A program made the translations under genes and the position numbers. From Notolepis coatsorum (lineage: Eukaryota > Chordata > Actinopteri > Aulopiformes > Paralepididae), in the NCBI GenBank assembly GCA_963971535.1, contig OZ020587.1:155948153-156012152 (forward strand): DNA of 64,000 nt, written 5' to 3'. Shown piece after piece: positions 1 to 64,000 of the stretch (position 1 is its first letter; each line of letters begins with the position of its first letter). The notes below the pieces were generated by a model. It ran no database searches and was not told the DNA's origin. It was given only the letters and a program-made list of their open reading frames with translations.

Positions 1-55
1 TATGTATGTATGTATGTATGTATGTATGTATGTATGTATGTATGTATGTATGTAT
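1..55. repeat. (GTAT)n microsatellite
   Basis: Perfect tetranucleotide repeat from the first base; the start of the array is outside the window. The short ORF over it is a repeat artefact. Confidence 0.95.
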
Positions 56-182
56 ACTATATGCAATGTGTGTTCTATGTCCACATGCTGTAATCGGGGT
101 GATGTTGAAACCTGTATGAATAAAGGTTTCAAATCAAATCAAATATCTATCCACACATGTCACTTGACACATATCTGTAGAT

Positions 183-480
183 TCTATATCTATATCTGTA
201 CATATCCCTTACCCACTCTTACTAGTTATGCTGCTGGCCACTGACTACCATACTGTCTTTATACCTGTATCACTGTACATATTAATACTACAACTCTGTA
301 CATACATCTGATCAGCACTATTACTCAGTAGTACTTATTTGTATATTCCGTACCCAGTTTAATCACCTGTACATTGTATATTACTGTTGCACTTTACTGT
401 TACATTTGCACTCTGGCTGGATGCCAAACTTCTTTTTCGTTGTACTGTACTTGTGCTGCATGATGACAATACATTTTAAT
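183..480 (+). repeat. LINE 3' tail (dispersed repeat)
   Basis: This stretch, with 'cactgtacatattaatact' and 'gatgacaatacattttaat', recurs in reverse at 13,985-14,215 and in part at 45,965-46,035. It looks like the 3' end of a non-LTR retrotransposon. It has no coding part here and the clade cannot be read from the tail alone. Confidence 0.6.
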
Positions 481-1170
481 CTAATCTACTACACTCACTG
501 TGACTATTGTATTGTAAAGTAATGCTATTTGTTTTGCATTGTTTCGCTGATACTTCTTTATTCTTTACACTATTTTATTGCTTCTCTTTTGTACTTGTTA
601 CACTGTTACTGTTACAATGTGAGAGAAAATGGTGTTTTTTTCAATGTATATTTGGTTTATAAACTGCTTTAAGAGGGTAATATCATTATCATCACGGGAT
701 GATATTGACGGTGGAAAAGAAGCGGTTTCACAGGCACAGGCCACGAGGAGGGTGTTTGTTTTGAATTCCAATCTAAGACAAAACATTGATAAGAGCGAGT
801 GTACTGTAGGCCCAGAGCAGGAGGGAGAGAGGTTCATCTTAACCCTTAGAAGTCAACGGGGCTTATTGCTCCCGTGGGCGGAGAACAAAATAATTAGAAT
901 CTCTCACAAATGCTCAGGAAGTCCCGTTTTTCAAAAATCTGTAAAAATAGAACAAAGACAATTTCGAGTGCATATAGTGTAATCTATATGTATCCTTACT
1001 TGCTAAACATAATACGACTTGTAAATATGTTTAATTCTTGCTCAATTGTATAGTTCTAAATATCCCTGTATTCCCCCGAAACTACAACGCGTCACGTACA
1101 TGCACGCGCGCACACACAAACAGCGCATAGGTGTTAATCACTGAGTGATCTAATATGCATATTCTTCAGC
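481..1170. other. No recognisable feature
   Basis: An open frame of 117 codons (629-982, +) shows no motif I know and is probably chance. The rest is AT-rich single-copy-looking sequence. Confidence 0.5.
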
Positions 1171-1176
1171 GCGAGA

Positions 1177-1189
1177 GGGGGGGGGGGGG
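1177..1189. repeat. G homopolymer
   Basis: Run of 13 G. Confidence 0.9.
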
Positions 1190-1317
1190 TTGTGTTTCTC
1201 ACTGTCTGTCGTTGATAATAATAGTCCTGCAGTTCGCAGTTCATTCAAGCGCATCACGGTGATGACAGCTCTCTAGTCTAGAGTAGAGAGGTGGCCTGTT
1301 ACTGTTCCATGATTTTC

Positions 1318-1395
1318 ATTCGGCGCTTCAGCTCACCTGGCAGAGCAGCGGTTCTGCGCTCCTGCGGTCTGTTGTTGACGAGTTCGAATCCCATC
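1318..1395 (+). repeat. tRNA-like sequence (degenerate tRNA or SINE head)
   Basis: There is an A-box-like stretch (CAGCTCACCTGGCAGAGC) and a B-box-like stretch (GAGTTCGAATCCC) at tRNA-like spacing. I could not draw a convincing acceptor or anticodon stem, so a functional tRNA is not claimed. A tRNA pseudogene or the head of a short SINE fits better. Confidence 0.4.
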
Positions 1396-1800
1396 AAATC
1401 TTTTTTTTTAACGTGATTTTTTTTTACACATGTATTCTTTACTGTACTGATACAATAGTGCATATTCAGAGAGAGATATAGGGAGAGGCAGCGTCGAGAC
1501 GAAACTTGTGTCGAGTCTGCTTCTATGTGCAACAGAAACTCCGCAGCATCCTGACAGTCCTGTATACCCACGTTGCGCTAAAACATTAACTACTGTATGG
1601 CAGAGTGCGTGTGTGTATATGAGTTATGAATTATCTCTCGCGGTTCATTCAAGCGGACAGTGGAGTGGACTACGTGAACTACAGTATCAGCCACTGGCTG
1701 CTGTGTGACGAGTTTGGTGTTTTGGTCACCCGCGCTAAACACAGTGCTTTAGTTTAGTTGACAGCGCATCGATGCGCTTTGTGAAGGAAAGATGACGTCG

Positions 1801-1885
<85 letters not shown>

Positions 1886-1886
1886 C
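1801..1886. repeat. (CT)n microsatellite
   Basis: Near-perfect CT dinucleotide array. Confidence 0.95.
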
Positions 1887-2031
1887 TTCAAATGGGCTTT
1901 ATTGACATGGGAAACATACGTTTACATTGTCAAAGCCAAACAAAACAACTATTTGCACAGCCATTTGAAATCTACAGTTACACTACACATTGCTGTATTT
2001 AGTGAGGTAAATGAGTACAAGACATGTTTCA

Positions 2032-2034
2032 CAG

Positions 2035-2068
<34 letters not shown>

Positions 2069-2130
2069 ACACACATACACAGACAGACAGACACAGACAC
2101 ACACACACACAGAAACACACAAACAAACGA
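2032..2130. repeat. (CA)n microsatellite, imperfect
   Basis: CA repeat with CATA and CAGA interruptions. Confidence 0.9.
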
Positions 2131-2205
2131 TCAAATTAAAAGCTGGATATAAATCTGCCACACGTGCTGTCAGTGAGTTTACTAAGTCAAGGATGTCTTA
2201 CTTTC

Positions 2206-2216
2206 ACACACGCGCG

Positions 2217-2251
<35 letters not shown>
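2206..2251. repeat. (CA)n microsatellite
   Basis: CA/CG dinucleotide array directly next to the LINE tail that follows. Confidence 0.9.
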
Positions 2252-2345
2252 TTACATTTACACATTTACATTTACATCTAGTCATTTAGCTAAAGCTTTT
2301 ATCCAAAGCGACTTACAAGTTCTGTACGACAAGTCATCCCATGAC
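2252..2345 (-). repeat. LINE 3' tail, reverse orientation
   Basis: The stretch 'cttttatccaaagcgactta' and its surroundings are the reverse complement of the tail of the LINE fragment at 31,860-32,370. I therefore read it as a truncated 3' end of that LINE family on the minus strand. Confidence 0.6.
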
Positions 2346-2397
2346 CCACCTGGTCTTCCAGCAGACGTAGCTGAGCTGTGTGGCGTCACAGTTGTAC

Positions 2398-2497
2398 AGG
2401 TGCCAGTGGACAACCTACCCACGGCACCAGTGGACCGTCTATCCACGGCACCAGTGGACAATCTACCCACTGCACCAGTGGACCATCTACCCACGGC
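2398..2497. repeat. 24-bp minisatellite, 4 copies
   Basis: Four tandem copies of a 24-bp unit beginning CCAGTGGAC and ending CCCACGGCA, with a few substitutions. Confidence 0.9.
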
Positions 2498-2499
2498 AT

Positions 2500-2835
<336 letters not shown>

Positions 2836-3027
2836 ACTACTCCCGGTCTGAGACTACTTCTGTGTGTGTGTGTGTAACCAAATGCATACCTACATGTATG
2901 ACCTATATCTATCTAATACTTTTGGATATGAGCATTCTTTTCAATAAGTATGGAAGCCTGAACACAGAATGACACCAGTATCACTGACTACCACGGCAAG
3001 CCTATAGAAAATTATTCTATTTAATAA

Positions 3028-3063
3028 TAATAATAATTATTATTATTATTATTATTATTATAA
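3028..3063. repeat. (AAT/ATT)n microsatellite
   Basis: Short triplet repeat next to the following CTTT array. Confidence 0.85.
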
Positions 3064-3078
3064 ATGTCTCTCTCTCTG

Positions 3079-3222
<144 letters not shown>

Positions 3223-3239
3223 CTCTTTCTATTATATTA

Positions 3240-3610
3240 CTATTATATATCTATCTAAATATCTAAACCTCTGTCTATCTAGTGTGTGTATATGCATGGC
3301 ATCAAATCAAAGTGTGTGTTGCCTGTATTGATCAGTCACACTATACCCCCATTCAGCTGTAATTGTTCCCTGCTGGGCCTTTGTTTCATGGTGTGAATTA
3401 GTCATTGAAATTAACATTGACATCACATTGAATTCTGGGAAGGAGTGTAGTTCCCTTATCATTAGCTGAATTCACTGAATTCTCTTCAGAGGCTCCTGCT
3501 GCAAATAGGTAATGACTGTACCAGAATGTTTGATAGGACATTGATTGAAAACTATCGTCTCAAATTTGACAATTGATGGCTTATTTTGAAGGTATGAATC
3601 TGTAATTTTA
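3240..3610. other. No recognisable feature
   Basis: AT-rich, no ORF or repeat structure that I can name. Confidence 0.5.
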
Positions 3611-3639
3611 TATTATGTAACAAAAAAAAAGGGGGAAAT

Positions 3640-4130
3640 TCTCAGGAGGAGGAGCTATTTAGGTTAGACTCCTAAGGGTTAAGGAAACGTTTAATGGTGT
3701 GAAAGGTTATTAGCACGTCGCATGACAGAGGGAAGGCGGGGCCGTCGTTGCTACGACGAAGATATATAAGTCGAACGGTGTTTCCGGGTGTAGGGCAGAC
3801 AAAAAATCTGGGAGACCAAAGAAACGAATCCCACAGGAGGGAAGAGACCAAGATACTCTCTCCTCTCATCACAGAGAGGGGGGGGGGGGAAGAATGCCAC
3901 ATCATCATTAGCTTCGGCTAACGCAAGGAGGGTTAGGCTGACAACCAGGCCTGACCACTATCGGACTGAATAGCAAAAGGACAACAGACTGAACACACCG
4001 AAAGATCATTAGAATAGACTCTTCAAGGACAATACAATCTGTTAACATCTGAGCTGAGGTCTCTGTTTATATCAATAAACAACGCTTTTCCTCATAAGGT
4101 ATTACGCTGTGTCTAAGTGTCGGATTCTTA
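3640..4130 (+). repeat. Possible solo LTR
   Basis: A TATA box (TATATAAG, 3763-3770) is followed about 300 bp later by a polyadenylation signal (AATAAA, 4074-4079) with no ORF between. This resembles the U3-R-U5 layout of an LTR. I found no second copy, no clear TG...CA ends and no target duplication, so an unrelated promoter-like region is equally possible. Confidence 0.3.
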
Positions 4131-4319
4131 CGGAGGTGGAGAATTATTATGGTTTGTGGATTGGACTAACGGGGAGAGATAAGGATCGTATTCCGCCAGT
4201 ATATGAGACGTCAGGACCATTAAAATGACACAACGCAGAGGAATTGGATGGAGAGAGGATAACACAAGAAGACGACACAAGAAGACGTGATACTGGCCAG
4301 ATTGATCAGGATCTAACAA

Positions 4320-4733
4320 ATGTTACAATGTTACACTGTTACTGTTACAATGTTACAGTTACACTGTTACACTGTTGAAATGTGACACTGTGACAATGTT
4401 ACAATGTTACACTGTTACACTGTTACACTGTTAAAATGTTACACTGTTACAATGTTGCACTGTTACAATGTTAGAACGTTACACTGTTACAATGTTACAC
4501 TGTTACAATGTTACAATGTTACAATGTTACACTGTTCAAATGTGAGACTGTGACAATGTTACACTGTTACAATGTTACAATGTTACACTGTTAGAATGTT
4601 ACACTGTTAAAATGTGACACTGTTACAATGTTACAGTGTTAGAATGTTACACTGTTAAAATGTTACAATGTTACACTGTTACACTGTTAAAATGTGACAC
4701 TGTGACAATGTTACACTGTTACAATGTTACACT
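4320..4733. repeat. 8-bp minisatellite (TGTTACAA/TGTTACAC)n
   Basis: About 410 bp of degenerate 8-mers in varying order with occasional phase slips. No coding content. Confidence 0.9.
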
Positions 4734-4735
4734 GG

Positions 4736-4790
4736 AGCCGATTCTGATTCTGATACTTTGATTCTGATACTTTGATTCTGATACTTACTG
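4736..4790. repeat. 16-bp tandem repeat
   Basis: Three copies of GATTCTGATACTTT-like units. Confidence 0.8.
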
Positions 4791-4935
4791 ATACCATGCG
4801 ATTTCATGGGTAAAACCGCTTTAATGTGGATCCTGATGCGAAAGCCACTGCTCTGTTCTAAGAAACCCCACGACAGGATGTGGGTGTTCACCTCGTGTCC
4901 GGAGGCAGCAAGGACCCTGCCAGCGAGTTGAGTTA

Positions 4936-6165
4936 GTCTTTCCACTTCCCAAAAAGCAAAAGTCCTCCCCCTCCCCAGTCACACAGGGGGTCCCCCAAGG
5001 CTCAGTCCTTGGCCGCCTGCTCTTCATCTGCTACAATCTCCCCCTTGGTCACATCATCCGTAAATACCACCTCAACTTCCACTGCTACGCTGATGACACC
5101 CAAATCTACATCAGTACACAATCCCCCCACAGCCCACCCCTCAGTCACATCGAATCCTGCATTACCAAACTCCAAACTTGGATGACTCACAACTTCCTCA
5201 AATTGAACAGTGACAAGACTGAACTTCTCATTATTGGCACCAAAACCACCCTCACCAGATCCGGACCCATCACACTCACCATCAACGACTCCACCATCAC
5301 CCCCTCCCCCCTAGTCCGAAACCTTGGTGTCCTCCTTGACCCCACCCTCTCATTTGACCCCCACGTCCGCTCCATCGTAAAAATATCCTACTTTCACCTC
5401 TGCAACATTGCAAAAATCTGTCACTGCCTCTCCCCCCCTGCTGCTGAATCCCTCATTCACGCCTTCATCTCCTCCCGCCTGGACTATTGCAACTCCCTCC
5501 TCACTGGTATCACCTCCCGCTCCCTCCATAAACTGCAAATGGTCCAAAATTCAGCCGCCCGCCTCCTCACTAACACCGGGTCCCGCAAACACATCACTCC
5601 TGTCCTCCACTCTCTCCACTGGCTCCCGATCAAACACAGCATAGACTTCAAAACACTACTCCTCACCTTCAAAGCCCTCCACAGCCTGGCCCCCCCCTAC
5701 CTGACTGATCTCCTTCTTCCCTACCGCCCCACCCGTTCCCTCCGGTCCTCCTCCACTGCCTCCCTCACTGTCCCGACATCCAAGCTTAAAAACTTTGGAG
5801 ATAGGGCCTTCTCTCGTACTGCACCCCAACTCTGGAACTCCCTCCCCCAGTCCATCAGAGACTCCCCCACACTCTCCACCTTCAAAGCTTGCCTCAAAAC
5901 CCACCTGTTCTCCCTTGCCTTCAACCCCCCCCACCCATAACCCCCCCCCCCCCTCCAACCTGATTGATGTCTGTCTCTAGTCTTTTTGTGCTATCATGCT
6001 GTCTTCTCTCATGTTCCTTTTGTTTTTGTTTCTCTGTTGTTTCTTTGTTTTTCTTTCTTTGCTTTTGTTTCTTTGTTTTTACTTTTGCTCCCGACTATTG
6101 TCAGCAACTTCGGGTTATTGAGAAGCGCTATATAAATTAAATGAATTATTATTATTTTAATTAAA
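4936..6165 (+). mobile_element. L2-clade LINE, 5'-truncated copy
   Basis: The reverse-transcriptase frame is open from about 4,936 to 5,940. It contains the motif GVPQGS (about 4,990) and YADDTQ (about 5,085), then the C-terminal region found in L2/CR1-group LINEs (HSLHWLPI, FKTLLLTFKALH, LWNSLP). The first ATG in this frame is at 5,182, but the frame plainly enters from upstream, so this is the 3' part of ORF2. The tail runs to about 6,165 and ends in the GCGCTATATAAATTAAAT...ATT context that marks L2 3' ends. The endonuclease and the front of the RT are missing, as usual for 5' truncation during target-primed reverse transcription. It is more C-rich than the L2 copy at 25.3-31.4 kb, so it belongs to another subfamily. 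Confidence 0.85.
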
Positions 6166-6167
6166 AG

Positions 6168-6226
6168 TTAATGTACTTCCAGGAAACATTCAAAAACTGT
6201 TCTTTGAAAGAGAGGGGGGCGTTTCA
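6168..6226 (+). repeat. LINE fragment split by the DIRS-type insertion
   Basis: This matches the start of the LINE piece at 23,290-23,775 (GTTCTTTGAAAGAGAGGGGG), and the continuation appears only at 12,342. The whole 6.2-12.3 kb block therefore lies inside an older LINE fragment. Confidence 0.65.
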
Positions 6227-7512
6227 GCATCATGCCCACCCGGACTAACAGACTCAAGTTCAGTTCTATATCGTATTAGCTGCCGCTCAGCGTCAACTGC
6301 ACACATCTCACTCCAGTGACGTGCACTGAATAAAAACTTCACAATGTACCTTTACATACCAACAACCGTCTGGCCACACCCCCATCTGCTACCTACATAA
6401 CCAGGGGTGGGGCCACACACTCATCTCCTTCTCAAATTTCACCCCAAGAGAGTGCCTGTATACCAATCACTTGACGTGGGAAAAGAAAGTATTTAGCTGA
6501 AGAAAGGAAAACAGAAGAACAAGGAGATACGTTGACGTTATATCTTTATTTTCTCTCTCACTATTTTCGAGAAAATACAGCGATAATGTCTTCGTCACTG
6601 GGGTGTCTGGAAGATGATGATCATTCTGACCTCCACCGGCTTTTTCGTATTAGGGGCTCGCATCGCTGATCTACTCCCCACCTGCAGTCCTCCTTGCTGC
6701 GACTGGATAGGTATTGAACCTCCGGTTATACAGCTGGACTGTAGGAGGCACCGGCTGTTGTGAGAAACTGGTTGTTTCTGGGTTGGGTGAGTAATGTTTT
6801 GCTATGCGAGCACCAGTTGTCTGCTAATGCTATGGGGGTTGGCTGACAATTTTACGAAGGCCGGCCCCAGATTGGGGTCCTCTGCTCGGCCTCTTAGGCA
6901 GCGGACGGAGGGTCCTGGGCTGACGCCCATAATGGTCAAACTAGTGGGCCGCGACCGAGATCTGGTTTGAACCCGGGATTCTCTGGACAAGCGGATGCTT
7001 CTCTGTCCCGTGAAGGCCCCATCTTTCACATGAATGTGAGAGTACACCCTAAACACGAGGAAATGTGGGTCTGGATCTTCTTTATCGGTAGTTCCATGCT
7101 CAAGTCGGCTGCAGCCCGTATGGGAATTGTGCCGACTCCGCTGTATGTCTGGTAAATCACAGTTGAAAACTGTGTTGACATTTCTTTTTCTCTTCTCTCT
7201 TAGGATGAGGAGGGTTTCAGGCGGCGGCCTGTCTGAAGTGTGGCTTGTTATGTCGTTGTGTACAGTTCAGGTGATAGCTGCTTAGCTTGCGTGCTAGTTT
7301 GTGGCCTACTGTTAGCCAGTCAGCTGTTAGCTGCGGCGCTAGCTCGTTGTGTTCACTAGGCTAGGAAACGTTAGCTTGTTGCTATCAGTCGGGAGCGGCT
7401 GTTAGCTTAATGCTACACTGTTGAACGTTATTGTGAGTATGACAAGCGTTAAACACTCTGACTACGACGTCATTTTTGACAGAGGATGTTAGTCGACCCG
7501 TCAACATGGAGA

Positions 7513-7580
7513 ACGGCGGCTGGGTGGCGCAGCGGACATTACCCTCGTCACCAACGCAGGAGACGCCGGGTTCGACGTCG
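7513..7580 (+). repeat. SINE head fragment inside the DIRS-type element
   Basis: GGCTGGGTGGCGCAGCGGAC and the following B-box-like GGGTTCGAC match the heads of the 470-bp SINEs elsewhere in the window. Only the tRNA-like head is shared. Confidence 0.55.
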
Positions 7581-10500
7581 GCTGTCCCGTTAACCATAGG
7601 GGTCCTCTCGGCCTGCGCTCAGGGTGGAGGTAGGAGTCCTGACCGGACTTTAAACACTTCTTCTTTCCTTCCCTTCTAAATGTTTTGTAATAACGATGTT
7701 TTCCAAAACGTGTGTTGCTGCAATACATTGAGGATACGACGCATGTTGTGTGTGAATTGTCTTGTCACTGGTATAGCTTCTCTCTACATAGAAAATCTGC
7801 GTTGTTTTTTACATGTGTAAAAATGAACTGGTTAGTTGTGATGAGAACATGTGTGTTCATGTAACGTTTGTAACGGGGGTGAACTCACAACTAAGTGGGT
7901 TAATTAACCTGTGAAGCTATGCTTAGTGACATGTGGAATAAATCCTTTTCTCAGCCTGTGATGACAATGAACAGCGTGTTCACATATTAACAGGGGTACC
8001 TGTTCAACCTGGTCGTATCAAGGGTAAGGTAGGGAGGGGTGACCCCCCCGGTTTCCCTGGGGCTTCCCCCCCTCCTCTCAGACATGTTTTGTTTACAATA
8101 TATTGTGTCACTGTGTTTGTGGGGATACGATGTAACCCTCAGCTTAAGCTGCTGGGGTTGTGCTTCGGCTTGAGAAACGAGCAAGGCCTGTGGCCAATAC
8201 GTAATCGAGGACTTATGTCTCTCTCGTTATGAAAAACGGCGTTCCTCTGTAGTAAGAGTGTACTTTTGCCATTTTTTGTTGTGATGAAGGGTTGTGTGTG
8301 TCGTTGAGATCTACAACTGGGTTAGGTTTTGTCCCACAGAAGCACATGTGTAAGTCTGGTACCGGGGCTCTGTTCTGTGTTTTTTCCTTAGTAAAAATCA
8401 GATAGCAGGTTAGCACATGAGCTATGTGAAGCTGTTAAAATGCTTCATGTAGCATGCTATGACTGGTGTCATGGCTCTACTTTGTCATTACATCGTATCA
8501 GAGGTGAGGGGTCGTAAAGGGGTGAACTGGTAAACCTTTCCTCCCCTTTTCTGATTGGTCAGGGGTTAAAACCCCCTGTCCTTCAGGGTTCCTGTCACGT
8601 TGCTGTTTCGGCACGTTACAGGGTAGGGGGGGGGGGGGAGTGTCCTGGTCCCACGCCCTGAAAGATTGGGCGTGTGCACCGCGGAAATTCCCCCGCCATA
8701 GAGTACGTCACTGAGCGTGTTTCTATTGGTAAGACTTCCATGAGTTGTTCAGGTTCCATGTTATGGATCTGTTTCAGGGAGTTTTCAGAGCCTCCTCCTC
8801 ACGAAGCTCCTCCTCAGGGAGAAGAGCCTTCTGTGAGTTTGGACCCTCCCTCCCAGTGAGGGAGCCTCCTCAGAGTTTCAGAGCCTCCTCCTCAGATTGT
8901 CAAGGTGAGTAGAACTTCAAAAAGGAGTTCTGCTCTAATGTATGTGTATTCGATTCAATTCGATTATTGAGTGTGTATTGGTTCAGAGCCTCCTCCTCGG
9001 AGAGTCCTAACCCAAGTGTTACATAGCTCAATGTTGCAATATTCTTTTCAATCTATACAGATCGCGTGGGAAGTCTCTCTGGGGGTTCCCCGTCCTCTCC
9101 TTTTTGGAGTAGGTGGACGGGGTATTGTTTAGGGTTTCCCTGACTCCTCGAATTACATGTCTGTTGAGTCATAGGGGTACGTCGCTCACCGTCCCCTCTT
9201 ATGAAGTGTAGTTGACGGGGTGGTGTTTCCCTCAGCCGCGTCGCATGGGACCCATGTCTGTATTCTTTTTTCTTTTTTCAAAATTTAAAATTAAAAAAGC
9301 GGCTTCTTGTCGTTTCCCAGGCGGTTTGGAGGAACGGTATCTGGTGTCTTGTTAGACTATCCATTGATGTGTTTTGGGTCTCGACATGTACATAGTGCTG
9401 GCTCTGGGTGTTTCTGATAGGAATCACGCATGAGGCTTGTGCGCCTTGGTTGCTCGTTATTAAAACAGCGTTTTTATAGGGCAACTGGGATGGAGTTTGT
9501 CTCTTCCGAGCGCCAGTTTACTAGGTTTGTCTCGACGAATTCTCGTTCATATCTGGGGGATGTTAACGGAATAGATCAAAGCATAGGTAGAGGGGTCTCA
9601 CGCCCTTGGGGTGGGCCACTGAGCGCGGTACGAATGGGACCGTCTGGGTGGCGCCCTCTATAATGTTTTAGATCGACACGCGTACCTACCCCCCCTCCTG
9701 GAGTTGGGGATGTCGGCGTGATTAGGGCACAGGACTGGTTCCGGTCACGCTGGTCCAGGTCAGTTAACCCGTTGTCCGCCGGGGACGCAGATCTTTTGTT
9801 CTGGTACCCTGAGGGACTTGTGTCACGTACGTGGGTTGTTCATTATCATTATTGCCATATATTTTAACACCATGTAACATCAGGGTAATATATTATTTGT
9901 GTTGTTTTCTATGTGTGGTGTTGTGTCATCTCCTAATCGCCTGTTTCTGTTTCCACAGATGCCACTCATCTCCCTGATTGGATTGGTTGCACCTTATTGG
10001 TGCATCTTCAGGCAGGCAGTGGAGATGGGTGGTTAAAAGAGTGGGAGGTGACACACATCGGGGCGCCTCATTCTGTCATGTGCCAGTGACCAGAGTGGAG
10101 TGAGGTTGCCGTTGGTTGCCACTATTGTGTGGAGCGATTGTTATGTTTACTTGTCACTTTGTGTGACTTACCCTATTGTGTGGGAGTATCCTATTGTTGG
10201 CTTTTTGTGCCTAATTGCTACTGTTCCACTGGAACTATTTGTTCACTGTGTTGGTTTTAGTGCTGGGTGATAACCCAGTGCCAACCTGGTTGGCTGGTGT
10301 CTGAGGACACAGCCCATATTAGCCTTAATTATTATATTTACTTGTCTGTTCTCCAACTACCTTTTTCCCTATTTGTTATATGTTTGTGGGATTACTTCCC
10401 CTCTTTTCCCAATAGCCAAGTGAAGGTTTGAATCCCTTCCCTGAGAATAAATATAATTTGAGAATTTTCAGTTGACCCCTTTGGCGCCTGTCTCGTCCGC

Positions 10501-11185
10501 AGTGCTCCAGGCTAGGGTCAAATGCCTGCTGCCTGGATTGAGGGATCGACCCCATCTGGTGGTCGTCTCCTTGGTGCGCTGCCTGCTCCCGCTGTGGTGT
10601 AGCCTCTTGAGTGCTTCGAGTTACAGCCATGCTGACTGCCTGAGTATGCCAGGGTCAGTGTGCCAGGCAGCGTGCTAGTGGGGGGAAGGGCCTGCTCTTG
10701 GATGGGCCCTGTCCGAATACGCTGGCGATGTGGGGGGCGGTGTCACTAGTGACTGCCTGGTGAGGTCTTGATGCTGTGGCGTCATTGGCCTCTCCGGGCC
10801 CCCTTTTTCCGGGGTGATCCAGTCCCTTCTGGGTCTGGGTCTTCCTTCGCGCTCCGCTGCTACGGCCTTGCCACAGGGTTGAGTTGCTCTTGATCCCGTG
10901 ATTTTGGGGGCGGTAACGAGGTTTGTTCCTTCCGTTCGTTCCCTGGTGGCATGCGGGTTGTGCGTGTGCGTAGTCGTGGGGTCAAGCCACGGTCTGCTCA
11001 CCCTGTGCGTTGAGTTGCTCGAGTTCCTCTTCGCACGGTCGGATCCGTCTCCCTCCCGTCCTCCAATAGGGAGGGTATCCCTCCATTAGGGGGGTCGGGG
11101 GGCTCGGTCCTCCCCGGTTCTGATGGTTGTGGGGGGCCTCAGTGGGGTACATTTGTCGAGCTTCAGCTCCCGCTCAGCTCCCGTT

Positions 11186-11278
11186 GTGCAGTTGACGTTG
11201 AGCGGCAGCTAATACGATATAGAACGATAGGTTATGAATATAACCGTAGTTCTATGAGTATTAGTGACGCTCAGCGTC
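11186..11278. repeat. Internal complementary region of the DIRS-type element
   Basis: Positions 11,186-11,225 are the reverse complement of 6,263-6,302 with few mismatches. Positions 11,226-11,278 are the reverse complement of 11,463-11,515. The junction (GAAC|GATAGG) predicts the circle junction CCTATC|GTTC, which equals the element's right end joined to its left end. Confidence 0.75.
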
Positions 11279-11559
11279 TAGACGCCACTGCGGCCCTTGA
11301 TCTTACCTTGTGGTGAAATTATTGAGAAGGAGATGAGTGTGTGGCCCCACCCCTGGTTATGTAGGTAGCAGATGGGGGTGTGGCCAGACGGATGTTGGTA
11401 TGTAAAGGTACATTGTGAAGTTTTTATTCAGTGCACGTCACTGGAGTGAGATGTGTGCAGTTGACGCTGAGCGTCACTAATACTCATAGAACTACGGTTA
11501 TATTCATAACCTATCATTTTTATCCCAGGGCCATAAGTGCACTAAACTCAGCTAAGATT

Positions 11560-11818
11560 TAAAGCAAACAATCTCCCCCGCCCCCCCACGCACACGCCCA
11601 CACACACATACAACACCAAGGGAATAGTGCAATTTTCTTTTTATACCCCCCTGTTTATGTCTATTATGTCTCTCACTTGTCTTTATTATTTTAAGATTGT
11701 GTATTTTAGGACTGTGTTGTTATTGTCTAGGACTGTGTGCCTGTTAGCACCTAGGGCTGCATTTAAAATTTCGTTGTACCATTCTTGTGACAATGACAAT
11801 AAAGATCATTCATTTATT
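11560..11818 (+). repeat. LINE 3' tail
   Basis: The stretch ends in 'gtgacaatgacaataaagat' followed by an ATTC repeat, a typical fish LINE 3' terminus. No coding part is present. Confidence 0.55.
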
Positions 11819-11833
11819 CATTCATTATAATCT

Positions 11834-12337
11834 TTATTTTATTTTTGTATCCTCTTTTTCTCCGCCTGATTTTCTGTGCTTTTCCTCCCATCCCAATTTA
11901 GTCGTTATGCCAATTCCCCCCTCCCCTACCTGGTTGTTGTGCGCATGTGCCCCCTACTGGTCGGTACAAGGGAGCCCTGAGGTCTACCACATGCTTCCTC
12001 CACCACATGCTTCCTCCGACACATGCGGAGACAGCCAGCGGCTCTCTTTTCACCTGACAGCGCGGACTCTCATTGGTGAAGTGTAACGCGTGGGAGGTCA
12101 CACTGCCTTCACCACTTCCTGTCTTTTGCTGTGCAGGCAACCTCTGACCTGACCTGTAGGAGTCGCTGTCCACAACGCCAGATTACCACCCCATCGACTT
12201 CCCTCCCGCTAACTCAGGCAAACGAGTTAGTATGACGGCTGGCCCAAGCCGGAGGCAATGCTGACACCCGGATTCGAGACTGGAGTCTCTCGCATTGGTG
12301 ACAAGCGCAATTTCCGCTACGCCACCCAGCCGCCCTG
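11834..12337 (-). mobile_element. tRNA-derived SINE, long family, copy 1
   Basis: The head at the right end reads, on the minus strand, GGCTGGGTGGCGTAGCGG with a B-box-like CGAATCC, then a body shared with copies at 20,017, 21,432 and 47,091. It is flanked by a 15-bp target duplication (11,819-11,833 and 12,338-12,352, one mismatch). Length about 500 bp, long for a SINE. No ORF of its own. Confidence 0.85.
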
Positions 12338-12341
12338 CATT

Positions 12342-12413
12342 CGTTATAATCTGAGGGGAGAACTCAATTTAAAGATTCTTAGTGTACGTACTGTACTACC
12401 AGGAGAAGACATG
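12342..12413 (+). repeat. LINE fragment (continuation of 6,168-6,226)
   Basis: Matches 23,350-23,415 in DNA and in the frame encoding YNLRGELNLK. Confidence 0.6.
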
Positions 12414-12458
12414 CACACCTACTGTGATCTGGATTAAAAATGGACTACAGTATGCTCA

Positions 12459-13392
12459 TAAAAATGGACTCCAATCTTACATTTAAAAAACAAATCAAAT
12501 CGGTAGTAAACAATGCAAAGTTTCACTTATCAAACTTCCGTCACATCAGAAACTCTCTGTCAACAAAAGCAGCAGCACTGTATTTTAATGCCATTATTAT
12601 GTCACACTTAACATACTGTCTGACTAGCTGGACACAAGCCTCCTGTACAACATTACGATCTGTACAGGTAGTTTACCATCAGGCTGTGAAAGTTCTGGAC
12701 AGGAAAACAAACAGCCACTACCATTGTTATAGCATAGCAAACCAGAACCTACTGAGCTGGGACAATCTTGTCAAATTCAAAGATGCCTGCCTTACCTATA
12801 AAATCCTACATGGCTTGGCTCCTCCCCCCCTCTGTACTTTCATAAAACAGAAAGCATCTGCTGATAGATATACCAGGTCTGTAGTCAGAGGGGACTGTGT
12901 AGTCCCAAACAGGAGGTCTGCTTTTAGTCAGACAGCCTTTTCCGTGAGAGCAGCCCACACCTGGAACAGTCTGCCAACACGGCTCAGGGAGTATCAAAGT
13001 TACATCTCATTTAAAACTAACTTAAAATCATGGTTGAGAGATGGTCAAGTGTGCGACCATTTTAACTGAGGGGTTGTATTTTAATGTATGTATTTTAGTG
13101 TATTGTAACCTATACTGATTCCTACTGTGTTTTAATTATTGTACTATGTTTTTTAACTGAGGGGTTGTATTTTAATGTATTTATTTGTATGTATTTTAGT
13201 GTATTGTAACCTATATTGATTCCTACTGTGTTTTAATTATTGTACTATGTTTTAATTATTGTTGTGCTCATGTCACCTGCCCCAGAGACTACAGTTGAAA
13301 ATTAGCCAACTTGGCTAAACTGGCATATTTACAGTCAAATGTTCCTTAATATGCACTCTCTGTATTTTAAACCAATAAATACAAATAAATAC
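12459..13392 (+). mobile_element. LINE 3' fragment (Jockey/CR1-group), copy A
   Basis: One frame, to the stop at 13,069, encodes about 200 residues of the C-terminal part of a non-LTR RT (SHLTYCLTSW, LTYKILHGLAPP, HTWNSLPTRL). The 3' region contains a roughly 90-bp tandem duplication and ends in an ACCAATAAATAC-type tail. It is 5'-truncated at about 12,459, inside a 41-bp minisatellite that resumes at 13,397. It is nearly identical to copy B at 18,839-19,735, where an in-frame stop has arisen. Confidence 0.8.
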
Positions 13393-13396
13393 ATAT

Positions 13397-13775
13397 ACCT
13401 ACTGTGAACTGGATTATAGATGGGCTACAGTATACACACCTACTGTTATTTGGATTATAGATGGGCTACAGCATGCTCACCTACTGTGAGCTGGATTATA
13501 GATGGACTACAGGATGCTCACCTACTGTGGACTGGATTATAGATGGACTACAGTATGCTCACCTACTGTGAGCTGGATTATAGATGGACTACAGTATACA
13601 CACCTACTGTGGGCTGGATTATAGATGGACTACAGTATGCTCACCTACTGTGAGCTGGATTATAGATGGACTACAGTATACACACCTACTGTGGGCTGGA
13701 TTATAGATGGACTACAGCATGGCACACCTACTGTGATCTGGATTATAGATGGACTACAGCATGGCACACCTACTG
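13397..13775. repeat. 41-bp minisatellite
   Basis: About nine tandem copies of a unit starting CACCTACTGTGAGCTGG. One more unit lies at 12,414-12,458, so LINE copy A was inserted into the array. Confidence 0.9.
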
Positions 13776-13984
13776 TTGATGGAAATACATGTTTCAAGGA
13801 GGAACTGTAGGCCTATCGATCCCTGCGCTGCGGTGAAGACGATTGATTTGACATGTGCATTGAAAATGCATTTAAAACCTCCCGTATTGATTTGACTATA
13901 CTATAAAAAAAAAGAATTACGACCCCAAATGACTGAGATAAATGGGTGGGAAAAATAAGTGGAATATTCTGCATATAATAATAG

Positions 13985-14215
13985 ATTGGAATGTATTGTC
14001 ATTATACAGCACAAGTACAGTACAACGAAAAGAAGTTTGGCATCCAACCAGAGTGCAAATGTATCAGTAAAGTGTAACAGTAATATACAATGTAGAGGTG
14101 ATTAAACTGTGTACAACATGTACAAATTAGTACAAATTAGTACTACTGAGTATAGTGCTAATCAGATGTATGTACAGAGTTGTAGTATAATATGTACAGT
14201 GATACAAAATTAGAT
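13985..14215 (-). repeat. LINE 3' tail, reverse orientation
   Basis: Reverse complement of the tail at 183-480. Confidence 0.65.
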
Positions 14216-14783
14216 ACACAAATGTGACGCGCCCAGCGCTTACGTCCTCATTTCGGCCATGGGCAATTCGCGTATTTTCGTGATCTGTCGTGCAACGTTC
14301 TGCTTTCTTTATGGGTAAGTTGTTGACTAGTTGTTTATTTAGAAAGTTTGTGTGTGGTACAGCCCTGTTGGACGGTGAAAAGTAGCGTTCAAATAACGTC
14401 ACTGTCACCGCATTTAAATGGCATCATAACCTCTTACAATTCCACAATAATTTTAAGTGTTATTAGCGGAATAATAAGCTTGGCGCATTGGACTGGGCGA
14501 ATTAGCAAACGTGAAAAGAAGAAATCGTAGTCCTAAAACAGAGGAGACCCAGGGCTTTCGATTGGCGTCTAGATTTGATAAAACTACACTACCCAGCTCA
14601 CACCAGGTGCAGCGGAAATCCAACAGTGGAAGTTCAACCATATCACATTTTTCGTGTTTATATCTCACAGGTCAAACAAACCTAAACGTTATTTGCCATA
14701 AAATACAACGTATTATTGTTTCTTTACCTTTCTGTGAACATCTAGAAAAAAGTCTGTTTTACCATTCTCAGAGACCAGTCTTG

Positions 14784-14786
<3 letters not shown>
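14216..14786. other. No recognisable feature
   Basis: Short frames only (up to 129 codons, running into a CA repeat). Nothing I can name. Confidence 0.45.

Positions 14787-14831
<45 letters not shown>
14787..14831. repeat. (CA)n microsatellite
   Basis: Perfect CA array. Confidence 0.95.
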
Positions 14832-14832
<1 letters not shown>

Positions 14833-14932
14833 TAATAAGATGCACATACACTTCTATTCTCTATTCCATTCAATTCTATTCTTCTACTTTAGCCCTGTGA
14901 GGCCCTCGGTTGCAGAATGCACAGGGTTAAGC

Positions 14933-15100
14933 TTGTATAATTAAGCATTACATCACGCGCAGGAGTGGATTGTGAAAATTAGACCATGCCTAGGGGTGGT
15001 CGTTAGACCCCCCTAGGCATGATCTAATTTTCACAATCCACGACTACAAGTGGTGTAATGCTTTTATACAACTGGCACATTCATCCAACCTTATTGCTAT
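14933..15100. repeat. Hairpin module, outer copy
   Basis: Two arms of about 54 bp (AAGCATTACATCACGCGC... and its complement) face each other around a loop of about 14 bp containing GGTCGTTAGACC. The module is followed by TTATACAACTGGCA. The same module occurs reversed at the centre of the foldback element (16,150-16,310). Confidence 0.75.
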
Positions 15101-15487
15101 TTATACAACGGCATGCAAATTTCTCGATTCTGATTGGCTGAAACAGTCATTTTACACGTGTTTATTCTTCAAAATTCCACGCTGCTGGCCCAGGACCCGC
15201 CCACAACCGAATCACATCACATCACTCCGCCGGATCACAAGATGCCGGACAATAATTTAACAAATGGATATGTTGATAACGACTAAACGACTAAATATCA
15301 AGGGATTCTGTCACAGCGAATGTCTTAGTGCTTTAAACAATGTTGGATGATGTAATTGATGGGTCTTGAATCATTCTGTAACAAAAGAAAAATCGCGGAT
15401 TGATTGATTGATTAATTTTCAATTTCTTTTTCAATTTCTTTTTCCTTTCGACTGTCAAAGCTCGCTCTAGTCTCCACCCACCGCCAC

Positions 15488-15506
15488 ACACCCCCCCCAC
15501 ACACAC

Positions 15507-15548
<42 letters not shown>
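15488..15548. repeat. (CA)n microsatellite
   Basis: CA array inside the left arm of the foldback element; absent from the right arm. Confidence 0.9.
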
Positions 15549-15550
<2 letters not shown>

Positions 15551-15914
15551 CCTGCAACGCGGGGGATAGTCAGACTGAGAGAGAGCTGGGTGCTGCGCTG
15601 TTCTAAGTGAGCATGGCCTATTGAGTTGATTGATTGATTGATTGCTAATTTTATTACTGTACGCTTGGTTTCCAACTGGTTAAGTTTAGGCCCTCTACAG
15701 TAGGTTTAAAAAAATAAATAAAAAAATAGGGCGAAGAAAACTTTTTTTCCCTATAGGGCAAAGAAAACTTTTTAATTTGTTTTACCTACTTTCTATAGAA
15801 GCATCTAAGAATGAAGTTCTATAGAAAGTAGGTCTGCATCCCCTTAACAATTGTGTGTATTGAGCCGTACTGTATTGTACCCATTCTGCATCTGGTAATA
15901 AAATGTTCAATCAA

Positions 15915-16060
15915 TCATTTCAATAATACACAGTTGGATGTGTTAGTTGGTTGGATGCACTTCAAGCTGCTTCCACATGAGGCAACTTCTCTCAATCATT
16001 CCAATAATACACAGTTGGATGTGTTAGTTGGTTGGATGCACTTCAAGCTGCTTCCACATG
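15915..16060. repeat. Tandem duplication in the left arm
   Basis: Two copies of a roughly 90-bp unit containing CACAGTTGGATGTGTTAG. Confidence 0.8.
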
Positions 16061-16149
16061 GAGGCAACTTGTCTTTTTTGTAGTTGTGGGAACTACTTTT
16101 TCTGGCGGATGGTTTTTTCAATAAATCTTCGATTAATGTGTGTTTATTG

Positions 16150-16310
16150 TATAGCAATAAGGTTGGATGAATATGGCAGTTGTATAAAAGCATTACACCA
16201 CTTGCAGTCGTGATTTGTGAACAATAAACCATGCCTAGGGGGGTCTAACGACCACCCCTAGGCATGGTTTATTGTTCACAAACCACTCCTGCGCGTGATG
16301 TAATGCTTAA
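16150..16310. repeat. Hairpin module, central copy
   Basis: Reverse complement of the module at 14,933-15,100, again with two facing arms around GTCTAACGACC. It forms the tip of the foldback structure. Confidence 0.75.
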
Positions 16311-16439
16311 ACAATAAACACACATTAATTGAAGATTTATTGAAAAAACCATCCGCCAGAAAAAGTAGTTCCCAAAAAAGAAAAAAAGAGAAGTTGCCTC
16401 CATGTGGAAGCAGCTCGGAAGTGCATCCAACTGTGCTCA

Positions 16440-16680
16440 GTAGGACATCCAACAAACTAACACATCCAACTGTCTCTCAACTAAGACATCCAACAAACTA
16501 ACACATCCAACTGTCTTTCAACTAAGACATCCAACAAACTAACACATCCAACTGTCTTTCAACTAAGACATCCAACAAACTAACACATCCAACTGTCTTT
16601 CAACTAAGACATCCAACAAACGAACACATCCAACTGTCTTTCACCTAGACATCCAACAAACTAACACATCCAACTTTTCT
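16440..16680. repeat. 41-bp minisatellite in the right arm
   Basis: About 5.5 copies of a unit containing GACATCCAACAAACTAACAC at exact 41-bp spacing. Confidence 0.9.
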
Positions 16681-17221
16681 TTAGTTGTTAACCTACTTTC
16701 TATAGAACTTCATTCTTAGATGCTTCTATAGAAAGTAGGTAAAACAAATTAAAAAAAGTTTTCTTTGCCCTATTTAAAAAAAATGTAAACCTACTTTCTA
16801 TAGAAGCAGATTGAAAAGTAGGTAAAAAAAATAATAATAATTTGCAATTAATCAATCAATCAATCAATTTGCACGATTTTTATTTTGTTCCACAATGACT
16901 CATGACCCATCAATTACATCATCCAACATTGTTTAAGCAACTAAGACATTCGCCGTGACAGAATCGTTTTCCATTTAGTCGTTATGACGCTATCAACATA
17001 TCCATTCAGTCCACCCTCACTTAAAACAGCGCACCTCCCAGTTGCTTCTATAGAAAGAAAAGAAAAATTTAAAAAAAATTGCAATTAATCAATCAATCAA
17101 TTCACGCGATTTTTATTTTGTTCCACAATGACTCATGACCCATCAATTACATCATCCAACATTGTTTAAAGAACTAAGACATTCGCGGTGACAGAATCGT
17201 TTTTTATTTAGTCGTTATGAC

Positions 17222-18818
17222 CAGGGTTCGAATTATCACCTGAGAGCTATGGGGGCCCCCTGATTTTTTTTTTTTTACTATTTTTTTCCTGAAATTCTGG
17301 CTGTTTTCGAAGTCATATTTAGAGGAATAACTCATTAGGATTAGTCTAATACTAAGTAATAATGACATCACACAACAGTCTAATCATTAGACTATTGTGT
17401 GATGTCATTATTCAGTCTCATTCTTAACCATCAATATTTGTTCATTTTCTTACTCACCTCTGATATATAATGCCATATTTACTTATTTGCATTTTGCATC
17501 TGATAAAATACAACAATTTAATTTGAAAAATTAGACCAAATTTATGAACTTGAATTAACATTTATTTGTCTCTGCACTTATAAATCAAAAACTAACTAAA
17601 TAATCTAATGGAAAATAAATAGTTGTATGGCACAACAGCAGCATTTATCAGGATACAGTAAGTAACATTATCTGATAATAAAATGAACATAAAATAAATA
17701 CTTGTATAAATCTAAATAAATTATGTTTTTTTCATCTCTGTGGCAATGTGCTCTATGATCTGTGCACAAGAATGATCGGATCGGTGAGCTGGCCCGACTG
17801 TCGCACCGTTCAACTCATTAAGTGTCATAAGGGGGTTCAATTTGGTATACGGCAACCTTTCTTTAGCGACAGTATATGCTGCCCTGAATGAACTGGCTGT
17901 CTCCTTGAGCAAAGCAGATGTGATTTCGCTCACTTTTTTTGGAAGCACTTCCTTCTGGTTTTGACTTTCTATTTCTATAGCTTGCTTATGAGCAATGCTA
18001 TCACTGTGCAAGTATATTTTCTTCCTCAACGTCTTGCTCTGAGAGCTAGTCACAGTCCCATTCATCCACTGCTCTGCCAAATGGGCTCCAAATGATTTAT
18101 TTAACAATGTCTTGGCATTTTTACATGGAAGGCAGCCAATGCATCCCTCCTTGGCAAATAACCAGCTATATTTATTTTTCCAAAAGTTCCACTGACTCGG
18201 ACCCCAGCATTGTGGTGGATGAGTAGCAGCACAGTCCAGGTCTAGTGGTGGAGACTCAGGTCTGGCAGTGGCAACCGGCGCGGTAACAATAACAGGTGCA
18301 CTGCGCGCAGGAGCAGCAGAGCTAACACTAGTACTAGCACTAGCAGTGTCAACTTCAGTGACAGTAGCGCTGCTAGCTGCTGCACTAACAGCGTCAGTCT
18401 TTGGACTTTTTATAAAGCCAAAGCTGTCCAGCTTTGTACAGCCTTGCGGCGGGTTGAGCCTTTTTTTGGCGGCATGTGGCGTACTGTTTACAGCAGCTGC
18501 TTGCTGCTTCTTCTCCACTAGGTTGGAGTAGCGTTAAACTTATGGGCGACGCTCATGGACGACGCATAGCGGCTTGGAGGTGAAATGCAGCCTATTCCAC
18601 AACATTAATTACTCTGTTATTTTAAAAACTGAAAAGAAAAATATGATCTATTAACAATTTATTTAGGTAACATAAATAATACTAATTCGTACATAAAAAA
18701 AAATAAAAATAAAAAAAAAGATTATAATTTTTTTTTGAGAGACCCCCTTGACTATGGGGGCTCAGACTCTAGCTATGGGGGCTGAGTCCCCATTGGCCCC
18801 CTCATAATTCGAACACTG
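17222..18818 (-). mobile_element. hAT element with partial transposase-like ORF
   Basis: Ends CAGGGTTCGAATTATCA and TNATAATTCGAACACTG form hAT-type terminal inverted repeats, with GGGGGCC/GGGGGCT subterminal blocks. The flanking 8-mers GTTATGAC (17,214-17,221) and GTTATCAA (18,819-18,826) agree at 5 or 6 positions and may be a decayed target duplication. The minus-strand frame 18,518-17,721 (265 codons) has a low-complexity Ala/Ser/Thr N-terminus. A tryptophan- and cysteine-containing block follows (CWGPSQWNFWKNKYSWLF, then GCIGCLPCKNAK), resembling the TTF-type zinc finger seen before hAT transposases of the ZNF862/KIAA1586-like group. There is no ATG at its start (the frame begins with GTG after a stop), and the catalytic hAT core and dimerisation domain are absent. 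It is a deletion derivative. Confidence 0.7.
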
Positions 18819-18838
18819 GTTATCAACATATCCATTTG

Positions 18839-19735
18839 TCAGAGGAGAAAGGTTGACAGTTGTATCCGAATATAGATACCTTGGGATAAAAATGGACTCC
18901 AATCTTACATTTAAAAAACAAATCAAATCGGTAGTAAACAATGCAAAGTTTCACTTATCAAACTTCCGTCACATCAGAAACTCTCTGTCAACAAAAGCAG
19001 CAGCACTGTATTTTAATGCCATTATTAAGTCACACTTAACATACTGTCTGACTAGCTGGACACAAGCCTCCTGTACAACACTACGATCTGTACAGGTAGT
19101 TTACCATCAGGCTGTGAAAGTTCTGGACAGGAAAACAAACAGCCACCACCATTGTTATAGCATAGCAAACCAGAACCTACTGAGCTGGGACAATCTTGTC
19201 AAATTCAAAGATGTCTGCCTTACCTATAAAATCCTACATGGCTTGGCTCCTCCCCCCCTCTGTACTTTCATAAAACAGAAAGCATCTGCTGACAGATATA
19301 CCAGGTCTGTAGTCAGAGGGGACTGTGTAGTCCCAAACAGGAGGTCAGCTTTTAGTCAGACAGCCTTTTCCGTGAGAGCAGCCCACACCTGGAACAGTCT
19401 GCCAACACGGCTCAGGGAGTATCAAAGTTACATTTAATTTAAAACTAACTTAAAATCATGGTTGAGAGATGGTCAAGTGTGCGACCATTTTAACTGAGGG
19501 GTTGTATTGTAATGTATTTTAATGTATTTATTTGTATGTATTTTAGCGTATTGTAACCTATACTGATTCCTACTGTGTTTTAATTATTGTACTATGTTTT
19601 AATTATTGTTGTGCTCATGTCACCTGCCCCAGAGACTACAGTTGAAAATTAGCCAACTTGGCTAAACTGGCATATTTACAGTCAAATGTTCCTTAATATG
19701 CACTGTCTCTGTATTTTAAACCAATAAATACAAAT
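18839..19735 (+). mobile_element. LINE 3' fragment (Jockey/CR1-group), copy B
   Basis: Same sequence as copy A at 12,459-13,392 with scattered substitutions, and extending about 35 bp further upstream (VVSEYRYLGIKMDSN). The frame ends early at a TAA at 19,435-19,437, where copy A has TCA. It sits in the right arm of the foldback element at CCATTTG, where the left arm is continuous. Confidence 0.8.
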
Positions 19736-20016
19736 ACAAATTTGTAAAGATTATTGTCCGCCATCTTGTTTTTTCCTACAAAGTCGCACGGCGGAGTGAT
19801 AGTAATTCGGTTGTGGGCGGGTCCTGGGACCAAGAGCGTGGGATTATGAAAAATAAATATGTGTAAATTGACTGTTTCAGCCAATCAGAATCGAGAAATT
19901 TGCATGCCGTTGTATAACAGCTGTTTTTCACAGCCATGACTGTGACAGCACTTACTGACAGCTTACAGTATGTTAATGCTATTCAAGTGACAACAATAAC
20001 TTTCCATAATAATTCT

Positions 20017-20487
20017 ATTTTTTTTATCTACTTTTTCTCCCCATCTTTCTATTTTTCTCCCATCCCAATTTCGTATTATCCAATTCTTCCCTCCCCTGTC
20101 TCGAACGTTGCTAGACCATGCCTCCCACTGGTCGGCTGCAATGTGGACGAAGCCTTGCATCATGTGTCCCCTCCGGTACACAAGGAGGCAGCCGTTGCAT
20201 TTTTTCACCTGCACAGCGCGATCTCTCAGTGGCGAGGAGTAACGCGTGGGAGGGACACGCTGCCCCCGATACTTCCTGATTCTGCTGTACAGGCGCACCA
20301 ACCGACCTGTAGGAGTCGCTGTCCACAACGTCCGATCCCCACCCACCGGCTTTCCCACCCCCTAATACTGCCAATTGTGTTAGTATGAACGACCAGCCAA
20401 GCCGGAAGCAACGCCGAGAGCTGGGCTCGAACCCAGCATCTCCTGCGCTAGTGGCGAGCGCCTTGCTCACTGCGCCACTTAGCCGCC
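20017..20487 (-). mobile_element. tRNA-derived SINE, long family, copy 2
   Basis: 471 bp between perfect 17-bp direct repeats CTTTCCATAATAATTCT (20,000-20,016 and 20,488-20,504). On the minus strand the head reads GGCTAAGTGGCGCAGTGAGC with a B-box-like GGTTCGAGCCC. The tail is T-rich on the plus strand. Confidence 0.9.
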
Positions 20488-20554
20488 CTTTCCATAATAA
20501 TTCTCCAACAATAACCTCCTCAACATTACCCAACAAGATGACATGCACTGTATA

Positions 20555-21260
20555 ATTAATAAACGAAGGTGGACGTGGATTGGCCACCTACTCAGAATGG
20601 ACAGCAACGCGATCCCAAGAGTCACATGACACTGGACTAAGGCCGTCCCCGAAGCCTGTTCTTCGCCAGGGTTTTTTCGAACGGACGTTTGAACCTTCGT
20701 TTTTAATTTAAAAAAGAATATTTCCAAAAAAATACATTGCAAATTATTATTATTATTATTATTTTTTAAATATCCTAAAACTAAATCCTCAATTTGAATA
20801 AAGTGATTAATCTGATTAAATTAGTTTTTTTTTTTTTATTAAATCAACTTTCTTTAATGAATATAACTCATCAGTTTTTAATACTATAATATTAGTGTAG
20901 CCTAATCTTGATCTGCAACTGTGAAGAAAAACCCCATTGGTTTAGACACATAAAAAAAATATATATAAAAAAAATTAAAAATTATTACAAATTTAAATGT
21001 TGATTTAGAATTCGATTGCCAACGTAACGAACGAAGGTCCGAACGTTCGAACGTTTGGGCTCAGCCCTACACTGGACCCCAGGAGGCAAGAGAAAGGAAA
21101 GGGAGGCATAAAACAACATGGCTTAGTAGGACTATAGAGAAGGAGCTCCAGAAAAACCACCAGAGCTGGGGGACCAGAGAAAAGATGGCCAAAGACAGAT
21201 GCAAGCGGAGAAACTTTGTTGCTGCCCTACGCGCCAGCCGGCGTAATGGGGATAAGTAAA
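20555..21260 (+). mobile_element. RTE-type LINE C-terminal fragment, split by a hAT MITE
   Basis: The pieces 20,555-20,637 and 21,070-21,258 encode the end of an endonuclease-RT polyprotein. Motifs are W-x-W-I-G-H-L-L-R in the first piece, then TPGGKRKGRHKTTW and ASRRNGDK before a stop in the second. The gap is exactly the MITE plus one copy of its target duplication. Confidence 0.75.
20638..21069. mobile_element. hAT-type MITE, 432 bp
   Basis: Flanked by a perfect 8-bp duplication CACTGGAC (20,630-20,637 and 21,070-21,077). The inverted ends TAAGGCCGTCCCCGAA and TTTGGGCTCAGCCCTA match at 12 of 16 positions. The interior is AT-rich and non-coding. Confidence 0.9.
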
Positions 21261-21431
21261 AGTAAGTACAATTCAAGTGAGGGGGGTGGCTGGCGGGTTG
21301 TGTAGGGGGCTCTTGTTCACGCCCAGCAGAAACAGGCAGAGGTGTTAACTCTAGCCTTTTCTTCGAGAGGCGTTTTTTTCACAACTTAAAGCAAACAGAA
21401 AATAAACAGTTTTACAAAATTCAAATGAGTG

Positions 21432-21907
21432 GAGCAGCTGGGTGGCGCAGCGGACATTGCGCTCGTCACCAACGCAAGAGACATCGGGTTCGACTCCGGC
21501 TGTCGCCGTTGCCTCCGGCTTGGGCCAGCCGTCATACTAACTCAATTGGCAGAGTTAGCGGGTGGAAGTCGATGGGTGGTAATCTGGACGTTGTGAACAG
21601 CGACTCCTACAGGTCGGTTGGGGGACACCTGCACAGCAGAGACAGGAAATAGCGGGGGTAGTGTGAGCCTCCCACACGTTACACCTCACCAATGAGAGTC
21701 CGCGCTGGCAGGTGAAAAGATGTGACAGGCTGCCTCCTCGTGTACCGGAGGGGACACGTGATGCAAGCCTTCTATCCTCACTACAACCGGCCAGTGGGGG
21801 GCATATGCGAGCAACGTTCAAGACAGGGGAGGGAAGAATTGGCACAGAAAAATTGGGATGGGAGAAAAAATTGAAAAAGAGGAGAAAAAGTGGATACAAA
21901 AAAAAAG
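21432..21907 (+). mobile_element. tRNA-derived SINE, long family, copy 3
   Basis: 476 bp between perfect 13-bp repeats ATTCAAATGAGTG (21,419-21,431 and 21,908-21,920). The head has CTGGGTGGCGCAGCGGAC and GGGTTCGACTCC (A- and B-box-like), and the element ends in an A-rich tail. Confidence 0.9.
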
Positions 21908-22042
21908 ATTCAAATGAGTGTGATGAACTCAAACATCATCGATCGCTGTGGTCGTGGTCACAAATTAGCATATTTGAGCAATTAGCAGCTGTGTTTACGC
22001 TTGACTACACTACTAGAGAATGCCTGGTCCTGATTGGCCCGT

Positions 22043-22067
22043 GCCCACCCCCCCCCCCCCCCCCCAT
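22043..22067. repeat. C-rich homopolymer tract
   Basis: Long C run with few interruptions. Confidence 0.85.
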
Positions 22068-22184
22068 TCCCCCACTTACCCGACTCCTGTCGTACTCCTT
22101 CCTGGAGGCAGCGAACAGCTGGGCGTTGGAGATGGCGATTCCACAGAAGGGCAGGTACATCTGCAGCACCTGTGGACCAATCAG

Positions 22185-22372
22185 AGGTCAGATAGAAGGT
22201 CAGAGGTCAGATAGAAGGTCAGATAGAAGGTCAGATAGAAGGTCAGATAGAAGGTCAGATCATCAGATAGAAGGTCAGATCATCAGATACAAGGTCAGAT
22301 CATCAGATACAAGGTCAGATAGACGGTCAGATCGTCAGATAGAAGGTCAGATAGAAGGTCAGATCATCAGAT
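22185..22372. repeat. 12-bp minisatellite (AGATAGAAGGTC)n
   Basis: Tandem 12-mers with an AGATCATC variant interspersed. Confidence 0.9.
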
Positions 22373-22482
22373 GGTACATTTCTCTTATCACTGCACTAGA
22401 TGTAACTTAGTGCTTGGAAGGGTTTGCAGTTGCAGCGTATGTGGCCGAGGATGCAACTGCGTGACCACGAGAATACACAAAC

Positions 22483-22703
22483 ACCAACCCACCCACCAAC
22501 CCACCCACCAACCCACCAACCCACCCACCAACCCACCAACCCACCCTCCAAACCAACCAACCAACCCACCCACCCACCCACCAATCAACCAACCAACCAA
22601 CCAACCAATCAACCAACCACACCCAACCACCCACCCACCCACCCACCTAAACCCACCCATCCACCCACCAACCCACCCACCCACCAACCCACCCACCCAC
22701 CAA
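22483..22703. repeat. (ACCC/AACC)n minisatellite
   Basis: About 220 bp of CCAACCCACCCA-type units on one strand. The long ORFs over it on both strands (up to 147 codons) are repeat artefacts. Confidence 0.95.
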
Positions 22704-22863
22704 CTGAGAGAGAACTGTACACAAAGCAATATTTGTTAGTTGCTTCTGGCTATCTGGACAAGTTACAACTTAAAGAAGATTGGGAGCTTTATTTTCTTTG
22801 TCGTCTTGTCTTTCTAAAGCCTAATTTACACACAGATGTCAAAGTGCTCCGCGCGGGTCACGG

Positions 22864-22940
22864 GTGAAGCCTGCAGAGTGAAGCCTGATGAGTGAAGCCT
22901 GATGAGTGAAGCCTGATGGGTGAAGCCTGATGATGCGTGA
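22864..22940. repeat. Short tandem repeat (GTGAAGCCTGATGA)
   Basis: About five copies of a 14-16-bp unit. Confidence 0.85.
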
Positions 22941-23289
22941 TGAAAAAAACTATCTTTGGAATTGAAACCAATAAAGATGTTTTTAATCAACACCATTACT
23001 TACTAGGACAAATAGATCAATTCTGTTGACATTTTACAATTTGACTGAGGAGTTTGGCCCACTGTGCCTCTAGGTGAGACCATGGAATCTCTATCGTGTT
23101 TCCTGTTTCATTCTTATGTTTATTCTTCATCAAAACAGCGTACTCACTTGACACACGCTGATGTTCATTTGCATCACATGGAGATCCAATTAACTTCTCA
23201 GCGTGTCTGCGTTGATTTCCGTTGTTTCGTGATCTCTGGTGATTTACAATCATCCACAATCACTCTGTGAAGTGTATATGTATAATAAA

Positions 23290-23775
23290 GCAAAAGGTAA
23301 TGTATACTTTTCCACGAAACATTCAAGAACTGTTCTTTGATAGAGAGGGGGGTTATAATCTGAGGGGAGAACTCAATTTAAAAGTTCTTAGTGTACGCAG
23401 TACCATGAGAAGACACAGTTTCAATATGTGGAGTGAAACTGTGGAACAGTCTGAATGTGGTGCTAAAGCAATGTCCAAACATGAGACAATTCTTAAGGAA
23501 ATTATGTTCACGAGGTACAGGGATAAGGAAGGGATTTGACATTCACTGGTGTTTACATTTTTATATTATTTAGGTTTTAAATTAGTACACTCATTTGAGT
23601 AGTGGAAAAGGGGTAGGATTAAATAAGTGTATACTTCTTCCTACTTTTCGAACATGTACATTGAGTTATGTTTTGCTTTTGTTTCTTAAAAAAAAATAAA
23701 AAGGATTTTTATTTAATTTCTTGAGATCAATGATTTGTTTTGATTTTATATATGTTCGAAATAAAGATTTCAAAT
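23290..23775 (+). repeat. LINE 3' fragment
   Basis: A 90-codon frame (23,267-23,539) matches the LINE pieces at 6,168 and 12,342 and continues to a GAAATAAAGATTTCAAAT tail. It is the C-terminal end of a non-LTR RT with no catalytic motif left. Confidence 0.6.
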
Positions 23776-23916
23776 AAAAAAGAAAATAAAGATCAGCAGT
23801 GGAACAGGCCTCCTGAGGGCGGGGCGTCAGCGCTGAAGACGACACTTTACTGAGCGCTTTAGAACACGTTCACGACACCAGCTTCATTACAGCAGAGTCA
23901 TGAACACTTATTAAAC

Positions 23917-23922
<6 letters not shown>

Positions 23923-24001
<79 letters not shown>

Positions 24002-24026
24002 GAAACAGACAGATAGACAGACAGAC
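23923..24026. repeat. (CAGA)n microsatellite
   Basis: Near-perfect tetranucleotide array. Confidence 0.95.
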
Positions 24027-24078
24027 AGTTATATTTTTGACCAGCCTCATCTATGATCCTAGACCTCCAGCCATGTAG

Positions 24079-24319
24079 ATGGTAAATGTACTGCATTTAT
24101 ATAGCACTTTACAACTAATGCCTCACATTCACCCATTCACTCACACATCCAACGGCAGAAGCGACTACGCAAGGAACGTGCCAACCTGCCCATCAGGAGC
24201 AATCGGGGCTTAAGTGTCTTGTTCGACAAGGACACTTCGCCACACGCTGCCGGGAGGCGCCGGAATCGAACCGGGAACCTTCCGATTACCAGACGCCCGC
24301 TCTACCACCTGAGCCACAA
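24079..24319 (-). mobile_element. tRNA-derived SINE with L2-like tail
   Basis: Perfect 10-bp duplication AGCCATGTAG on both sides (24,069-24,078 and 24,320-24,329). On the minus strand the head reads TGGCTCAGGTGGTAGAGCGG with B-box GGTTCGATTCC, and the 3' end reads AAGTGCTATATAAATGCAGT as in L2-mobilised SINEs. It is a different family from the 470-bp SINEs. Confidence 0.9.
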
Positions 24320-24329
24320 AGCCATGTAG

Positions 24330-25084
24330 CCTCGTCTATGATCCTACACCTGCAGTCATGTAGCCTCATCAATGCGTCTCTATGGAGACACTCTGATGAC
24401 AAGAAATCAATGTAAGTGTTTGCTTCTAACTGAGGCCTCTTTGTTTAGTTATCTATCTTTTCGAATATGGCTACTGTGTATGAATGAATTATTTTATTTT
24501 GAATGTTTACTCGTACAAATAAATAAACATAAATGAAATGTTCGCAAATAAACAAAACTAAAAGGATAGGTTTGAAGCCGAAGGCTTATAGAGCAACCTA
24601 CCCCTAATTCAAAAACAAATTCAAAAAGGTTAACGTTTTCAAAGAAAATAAACAAAATCAACATTCAAAAATCAACAAAAACCTATCCAGAAAAGAACAA
24701 AAAAATATCTAAGTTTGCAAGATAAAACAAACAGACAAAAAACAGTGTCAACAATAAACTCAGCGCGACAAACCCAGTAATATCTACTAGCAGTCAGTTA
24801 GTCCACCCTGAGGCTATAGGACCACTGGAATGATACTAGCCTGAGACGTCACGTCAGACCCATGGAACGTATCCGAGCTGGCATGCGTAGGTCTGACGTG
24901 TCTCAGCTGCTGCTGCCCGATACAGGGGGGGGTGTCTCTGTCACCTCGTAGAAAAGATACAGTCTTGGTTACCAGCTACCAGCCAATATTGAATGGATAC
25001 ACAAGGCATGTAGATTTTACTTTTAAGAACACATGTGTGTATAATATATAGTGATACTGGACTGTGTATAGGACTGTGACCCTC
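24330..25084. other. No clear feature; AT-rich repeat-like sequence
   Basis: 24,540-24,640 has the look of a reverse LINE 3' UTR, but I cannot tie it to a family. Confidence 0.35.
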
Positions 25085-25170
25085 TGTATCCCCCCCCCCC
25101 CCACACATGCTGCTTTGACACCTGAATTTCCCCAAGGGGATTAATAAAGGATCATCTTATCTTATCTTAC
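25085..25170 (+). repeat. LINE 3' tail with (TCTTA)n end
   Basis: The C run, AATTTCCCCAAGGGGATTAA and terminal ATCTTATCTTATC repeat also occur, more degraded, at 31,788-31,858. Confidence 0.65.
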
Positions 25171-25507
25171 ATACTGCAAAACCTATAACAGGCCATGACT
25201 ACTACCCATCATGCTAGTATGTGTACATACTACTACTGTACTACAGTGTAACACTCAATTTCAACACTATTTGATAAATAAATACTATAGGGCGAGGAGC
25301 CAAGCCAAGCATTTGGTCTTGACTCCTCCCTTTTCCAAGATGGCAGCAAGGGAATTGTCTCTGCTCAGTGTTTGTTAATATTTTTACAGTTTTATGTGTT
25401 TTTAGTAACTTTTAAGATATGTTACACTCTTTTTAAGAACAAGTATTTTATCCTCCACCCTGCCATTCCTTCAACCCGGAATAAGGATTATTTATTGTGG
25501 ATTGGTG

Positions 25508-26747
25508 GACCATCCAGCCCTGCAGCAGCTAGCTACCAGCTGCTAGCTGTTGCAGCCAGCTACAAGCAACTACCTACCAGCCCTGCATCAGCTAGCTACT
25601 AGCAGCTACCCTCCAACCCTGTAGCAGCTAGCTACCAACAACTACCTACCAGCCCTGCATCAGCTAGCTGCTAGCAGCTACCCACCAGCCCTGCAGCAGC
25701 TAGCTACCAACAGCTACCTACCATCACTGGTCTGTTCAAACTCTGGTGAGGCCTGCACTACCATACTCCTGGTGTGGCCTACACTGCACCCTGGATCCTG
25801 TTCAACTGCTACCAGCAGCTACCCACCAGCCCTGCAGCAGCTAGCTACCAGCAGCTACCCACCAGCCCAGCAGCTAGCCCCAGTCCTGCAGGAGCTAGCT
25901 ACCAGCAGCTACCCTCCAACCCTGTAGCAGCTAGCTACCAACAACTACCTTTGTTGGATCACACACCTCCGGCCTGCACCTCCACCCTTGGACATCACCA
26001 GCCTGCACTATCCCGGGACCTCATGGACTAACATCCCCCACCTACAACTGTGAGGAAAGTCTTCTATTACTACCAGCCACTGTGAGGAAAGTCCTCCATT
26101 ACTACCAGCCACCGTGAGGAAAGTCCTCCATTACTACCAGCCACTGTTAGGAAAGTCCTCCATTACTACCAGCCACTGTGAGGAAAGACCTACAGCTGAC
26201 ACCTGGACACAGTATCTACAGCTGACACCTGGACACAGTACCTACAGCTGACACCTGGACACAGTACCTACAGCTGACACCTGTTCACAGTACTTACAGC
26301 TGACATGTGGACACAGTACCTACAGCTCCGGAAGAGCTAGCTGGTTCTGCTGACCCTGCTCAACGTGCGCTAAGCTAGTGGAGCTTGTTGTTTCATGGTT
26401 ACAGCTACCAGTTGAAAAGGTCTGTTTTATCTAATCTGCTTTAAAAGCAGTGGACTAGTTATATTGTTTTGAGAACCTCTCTGAATGTATGCTCTGCTCT
26501 GTTAGCAGTAGCCTAGCCTAGCTGGCTCTGTTAGCAATTAGCCAGGAGCTCCGGAAGAGCTAGCTGGTTCTGCTGACCCTGCTCAACGTGAGCTAAGCTA
26601 GTGGAGCTTGTTGTTTCATAGCTACAACTAAACGCTACCGGCTGGTCTTTTAGACCATCGAGGAGCTTGTTGTTTCATAGCTACAGCTAGACGCTACCGG
26701 CTAGTCTTTTAGACCATCAATATCCTAGGAAATATACAGCAACCCAT
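25508..26747 (+). promoter_or_regulatory. L2 5' UTR with four kinds of tandem repeat
   Basis: CAGCAGCTAGCTACCAGC-type repeats (25,508-25,950). A 32-bp unit, about 4.5 copies, with GAGGAAAGTCCTCCATTAC (26,049-26,195). A 26-bp unit, about 5 copies, CTACAGCTGACACCTGG (26,195-26,325). Two larger duplications: about 75 bp at 26,326 and 26,548, and 58 bp at 26,607 and 26,665. Repeated 5' UTR monomers in LINEs often carry the internal promoter; that role is inferred. Confidence 0.6.
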
Positions 26748-28085
26748 ATGACAGCTATGTGTGAGTCATGCAACCTTACCATTTCAAAGCTGAAAGAGAA
26801 CATCTCTCAGCTAAAATCTGAGCTTAGTGAGAAAAACAAGCTTGTCATGGAGTTCTCAACAGTCGCCTCAACACAGGCGAAACAAATCGCTGTCCTGTCA
26901 ACCAGCTCCATGGGTACTCTTCTTTTGGATAGCAATAGTCTCTCCAGCCCAGACGGAGCTCCGGAGGCTCCGGGGCAGTCAGAGGAACCCTGGTCACTCC
27001 AGGGAGCTAGGCCCAAGCTTCGTGCCACCTCCACTCCTCGGCGTAAGCATGTGGAGGGTTGGTCCAATGTTGTTGCTGGCAAGGGTAAAAATGCCGGTAG
27101 GTTACACATTCGAGAGCCCGAGAGGATCCAGCTTATGAACAGATACGACGTCCTGAATATGCAGGATCCCCCCCCCCCCACACTGGCTTCCCGGTTTGTG
27201 GATCGCCGCTCTGGGACAGCAACGGGGTCCCCCCAATCTGTCCCCCCAATCTATCCACAGGCTGGTCAAACCAGTCTAAAGCCATCGCCTGCACAGGGAG
27301 CTAATAGGAAGCGTTCCTGTCCCTCGTCCCCGTTAACCCAATGTAAACGCCTCCGACGGAAAACCCCTCCGCCCCCTGTTGACCTACTGTCCGAGTGCGT
27401 CCCTTCAAATAGCCGGCTGCAGCTTTCGCCTGCACTGAACAACCGAGTATTAGATACAGCTAAGGCAAATGGTGACATCACCAAGGAAATCCCTGTTCCC
27501 GCTGCGAGCAACGTCAATGCAGCTCTCAGCGACAGAGCTGTTCCTGTTCCTACTTCTTCCCCTATTGTCTCGGACACTCTTATTATAGGTGACTCAATCG
27601 TCCGCTATGTCTCTGTGAAAGGTTGCGAGACAAGGTGCTACTCTGGTGCTAAAGTGGCAGACATTAACGCTATGATACCTAGTCTGTTGTCTGAGGTGTG
27701 TCAAAATTCCCTGGTGGTTCACATTGGAGCCAATGATATCAAAGCTGATGCATCAGAGCTGATAAAAGAGGAGTTCAATAGATTAATGGACACTCTCAGT
27801 CTCTGGGAGACTGGTAAGACCATAGCCATCTCAGGGCCCCTACCCTGCCTATATCGTGGGGATATGAAATACAGTCGCCTTCACCAATTACATCTGTGGC
27901 TGAAGGAAAGCTGCTGGTTCTGGAACATTGCCTACATAGATAACTTCACTCTTTTTTATGACAGATATGACCTCTTCAATAGGGACGGAGTACATTTAAA
28001 CAGGTCTGGAGCCAAGCTGCTCTCTATGAATATTTCTGATACATTGCAAGCCCTCTTTTCATTTCTCCAAAAGCCTGTAAATTGA
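26748..28085 (+). CDS. L2 LINE ORF1: coiled coil plus SGNH-type esterase
   Basis: 445 residues from ATG at 26,748. Residues 10-50 form a likely coiled coil, preceded by CESC. Residues 90-250 are basic and proline-rich and probably disordered. Residues 275-440 form an SGNH-hydrolase-like esterase. It has the Ser block IIGDS (Ser283), the block HIGAND (Asn329, Asp330) and DGVHLN near the end (Asp413, His416), which are the expected catalytic positions. An esterase in ORF1 is known from CR1/L2-group LINEs, where ORF1 proteins bind RNA and self-assemble. The frame ends at a TGA and the same frame reopens directly after it into ORF2. No defect is visible. Confidence 0.85.
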   Translation: MTAMCESCNLTISKLKENISQLKSELSEKNKLVMEFSTVASTQAKQIAVLSTSSMGTLLLDSNSLSSPDGAPEAPGQSEEPWSLQGARPKLRATSTPRRKHVEGWSNVVAGKGKNAGRLHIREPERIQLMNRYDVLNMQDPPPPTLASRFVDRRSGTATGSPQSVPPIYPQAGQTSLKPSPAQGANRKRSCPSSPLTQCKRLRRKTPPPPVDLLSECVPSNSRLQLSPALNNRVLDTAKANGDITKEIPVPAASNVNAALSDRAVPVPTSSPIVSDTLIIGDSIVRYVSVKGCETRCYSGAKVADINAMIPSLLSEVCQNSLVVHIGANDIKADASELIKEEFNRLMDTLSLWETGKTIAISGPLPCLYRGDMKYSRLHQLHLWLKESCWFWNIAYIDNFTLFYDRYDLFNRDGVHLNRSGAKLLSMNISDTLQALFSFLQKPVN

Positions 28086-28358
28086 TGCTCTGTATGCCCA
28101 AGTTCTACAGTAACTCAATTAACTCACCGCCTTCAACTCTCTCCCCAGCCCAGGCTTGGGCAGCTTAGTAATCAGGAAAATAGTGCCCCGCTAATATCTT
28201 CTTCAATTTTATCATCAAAGTTACCTCTACCATTTCATCCCATTCCTACAATAATTAGCAATAGACATCAAAATAGAGCATCTGGTAAAGCAAATTTGAC
28301 AGACCTCCGACCTTTAAAGTATTACAGTCCAGTAAAGTGCCATGGTCATGGGATAAAG

Positions 28359-31193
28359 ATGGCCCTATTTAACATTAGGTCACTTCTCTACAAGTCCTCA
28401 TCGGTTAGTGACATCATTTGCGATGAGAAATTAGATATTATCTTTCTAACGGAGACATGGCTTGGCTCTGATGGAGCGGTAACTTTGGCCGCTGCCTGCC
28501 CCGCGGGCTATAGTTTTGTGCACTCAATAAGTGAGGGCAAGAAAGGAGGTGGACTGGCAAATATTTTCTCAGACACTTTAAAATGTAAACTTCTGATTCT
28601 TGGCAAATATTCATCATTTGAATACCAGGCCACCATACTTGAGAGTAAATCCCCTGTGCTAATAATTACCATTTATCGTCCTCCAAAGCTCAGTAAAACC
28701 TTATTTTTAACAGAAATAGCTGAACTTCTATCTATCTGTTCCACTAACTACGACAGAACCCTGATAACAGGCGACGGAAACCTTCATGTGGAGAATGTAT
28801 CAGATACTGAAGCTGTGGGCTTCCTACAGTTGTTGTACTCTTTTGATTTTATTCAGCATGTTGTCGGCCCAACACATAAACACGGCCACACCCTGGACTT
28901 GGTGATCTCTAGAGGTATGAGAATCACTGTCGACAAAATTATTGAAAGGCCGGAGCTATCTGACCACCATCTGCTATGTTTTAGTATGACTGTCCCTGAT
29001 CTTGAGAAAAACAGTACAGACTATACTATTAAAAAACGTTTCTTTAGCCCGTCAGCAGCCAGTGAGTTCCCTAGTCATCTGGTAGGTGCGCCCGCCCTAC
29101 CTGAATCTTCCTCAGTAAATGATATGGTTCAACATTTTAGTCTTAAAGTAAGGTCAGCTCTTGACAAAGTGGCTCCCTTGAAAACCAAGAGGAGACATAA
29201 AGCCAGAATAACACCCTGGATCACCGAACATATGCGTTCACTTAAGAGGGAATGTCGTAGAGTGGAGCGAGTTTGGAGAAAAACCAAGCTCACTGTCCAC
29301 CTACAGTCTTTAAAGCAATCTACAGTTGCCTACAACAAAGCCATGCGTCTGGCAAGACAGACGTATTTCTCAGGCATTATTAATGAGAATAAGACAAATG
29401 CCAGAGTTTTATTTTCCACCATTGAACGTCTTTTAAATCCCCCCCAGTCCTACAAGCAGTCGCTCGCTGCCACTAAAGATAAGTGTAATGAGTTTGCATC
29501 CTTTTTTGATAATAAAATTCTTAACATTCGTGCTAGTATTGTGAGTGATGCTCTTAGCACAAACTCTCAAACTACAAATGCCGCTAGTAGTGCTATATGC
29601 AACAGGATAAATCGCTCCAGGGGAAGTCTAGCATCGTTCTGTGAAATTGATGAAAAGGAACTCCGCAAAACCATATCGCAAATGTCATCATCCTCCTGTT
29701 CTTTGGATGCCATTCCCACCCCCTTCCTCAAAGAGGTTTTAGACAGTGTGGTTGGAGATATCCTTAAAATTGTAAACAGCTCTCTCAAATCAGGCATCTT
29801 TCCAGACTCACTAAAAATTGCTGTAGTTAGGCCCTTACTAAAGAAACACAACCTTGATCCCTCTGTGTTGAGTAACTATAGACCTATCTCTAATCTCCCT
29901 TTTTTGGGCAAGGTCTTAGAAAAGACAATTTTTTATCAACTGGATGCGTTTTTACAGAAAAATAGGGTCCATAACAAATTCCAATCTGGTTTCCGGAGGG
30001 GCCATAGCACTGAGACAGCACTTGTAAAGGTAATTAACGACCTTAGGGTGTCTGCGGACAATAAAGAGGTATCCGTTCTCCTACTCCTAGATTTAACGGC
30101 TTTGTTTGACACAATTGACCACACAATTCGAATGCACCGCCTCGAGTATTGGATAGGTCTGTCAGGCATGGCCTTGTCCTGGTTTCATTCCTACTTAACA
30201 GGTAGAAGCTACTCTGTCAATCTAGCGAATTATGATTCCGACAAACACACCATCTGTTCTGGTATCCCGCAGGGATCCATTCTTGGCCCTTTATTGTTCT
30301 CCCTGTATATACTGCCGCTGGGTGGACTTATTACCAATCATAGAGTTAACTTCCATTTATATGCTGATGATACCCAGCTTTACCTCTCCGTAGCTCCAGA
30401 CGAGCCCTGTGCTCTAGACCCGTTGTTGACCTGTTTGTCCAGCATAAAAGGCTGGATGAGTGAGAATTTTCTCAAGCTAAATGAGGATAAGACAGAAGTT
30501 CTCATAGTGGGGTCTAGTGAGCAGAGAGAACTGATAAAAAGTAGACTGGGTAACCTGAACGTAGAAAATAACACTGCAGTAAAGAACCTGGGGGTTATTA
30601 TTGATTCTGAATTGAATTTTAATACACACATTAATCATGTCACGAAGATTGCCTTCTTTCATCTTAGAAATATTGCACAAATTAGAGCCTATGTGTCCCT
30701 GGATGATGCAAAAACGCTAATCCACGCTTTTGTTTTCTCTCGGCTTGATTATTGTAATGCACTTTATTCTGGCCTTCCAAAGAAAACAACTGACAGATTA
30801 CAACTTGTCCAAAATTCGGCAGCCAGAATTTTAACTAGAACTAAGATGAGGGAACATATTACTCCAGTTTTAGCTTCACTGCATTGGCTCCCGGTTGTCT
30901 TTAGGATTGATTTTAAAATTCTCCTGCTTGTTTTTAAAGCTCTTAATGGTCTGGCACCATCTTATCTCTGCGACTGCTTACATAGATATGTTCCAAACCC
31001 CCCCCTCAGGTCCTCTAGTGCGGACCTGCTCGAAGTGCCTACAATGAAATATAAAAAATATGGCGAAGCAGCCTTTTGTTTCTATGGGCCGACGGCGTGG
31101 AATAATCTCCCACTACATATAAAACAGGCAGCCTCTGTGGATAGCTTTAAAGCACAGCTCAAGACATATTTTTATACTCTTGCTTTTAGCTGA
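28359..31193 (+). CDS. L2 LINE ORF2: APE endonuclease and reverse transcriptase
   Basis: The first ATG in frame that fits the family start (MALFNIRSLL) is at 28,359. The frame is open from the ORF1 stop at 28,083. The endonuclease covers roughly the first 215 residues: FLTETW, a GDGNLH block at about 28,770 where the family normally has GDFN, and SDHHLL near the end. RT motifs follow: RPISNLPFLGKVLEK, FRRGHSTETAL, DLTALFDTIDH, GIPQGSILGPLLF, YADDTQLY (30,360) and FLKLNEDKTEVL. The L2-type C-terminal region is SRLDYCNALYSGL, LHWLPVVFRIDFKILL and AWNNLPLHIK. About 945 residues, normal for L2. The Phe-to-Gly change in the endonuclease and AA-to-AL in the RT A motif (ALFD) may weaken activity. 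No stop or frameshift. Confidence 0.9.
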   Translation: MALFNIRSLLYKSSSVSDIICDEKLDIIFLTETWLGSDGAVTLAAACPAGYSFVHSISEGKKGGGLANIFSDTLKCKLLILGKYSSFEYQATILESKSPVLIITIYRPPKLSKTLFLTEIAELLSICSTNYDRTLITGDGNLHVENVSDTEAVGFLQLLYSFDFIQHVVGPTHKHGHTLDLVISRGMRITVDKIIERPELSDHHLLCFSMTVPDLEKNSTDYTIKKRFFSPSAASEFPSHLVGAPALPESSSVNDMVQHFSLKVRSALDKVAPLKTKRRHKARITPWITEHMRSLKRECRRVERVWRKTKLTVHLQSLKQSTVAYNKAMRLARQTYFSGIINENKTNARVLFSTIERLLNPPQSYKQSLAATKDKCNEFASFFDNKILNIRASIVSDALSTNSQTTNAASSAICNRINRSRGSLASFCEIDEKELRKTISQMSSSSCSLDAIPTPFLKEVLDSVVGDILKIVNSSLKSGIFPDSLKIAVVRPLLKKHNLDPSVLSNYRPISNLPFLGKVLEKTIFYQLDAFLQKNRVHNKFQSGFRRGHSTETALVKVINDLRVSADNKEVSVLLLLDLTALFDTIDHTIRMHRLEYWIGLSGMALSWFHSYLTGRSYSVNLANYDSDKHTICSGIPQGSILGPLLFSLYILPLGGLITNHRVNFHLYADDTQLYLSVAPDEPCALDPLLTCLSSIKGWMSENFLKLNEDKTEVLIVGSSEQRELIKSRLGNLNVENNTAVKNLGVIIDSELNFNTHINHVTKIAFFHLRNIAQIRAYVSLDDAKTLIHAFVFSRLDYCNALYSGLPKKTTDRLQLVQNSAARILTRTKMREHITPVLASLHWLPVVFRIDFKILLLVFKALNGLAPSYLCDCLHRYVPNPPLRSSSADLLEVPTMKYKKYGEAAFCFYGPTAWNNLPLHIKQAASVDSFKAQLKTYFYTLAFS

Positions 31194-31787
31194 TTTTAAA
31201 ATGCCTGTTGTCATTTATGCTTTTTAGCTATTTTCTTAATCATGTTTTGCTGGTCTTAAAATCCTGCTTTTCTTTTCCTTACTTTTTTTTTTTGCTTTAT
31301 TGTAAAATGTTGTGTTTTTATTTATTTGCTCTGTTAAGCTCTTTGAGCTGCACTCCGTGTATGAAAGGTGCTATATAAATAAAGATTATTATTAATTAAC
31401 GAAATAATTTCAGTCCTCTCTACACTGTAAAAAGGAGAGGGACGTGACCAAATAAAACTTGAAACTAGGCCAAAAATAATGGAGCAACTGAACCAAAAGT
31501 AAGGAGATCTACTTTTGAAATGCGTATTTGATGATGTCCCGGATGACGATTGAACGAGTTTCACATCTTCAATTACTTAAAACATCTCCAGTCACAATGT
31601 TAAGGGTTATGATACTGTCAGGACTAATATGTGGAAAGCAACTTCACGCACACGCAGTCACTGATGTAGTGCATCATGTGTACATTATGCAATCGTCTCT
31701 TTAACTATTCCTTTGGTCTCGGACCAATCAATAACTGTATTGCCTATATTTTTTGTCTTTCTACTATTACCCTGCCCATACCTGTAC

Positions 31788-31858
31788 CCCCCCCCCCCCC
31801 CCCCCCACACATGATGCTATGACGCCCGAATTAATAAAGGAATATCTTCTCTTATCTT
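31788..31858 (+). repeat. LINE 3' tail with C run and (TCTTA) end
   Basis: Poly-C run of about 18 then ATTAATAAAGGAATATC and TCTTATCTTA, like 25,085-25,170. Confidence 0.6.
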
Positions 31859-31859
31859 A

Positions 31860-32370
31860 AACTGGAGAACCCACAAGATTCAATGTCAAATCTGGACGCA
31901 AAGCCCTCAACCTGGCATATCGTGCAGCGAAGGGAACGGCTCCCGCCTACCTCCGGTCTCTAACTACACACCCTCAAGCCCCTTACGCTCTGCATCCTCT
32001 GGCCGCCTCAGACCCACTCCTATCCGAGCTCCGGGAGGGTCATCAAGGAGAAGCCGCCTATTCTCGGTCCTTGCCCCACAATGGTGGAACGAACTTCCCA
32101 CAACAGTTAGGACAGCCGAAACCCGTCCAATCTTTCGCCGCCGTCGACTAAAGACGCACTTCTTCAATCATTATCTGAAATACATTATTTAAAAAAAATA
32201 ACTCTACCCTAACTAACCTTACTTGTCCTAATATACTAACCTACAGTGTAGCACTCAACACTTTGATGAACATTGTTACTCAGCTGATAAGAGTTGTACC
32301 CTTCCTGATGACTTGTCGTACAGAACTTGTAAGTCGCTTTGGATAAAAGTGTCAGCACACGATGCAACGA
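31860..32370 (+). mobile_element. LINE 3' fragment with frameshift
   Basis: Two frames carry pieces of an RT C-terminus: LAYRAAKGTAPAYLRSL first, then, in a shifted frame, LAPQWWNELPTTVR and RLKTHFFNHYLK. The tail contains TTGTAAGTCGCTTTGGATAA, which identifies the reverse tail at 2,252-2,345 as the same family. Confidence 0.65.
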
Positions 32371-32595
32371 TAGAATAACATATATATAAATGGCCATCCC
32401 CCGTTAAATGGTTTCAGCCGTCTGATGGAACTCTCTTGATAGTTATTTTAGTTCATTAATGCTAATATCTTATATATAAGCTCCTCTGGTCAAAGCAAAT
32501 GTCTCCCCCACTCTAGAATGTGCAGGCTTTAGAGTCCGGTGACCGCACCCTCATACCTTAAATGTACATCTTCAGTGACCGCACACTTACAATGT

Positions 32596-32596
32596 C

Positions 32597-32655
<59 letters not shown>

Positions 32656-32668
32656 ACACACACACACA
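32596..32668. repeat. (CA)n microsatellite
   Basis: CA array with CATA interruptions. ORFs on both strands are repeat artefacts. Confidence 0.95.
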
Positions 32669-32724
32669 CGATTCATCTCGCGGCCAGGCCATATATGGCA
32701 GGTGGATACAGGCACACATAAGCG

Positions 32725-32850
32725 CACACACATACTTACACACGCACACACACACACGCACGCACACACACACACACCCCTCCCTTTTATGGCAATTGGA
32801 CACAAGCACACACACATACACACACACCACACACACATACACACGCACAC
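32725..32850. repeat. (CA)n microsatellite, interrupted
   Basis: Two CA blocks, each followed by CCCTCCCTTTT, so the array itself is duplicated. Confidence 0.9.
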
Positions 32851-32859
32851 CCCTCCCTT

Positions 32860-33590
32860 TTCTCTTAATGCAAGTAAGAGGGTATATAAATCGCTGTCAT
32901 GTCATGTGTATGAGATCTAGATCTGATGCTGCTGAGAGAGGGCCCCGTGGAGGGCGGCGGACGGCTTCTTTTCTCCGTGTGTTCTTGCAGACAATAAAGA
33001 CTGAGAAATACAACTTTGTCGCTCTGAATATATCTTTGGTCAGCTGGTCCATAACTATATCAATTCAAGGACTTACGAGGGAAGAAAATCCCTAACACTC
33101 TTCTTTAGCTTTTAGATTGGAGCAGATTCATTAGTGAGCGGGACGCAGTGGGACCTGGACTATGGATCTGCTCGGCGTGGAAGTAAGTAACACACGGACC
33201 CGGGGAGCCGGCGCCACTCGCTCTAATTACATCCCGTCAGGCAGGCCATTATACACGGCTGCATTACAAACAAGAAGTCTTGTGCCTGGAGACCTGTGGC
33301 CCGGTGAGGAGGAGTGATTTAATAATGAAACTAACCGGCCGAGGCCTTTGGGGAACTTGGCGGTCTGCTTTAACCTCCATTTACTTCCTGTCATCATCAC
33401 AGGAGCCGCAGGGGACCGACACGGTTCTTCTAACGCAGCGCTGTCACAGTTCAGGGTTCTGGGTTCTGGTTCTGGGTGGTTCAGGTGCACAATCTCTACC
33501 TACTGTAATCACATTCAAATTCTGAGAACTGAATTATTCTATGATTTAATGTCGCGATGGCTACCGGGCCGTTGGAAGTTATCGAGTGGT
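32860..33590. other. No recognisable feature
   Basis: GC content is moderate and short frames exist on both strands, but I see no known motif. Confidence 0.4.
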
Positions 33591-33815
33591 AAATGGTAAA
33601 CGGTGCATTTATGTAGCAGCTTTTATCCAGAGCGCAGGTCAACGACGACAGCAGGCGGGTGAGTCGGTCCAAATAATTACTGGTCATGGTTATTTTTAGT
33701 CTTGCAATTTTAAAGACGTTTCTTTTGACGCTGAAATTCGATTTCGAACTAGTCTACAATTCTGCAACGAATATCGGATTCGATTTTCTTTTTTTTAAAG
33801 TGACAGCCCTAATAT
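33591..33815. repeat. Decayed L2/SINE tail and hAT-like end
   Basis: GCATTTATGTAGCAGCTTTT resembles an L2-type tail, and GTGACAGCCCTAA at 33,801-33,813 resembles a hAT terminus. No partner end is found. Confidence 0.35.
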
Positions 33816-33910
33816 GCAGTAGTATGATTTGGAGAAACAAACCGCGCCATTGTTTCTGAATTTTTATTTTGCATGGGTCCACATCTCTATCTACCTGGCA
33901 TGTGCTTTGG

Positions 33911-34190
<280 letters not shown>

Positions 34191-34265
34191 GAAAATTGTA
34201 TTAACAGATTGCAGAATGGGTACAATACTGTACGGCTCAATACACACAATTTGTTAAGGGGATGC
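34191..34265 (-). repeat. Dispersed repeat shared with the foldback element
   Basis: Reverse complement of 15,832-15,905 (CATCCCCTTAACAATTGTGT and flanks). Confidence 0.7.
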
Positions 34266-34593
34266 AGACCAGAGAAAGACTTTCGTCTTGTTTACATAAG
34301 GGTCCCCCATTTTCTATTCATAATGAATTGTAAGTAAGGGTGCAATTAGCACCGTGCAATCCATTCTTTGTGGATCTAGCCCCCAGTCTTGCAGAGACCC
34401 AGTCTTGCATCCTGCCTCTTCTCGACTCACGATACACCAGAAAACAACTCTTAGCTCCATCACCAGGCACAGGGTCCTGGCTCCGTGAGCGATACTTAAA
34501 GGTTCTCCCTTCTCTCTGATCCCACGTGAGGTCTCTCTGCTTTGCAGCGCAGCGCTTCTCCAAACACGTTTAGCGACGATCGCTCTTTACGGG
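34266..34593. other. No recognisable feature
   Basis: Flank of the LARD-like element. An 81-codon minus-strand frame has no known motif. Confidence 0.45.
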
Positions 34594-35563
34594 TGTGGTA
34601 AATTCCCACAGACTTTCTACAATAATTTGAGGTTATTGTAGTACAATACAATGAGATTGATTATCTGGAAGGAGGAGGAAGGATCATACCCGATAGAATT
34701 GTTGGTCTCCTCATCTGACTTAGCAGATGAGGAATAAAACGTGTACGCCAGACAAACCAGAACTGTAGTTCAACTCAGCTGATTTATTTGAGCCAGGGCC
34801 AAGAGTGAATAAAAGGTTGCCTTTCACATACAAAAGATTATCAGAAAACATTAACAGGGCTGTCTGTTGTACAGAAATATCACAATCAGGTTTGCATCTC
34901 AAACCTCAATAATGTACATAAAACAGTCACTTGGTTAACATAATCTGAACATACATTAACCATACTGCACACATTATACATGAGTAAATCTGGTTTCTAA
35001 GATAAGTATCTATACATTCTATTCTAACCAACCATGGGTCCATGATTTTACTCACATAAAATGCAGCAGCACAGTCTCTCTGGTGGAAGGAGCGGTGGAG
35101 CCCCCAGACCCCCTGGGGTTGGTCCGGTCTGAGAGCTCCCGAATTACCAAAATGTCCCCTCCTTTATACTACAATTTCTAGCCAAAATAGAATACAGTTC
35201 ACTATTACAGTTGATCCAATCAGGCGTCTCCTGTGGGGGGTCTCCTGTGGGCGCTGGCAGCCCCCCCCCCCCTGGGGTGTGGCGACGTGATGGGACAGAG
35301 ACAGAAGGGGCCCATCGGTGGCCCACGTCCGTGTGATCTTTTGCTGAGATGAAGGGGCCTGTCTTGTCTCACGAGGGGGGGTGTGACATGATGTCCTCGG
35401 GTGGGGGGTGTGAATACGCTTTGACCCTTTGGGCCTTATTACCATACAGTACTAATCTGGCCACATAGTGGGTGTGACCTTTGTCTATTCAACTATCCCT
35501 GCCACCTACTTCTGCTAAACAGTATACAAGGCTGTTTATGAAATTCAACTCAATATTACCACA
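34594..35563 (-). repeat. LTR, left (3' LTR of a minus-strand element)
   Basis: 970 bp starting TGTGGTAAATT and ending AATATTACCACA, so it has TG...CA ends and short inverted termini. It appears identical to 41,426-42,395 wherever I compared, including a run of 12 C. The frames in it are the same in both LTRs and are not genes. Confidence 0.95.
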
Positions 35564-35575
35564 TTTCCCCGTTTT
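35564..35575 (-). other. Polypurine tract of the LARD-like element
   Basis: Reads AAAACGGGGAAA on the minus strand, directly abutting the LTR start TGTGG. This would prime plus-strand DNA synthesis. Confidence 0.75.
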
Positions 35576-37280
35576 GACGATTCTTATCGTCACATATGAT
35601 ATATTGACTTGATTTTCTATACATTCTAACCATACATAATAAAATTCATTTTTTCCAAAATTAAAATGCATTTTTTCAAAATGTCTGCATTTTTTCTTTT
35701 TCCATTTTTCTTTTGTACATATCATCAATTAGCTTTCTGCTCCTCATGGCTCATAGCCAGAGGCCTACTTTTGAAACAACAACATTTGAGCTTGTTGAAC
35801 ACAATAAAACAATTTAATCTAAACATTACACATTTAAAGTATAATCCATCACAATTTTTTAAAATTACAGTATTCGTTTACATGATCTGGGGAGGACACA
35901 GAAATTATTATTCATTCTTTCATACATTTTGCTTCTCCTCTCTTGTTAATTCCTTTTCCAAGTCAGCCCAATCACATTTTGCATAATCAACTCAGTTGGT
36001 CTTCTCACCTCTCCCCCCTTTTATGAACATCCCATGGACATAACACCTACCACCTCTGCGCCCAGACGGACAGGGAGGGCGGAGCATCACTCAAGGGAAA
36101 AAAATTTTCACCAGAAATTATCGGCCATAACCTACACCTAATAACCTACCTATGTGTATGTGTTTAGTTTAGTACTCTTGCGTTGTGTCATAATCTATAC
36201 CAGTTGTTACCGTTCAGTCACCTCCCGTTCAACATACCAATCAATCACACAGAGGCCCTTGTTCAACGCTTTGGTTGCACAGTCTCCGACCGTTTTCGCC
36301 CCCCCCCCCCTTCACCCCATGTCGGCCAGCCTCAGCTGAAGCCAACGTCTGTAGGCCTGTGATCTCGTCATATTTCGAGCCATGACTGTATTTCCATGGA
36401 TCTACAGATTTGTCCCAAACCTCCGGCCTTTGTATCCGGGGCTATATTGACGGAGGGGCAAGCGACCTCTTTCCACAGTCCAACAATCTCCCACAGGAAC
36501 TGACTGAACGGGTTCACACCATCGTGTCATAATCTAATGAAATGTATTCCTACACATTTTTCCCATGATCCCTCCACTTGTGATGGTCCATCCTCCCCCT
36601 CCGACTGAACTGCAAGGGAACAAAAACAAAAACAAATTTTCTTTACACAATATGTCAAATAATTCTCAAGAGAAGCCAAATGTTCAATCATTTATGCAAA
36701 CGTGATGGGACCACTTAACTGCCATCGATCTGTTCCAATGCATCCCAGCCTTGATCTGTCCCAATGCATCTCACGCTTCAACAGTCCTCTCACCAGATCA
36801 TGACAGAGAAACAACAAACAAAAGGCAAATAATCAAAAAAACATTCCAACAGATGTGAAAGCAAATCAATGAAATTAACCAGCTCCAACCGCAGACCACC
36901 TTAATGGTTATTTAGAAAGAAAAGAAAAGAAATCTAAAACCCTACATCTAAACCTCATCACACCTATCATCGTGATTTTGACACCTTTCAAGCCCGCACA
37001 GTCTCTCTCTACAGGCTCCATCCACACCCATACCAGACATTCAAAAGAAATCAAACCAAAATGAAAGTAATAAAAACAAACTCCTCCAGTAAAACAAATG
37101 ATATCAAGTGGTTCGATACCCTCCTTACTTAAACATATTTTGTTATTTTTAAGACTAGTTTCACCTTAAGTGAAAGCTAAGTTGTGTGTATGTATGTGTG
37201 ATCAGGTTGTGTGAACGTGTGTCTGTGTGTGTGTGTGTGTCTGTGTGTGTGTCTGTGTGTGTCTGTGTGTGTGTGTGTGT

Positions 37281-37312
<32 letters not shown>

Positions 37313-40300
37313 CTGTGTGTGTGAAAGGGTAATTAGGGCTTCCTGGCCCCCACCCCCAGCTCAATCATTCACTGAAATCAAAAGGATATCTCAATCTCAC
37401 ACATACACACAAAAATCAAATTTAAATAAAAAATATCATCTGTCCCAACTCAACCAAACATCCAATTTCACCGTGTCACAACACATTCAATCCTGAGAGT
37501 TCTTTAAAAAAAAGAAATAAAAGCAAAACCCAATCGAACATCACCATTCAACATCATCCACACATCCTGAGCACACCACAGTGGCTGTTACCTTAACCAA
37601 AACAAACTCTCATTCAAATGATATGAACTGAAATCAAAAAATGACATCGCTCACTCCTTCACCCCTGCATCAAAATCCCTTTTATACAAAATAATCTCTC
37701 AACCACACAAAATAACCAACACTCTCTCTCATTCTCAGCCACACAGATCATCTCCATCCTTCATATCATAAACATATACTTTCACCCTGCTCCCACACTT
37801 GCATACCACCTGGCACACAATCATCTACCATTCACACTGATCATTTGAAACTAAACAAACACTTCCAAAACTCTCTCTCATACAACTCATTAATCAACCA
37901 CAGACCGACAATGGTTTAGTTTGTTCCTCCCTCCTCTGCTCTCCCATCAGGCTACACTCATTATCAGGCTAATACCATCTCTTCTTAATCTCTGCACTCA
38001 AAAAGGTCTAGCAGAACCCCTTTTCAACCTGAAGTCACCCCAGCCTGCTAGAACTGGTGACAACTCCAGGTTATTCCTTCAATCAAACAGGCCGCCCTAA
38101 TCAAATGTAAATAACCTCATCTGATTTGGCTCCTACTCAACCGTCTCCTACCCTCTTCTTAAATTAGCCGCTCTCTGTCTCAACATTTCCCCCGTCATAA
38201 AAATAACTGCCAACTGTTCTCTCACTCTACAACTGTCTCCTGCATCTTCACCTCTGACCTCTCTCCTGTTGCATCTAATCTCACGCCATCCTGTCATAAA
38301 AAGAACAGCCATTGTAAGCAGCTGTATACACGACCCCCCTTGGGCCCTCCTGTAAACACCAAAAAAGGGTTAAACTCACACATTTCATCCCCCAGAGGCA
38401 GCTGTCCCCCAGAGTCTAAAAGTAATACATTTTCCCGTCCCTAACAGCCAAACACAGAAAAATTACAGACTAAACAGCAAATCATTACAATTACTGCCAA
38501 AACACCATCATACAGTCATCAAAACAGCATCTAAACCAAACCCCTTGTCACTAAATTATCCCACTGTGACCCAAGGATTTTGCAATCAATTCCTAATATA
38601 AACCATCAGCTTATGTAAATCAATGGCATTAAAGATATAACATTCTAACAGTATTTCAACATAACAATGCAACCCATTAAGGATTAATAAACACAATCAT
38701 TTCGATCAAATTCCACTACAAAACATTTAGCCAATAATATAAACATTATCCTATTTAAATCAACAGTGTCATTAAAGCAATAACAAGTATCACTATCTGA
38801 CATTTCAACATCAATGCATTCTATACAAGCATCTTAATTCAAGCTACATAAAACAAAACATCATTATTCCAAGCTTACAATTGTACATGTTACACAAATT
38901 AAAAAAAACTGGATATGTCCATCAACTCTAATTATTATACATGTAAGCATCATTCATTTCAGCATAACATTATAGTGGTTAGTCCTAAATGCTCCTTTCT
39001 TCATACACGTGTGATAAATTGATTTTACTGCATTCTACTTTGTAGAACATTTTACCAATTTTCAATAAAAGTTATGATGTATAACAACTGTATGTTTTTA
39101 ACTAAACAATATTTTTAATCAATCCCTACTCATTCCCCCCTGGTTAAAAATATACCCCTGTGTATCAAAGACCATAATACAATCTACCCAGTATAGCCGG
39201 TTTGTGAACTCCAGATTTATCATAGGCAACGTATCCATTACTTAATTCCTCCTCAATAGGCTCACTGTATTGTTTGCAGCCCAAGTAAACCCTCACTGAC
39301 TATCTCCCCTAACCTAACCACCATACATGTTACATCCCCTCCCCTGTTTACACAAAAATACAATGCACAATACACAAATACAACCATATAACACAATGCA
39401 GAATATTCTCTTACCCGTTATTTCTGTCCCCCGAGCGAACTACTCCGAATGCACTAGACCCAATCCACGTTGTACCGCGCATGCGCAGTGGCAACCGAAG
39501 CGACTGTTATAACGTTGCCACTACAACCAAATTCTGCCACGACATTCATAACATGCCCCGACATTCATAACCTGCCACGACATTCATCACGTTCCCTACC
39601 CCTTCCCCAACATCATCCTCAAAACTCGAAACGTAACGTATGCCGCCCGCAAACGCCACAAAACAACGGCATGCAAGCTAACTAGCTTAGCCAGCTCTCA
39701 TGCGACGTTCAAGGCCCTCACGGGAGCTGTGCCTTTCAAGATCCGTTCATCCACGCAATTCGCTCAGTACCAATCAAAGCATAAACAATTCACACAAGCT
39801 TAAAATAGCCAACCACTCTAACAGAAAATAATTTTTAAAACATTCTCACCAACCAGCGCCGCACATATAGTTCAACACGAATCCTTTCTCCTACCTACTC
39901 TGCCTCACTTCATAGCACCGCGAACGTTACATACTCTCCACAACACCATGACGTCATCAAGCAGCGACTCCTTAATATCATACACTACCGCTACCGCATC
40001 AATAATAACCCTCAAAACGGCCACAATCTCTCCAGTCCACGTCTAGATTCGCCTCTTACCTGCAATCGCCGCCACAGCGTTTAAACAATTCTCTCATAAC
40101 GCCATCGTAACGTCCCCAGTTTCACCGCGGACTCTTCCACAGAGCTAAGCCAGCTAGCCCCAACCACCAGTAGGACTCGCCTCAAACATATGTCCGTTGG
40201 TCATCAAAATATCATAACAAAACAACAATAAGCTCCCACGTTTCGCCAATCATTCATAACCATAGCCATAGTCCCCCATACAATTCCTAACCATAGCCAT

Positions 40301-41410
40301 AGTCCCCATACAACCATTAAGTACTTATCAGTCAGTTCGACCGAATTGTTTTTGTATCACAGCGAACGTAATTAATCAACAGGCCGGTTTCGCTCAAGAT
40401 TAAAAAGGATACTATGCCTAAGGACGGCAAATATATCTACATTTAAAACAGGCCGAGTGGTCCCCCAGACTCCAGTCCGTCCCTTCCCAAGCCTTGTCCT
40501 GAACACGCCGGCACCCTACACTTCTATTAATTACTACGTTTTTATCCTGTAATCGCACAGACCCCTGCGCTGATCATGCCAGGGTCTACCAATCTTTCAC
40601 CATACTTGACTTGCATGTTCTGAAATAGTAACAGAGCCCTTAGCCCGACGCATTTATGCCCATACTGACCCACTCACGGTCCCCGTCCCGCCTATTCTGT
40701 GGCTCTAAGCAGGGTCATATGCACATCGGACACAGCTCTCTTCCCATTTCAGAACAATCAAATCTCCTCAACTTACCCGCGCCCTCTTCCTGAGAATAAT
40801 TTTAGGGCAATTACATACTCAGAACGCGCCCCTGTCGTATACACCAGAATAACCGTGCTTCCTAGCAAGAAAAGCCTTTTATCTGCCGTCATGCGACGCC
40901 ACCCCCGTTATATCATGACCAGATAGTCTGTGCGCCACCAATACGCAATCACATTACTATAACATGAGGCCTTGTAATTACTTCACTCCCCCGTACAGTT
41001 CATAAAGTATATTCCATACGAGTTAACCAACCCAACCCCCGTGGCCCGCATAGGCCGAGCCCGGCCTCCTGTGTCTGAATAAACATACAAACATAAAAAG
41101 CCCACGTTTGCATGTTCACTGCACAACAAGCGCGACCTCCATACCTCCGGACATCCTAACCTAAGACACCGCACCCCCAACCCTGCATGCAGAAGCCATA
41201 TTCACCGTGGGCCCCAAACAGTGGCGTACACAACCAACCTTCATCCTGTCCCTCTCTCTCCTCCATTCAGACAACAAGCCCCTCGTCTACCACTCCAAAC
41301 GCAGCAACACCCCAGCTCTTTGCCCCGTGTCCCCAACACACAGCAAGGTCCAGATTTGATATGACAAGACCCTACCGCACCTTTTCAGGGGGAGACACAA
41401 AGGATGGGAA
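35576..41410. other. Non-coding interior of the LARD-like element
   Basis: No ORF above about 106 codons and no gag, protease or RT motif on either strand. Strong strand asymmetry (few G on plus). Only a GT/GTCT microsatellite at 37,218-37,325 stands out. Confidence 0.7.
37218..37325. repeat. (GT)n/(GTCT) microsatellite
   Basis: GT array with regular CT interruptions. Confidence 0.95.
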
Positions 41411-41421
41411 GAACGGCACCA
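41411..41421 (-). other. Primer-binding site of the LARD-like element
   Basis: TGGTGCCGTTC in reverse, 4 nt inside the LTR. The first nine bases equal those of His-type primer-binding sites; the rest diverges, so the tRNA is uncertain. Confidence 0.6.
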
Positions 41422-41425
41422 TTTC

Positions 41426-42395
41426 TGTGGTAAATTCCCACAGACTTTCTACAATAATTTGAGGTTATTGTAGTACAATACAATGAGATTGATTATCTGG
41501 AAGGAGGAGGAAGGATCATACCCGATAGAATTGTTGGTCTCCTCATCTGACTTAGCAGATGAGGAATAAAACGTGTACGCCAGACAAACCAGAACTGTAG
41601 TTCAACTCAGCTGATTTATTTGAGCCAGGGCCAAGAGTGAATAAAAGGTTGCCTTTCACATACAAAAGATTATCAGAAAACATTAACAGGGCTGTCTGTT
41701 GTACAGAAATATCACAATCAGGTTTGCATCTCAAACCTCAATAATGTACATAAAACAGTCACTTGGTTAACATAATCTGAACATACATTAACCATACTGC
41801 ACACATTATACATGAGTAAATCTGGTTTCTAAGATAAGTATCTATACATTCTATTCTAACCAACCATGGGTCCATGATTTTACTCACATAAAATGCAGCA
41901 GCACAGTCTCTCTGGTGGAAGGAGCGGTGGAGCCCCCAGACCCCCTGGGGTTGGTCCGGTCTGAGAGCTCCCGAATTACCAAAATGTCCCCTCCTTTATA
42001 CTACAATTTCTAGCCAAAATAGAATACAGTTCACTATTACAGTTGATCCAATCAGGCGTCTCCTGTGGGGGGTCTCCTGTGGGCGCTGGCAGCCCCCCCC
42101 CCCCTGGGGTGTGGCGACGTGATGGGACAGAGACAGAAGGGGCCCATCGGTGGCCCACGTCCGTGTGATCTTTTGCTGAGATGAAGGGGCCTGTCTTGTC
42201 TCACGAGGGGGGGTGTGACATGATGTCCTCGGGTGGGGGGTGTGAATACGCTTTGACCCTTTGGGCCTTATTACCATACAGTACTAATCTGGCCACATAG
42301 TGGGTGTGACCTTTGTCTATTCAACTATCCCTGCCACCTACTTCTGCTAAACAGTATACAAGGCTGTTTATGAAATTCAACTCAATATTACCACA
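41426..42395 (-). repeat. LTR, right (5' LTR of a minus-strand element)
   Basis: Same length and, by eye, same sequence as 34,594-35,563. Confidence 0.95.
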
Positions 42396-42617
42396 CAGGA
42401 ATATACATAAAATATTCATGCAAGACGGAATCTATCTACACCGAGACAAATTTCAGAGACTCTCTGTTATTCAATTACATGTACTGTAGGAGAACATGAA
42501 TAATTCCAGACACTTCACAGATCAGGTGAAAATGAATGATCCTGTGTACTCCACATGGTCTCTAGTCTGGGTCTGCATGCCAGCAGGAAGGGGTCTGTAG
42601 CCATTACGGCGAGTCTC
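42396..42617. other. No recognisable feature
   Basis: Short unique-looking stretch between the LARD-like element and the triplet array. Confidence 0.5.
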
Positions 42618-42732
42618 ATTGATGGTGGTGGTGGTGGTGGTGGTAGTGGTGGTGGTGGTGGTAGTAGTGGTGGTGGTGGTGATAGTGGTGGTAGTGGTAG
42701 TGGTGGTAGTGGTGGTGATGGTGGTGGAGGTT
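42618..42732. repeat. (GGT/AGT)n triplet array, part 1
   Basis: Degenerate GGT array up to the 3' end of a minus-strand LINE. All-Val, all-Gly and all-Thr ORFs here are artefacts. Confidence 0.95.
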
Positions 42733-43898
42733 TCAAGTTTCAAGTTTCAAGTTTCTTTAATAGTTGTCATACAGAAGTACAGAATACTTTTGTACAAAAT
42801 GCTTCTTACTGTTGCGCTCCAGAGACTGTGCAAGACAAGATAAGTATGAAATGAAAACATAGTAAAATTAGAAGTAAAAAAAAGAGGTCACAGTGTTCAG
42901 TTTAGACATATGTACAATGTTCGATGCAGAATAGACGTAGTTACCATACAATATACAATACTGTGCAGTGTACTAATATACAATACTATATAGTGCAAGG
43001 CAGAAATGGAGAAATGGGACGAGGTGCAATTTAGGTACAATTCACAGTAGGTGTACGAGTTGTAGTGCAAATCCTTTATCAATAAATATAAAGTGTAAGT
43101 GTGTTTGTGTGATCTAAAGTGTGGAGAGTGGGTGCTGCAGTGTGTTGTTTGTTTGAGTGAGTGTGTGCGTGTGGGTGTGTGTGCTGTGTGCATTTGATGG
43201 TTGTTGCATAGTGATTATTGTTCGTTTAGCGATTATTGTTCGTTTAGCAGCCTGATGGCCTGGGGATAGAAGCTTCTTCTGAGTCTTTCTGTGCTCGCCT
43301 TAAGACTCCGGTATCGCTTGCCTGACCGCAGCAGTTCAAAGAGGCAGTTGTTCGGGTGGCTCGAGTCCTTAATAATTCTCTTAGCCTTCCCCTTGCACCG
43401 CTTGTTGTAAATGTTCTGGAGGGTGGGAAGCCCCCCTCCAATTGTGCGTTCGGCTGAACGTGTCACTCTTTGTAGTCTGCTACGGTCTTGTGCAGTGCTA
43501 TTCCCAAACCAGGAGGTGATGTTGCCGGTCAGGATGCTCTCTATTGTACATGAGTAGAAGTTCCTAAGGATCTTCTGACTGACTTGGAACTTTCTTAGGC
43601 GCCTGAGGAAGTAGAGGCGTTGTCGTGCCTTCTTCACAACACTGTCAATGTGTGTGGTCCATGTCAAGTCCTCGGATATGTGGGCTCCGAGGTACTTGAA
43701 ACTGTTCACTCTCTCAACCGGTGCCCCGTCGATGCTGAGGGGGCTATAGTCCTTGACCCCCGACCTCCTGAAGTCCACAATCATCTCTTTTGTTTTGCTG
43801 ACGTTCAGGGAGAGGCAGTTCTCCTGACACCACTGTGACAGGTTCTCTACCTCTTCCAGGTAGGCCCTTTCGTCGTTGGCAGAGATCAGGCCCACCAC
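42733..43898 (-). mobile_element. LINE 3' fragment inserted in the triplet array
   Basis: The minus-strand frame 43,898-43,233 (221 codons) encodes the C-terminal RT part of a non-LTR element. It runs from NCLSLNVSKTKEMIVDF and FKYLGAHISEDLTW to ESILTGNITSWFGN, KAKRIIKDSSHPNN and FYPQAIRLLN before a stop. The first three codons come from the flanking array. The 3' UTR runs to 42,733 and ends in a (TTTCAAG)n tail. The catalytic YxDD box and endonuclease are missing through 5' truncation. The array continues on both sides, so it was the target. Confidence 0.85.
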
Positions 43899-44642
<744 letters not shown>

Positions 44643-45567
44643 CAGTGATGTACCTGAACACGTTCAATGAACGATCGTTCATGAACGAGTTCGTATTTTG
44701 GGCGAATGTGAACTGAACGTACTGTATAACCGCTAAATTAACGTAATTGAGAATGCGTTCATTCTCAGCGCTGTATAACGGCGTTCAAAAGTGTGTTCAT
44801 TCTCAGCACTGTACTATAACGGCGTTCAAAAGTGTGCCCGATTTCATATGCCTTTCAGCCGGAAACCCAGTTAAAACACACCGTAAACAGGCTTCAAAAT
44901 AATGCGGAAAACCACCCTATCTGGCAACACGTGCCTGTCACCCCTGGCTGTCGCACTAAAATATACATCATCACAACAAACAATGTGGAACGCGGAACCG
45001 GTGAGCATTAGTATCATGGACGAAGCCGAGAGCAGCTGTAGCAGCACTCGCTCAGAGTCAGACTCTAAGGCGTATGAGCATTTAAAAGAGTTTAAAGTTA
45101 AAGTCAGTACTGACTCAGACGGAAAAAATCTAACGTTTGCCTGTAAACTGTGTCCGCCTGGTTTGAAAAAGCATCGACGATGTCGACAGCAAACCTTAAA
45201 CGGCACATTGAGAATAAGCAAAAGTCTCGTTTTTGTTTGCATAATAAAGACAATTCAAGCAAAGTTTGTCCTCATGTTTTTGAAAATATACTGTAGAGAT
45301 ACTACAGTGGACTGAATGGGCGGCAGCAAAGCGTTATGGAAATGCCAGTATTCCGATTGCTGTTTGTGGTTCAAAATTTTTTACAAATAATAGCTCGCAG
45401 CAACGTATTGAAAAAATAACTATAAACTATAAATTAGTTCATTTTTGAAACCATGAACTTTAGTTCACATTTTTTTATTATGAACTATGAACTGAACTAG
45501 TTCATTTAAAAAAAATTAAACTGTGAACTGAACTAGTTTGTGTAGAAAGTGAACTTTCTCAACACTG
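44643..45567 (+). mobile_element. hAT element, 925 bp, with BED-finger remnant
   Basis: Ends CAGTGATGTACCTGAAC and GAACTTTCTCAACACTG with hAT-type CAGTG termini. An exact 8-bp duplication AGTGGTGG flanks it (44,635-44,642 and 45,568-45,575), although the surrounding triplet array makes such a match less surprising. The interior carries the start of a transposase: from an ATG at 45,016 the frame has an acidic/Ser-rich stretch, then FACKLCPPG, the first half of a BED zinc finger. The second half ([11 protein letters not shown]) is in another frame about 35 bases later. A one-base-class frameshift thus splits the finger and the catalytic domain is deleted. Repeated GAACTAGTTCA motifs near the right end may be transposase-binding sites. 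Confidence 0.85.
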
Positions 45568-45612
45568 AGTGGTGGTGGGGTGATAGTAGTAGTAGTGATA
45601 GTAGTAGTAGTG

Positions 45613-45684
<72 letters not shown>

Positions 45685-45712
45685 TAGTAGTAGTGATAGT
45701 AGTGGTGGTGGG

Positions 45713-45756
<44 letters not shown>

Positions 45757-45760
45757 CGTT
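45568..45760. repeat. (AGT/GGT)n triplet array, part 3
   Basis: Continuation of the same array beyond the hAT element. Confidence 0.95.
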
Positions 45761-45968
45761 TATTTTTTTACAAGTCGATTATTAATTTCAATATAGAATA
45801 TTCGTTGACAGCCCTACAAGTACAATTAGTTACTGCACACTACATCACCCCTGAGTGGAACATGGAAAGCCAAACTTTCCCCCACTGTACCGAAAACCCG
45901 TACCGAACCTTGACTTCAAAACCGAGGTACGTACCGTACTGTGTTTTTTGTGTACCGTTACACCCCTA
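45761..45968. repeat. hAT-like terminal fragments
   Basis: TTGACAGCCCTACAAG (about 45,805-45,820) and GTACCGTTACACCCCTA (about 45,950-45,968) look like two different hAT right ends. No matching left ends or duplications are seen. Confidence 0.4.
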
Positions 45969-46035
45969 CTTACTACCATAGTGTCTTTATACCTGTATCA
46001 CTGTACATAATAATACTATAACACTATACTGACAC
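45965..46035 (+). repeat. LINE 3' tail fragment
   Basis: GTCTTTATACCTGTATCACT and flanks match 250-330. Confidence 0.6.
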
Positions 46036-46170
46036 TACTGAGCCGATTAACGTTCTGAAGGATTATCTGAAGTGCCTATTTATGTGCATACCCTTTGATT
46101 TTAATGATCCATTCTATTAAAAAGAATAACTGAATTTAAACTGAAACAGAAAATAACAATTTCGTGTTTT

Positions 46171-46192
46171 GGGGGGGGGGGGGGGGGGGGGG
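46171..46192. repeat. G homopolymer
   Basis: Run of about 22 G, a potential quadruplex and assembly-risk site. Confidence 0.9.
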
Positions 46193-46199
46193 ATTTTTT

Positions 46200-47090
46200 A
46201 ATATTTTGTCTTAGGAACAGTAGACTATTAGAAAATGGCAGAGCCAGGCAGATGTTATGTAATCGGTCCCATCTGTGATATTTCAAAAAGTGCTTGTCCA
46301 GATTGCCATGAAATTTTGGTGACCCCATGACCTTTCCCCTAGCACCACCATTAGGCCAAACTGAGAAAATGCAATGCCAGATTGCCATATAATTTGCTGT
46401 CATACAATTTGCCATACATTCATGACCCCAACAGGAAGAAATTTTTTTGTGTGACCCCATGACCTTTCCTCTAGCAGACCAATTAGGCAAAAAAAAACAT
46501 TTTCAAATGAACTGTCTCCTGACCCGCTTGTTGTACAGTGACACATTTGCTTTGAATATTCATAACCCCTCGAGGTGAGCCTGTGACCTTTCATCTGGTA
46601 TATATATAGCCTGGGTCTGTAGTGACTGGCAATATCGGCAACGGTTTGTAATCTACCCAGTAAAATGTTGCATAATGAAAGTAACAGCAATGTGTGGAGA
46701 TTGTTGGGCCTTGGTGGATGTCTGCACTCTGTCGTTTCATTCTCTTTGACAAGACGTTCCCATGCAGGCCTCTGGTGAGAGCTATACAGTCCTGCAGAGG
46801 CTAACCGCAGTAACTAACAAGTCTTTAAAAGTTCAATCTTGCTCTGTTTTAGAGAAAAAGGGTATAAAGAATTGCAGTAACTACAAAATCACTGGATAGT
46901 CAAAGAACTTTAAAGCCATTTTTCTCAGTTTCACTGTTTGCGTGGTCACTGTGGTTAGCTTCTGCAGGGCAGTGTAGATGTGGCCAGCTAGTGTTTTATT
47001 GTGGATCCCCATTAGTCTACACCAAAGTGAGACTACTCTTCCTGGGGTCCAAACATTTAAAATACACAAATCACAAAAAAAGTTAAATAA
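46200..47090. repeat. Unclassified repetitive sequence with internal echoes
   Basis: The phrase GACCCCATGACCTTTCC and its surroundings return at 46,320, 46,453 and, in a weaker form, 46,580. Near 46,975-47,060 there is a reverse LINE-like tail (CACCAAAGTGAGACTACTC). No gene is visible. Confidence 0.4.
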
Positions 47091-47565
47091 AGGCGGCTAA
47101 GTGGCGCAGTGGGCAAGGCGCTCGCCACTAACGCAAGATATGCTGGGTTCGAGCCCAGCTCTCTGCGTTGCTACCGGCTTGGCTGGTCGTTCATACTAAC
47201 ACAATTGGCAGTGTTAGGGGTGGGAAAGCCGGTGGGTGGGGATCGGACGTTGTGGACAGCGACTCCTACAGGTCGGTTGGTGCGCCTGTACAGCAGAATC
47301 AGGAAGTATCGGAGGCAGCGTGAGCCTCCCACGCGTTACTCCTCGCCACTGAGAGATCGCGCTGTTCAGGTGAAAAGATGCGACAGCTGCCTCCTCGTGT
47401 ACCAGAGGGGACACGTGATGCAAGGCTTGGTCCTCACTGCAGCCGACCAGTGGGAGGCATAGTCTAGTAACGTTCGAGACAGGGGAGGGGAGAATTGAAG
47501 GGAGAATTGGCGAGGCAAAATTGGGATGGGAGAAAAATAGAAAAATAAGGAGAAAAGGTGGATAA
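47091..47565 (+). mobile_element. tRNA-derived SINE, long family, copy 4
   Basis: The head GGCGGCTAAGTGGCGCAGTG and B-box-like GGGTTCGAGCCC match copies 2 and 3 over the full length. Ends were not confirmed by a target duplication. Confidence 0.85.
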
Positions 47566-48229
47566 TTTTTATTTTTATTTTTTTTCATAAAAAATATAAA
47601 ACCACAAACATTGAAGTACTCACAAGAAAACATCACAACAACAAAAAACAAGTGAATCAAAGCTCACTCAATATTCATAAGTCAGATATCACAATTCTCC
47701 AACCATAAAATACATATTCCATAATCAGTCCATGAGAACAAAACAGATAAAAATCGTTTATATGATTTTAACTCATAATATAGCATAACTTTTCTCAAGT
47801 CACCGATCACCTTTATATTTCCATACTAATTTCCATAATAAGTCAATGACCAAAATGTATCTTGTTATTCCTGAGCACAATTTTTTACTTTTTTTTAAAC
47901 ATACATTTGTTCCTTACCATAGTTATATTTCTCTGTATACTATTCCAATAAGCAACTGCTTATGTGTTTTACATTACCGTCTTTTTCAGAGCATTTGTTT
48001 TTGGTAGAGGTAAAGTAAAGCATGAATCTAATCAGCATGAATCAGCTAGAGTCATGTGACAGCAACCCAAAGCCACTAGCAATGGTAGGGAATTATGTAA
48101 TCCCCCAGATAATTTGCTGTCGTCCTTTCGTTTGTTTGTTTATTTGTTTGTTTTGCATTAAAAAAATTATATATTTGTGACTCATAATTCCTAATAGAGT
48201 ATTTACCGAGGGTAGGTTCGCTGAGCACG
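47566..48229. other. No recognisable feature
   Basis: AT-rich, no ORF. Confidence 0.5.
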
Positions 48230-48520
48230 GATGCTCTTTTTCAGCTACGCCCTGCTTCACATTCACACAGTTCCATTCACACCTGGGAGCCGCCCAGTAC
48301 AACCACAGTCTGACACCGTTGGCCACTGAGCAACTCCACTGGAGCAGTTGGAGGTTAAGTGCCTTGCTCAAGGGCACTTCAGCGGTTGGTGTTAAGGGTA
48401 TGGGAGAGAGTTATTCATTCACATGCCCGGCCCAGATTTTTCCTGCCGGTCCGGGGGATCGAACCGGCGACCTTCCGGTCACAAACCAGCTTCTCTAACC
48501 TTTAGGCCACCGCTGCCCCC
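48230..48520 (-). mobile_element. tRNA-derived SINE, third family
   Basis: On the minus strand the head reads GGGGCAGCGGTGGCCTAAAG with B-box CGGTTCGATCCCCC. The body extends to about 48,230. No clear target duplication. Confidence 0.7.
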
Positions 48521-48728
48521 AGAGGTAAAGGACGATGTAACATTGCTAACGATCCTAAAAGGTTACAGGTTCAATAACTCATCCAGACTGTATGTCAAGT
48601 CAGACGCCGTCAGTCAGACTCATCGGAGCCTCCGGTACGACGGCTGACCTTGAAGACCCACGGCGCCCTCTGACTCAGACGCTCCTTCCGGACCAGAAAA
48701 AGGGAGAAATCAACTGCAAAGGAGGGGA

Positions 48729-49368
48729 GAAGCCGTGTGCTGAAAGGTTGCGGAGGCTACCGCTGAACCCCTTCATGAGAAGCTGCATGCTGAAAGGTTG
48801 CGGAGGCTACCCCTCCATGAGAAGCCGTGTGCTGAAAGGTTGCAGAGGCTACCCCTCCATGAGAAGCTGCATGCTGAAAGGTTGCGGAGGTTACCCTTCC
48901 ATGAGAAGCCGTGTGCTGAAAGGTTGCGGAGGCTACCCCTCCATGAGAAGCCGTGTGCTGAAAGGTTGCAGAGGCTACCCCTCCATGAGAAGCCGTGTGC
49001 TGAAAGGTTGCGGACGCTACCCCTCCATGAGAGGCCGTGTGCTGAAAGGTTGCGGACGCTACCCCTCCATGAGAAGCCGTGTGCTGAAAGGTTGCGGAGG
49101 CTACCCCTCCATGAGAAGCCGTGTGCTGAAAGGTTGCGGACGCTACCCCTCCATGAGAAGCCGTGTGCTGAAAGGTTGAGGAGGCTACCCCTCCATGAGA
49201 AGCCGTGTGCTGAAAGGTTGCAGAGGCTAGCCCTCCATGAGAAGCCATGTGCTGAAAGGTTGCGGAGGCTACCCCTCCATGAGAAGCCGGGTGCTGAAAG
49301 GTTGCGGAGGCTACCCCTCCATGAGAAGCCGTGTGCTGAAAGGTTGCGGACGCTACCCCTCCATGACA
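48729..49368. repeat. 42-bp minisatellite, 15 copies
   Basis: Unit CTCCATGAGAAGCCGTGTG...GGAGGCTACCC repeated at exact 42-bp spacing from about 48,788. Since 42 is a multiple of three, several frames on both strands stay open (up to 239 codons) and give 14-residue repeats. No start, promoter or homology supports a gene. Confidence 0.95.
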
Positions 49369-49459
49369 CTCATCGCCTCGGGCCCCAAATGGTCACTAAT
49401 TACTCTGATTCTCAGACGGCTCCCTGGGCAGCGAGCCACGTAATTTCAGCATCAGTTCA

Positions 49460-49560
49460 ACATGAGTGCAGCCAATCAAAAGGACGCCGCACCGTTTCCC
49501 CACTAACTGGCGGCTGAGTGCAGCCAATCAAAAGGACGCCGCACCGTTTCTCGCTGACTA
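49460..49560. repeat. Short direct duplication
   Basis: GTGCAGCCAATCAAAAGGAC and the next 15 bp occur twice, about 50 bp apart. Each copy carries a CCAAT motif. Confidence 0.8.
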
Positions 49561-49804
49561 GCAGCTGCTGCCTGAGGAGGCGGGCGAGCGGGACGAACGG
49601 ATCTCCCCCGACGGGCGGCTGCCGGCGAGCAGACCGGCAGGTCCGTATGAGAGCAATTTTGTGAGTTTTGCCCATCCCTAAGTCAGCAGCTCTGTGTTTC
49701 GTCCGTCTAGAGTAGACATCTCTGCGTAGGGCATCTGTTGCTTTATGGGTGTCTGTAGGTAGAAGCTCTCCATGTGTCGGCCTGCTTCCTCAAAGACGCC
49801 ATAG

Positions 49805-49995
49805 ATGCTTCCTATGCTTCTTATCACCCTTGCTATGCTTCCTAACACGCTTCCTATACTTCCTAACATGCTTCCTTTGCTTCCTATCATCCTTCCTATG
49901 CTTCCTAACATCCTTCCTATGCTTCCTAACATGTTTCCTATGCTTCCTAACATGTTTCCTTTGCTTCCTATCACCCTTGCTATGATTCCTCTGCT
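49805..49995. repeat. 21-bp minisatellite
   Basis: TGCTTCCTAACATGTTTCCTA-like units, about nine copies. Confidence 0.9.
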
Positions 49996-50021
49996 TCCTA
50001 ATGTCACCGGTCTTATTTGAC

Positions 50022-50095
50022 ATGCCCTGAGTGGGAGTCGAACCCGGGTCGGCCACACCGCGGGCACGATTACAGACCGCTATACCAAGAGGTGA
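50022..50095 (-). repeat. tRNA-like sequence
   Basis: In reverse it has A-box-like TTGGTATAGCGGTC and B-box GGGTTCGACTCCC. The acceptor stem does not pair, so it is a tRNA relic or SINE head, and it runs into the palindrome of the tandem unit. Confidence 0.5.
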
Positions 50096-51441
50096 ATTCA
50101 CTTCTTGGTATTGTGTCGTCTGGAGCCTTTTAAGGGGGAGTGAGTTTTACTTCCAGTACCGCTACGTGCCACAGTCACTTCACAACACTTGAAGTCCATC
50201 ATGACTGTGGATATACTCGCGGTACCTCCGTTACACTTACGCTATACCAAGAGGTGAATTCACTTCTTGGTAATGTGTCTGTATGCCTTTTAACACATTG
50301 ACCGCCAGCAGCAGGGGGCGCTGATCCGCCTTCATCGCCAGGTCTTTATTCAATGGATATAGTTTTAGACTGCGACATTTGCGAGTGCTTAAAAATATAT
50401 ATCTTATATTATATCTATAGGTCTAATAACGCCGTCGACTGTCAGTGAGTTGCTTCCAGTCAACATGCCCGAAATAGATTGTTTTTTCATCCGTACATTT
50501 CTGTTTTATACCGTTTTGAATAGAGTATGGTTTGGGTGCTTTGGAGTAATTCCAGGAAAAAGACGAGAAAAAGGCATTTTACTGTAATCCAGTCATCACG
50601 TTGTAATTTTTCAGCTGATTATCTAATAATCCTGAAATCAATGCTAGATTATCATTATTATATCTCGTTGTGCATACATGAAATGACCGTCGTAGCGGGG
50701 CGCTCACCCCCCCCACCGCAGTCAACGGTAATAAGCACATACACACAGATAGCTGTGATCGCGGTAGAAATAAATATCAGATCAACGATCAAATTTATAT
50801 ATAGTGTTCTTACCTTGTATCTGATGTAATGCACAAGAAATAATCCAATTATCTGATCGGTTTTGATAGCCATCCAGGTGTTCGGCCTATGAGGCTAATG
50901 AGGCTAAAGCGGTTATTGCTAATCAATAATCAGAAACGACGTCCCCCGCCCCCCCCTTTCATGCATACATGCGTGAGGATCGTACCGATCATATGCAGTT
51001 TGAGTTTTAACTGGAGCGTATCTATAACCGAAATGCCATTGGATTTAACATTATTAGCTATTAGCCCTATATCTCGGCTTCCAGGAAATATACTAGACCA
51101 AATCCGGTATAACGCTTACATTCACGGCGCTATAAAATGAGAACCTATTGATGAATAATTTTTTTCTTTAAGCCATTTTGAAGGGACGGTTTATGGACTC
51201 AATTGACAATGAGAATGGACAGATAGCAATACTATAAAGTATAGATTTAGCTGTACAAACAGCCCCACGTCTGTTTACATTTCCCGGTCCTCTTGAGAAT
51301 AATTAGACTCATCCCAGTGGCCGCGATTGTGTTAAGGGGGAGTGAGTTTTACTTGCAGTACCGCTACGTGCCACAGTCACTTCACAACACTTGAAGTCCA
51401 TCGTGACTGTGGATATACTCGCGGTACCTCCGTTACACTAA
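50079..51441. repeat. 162-bp tandem duplication, second copy interrupted
   Basis: Copy 1 is 50,079-50,240. Copy 2 is 50,241-50,293 joined to 51,336-51,441. Each begins with the near-perfect 24-nt palindrome CCAAGAGGTGAATTCA/CTTCTTGG (50,085 and 50,247) and contains a second hairpin CCACAGTCA...TGACTGTGG. Copy 2 is opened at TTAA by the element at 50,294-51,331. Confidence 0.9.
50294..51331. mobile_element. piggyBac-type MITE, 1,038 bp
   Basis: Flanked by TTAA on both sides (50,290-50,293 and 51,332-51,335), while the intact tandem copy has a single TTAA at the same place (CCTTTTAAGGGGG, about 50,127). The ends CACATTGACCGCCAG and, in reverse, CACAATCGCGGCCAC are related inverted repeats. Frames inside reach only about 100 codons and show no DDD transposase motif. 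Clean TTAA duplication is the hallmark of piggyBac. Confidence 0.85.
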
Positions 51442-53002
51442 CATGTGTCGTAAATTGATTGAATCAAAATGCACGGTCCAGTACTACAGAATGAATTTAA
51501 GATCAGTTTCTCCAAGGAAGTAAGCCACAGCTATTAGCAGTATACCATCGCTCGTAAAAATAGGTTCTACAAGTTAGGACAGGGGTCAGCCCGTAGAGAA
51601 TAGACCATTTGGTGGTTAGCTGACAATCTCCCCTCACCCAACCAAGTTGATTGACTTAAGGTCATAAACTGACCCCTCAAGGCTATATTGAGGTAAGCAG
51701 GAAGGAGTTGTTTATTTTAGTGTAAGAGACCAACCGGCCACTGTGAGAAAAGCCTCTCCCCCCCTGTCAAGACCTTCTGCCGGGAAGAGATAGTGACTGA
51801 TTATCTTTGAAGAACAGAAACCAACAGGATTTAGAGCCAGGAACACATCCCTTAGCATCATAAAACTCTTATTTGGAGGCTGAAAATACAGTTGAGGTCA
51901 GAGTGCTGTTGACCTAGCCTGACCAATACTTGGCCCTTCAGGAAGTGCTGGAGGTAAGCAGCTGGGCAGAGAGAGATTAGGCTTCATACTATAAAAAGCT
52001 AAACAATAAAGTATTATAGATATCGATTAAAGGTTAGACTAAAAGCAAGTGGACGTTAGTAACAAACAGTTTAGTACCAAAAATGACACACATTGGTCAC
52101 TAGAAAAGCTAAATGCAGTTCTATACATTATAGACTAAATACTAGAGTATTTGAATAAAAGTAAACTGTTAAACAAAATCATATTAGAAAATTGGCTAAG
52201 TAAACAGAAGTAGTAAGACCAGGGATAAAACAAGTTAGAACTACCAAGTTAAAAGACATTTAAAAGTACCAGTATAAGAAACTAGGTTAATCATTCATAA
52301 TTGTGTTAAATAACTATAAAAAGGCTCTAGCATTCGGGAAAAAGCATTTAACTAACTTAGTTATACTAAACAGTAAATAATCTATGCATGTAAACCCACG
52401 TAAAACAAAGTAACCGATAGAAATATTGAATGGATCAAAATTACAATAGACAAACTGCTGAGTAAGACCCTGCTTTAAGGGGAACGGACCTAACCTCTCA
52501 ACACTACCTTAAATGGACCGGGTTCTCAGAAAAAGGATGACGTGTCACGCAGCAGAAAAAGCTTCTAGCCAATAGAAGAAGCCAGATCCCTGGGGTGACG
52601 TCACTGGACGTCCCGGGGGGCCGGGGGAAACTGTTTCCTTTAAAGACTGCAGGCGCTGATGGGGGAGACTGGAGCGCTCAGACAGAACAGACACACAGCG
52701 AGACGAGACGGACAGCTTGAGAAGGAGAACCTGGAGACATCACCACCAGTTCGAGAAAAAGAGACGCGAACCTGAAGACTGATAGAATAAATGCTGTGAA
52801 CCTGATGATTAAGCTGTTGTTTTCAATAAAACAACAGACAGTCTGTTTTCATCCGGCGCTCTTGTCTCAGTCTCCAACTTTTATTTCGACCAATCAGATG
52901 AATGGACTTTTTCAAAACGTGTGATGCAGCCAGAGTAAGCTATCCACTATACACTTGAGAAACGATTTTATAGCTACATAGAATATTGAAATACACGTTA
53001 AG
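51442..53002 (+). repeat. 5' LTR region of a class I provirus (left boundary unknown)
   Basis: The second LTR is outside the window, so the left edge cannot be fixed; it lies to the right of 51,441. Promoter-like elements are a CCAAT box (about 52,568), TGACGTCA, a CREB/ATF-type site (about 52,597), and TTTAAAG as a weak TATA (52,637). Polyadenylation signals AATAAA follow at about 52,787 and 52,825. The primer-binding site starts at 53,003. No typical terminal CA is seen right at the boundary. Confidence 0.6.
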
Positions 53003-53020
53003 TGGTGCCGTGACTACCCG
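53003..53020 (+). other. Primer-binding site, tRNA-His type
   Basis: TGGTGCCGTGACTACCCG. The first twelve bases equal the complement of the tRNA-His 3' end as used by some class I retroviruses, for example the HERV-H group and walleye dermal sarcoma virus; later bases deviate. Confidence 0.75.
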
Positions 53021-53135
53021 GGCTGATCATCCGAACCGACCCAGAACGAGGACACTTCTACTTGACTTCGAAACTCTCAAGCAGAGCAACGACGGTTCTA
53101 CATCATCCTCAGCCGAGCAAACAACAGCGAATACG

Positions 53136-53141
53136 GTGAGT
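53136..53141 (+). promoter_or_regulatory. Candidate 5' splice donor
   Basis: GTGAGT, 116 bases downstream of the primer-binding site, the usual place for a retroviral major donor. Confidence 0.5.
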
Positions 53142-53153
53142 TAAACTGAGAGA

Positions 53154-53300
53154 ATGGGTCTAGTGGTTGGAAGTCGGGCAGTTACCGAACGGGGTTGGGA
53201 TGATGTTGGACATACTGACGATATTGATACGACAGACATCAGGTTCCAATTCTCACAGATTGGCCTGGTCTCGATCGGGCAATACTGTCAGATGCAATGA
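53154..53300 (+). CDS. Small leader ORF, 48 codons
   Basis: ATGGGT start (AGAATGGG), 48 codons, then TGA. It begins Met-Gly, compatible with but not proof of myristoylation. It lies just behind the candidate donor, so only unspliced RNA would carry it. It may be a regulatory upstream ORF or chance. Confidence 0.25.
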   Translation: MGLVVGSRAVTERGWDDVGHTDDIDTTDIRFQFSQIGLVSIGQYCQMQ

Positions 53301-54929
53301 GAATTATTAGGAGGGGCGCACGATCGGGTTGACCGGTACAGAGTTGCAAAAGGAGTGTCGAATTTATAAGCGACTAGAAACGCTATAAATAGGGTTATTG
53401 TTCAAGGGACAATTGAGAGTCTGGTAGTAGTCAAAATTATGACTGCCAGTAGGTAAGGTTTAAACTGGTTTGTATTTAGTTCAGGTCGCGCGCGGCCGGG
53501 GGATAGGGAGTCGTGCCAGGTTACTTAGCAGAATTCTTTCTTAGACTCGTGGCGCAAGTACAGTAACATGGAAGAGACGTCTCCCATGTGTGCTGCCAAG
53601 GCAAACCGACATCATACAAATTTGGGTTCACCTTATGTTGAATCTAAGAAATATCAAGCTTGTGGAGGAAGGATAACGTAGGAGATGGTTGATTTGTGGT
53701 TAAACTGAGAGCACAGGTTTGGCCGCAAAACGCCATCCAAGCCGCCAGGGGGCTCGTGCGAATGTACTCTCTGCGAGCTACTTAACATGTATGGAGAAAG
53801 ACTCTGGAGTATAGTAAGGCGAATCTCAAACCTTGGTATATAAGGCACTTGTTGGAAAAATTGAATGAAGGAACTGCGCTTATGTTTGGATTAAAGAATG
53901 CACTTAGAGGCGGTTAGGATATGTATTTAAAGTACTGTTTAGTAGCGAGGCTAATGGCTGAAGCTAGGAAAATGGCTAACAGCTAACAGCGGAGCTAACA
54001 GTTGGCTGTAGGGTTCAAGATAGCTTCTTGACGTCCGGAACAACATGACCTTTGAACCGGAAGTCGTTCTAAGCTGGCTAGAAAAAATGGCTGACGCTTA
54101 CGGCGGGTGAAGGTTGAAGGGTCAAACTAGCAATTGGAAGTCTGGTGTCGGCCTATGTAAAAATGTATATATATATTGGTTAAAAATGTAGGATGGCACA
54201 TACATTGAATCAAAGTTATAATCAAGGGGTTACGTCGTCATAACGCTGACGTCGCGGGTTGCTATAATGCTGCGGTGAACGGAATAAATTGCCGTTTCAG
54301 CCCGTGAAGCTAATGCTAGGCTAGGCTGGCTAATACATGCTAAGCTGAGCTGCAAGCTAACGGGCAATGCTGGGGGCTAAAATGGCTACTGCGACTGTTG
54401 TTTTGAATGGCGGAGCTTGTAGCATCCCTGGTGGCTAACGGCTACCGAACGATGCTGCATGCTACACAAGGCTAACCAGTGCTAATGATGATAATGTTGC
54501 TGGATGAAAGTATGAAAGTGACTGTGGTGATGTGAGATAATGTGTGTAAATGGAATGGATTAATGGTTAGGAATGAGTGGTGAAAGTGGATAATTTTTGT
54601 AAACAAAATGTGAGTCCTGTAACGAAGCCTCGCGTGAAGCTATTTTGGTGGCTGACAACGACACCTCGTGGTTGTAAAACATGACGTAACTCCCGTGGCG
54701 ACGTCTCACGTGACTGCGAGACATTATAGAGGCTTCTGGGAGTTGCGGTTTTTATTGAGTGAGCACGTCGGTTTTGACGTTGTGTGGTGATTGCTGCGTG
54801 ATGACGCACTTGTTGTGGGAGGGTGAGGGCGCCTCCTGCAGGACGTTGTGAGTACTGTAGTACAATAGGGGTGATGTACGAACATTGCAGCAGGGGGCGG
54901 TGTTGGCTCTTAGATTTTTACAACTCTCC
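53301..54929 (+). other. Proviral leader, non-coding part
   Basis: No long frame. Contains many GCTAAC/GCTAGC words (53,940-54,480). Could include a nested insertion, but I see no clear ends. Confidence 0.4.
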
Positions 54930-56230
54930 TTACCCATTTTTCCCCTCGCTTTCTTTCTCTCCTGCGTCCTCTCTTTCCCATTCCTCCCTTTTTCCCTCGA
55001 TCTCCCTCTCTTGCTCTTCCTCTCTCTGGCCTTCCCTCTTTCTTTTTCTCTCTCGCCCCCCCCCCCCCTGTGGTTAAATATAGTAGATAATACGCTGACG
55101 TAGTGATACGGGATGCCCCCCCCCCCTCGCTCTCTCTCTCTCTCTCCCTCCCTCACCCCCCTCCCTCCCTCCCGCTCCCTCCCTCACCCCCCCCTTTCCC
55201 TCTCTCCCCCCCCCCCTCCCTACCTCCCTCCTTCCCTTCTCCCTCCCTCCCTTCCCTCTCTCTCCCTCACACCATCCTTCCCACTCCCTCCCACACCCCC
55301 TCTCTCCCTCACACCCTCCTTCCCCTCTCTCCCCCCCCTCCCTACCTTCCTCCCTCACCCCCCTCTCCCTCTCACCCTCCCTCCCTCCCTCCCTTTCTCT
55401 CTCTCTCTCTCCCCCCTCCCTACCTCCCTCCTTCCCTTCTTCCTCCCTCCCTCCCTCCCTCTTTTTTTTCTCTCTCTCCCTCGCTCCTGCTTCCCCATAT
55501 GGTTAGAAGTGGTACAGAATACGGAGCGGACAAATTAAAGAAAAAGATTTAGTGATACTGGAATCATTCGGAACCCCCCCGCCCCAAGCTTTTTTCCCTT
55601 CCTCCCTCCCGCTAGTGAGATACCATAGTGTTGTGCACCCCCCCCCCCTCCCCACTATAGTACATCCGCCTCCTTTCCTCCCTCCCTCTTGTTGAGTACC
55701 TTAGTGGGATTTACCTTCCCTCCACATCCCTCTCATAGTGTACCATGCCTCCTTCCTTGAATGCCCCCCCCCCCCCCCCCCCCCCCCACTTTTTCCTTAA
55801 AAGTGCTCTCTCTCGCTCCCTTCCTGCCCCCCCCCCCCTCCCCTCATCCGTTCCTCCGTCCCTCCCCTCCCTCTAGGTCCCTTCCTGGTCCCCCCCTCCC
55901 CTCGTCCGTTCCTCATCCGTCCAACCCCTCCCTTTGGATCCCTTCCTAGTCCCCCCCTTGTTCATTCCTAGTCTCTCCCTCCCTAGGCATTCCTCCTTTC
56001 CCGTCCTTCATTCCTAGTCTCTCCCTCCCTGGGCGTTCCATCCTGATCTAGCCTAGCCTACTCTAGCCTTCCCTGGTCTTTCCTGGCTCCTCTCCCCTAG
56101 ATACTCGTATGTACTCCCTCCCTTCCAGGCTCCTCCCGGGCACTCCCTCCCTCGCTAGCACTCCTTGCGTGTACGTGCCCCTCCCCGGCCCGGCGACACC
56201 CTCCCGTCCCCTCTCTTCCGCTCTCCTCTT
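54930..56230 (+). repeat. 1.3-kb pyrimidine-rich tract in the leader
   Basis: Almost entirely C and T with CCCTCC and CTCT words and several C homopolymers. The proline/serine/leucine ORFs on plus and Gly/Arg/Glu ORFs on minus are compositional. Confidence 0.85.
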
Positions 56231-56339
56231 AGGTGTTGTTGGGGGTTTGGTTAAGGGTGGGATGGGGCGTTGTTGTGTATTGTTGTTGTGTATTATCTGT
56301 GGGGCATGTTGTTAAAAGACATGTTGTTATTTGTGGGGA

Positions 56340-56345
56340 TTACAG
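56340..56345 (+). promoter_or_regulatory. Candidate 3' splice acceptor before the env-type ORF
   Basis: ATTACAG|GA preceded by a T-rich, partly G-interrupted stretch, 58 bases before the ATG of the env-type ORF. Confidence 0.35.
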
Positions 56346-56403
56346 GAAGTATTAGGACACGCGCAGGTGAAGGAGGAACGCGGAGGAGGACAGAACACTC
56401 ACC

Positions 56404-57753
56404 ATGGTTCCTGGTTTGAGTGAAAGTAGTAGGCGTGTGCTTTGGACATGCGCTATAACAATGGTTTGGTTGTTTATGTTGGCTAGCGTGGTACTGTATG
56501 TTCCACCCCGGCAGCCTGAGCTGCCAGAGGTAGTGGTAGTGGGTAAACGGTCACTGCCGGTCCATCACGGTAATTTGTTTCTGAGGATGGCGAGGGCAGT
56601 GGCGAAGGTGGCGAATAAATCAGATTGCTATGTGTGCGGCTTGGCCCCGCAAGCGGCCGCTGCTGGCCTTCCACTGATAGCACACCCTATAACTGAGTGT
56701 CATGCCTCAGTGTTAAGGGATTTGCCTTTCCCTGCCCTATGTAAAGGGGTGGAATCGGGAAGGATTGGGGAATATCTGGGGTTAGGACTGACAAAGAATG
56801 TGATGAAAATAGGCGTGCTGTTAGATGTTGGCCCCATTCCGGTAGCTTATAGGCTGACAGAGTTTAGGAGGTGTGTAGAGGGTAAGTCAGGTGGTAAGGT
56901 TGTGGGGTACTTGGATGGCTGCGTGGGGGATAAGGGGATTTGGGGCAAGGATTCGGAGGCACCAGCTCCGCCTGGGGCGTTTTGGATCTGTGGCGATTTT
57001 GCGTATGCCTCACTGCCAATAGACTGGAGGGGAAGATGTGCGTTGGGTTACTTAGTACCGGCTATGAGGGTGTCTGATGTTTTGCCGACGCTCCCCAGGA
57101 CGAGGAAGGCACGGGATGCGGATAATTTTTTTAGGGTGGCGTTTCCCTGGTATGGGGCATATGCGAATATGGGGGAAATTGATCATTTGGCTAAAGTATT
57201 TGAGGACATGGCTTCCACATCAGCGAGGGGCTTTGCCCTGGAGAATGAGGAGATACGGTCTTTACGGCTGATGGAGATGCAGACAAGGGCAGCTATGGAC
57301 TTCTTGTTGGCGGCATCGGGGGGTACATGTGCGTTGATTGGTCAGGAATGCTGTACTTTCGTACCTGCGAATGATGAGATGGGCATGCCGGCCATAATTG
57401 AGCATTTGAGGAGCATTACGAGGGATCTGCATGACTCTCAGGGGGGATCGTGGGAAGATTGGGGTCAAGGACAGCTGGGGTATATAGGTTGGGTGATAGT
57501 TAAGTACCTACTCTATGCAGTGGTGATATTTGTGATATTAGTCGTGTGTGTGTCAGTGATTAGAGCATGCTTTGGATATCTGATTAGGACTCTCTGCGCA
57601 GCCGGCCCGGCGGTGGGGAAGTCACTCTGCTCGGCTGCACCTGGTATGACGAAGATGATGGCGGTAGAAGTGGATGAGACAGGGTACCGAGCAGAGGTGG
57701 GCGTTCCGTTGGTGCCAAGATACCAGGAGTACGCCCTGGCTACCATTTTATGA
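56404..57753 (+). CDS. env: Retroviral envelope-type glycoprotein upstream of gag
   Basis: 449 codons, intact. The start ATG at 56,404 lies in a strong context (ACCATGG). Basic residues at 10-11 and a hydrophobic stretch (12-32) form a signal peptide or anchor. The SU-like part has CYVC at 75-78, a CxxC motif of gamma-type SU, and FWIC around 193-196. It has only one N-glycosylation sequon (Asn71), low for an SU. A weak furin-type region, PRTRKAR, is at 231-237. The TM-like part has a hydrophobic Phe/Trp-rich start (242-256) and a heptad region (about 262-290). Next come the QTRAAMDFLL block (293-302), where class I envelopes carry the immunosuppressive-like domain, and C309-x6-C316-C317, the covalent SU-TM linkage motif. 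A membrane span is at about 358-386 and a 60-residue tail follows. In known retroviruses env lies 3' of pol; here it precedes gag by about 1.1 kb. I see no LTR or polypurine tract between the two, so it appears to be part of one element. Confidence 0.85.
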   Translation: MVPGLSESSRRVLWTCAITMVWLFMLASVVLYVPPRQPELPEVVVVGKRSLPVHHGNLFLRMARAVAKVANKSDCYVCGLAPQAAAAGLPLIAHPITECHASVLRDLPFPALCKGVESGRIGEYLGLGLTKNVMKIGVLLDVGPIPVAYRLTEFRRCVEGKSGGKVVGYLDGCVGDKGIWGKDSEAPAPPGAFWICGDFAYASLPIDWRGRCALGYLVPAMRVSDVLPTLPRTRKARDADNFFRVAFPWYGAYANMGEIDHLAKVFEDMASTSARGFALENEEIRSLRLMEMQTRAAMDFLLAASGGTCALIGQECCTFVPANDEMGMPAIIEHLRSITRDLHDSQGGSWEDWGQGQLGYIGWVIVKYLLYAVVIFVILVVCVSVIRACFGYLIRTLCAAGPAVGKSLCSAAPGMTKMMAVEVDETGYRAEVGVPLVPRYQEYALATIL

Positions 57754-57867
57754 TCTGGACTGCTGGACAGTTTGGGTCAATGGGTGGTGGATTTGGGGTG
57801 TACGTAGGGGTATGATAATAGGGGACGTGCCTGGGGATATTGTAAAAGTAATGTTTGTTATGTGTAG

Positions 57868-58152
57868 ATGAAATTTGTTTCCATAGTAGGTACACGAGAG
57901 AGAGATGTGATGAGAGTTATTAGGTCCCTGGGGTCTGGTGCTGAGTCTGTACGGTTATGCATGATCGTTCAGCAGGGCACTGGATTTCCTGGGGTTAATA
58001 GACTGGATGACGAGATGGGATGTTTGGGCGTTGACTACCTTGTACCTGTGGTGAGGTGTTCCTGGCCTCTGTGGGGAGTCTGTGATGGACGCTTCAGAAA
58101 ACAGAGGGTGGGGCCTCGCGGCGTGCAGGGAGTAATGTCCGGATGTGCGTAA
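57868..58152 (+). CDS. Unknown 94-codon ORF between env-type ORF and gag
   Basis: ATG at 57,868 (GATGAAATTT). Four cysteines, no membrane segment and no motif that I recognise. Position between env and gag suggests a possible accessory frame, but chance or a decayed remnant is as likely. Confidence 0.3.
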   Translation: MKFVSIVGTRERDVMRVIRSLGSGAESVRLCMIVQQGTGFPGVNRLDDEMGCLGVDYLVPVVRCSWPLWGVCDGRFRKQRVGPRGVQGVMSGCA

Positions 58153-58569
58153 GAACGGTGTTAGTGGACAAATGTCCACTGGGGGGAAGTAGTATTGAAG
58201 TATGGAAACAGAAGAATGAGTGAGATGTGTAAATAGGGTGGAGACACTAATCTAGATGTTTGTGATTTTCGAGGTGAAACAGAATATTGGAGTGGAACCA
58301 CGGGAAACATCAGAAAGCCGAGATTCGACGAAGGAGGAATCAACGAAAAAGCGGAAATAAGGGAGTAGGCACAGAAGACGCAAACACCACTGTCAATCAC
58401 AATATCTCTAAATTTTTGAAAATTGTATGAATTAAGTTAAAGGAGTATTCATACTGTTGGTAAAGAATCTCTCAAAAATTAGATGTGGTATGAATTTTAG
58501 ATAGAAAATATATTCATACTGAAAAGACGGAGTAAAGTGAAATTCCAGTTGAAAATTAAAGAGAACTGT

Positions 58570-58627
58570 TGTGCTCTGTTTTTCAGCAGTTCTGCCAGGC
58601 AACAAGGGCACCACAAGTCAGGTAAGA
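58570..58627 (+). promoter_or_regulatory. Candidate acceptor, 35-nt exon and donor before gag
   Basis: CTCTGTTTTTCAG ends at 58,586 and is a strong acceptor; CAG|GTAAGA gives a strong donor at 58,621/58,622. They bracket a possible mini-exon 58,587-58,621. The gag start lies about 250 bases further down. Confidence 0.5.
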
Positions 58628-58873
58628 CTACAGATCACCAGTGAAGAGGGAAAGAAGAGAATAGACAGGGTGTACAAGTACCGTTAGCGGTTGTTCAAGC
58701 AGGAGATAGTCACAAAAGAATAGACACCTACATTTAGACAGGGAATACAAAAAACACTTTCTTGCCTGCTGCCATTTGAAAAAGAGAACCAGAGAAAAAG
58801 ATTTCTTAGATTAGGAAACAAAAAGAGAAATTAAAAACTCTAGTAAATGAGAAGAAGAAAAGCATTTAAGAAA

Positions 58874-59281
58874 ATGGAAACCGTGGCAAATAAAGATGCG
58901 ACTACCCTAATTGGTTGGATGGAGGATAACCCGGTACAAATTATTGCTAAAAATAATCCTTTCACACAGGACAATCCTTATTATGTGGCAAAAATTACTA
59001 GGTTATCAAAGAAATGGAATAAAAGATGGCCACACATCGCACAACGTTGGCCTATTGAGGGCTCTTTTGATTTGACTGTGATAGCAGATCTGCATAAGCT
59101 AATTAGGACTTATAAGACGGGGGAGGAAAAAGGGAAAAAAGGGACCAGAGCGGCGAAAAGAGGGGAAAAGCGCATGCAAGAGATAACCACTTTAGGACTC
59201 TTCTCTCTGGAAGCTGAGAGAAGGAAGAGTGAGGAAAAGGGCAGTTCGACTGTCAGTGAGGAGGCCCAGCCGACAGAGTAG
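58874..59281 (+). pseudogene. gag: gag, matrix part (first frame)
   Basis: The likely start is the ATG at 58,874 in context AAAATGG. An ATG at 58,847 in the same frame has a weaker context. The matrix-like region has spaced tryptophans and the pattern W-x-x-R-W-P and R-W-P-x-x-G-S-F-D, seen in class I retroviral matrix domains. There is no Met-Gly, so no N-myristoylation. A basic Lys/Arg stretch around residues 90-115 could bind membranes. The frame stops at 59,281 while the next gag segment continues in another frame, so a frame break lies at about 59,240-59,300. Confidence 0.75.
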
Positions 59282-60103
59282 ATCACGACCACTCCCAATC
59301 ACGACCACTCCCCTGGCCCCTGATAGGACAATAGTCACCTCCCAAAGAGCAGCTGAGGTAGCCCCGCTCACCCAAGGACCCCTACCGAGAGCAGAACAGG
59401 TAAGAACTGAGGTAGTTATAGCACCCCCACCATATGCCAGCAGGAATAGGGAACCAATATACCCTATCCTGCCTGTAATAGAAATGAATAGCCAGTATGA
59501 TATGACAAACAACAGTGGCCATAGGACAGAGACGGGACGTGCAGTGACAACAATCACCCTAACTCCGGGAACAGACGAGCCAGAGGAGGTGAGAAGGAGG
59601 GAGCGAGGAACTCAGCCCCACACTTTTCCTCATACCAGAGCGGCAGAGATATATCAAGACGAAGAGATACAACGAAGGAGACATTTACCGCTCACTGCCG
59701 GACAGAAGGAGATCCTCTGGGCGGAAGGAGAGGGACGCCGAAGGGACGAAAGGAGGACTTGGGATGACAAAATAGAAAGTAAATATGGCAGAGACCTCAG
59801 CGACATTGCAGACTTCCACCAGAGGAAGTCAACGAAAGATCCCATCCATCGTCGTCTCTCCCCCCCCCCCTCAGCCAGCAGACACCCGGAAGAACCAGAG
59901 GAAGACTTAGAGATGGGGGAAATACTGGACCGGTACCAGGAAAAGGACAGGGAGCGAGAGAAAGAGGAGGAAAAGAAGCAAGCCTTCCTGGGGACGACAC
60001 CAAGAAGAAGAATATCTGCTCAAACAGTCTCTTCCCCACCAGCCGCCGAAGAAAACAGCGAGATGCTGAGACTGACAGAGGCCCTGGAGGAATTAAAAAC
60101 CGC
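59282..60103 (+). pseudogene. gag: gag, p12-like and linker part (second frame)
   Basis: Proline-rich, with the late-domain motif PPPY at 59,424-59,435, which in retroviruses recruits NEDD4-type ligases for budding. It is followed by a highly charged Arg/Glu-rich region. The overlapping frame stays open to 60,227, but from about 60,095 the coiled-coil continuation is in another frame. The change coincides with an A run, so a small deletion or a sequencing error is plausible. Confidence 0.7.
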
Positions 60104-60334
60104 GAGATGGAAGCACAGATACAGGCCTACAACGAGGCCGAAGACAACGTTTCCGAGGGATACAAAGCAATCACCGCAACCTGGAGAAAGGCCGAAACCA
60201 CACGAAAAGCGTTGGAACATCAAATAGATAAAGTAAGGGATGACCTCAAAGAGTTGAGAAAGACTGAAAATAAAAGAGTGACCAGATCCGCTACCAGAGA
60301 GCAAACGGCCAGCATATACCCAGTAATGACATAA
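60104..60334 (+). pseudogene. gag: gag, coiled-coil part (third frame)
   Basis: About 75 codons of Glu/Lys/Arg/Ala-rich heptad-like sequence, as found before the capsid domain of class I Gag. It ends at a TAA (60,332-60,334) and the capsid frame is open from there, so another break lies at about 60,325-60,336. Confidence 0.6.
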
Positions 60335-60993
60335 GACAACAGGGATTGGAGTATCAGCCATGGAATGCTTCAGACATGACCCAAATATCGGAGAAGTTGC
60401 CCTCCCTCCAGAATGGGGCGTTTCCGTGGATTGCCAAACTGGAGGAAATGATGGTAGGCCAACAGCTGGCTATCGGCGATGTCAAGCGATTGCTCTCTCA
60501 CAAAGTAGGAGTCTCGGTCATGGAAGAACTACTAAGCAAGGCTGGTATGATGAGATACGTAGTTTCAGGAGCACATGACCAGGACCTCTTCGCCGCCCAC
60601 AGGGGAGCACTGTGGCGAGTCCTGCGGGAAACTTATCAAACCCTGATGCACCCAGACAAGATCCACATTGGTGCCTTGGGGCCTGATACCCACCCCAGGG
60701 AGTATGTGGCGAAGGCCTACGCCACCTGGAGAGACATGACTGACCAAGACCCAGAAGCTAATCCAATGGGGGAGGCGATGCTCAGAGAAAAGATACAGAA
60801 GGGCCTCTCCAGTGAAGTGAGACAAAAACTGAATGAGGTGGTGTGCCTGGGGAGTCTTCCCTTAAACCAGTACATGGAAAACATAAGCCATCAAGTGGAG
60901 CTACACAGGAAGAAGGAGCAACAGGCCAAGAAAAAGAAACGGCAAGCCAGTGAAAGCTCTTGTACCAACAGCCTGTCGAGGCAACCAAGGTAG
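60335..60993 (+). pseudogene. gag: gag, capsid part (fourth frame)
   Basis: About 215 codons. The start has PWNASDM and LPSLQNGAFPWI, the pattern found at the N-terminus of class I capsid domains. An all-helical region follows, ending in a long Lys/Gln/Glu helix. This is shorter than the 240-260 residues usual for the capsid. The frame is stopped by TAG at 60,991 and the nucleocapsid lies in another frame, so a break lies at about 60,940-60,990 next to a purine-rich run. Confidence 0.75.
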
Positions 60994-61454
60994 TGGAATA
61001 CCTACAAGCCATGGTACAAGCCACACAGCCCAGAGCCGAGATGGGGAATAGTGGACAACTGAACAACCAGGAACCAGCACAGCCCGGAACACCGGGAGGG
61101 CCGGCACCAGTACAACAACAGAACCAGAGGGGACAGAACTGGCAGCCCCGAGGAGGGAATGGACGTCCAAGAGGAGGACCGTCTGGATGGCCGGCATCGA
61201 CGGAGTGCTGGCCTTGTGGAGAAATCGGCCATCTCGCCCGACACTGTGACAAAGGGTGGCGAACCCAAGGAGCCAGCAACAGGGGTCGAGGAAATAACAG
61301 AGGAGGTGGCCGAGGAGGATACGGCCGACTCCAGGATCAGTGGTACGGACCGAACCAAGGCCAGACCCAAAACCAATGCCAGACCCAAGATCAGAATCAG
61401 CAACAGGACATGGGCCCAGTAGATCCATCCAGGGGGCCGGAGCAGACGTTCTGA
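60957..61454 (+). pseudogene. gag: gag, nucleocapsid part (fifth segment)
   Basis: Gln/Pro/Gly/Arg-rich with a single CCHC zinc knuckle, CWPCGEIGHLARHC (from 61,206), of spacing C-x2-C-x4-H-x4-C, which binds genomic RNA. GR/GG-rich sequence follows. It ends in TGA (61,452-61,454), and a TAG follows in the same frame at 61,494. Protease is in this frame too, so readthrough would have to pass two stops, unlike the single stop of gammaretroviruses. Confidence 0.8.
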
Positions 61455-61496
61455 CAGGGCCCAGATAATTCAATGGGGGGGTGTCAGCTGTCATAG

Positions 61497-62498
61497 TCAC
61501 ACTTAAGGGAGGAGCCAATAGTGCACGTAACGGTGAATGATAAATCTGTCAGGATGATGGCAGACACCGGCGCAGCGTTCACTGTAGTCCAACTTAAGGA
61601 TGCCACACACCTACCCATGTCCGGTCGATATGTACAGACAATTGGATTTGAGGGAATCAAACAGCTGATCCCAGTGACAGAACCTGTCACCCTGAAATAC
61701 AGAGGCAAAGAAGCGACTGTTTCCATCTTGGTCTCCGACACCGCACCCATCGGCTTATTGGGCAGGGACGGCCTTGGTATGCTGGGGATGAACATTCTAT
61801 GCACGCCTGATGGTTGTGTGATCGACGTCCCAGAGGACCACTACTATCAGATGATGCAAAGGACAGACACCCGACCACCGGAAGTATACTGGTTGGGAAA
61901 CCTAAGCCAGGAATTGCTCGGACCAGCGTTGGAATGGGAGACATTCATCACAGCCAATATGCCAGATGCAAAGAACCCAGAGACACCATACCATTGCACT
62001 CTACAGTACTATAGAGATGTGGATCAGAGACAAGCCAAGGAGTGGCTGAGAAATCAACAAGAGGAGGTACAGCTCAATGCCACCAGTATTATAATGGGAC
62101 CCCAAGGAGCAGCAATACGGCTTGCACGGAGCACCTATCTGCAAAAGGAACACGAGATCACAGGCAGCGTTCCCCACGTGACGCTAAAGGTAACCGACTC
62201 GTGCGACCAACAACACATCGGAGGGATGATGAAAGAGGCAGAAGAAATGGAGTTCGAACAGACGAAGGAGAACCGACTCATATGGATAAGCCCGGACAAG
62301 CGGTTCGTCAAGATAATGATTCAAGGCACAGGGATGGGACGTCCCCAGATGGTGCAGCTGTCACAGGAGACAGTGGAAGAATCCCCCCAGAAATTGAGCC
62401 TCCAGGAGGAGATGATGGGGGCCGTACCAGAAGTGCTGTGGTCGAAACATAGCACCGACATCGATCAAATCTGCTCAACCAGTGAGGGTGGAGCTTAG
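61497..62498 (+). CDS. pro: Protease plus H-x-T-L domain (possible 2H phosphoesterase)
   Basis: Open from 61,497; the first plausible residues are near 61,521, where the codon is GTG, so it is presumably made by readthrough or frameshift. An aspartic protease comes first: active-site ADTGA (about residue 14-18 from 61,521), and GLLGRDGLG at 78-86 as the flap-distal GRD motif. The protease ends near residue 105. The next 150 residues are not a usual retroviral domain. They contain YHCTLQY (His at 61,992) and PHVTLKV (His at 62,175), two H-x-T-L motifs 61 residues apart, the arrangement of 2H phosphoesterases. A segment like the pre-RT linker (PEVLWSKH) follows, and the frame ends at TAG 62,496. 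RT is in the next frame, overlapping by 83 bases. Confidence 0.75.
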   Translation, partial: SHLREEPIVHVTVNDKSVRMMADTGAAFTVVQLKDATHLPMSGRYVQTIGFEGIKQLIPVTEPVTLKYRGKEATVSILVSDTAPIGLLGRDGLGMLGMNILCTPDGCVIDVPEDHYYQMMQRTDTRPPEVYWLGNLSQELLGPALEWETFITANMPDAKNPETPYHCTLQYYRDVDQRQAKEWLRNQQEEVQLNATSIIMGPQGAAIRLARSTYLQKEHEITGSVPHVTLKVTDSCDQQHIGGMMKEAEEMEFEQTKENRLIWISPDKRFVKIMIQGTGMGRPQMVQLSQETVEESPQKLSLQEEMMGAVPEVLWSKHSTDIDQICSTSEGGA

Positions 62499-64000
62499 AC
62501 CAGGAGCAACCCTGCCCTGGAAAAGTCAGTACCCACTGAAGGAAAAAGCGGTGGCTGGAATCGAGCCACAGATCAGAAGACTTCTAAAAGCCGGAGTACT
62601 ACAGAAAACAAAGAACCCCAAGAGCAACACGCCGTTGCTTCCAGTGGAGAAACCTGACACCTCGTACCGGCTGGTACACGACTTGAGGGCGGTCAATGAG
62701 GTTTTAATTGACTATCCCGCCGATGTCCCAGATCCACACACACTGCTGACATTCATCCCGCCGCAAGCTGAGTATTTTACGGTTATAGATTTGTGTAGTG
62801 CTTATTTTAGTGTACCCTTGAGCAAGGAGTGCCAAATTTTTTTTGGTTTTACCTATAAGGATGAGCATTATGAGTACACTAGGATCCCCCAGGGATTAAA
62901 GCATTCTCCACATATATTTAACAAAATCTTAAGAGAAGATCTAGACGGGTTAGACCTGATATTAAAATCCAGAGTCATTCAGTATATGGATGACATTATT
63001 TTGTGTGCCGACGATCAGACAACATGTCATAAGGAATCTGTTAAACTATTGCAGCTATTAGCAGAGAAGGGACACAAGGTGTCTTTGAAAAAATTGCAAT
63101 ACCGTCGACCTATGGTAACATATCTAGGCCAATCAATTTCACAGGGCCATCGAGCTATTTCAGAGGAACATTTGGTGACTATTAAGAAAGCTCCCAAACC
63201 AGTGACTGTACGTCAGATGATGGCTTTTCTGGGGATTGTGGGGTATAGTTCCACATGGGTGGAGAACTACACAGAGCTAGTAGGGCCCTTAAGAGCCATG
63301 ATAAAAGTGTGCGGAAACGACAAGTTGAGTGCTAAATTAACATGGACTGAGGAGGGCCTGCGGGCATTTGAGACCATAAAGACCCGTATGTTAGCTGCCC
63401 CTGCCCTGGCTTTGCCTGATTATACAAAGCAATTCATACTATATGTCTCTTCCTCTTCAGATCAGAGGTATGCATGTGCGGTGCTGGCCCAAAACACCGG
63501 AGTGGGGAGCCATCCACAACCAATAGGATACTACTCCATCGCCTATTCAGAGGTGGAAATGGGAATGCCTCCGTGCTACCGAGATTGCGCCGGGGTCTTC
63601 TTGATGTACGAGAAAGCTGCAAGTATCATGATGGGGTATCCAGTTAATATTATGGTAGCACATGCAGTCAAAAAATTTTTGGAATCTGGTAAATCTGCAC
63701 TAACGATACCCCGTCTTAAAAATTATTACAGGATTTTGGAACAGGAAGATGTTACTTTGACTAGGTGTTCCACGGTGAACCCAGCGCAGACCCTTCCTAA
63801 GCCTGAGGATGGAGACCCTCACGACTGCGTGGCTGAAGCCGAGAGGTACTCCAGACTTAGAGCTGACTTGCAGGCTTTTCCGTTTAGCAGTCCTGATTTG
63901 GAACTATGGACAGACGGCTCATGTTACAGAGTTGGAGAGGACCTAAAAGCAGGTTACTCTGTAGTAAAATCACAAGGTGATGGGTTTGTCGTAGAAAAGG
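62416..64000 (+). CDS. pol: Reverse transcriptase and RNase H, partial
   Basis: Open from 62,416 to the last base of the window with no stop. RT motifs: ELRPGATLPWKSQYPLK, YRLVHDLRAVNE, YFTVIDLCSAYFSVPL, RIPQGLKHSPHIFN and the catalytic YMDD (62,983-62,994), then VTYLGQSIS and MAFLGIVGYSSTW of the connection region. RNase H begins with WTDGS at 63,907-63,921. All catalytic Asp residues visible so far are kept. The layout is that of class I (gamma/epsilon) retroviruses. Relative to protease the frame is shifted by +1. The switch point must lie in 62,416-62,498 and could be a mutation or a real frameshift site. Integrase and everything 3' are outside the window. Confidence 0.9.

What the first reader, a model, noticed from the sequence alone, without database searches (positions are those of the whole stretch)
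56404..58874. Envelope-type gene lies upstream of gag in a class I provirus
An intact 449-codon ORF with CxxC (75-78), CX6CC (309-317), a QTRAAMDFLL block and a C-terminal membrane span sits between the LTR/PBS and gag. Known retroviral order is gag-pro-pol-env. The 1.1 kb between this ORF and gag shows no LTR, PBS or polypurine tract, which argues against two adjacent proviruses. The weak furin site, single glycosylation sequon and long tail differ from typical envelopes. It could be a relocated env, a second envelope, or a decoy or superinfection-blocking protein. I do not know whether this order has been described.
Basis: partly seen in the sequence, partly recalled or inferred. Interest (0 to 1): 0.9.

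Follow-up and report, generated by a model that had tools for sequence, protein, structure and literature searches.

The report
Retrovirus family with envelope before gag
In this fish-like genome a large family of endogenous retroviruses carries its only known envelope gene at the front of the genome, before gag, instead of at the end where known retroviruses have it, and the gene is still open in dozens of copies.

Summary
ORF 56404-57753 is a gamma-type Env (best solved relative Syncytin-2, E 7e-13) inside one provirus (about 16.4 kb): 5' LTR, His-like PBS, 3.4 kb leader, env, 1.09 kb, gag, pro, pol, 476 nt, 3' LTR. The part past the window was fetched: no env follows pol. It is not private. 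Five of 8 other copies compared have their own LTR pair round env and gag; two of these show 4-bp target duplications. Of 85 scored RT copies, 45 have a listed env 4.9-7.2 kb upstream on the same strand; 40 have none in the capped lists. Env is under purifying selection (median dN/dS 0.26, 19 copies), and its SU part was exchanged between lineages far more diverged elsewhere. Conserved splice-like sites suggest Env and Gag-Pol come from different spliced RNAs while the unspliced RNA is packaged: inferred, no RNA data. Another gamma-type env family in the genome lies behind integrase as usual. Nine paper searches showed no retrovirus with env before gag; key subscription papers could not be read. 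The weak furin site is shared by 7 of 16 aligned copies; the single sequon is peculiar to this one. Its gag is frameshifted.

The parts
51446..53000 (+). 5' LTR (end placed by the PBS and by analogy with other copies; the aligned repeat ends at 52912)
   Evidence: 98.98% identical over 1469 nt to L021:2339-3807; if the end is right, the 3' copy lacks the last ~88 nt
53003..53015 (+). primer binding site, tRNA-His-like
53136..53141 (+). candidate splice donor SD1 (intron begins GT at 53136)
   Evidence: GGTGAGT in 6 of 6 leaders, 115-350 nt after the aligned LTR end (C30 and this leader hold further donor-like motifs); no RNA evidence
54930..56230 (+). pyrimidine-rich tract in the leader
   Evidence: C+T 0.76-0.85 in 300-nt steps here; a tract of 0.6-1.5 kb in 8 of 8 upstream pieces examined
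56340..56345 (+). candidate splice acceptor for env (exon from 56346, 58 nt before the ATG)
   Evidence: TTGTGGGG[AG]TT[AG]CAG|GA in 12 of 12 copies aligned
56404..57753 (+). env, gamma-type envelope glycoprotein, 449 aa, the only env found in the provirus
   Evidence: dN/dS
57754..58846 (+). env-gag spacer, no LTR or PBS match
   Evidence: 1.03-1.10 kb in 7 of 9 other copies; alignment; LTR search
58580..58586 (+). candidate splice acceptor before gag (exon from 58587)
   Evidence: [CT]CAG|CAGTTC in 4 of 4 copies aligned
58587..58621 (+). 35-nt candidate mini-exon ending at donor SD2 (GT at 58622)
   Evidence: CAG|GTAAGA in 4 of 4 copies
58847..61454 (+). gag, frameshifted in this copy; CCHC knuckle near its end
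   Evidence: ORFs in different frames; zf-CCHC E 0.003 and Gag_MA E 0.03, both under their cut-offs; matches downstream of env in 8 of 9 copies
61521..62498 (+). protease with a downstream 2H-phosphoesterase-like domain
   Evidence: RVP E 1.5e-5; LigT_PEase weak, E 0.017, under its cut-off; H-x-T-L motifs read
62482..64000 (+). reverse transcriptase and RNase H start; pol continues to L021:1862 (integrase)
   Evidence: RVT_1 E 7e-26; RNase H, H2C2, rve, MLVIN_C in L021

Best explanation
This is a lineage of class I retroviruses, now endogenous, in which the gamma-type env gene sits in the 5' leader and is the only envelope gene: LTR-PBS-leader-env-gag-pro-pol-LTR. Shown: gene order, LTR brackets, target duplications in two copies, many copies, purifying selection on env. 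Inferred: Env is made from an RNA spliced from SD1 to the acceptor 58 nt before env, perhaps with gag-pol removed by a second intron (SD2 to an acceptor after integrase); Gag-Pol is made from an RNA spliced from SD1 to the acceptor before gag, which removes leader and env; the unspliced RNA is packaged. Env acts as an ordinary class I fusion glycoprotein (SU-TM, furin-cut). SD2 and the acceptor after integrase look like the old env splice pair of an ancestor with env at the 3' end.
For: LTR pair round env-gag-pol in this provirus and round env and gag in 5 of 8 other copies compared. 4-bp target duplications CTTC and CTAC in 2 of 6 proviruses, the two whose LTR ends are settled. No env after pol where looked. 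gag downstream of env in 8 of 9 env-picked copies, 5 of 9 with gag, pro, RT and integrase in order (both counts include a duplicate of the window copy); env upstream in 2 of 2 RT-picked copies and, from hit lists, in 45 of 85 RT copies, offset 4.9-7.2 kb, 0 on the opposite strand. 77 of 95 env matches without a stop in the matched stretch (counted by eye; frameshifts not counted; capped list). dN/dS median 0.263, range 0.195-0.344, 136 pairs of 19 copies, 5 of them with stops. Env exchange: 1-3 differences per 50 nt over 56300-57399 against 28-34 just before and 8-22 after, while RT dS is 0.97. Splice-like signals SD1 6 of 6, SA-env 12 of 12, SA-gag and SD2 4 of 4, SA3 4 of 4.
Against: No RNA or protein data: splicing is inferred from conserved motifs in related copies, and donor-like motifs also occur elsewhere in the leaders. 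Three of 8 copies showed no LTR pair within the pieces held and 1 of 9 had no gag. No target duplication was found in 4 of 6 proviruses: in this one and C6 the repeat stops short of the PBS, and in C24 and C1:272.67 the shared repeat starts inside the LTR of the C30 kind, so true ends are unsettled; C24 lacks pro-RT and C1:272.67 lacks integrase. 40 of 85 RT copies have no env in the capped hit lists. The segment after the furin site is not a textbook fusion peptide. One of two RT-picked copies has a stop inside env. Only one genome could be searched.
Confidence: 0.85

Rival explanations
1. The 5' env is an accessory protein (receptor decoy, superinfection block or immune modulator), like other upstream-of-gag ORFs; entry uses an Env supplied by another element. 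(Shares the gene order with the best explanation, so the odds are not exclusive.)
For: Position matches accessory ORFs upstream of gag: one in primate ERVs is described in PMC9927554, others in WDSV and Xen1 are recalled. Unusual fusion-peptide segment; only R-X-X-R in 7 of 16 copies. Other env families exist in the genome.
Against: Gamma-type cysteines in 16 of 16, R-X-K/R-R in 9 of 16 copies, lowest dN/dS in the TM subunit (median 0.18, 10 copies), SU exchanged between lineages, no other env found in the element.
Confidence: 0.1
2. Two adjacent or nested proviruses: env is the tail of one and gag the start of another.
For: Regularly spaced copies of the family occur, e.g. C30 127.68-127.73 Mb and C8 52.59-52.62 Mb.
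Against: No LTR or PBS match between env and gag in 6 of 6; the same spacer of 1.03-1.10 kb in 7 of 9 copies; LTR pairs outside env and gag in 6 proviruses, with target duplications in 2.
Confidence: 0.01
3. Private insertion of an env, or a domesticated host env gene next to a provirus, as percomORF is (recalled).
For: The ORF of this copy is intact while its gag is frameshifted.
Against: 95 scored matches of the same env in the genome, with gag behind 8 of 9 examined.
Confidence: 0.01
4. The element now spreads by retrotransposition only and env is a passenger. (Shares the gene order, so the odds are not exclusive.)
For: Many near-identical copies; 18 of 95 env matches have stops (counted by eye).
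Against: dN/dS 0.26 and 77 of 95 matches without a stop; env exchange between lineages, though that could also happen between co-packaged element RNAs.
Confidence: 0.08

Closest known systems
Gammaretrovirus-like (class I) endogenous retroviruses with gamma-type Env
   Same: Best RT match among solved structures is 4hkq, a p80 RT (recalled as XMRV), E 3e-84, against 8e-40 for the best Pr125Pol (recalled as a foamy virus) and 2e-19 for HIV-2; MLV-type integrase tail; Env with CxxC and CX6CC; 4-bp target duplication in 2 copies
   Different: env stands before gag, none found after pol; 3-4 kb leader with a long pyrimidine tract
Syncytin-2 (HERV-FRD Env)
   Same: Best solved relative, residues 190-371
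   Different: Match covers the end of SU and TM only; part of an env-first provirus
A 430-aa gamma-type env family in the same genome (L059-L062)
   Same: tblastn E 3e-25 to 1e-23 to this Env, CxxC near the N-terminus (read)
   Different: Integrase matches lie upstream of env on the same strand in 3 of 4 loci, the usual order; 26% identity
Epsilonretroviruses (WDSV) and CNPase-bearing teleost ERVs
   Same: His-like PBS (WDSV PBS recalled); an extra ORF upstream of gag in WDSV (recalled); a 2H/CNPase-like domain, noted for teleost ERVs in PMC4977317 citing Basta 2009
   Different: WDSV Env lacks gamma-type hallmarks (PMC9967133); env position
Primate ERV protein upstream of gag (MC132 homologue)
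   Same: ORF upstream of gag
   Different: Not an envelope; gag-pol-env order kept (PMC9927554, passages)
LTR retrotransposons with an extra ORF upstream of gag-pol
   Same: An annelid paper's introduction says extra ORFs may stand downstream or upstream of gag-pol and that sense ones can be env-like (PMC8220671, passage)
   Different: General remark; no bona fide retroviral env before gag was shown in the passages seen

Membership tests
gamma-type Env | CxxC in SU | tested here: met
   75-78, 16 of 16 copies
gamma-type Env | CX6CC in TM behind an ISD-like block | tested here: met
   309-317, 16 of 16; TLV_coat and Syncytin matches
gamma-type Env | furin site between SU and TM | tested here: met
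   R-X-K/R-R in 9 of 16; R-X-X-R only in the other 7, this copy included
gamma-type Env | hydrophobic fusion peptide | tested here: inconclusive
   DADNFFRVAFPWYGAYANMG-like in 15 of 16, with charge; 1 of 16 differs
gamma-type Env | disulfide between SU and TM | not testable with these tools
   only the cysteines are seen
class I retrovirus | gammaretrovirus-like RT and integrase | tested here: met
   no tree was built
class I retrovirus | LTR pair and PBS | tested here: met
   LTR pair in this and 5 of 8 other copies; PBS-like site in this one, C30, C8, C6, C24 and C1:272.67
class I retrovirus | 4-bp target duplication | tested here: met
   2 of 6 proviruses; not found in 4 with unsettled LTR ends
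class I retrovirus | gene order gag-pro-pol-env | tested here: not met
   env-gag-pro-pol
Epsilonretrovirus genus | RT phylogeny with WDSV and accessory cyclin ORF | not tested
   no WDSV sequence was held or typed
percomORF | lone env ORF in a host intron without provirus (recalled) | tested here: not met
   LTRs, gag and pol are present

The most novel reading that the evidence does not exclude
A retrovirus lineage that has reversed the usual division of labour: env sits in the leader, Gag-Pol is read from a spliced RNA and only the unspliced RNA, which carries leader and env as an intron, is packaged, so that genome and Gag messenger are different molecules.
Probability: 0.4. Interest if true: 0.93.

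Novelty: new variant of a known kind. Interest (0 to 1): 0.86.

Why it matters
Retroviral gene order is described as gag-pol-env and largely consistent (PMC9927554, passage). A family of tens of proviruses that keeps a selected env in front of gag shows that the order can change in a lineage that still spread, and asks how Gag is then translated and the genome chosen for packaging. The conserved splice-like sites make that testable with RNA reads from the host. ERV annotation that expects env after pol could miss such elements or call them env-less.

Tried and rejected
Private insertion, domesticated gene, adjacent proviruses and a second env after pol were tested and rejected for the copies examined. 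A structure model of the Env from one sequence was useless (pLDDT 43.8); no fold search was made. IMG/VR held no relative. A plasmid search with the mitochondrial COX1 locus gave 31 records at 60-80% identity, the five listed all bacterial, and no help with the host. COX1 read with code 2 looks fish-like by recall; the host was not identified. The repeat finder gave only C/T-rich families in the leader. The statement on print rests on nine paper searches; one search asked six phrases for env before gag and found 0 papers. Basta 2009 and Henzy 2017 are not held, so a description there cannot be excluded. Papers seen: abstract, section list, passages and one section of PMC8672886; passages of PMC4977317, PMC9967133, PMC3758190, PMC9927554, PMC4299795, PMC6001957, PMC8220671, PMC5408684, PMC2717909, PMC12642411; all others only as search listing.

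Full report
Observation. The 449-codon ORF at 56404-57753 is real and longer than chance ORFs in sequence of like composition (longest 220 codons in 300 simulated copies). It is a gamma-type retroviral Env: Syncytin-2 E 6.9e-13 and Syncytin-1 E 5.6e-9 among solved structures, TLV_coat at E<=0.1 in 15 of 16 aligned copies, CxxC and CX6CC in 16 of 16.

The provirus. The 5' LTR begins at 51446; its partner lies past the window in L021:2339-3807, 98.98% identical over 1469 nt. A His-like PBS stands at 53003. Between integrase (stop at L021:1862) and the 3' LTR there are 476 nt without an env match. So the element is LTR-PBS-leader-env-gag-pro-pol-LTR, about 16.4 kb, with one env, before gag. In this copy gag is frameshifted, the repeat ends 90 nt before the PBS and no target duplication was found.

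Other copies, picked by env. The host genome (3.42 Gb, unnamed) gave 95 scored matches to this Env, 69-100% identical, 77 of 95 without a stop in the matched stretch (counted by eye; 94 of 2476 candidates scored, best first, so a capped list). Of 9 copies whose sides were fetched, 8 have gag on the same strand behind env, 7 of them 1.03-1.10 kb behind and one 6.9 kb behind; one has no gag; 5 of 9 show gag, pro, RT and integrase in order. One of the 9 (C7:66.88 Mb) shares even the DNA outside the LTR with the window and is a duplicate of it. Of the 8 others, 5 have their own LTR pair round env and gag, 97.6-99.3% identical in four and in two pieces of 97.9% and 91.5% in the fifth; 3 show none in the pieces held. 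Two of these five carry 4-bp duplications at the LTR edges, CTTC and CTAC; in the other three and in the window copy none was found, with LTR ends unsettled. In the two, env was inside the unit that integrated.

Other copies, picked by RT. A search with RT gave 85 scored copies of 26631 candidates. Two were looked at: both have env before gag and no env match at E<=1e-3 behind integrase; one env has a stop, the other is partly unreadable (N). Matching the two env hit lists with the 85 RT places gives 45 with env upstream on the same strand (4.9-7.2 kb) and 0 on the opposite strand; 2 of the 45 also have an env 11-12 kb downstream, that of the next unit in a row of copies; 40 have no env within 15 kb in the capped lists.

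No LTR between env and gag. In 6 of 6 proviruses their own LTR, as far as held, has no match and no PBS motif occurs in the spacer; a 19-21 nt purine run occurs in 3 of 6.

A control with the usual order. Another gamma-type env family (430-codon frames) was found with Pfam TLV_coat. In 3 of 4 loci pieces of integrase lie upstream of env on the same strand (the loci are near-identical copies and hold only 1.5 kb of flank), so the method does see pol-env order where it exists.

Selection and exchange. Among 19 env copies (duplicate left out, 5 with stops kept) the median pairwise dN/dS is 0.263 (136 pairs). By part it is 0.30 in the first 60 residues, 0.28 in SU, 0.18 in TM and 0.35 in the tail (10 copies without stops, window and duplicate included). 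RT of five copies gives 0.07-0.13. The window copy and the C6 copy are nearly identical over 56300-57399 (1-3 differences per 50 nt) and differ strongly on both sides; their RT dS is 0.97 against 0.26 for env. This is an env exchange between two lineages that both keep env at the 5' end. It fits co-packaged, infecting viruses, though recombination during retrotransposition could do it too.

Expression signals. Conserved: GGTGAGT shortly after the PBS in 6 of 6 leaders; an acceptor 58 nt before env in 12 of 12; an acceptor, a 35-nt segment and a donor before gag in 4 of 4; an acceptor behind integrase in 4 of 4. I infer that Env and Gag-Pol come from two different spliced RNAs. The donor before gag and the acceptor after integrase are what an ancestor with env at the 3' end would have used. 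All 8 upstream pieces examined hold a 0.6-1.5 kb pyrimidine-rich tract before env; its role is unknown.

What is known. The gamma-type Env review (passages) says many fish ERVs had gamma-type env and that WDSV Env is different. An ORF upstream of gag that is not an env is described for primate ERVs (passages). An introduction on annelid LTR retrotransposons says extra ORFs, sometimes env-like, may stand upstream or downstream of gag-pol (passage). None of the nine searches showed a retrovirus with env before gag; one search asked for it in six phrasings and found 0. Subscription papers, Basta 2009 above all, could not be read.

Verdict. Gene order, copy number and selection are shown for this genome, integration as one unit for two copies. 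Splicing logic and entry function are inferred. Odds are as first written; the recounts (furin 9 of 16, duplications 2 of 6, tract 0.6-1.5 kb, 10 copies) did not call for a change.

Noticed in passing
window 54930-56230 and leaders of other copies: A pyrimidine-rich tract (0.6-1.5 kb) stands before env in 8 of 8 upstream pieces; role unknown.
   Followed up: partly
window 61521-62498: Protease ORF goes on into a 2H-phosphoesterase-like domain (H-x-T-L twice; LigT weak E 0.017), as noted for teleost ERVs with CNPase.
   Followed up: partly
window 56300-57399 against L007/L027: Mosaic: env SU and part of TM nearly identical to another lineage, the rest far more diverged.
   Followed up: yes
G000 C30 127.68-127.73 Mb; C8 52.585-52.62 Mb: Env copies of the family at regular 15-17 kb steps, as if whole elements stood in tandem.
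   Followed up: no
G000, RT list: Many RT copies at about 94% lie in open frames of 1451-1470 codons, a large and recent expansion.
   Followed up: partly
window 34594-35563 and 41426-42395: 970-nt direct repeats, 100% identical, 5.9 kb apart, no ORF of 150 aa between: perhaps a young non-autonomous LTR element.
   Followed up: no
window 26748-31193: LINE-like: GDSL-like ORF (under its Pfam cut-off) then endonuclease-RT ORF.
   Followed up: no
G000 C7:66.873-66.888 Mb (L023, L024): Duplicate of the window copy, 99.7% identical, running past the LTR start: segmental duplication or assembly artefact.
   Followed up: no
L059-L062: 430-codon gamma-type env family in the usual place behind integrase.
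   Followed up: partly
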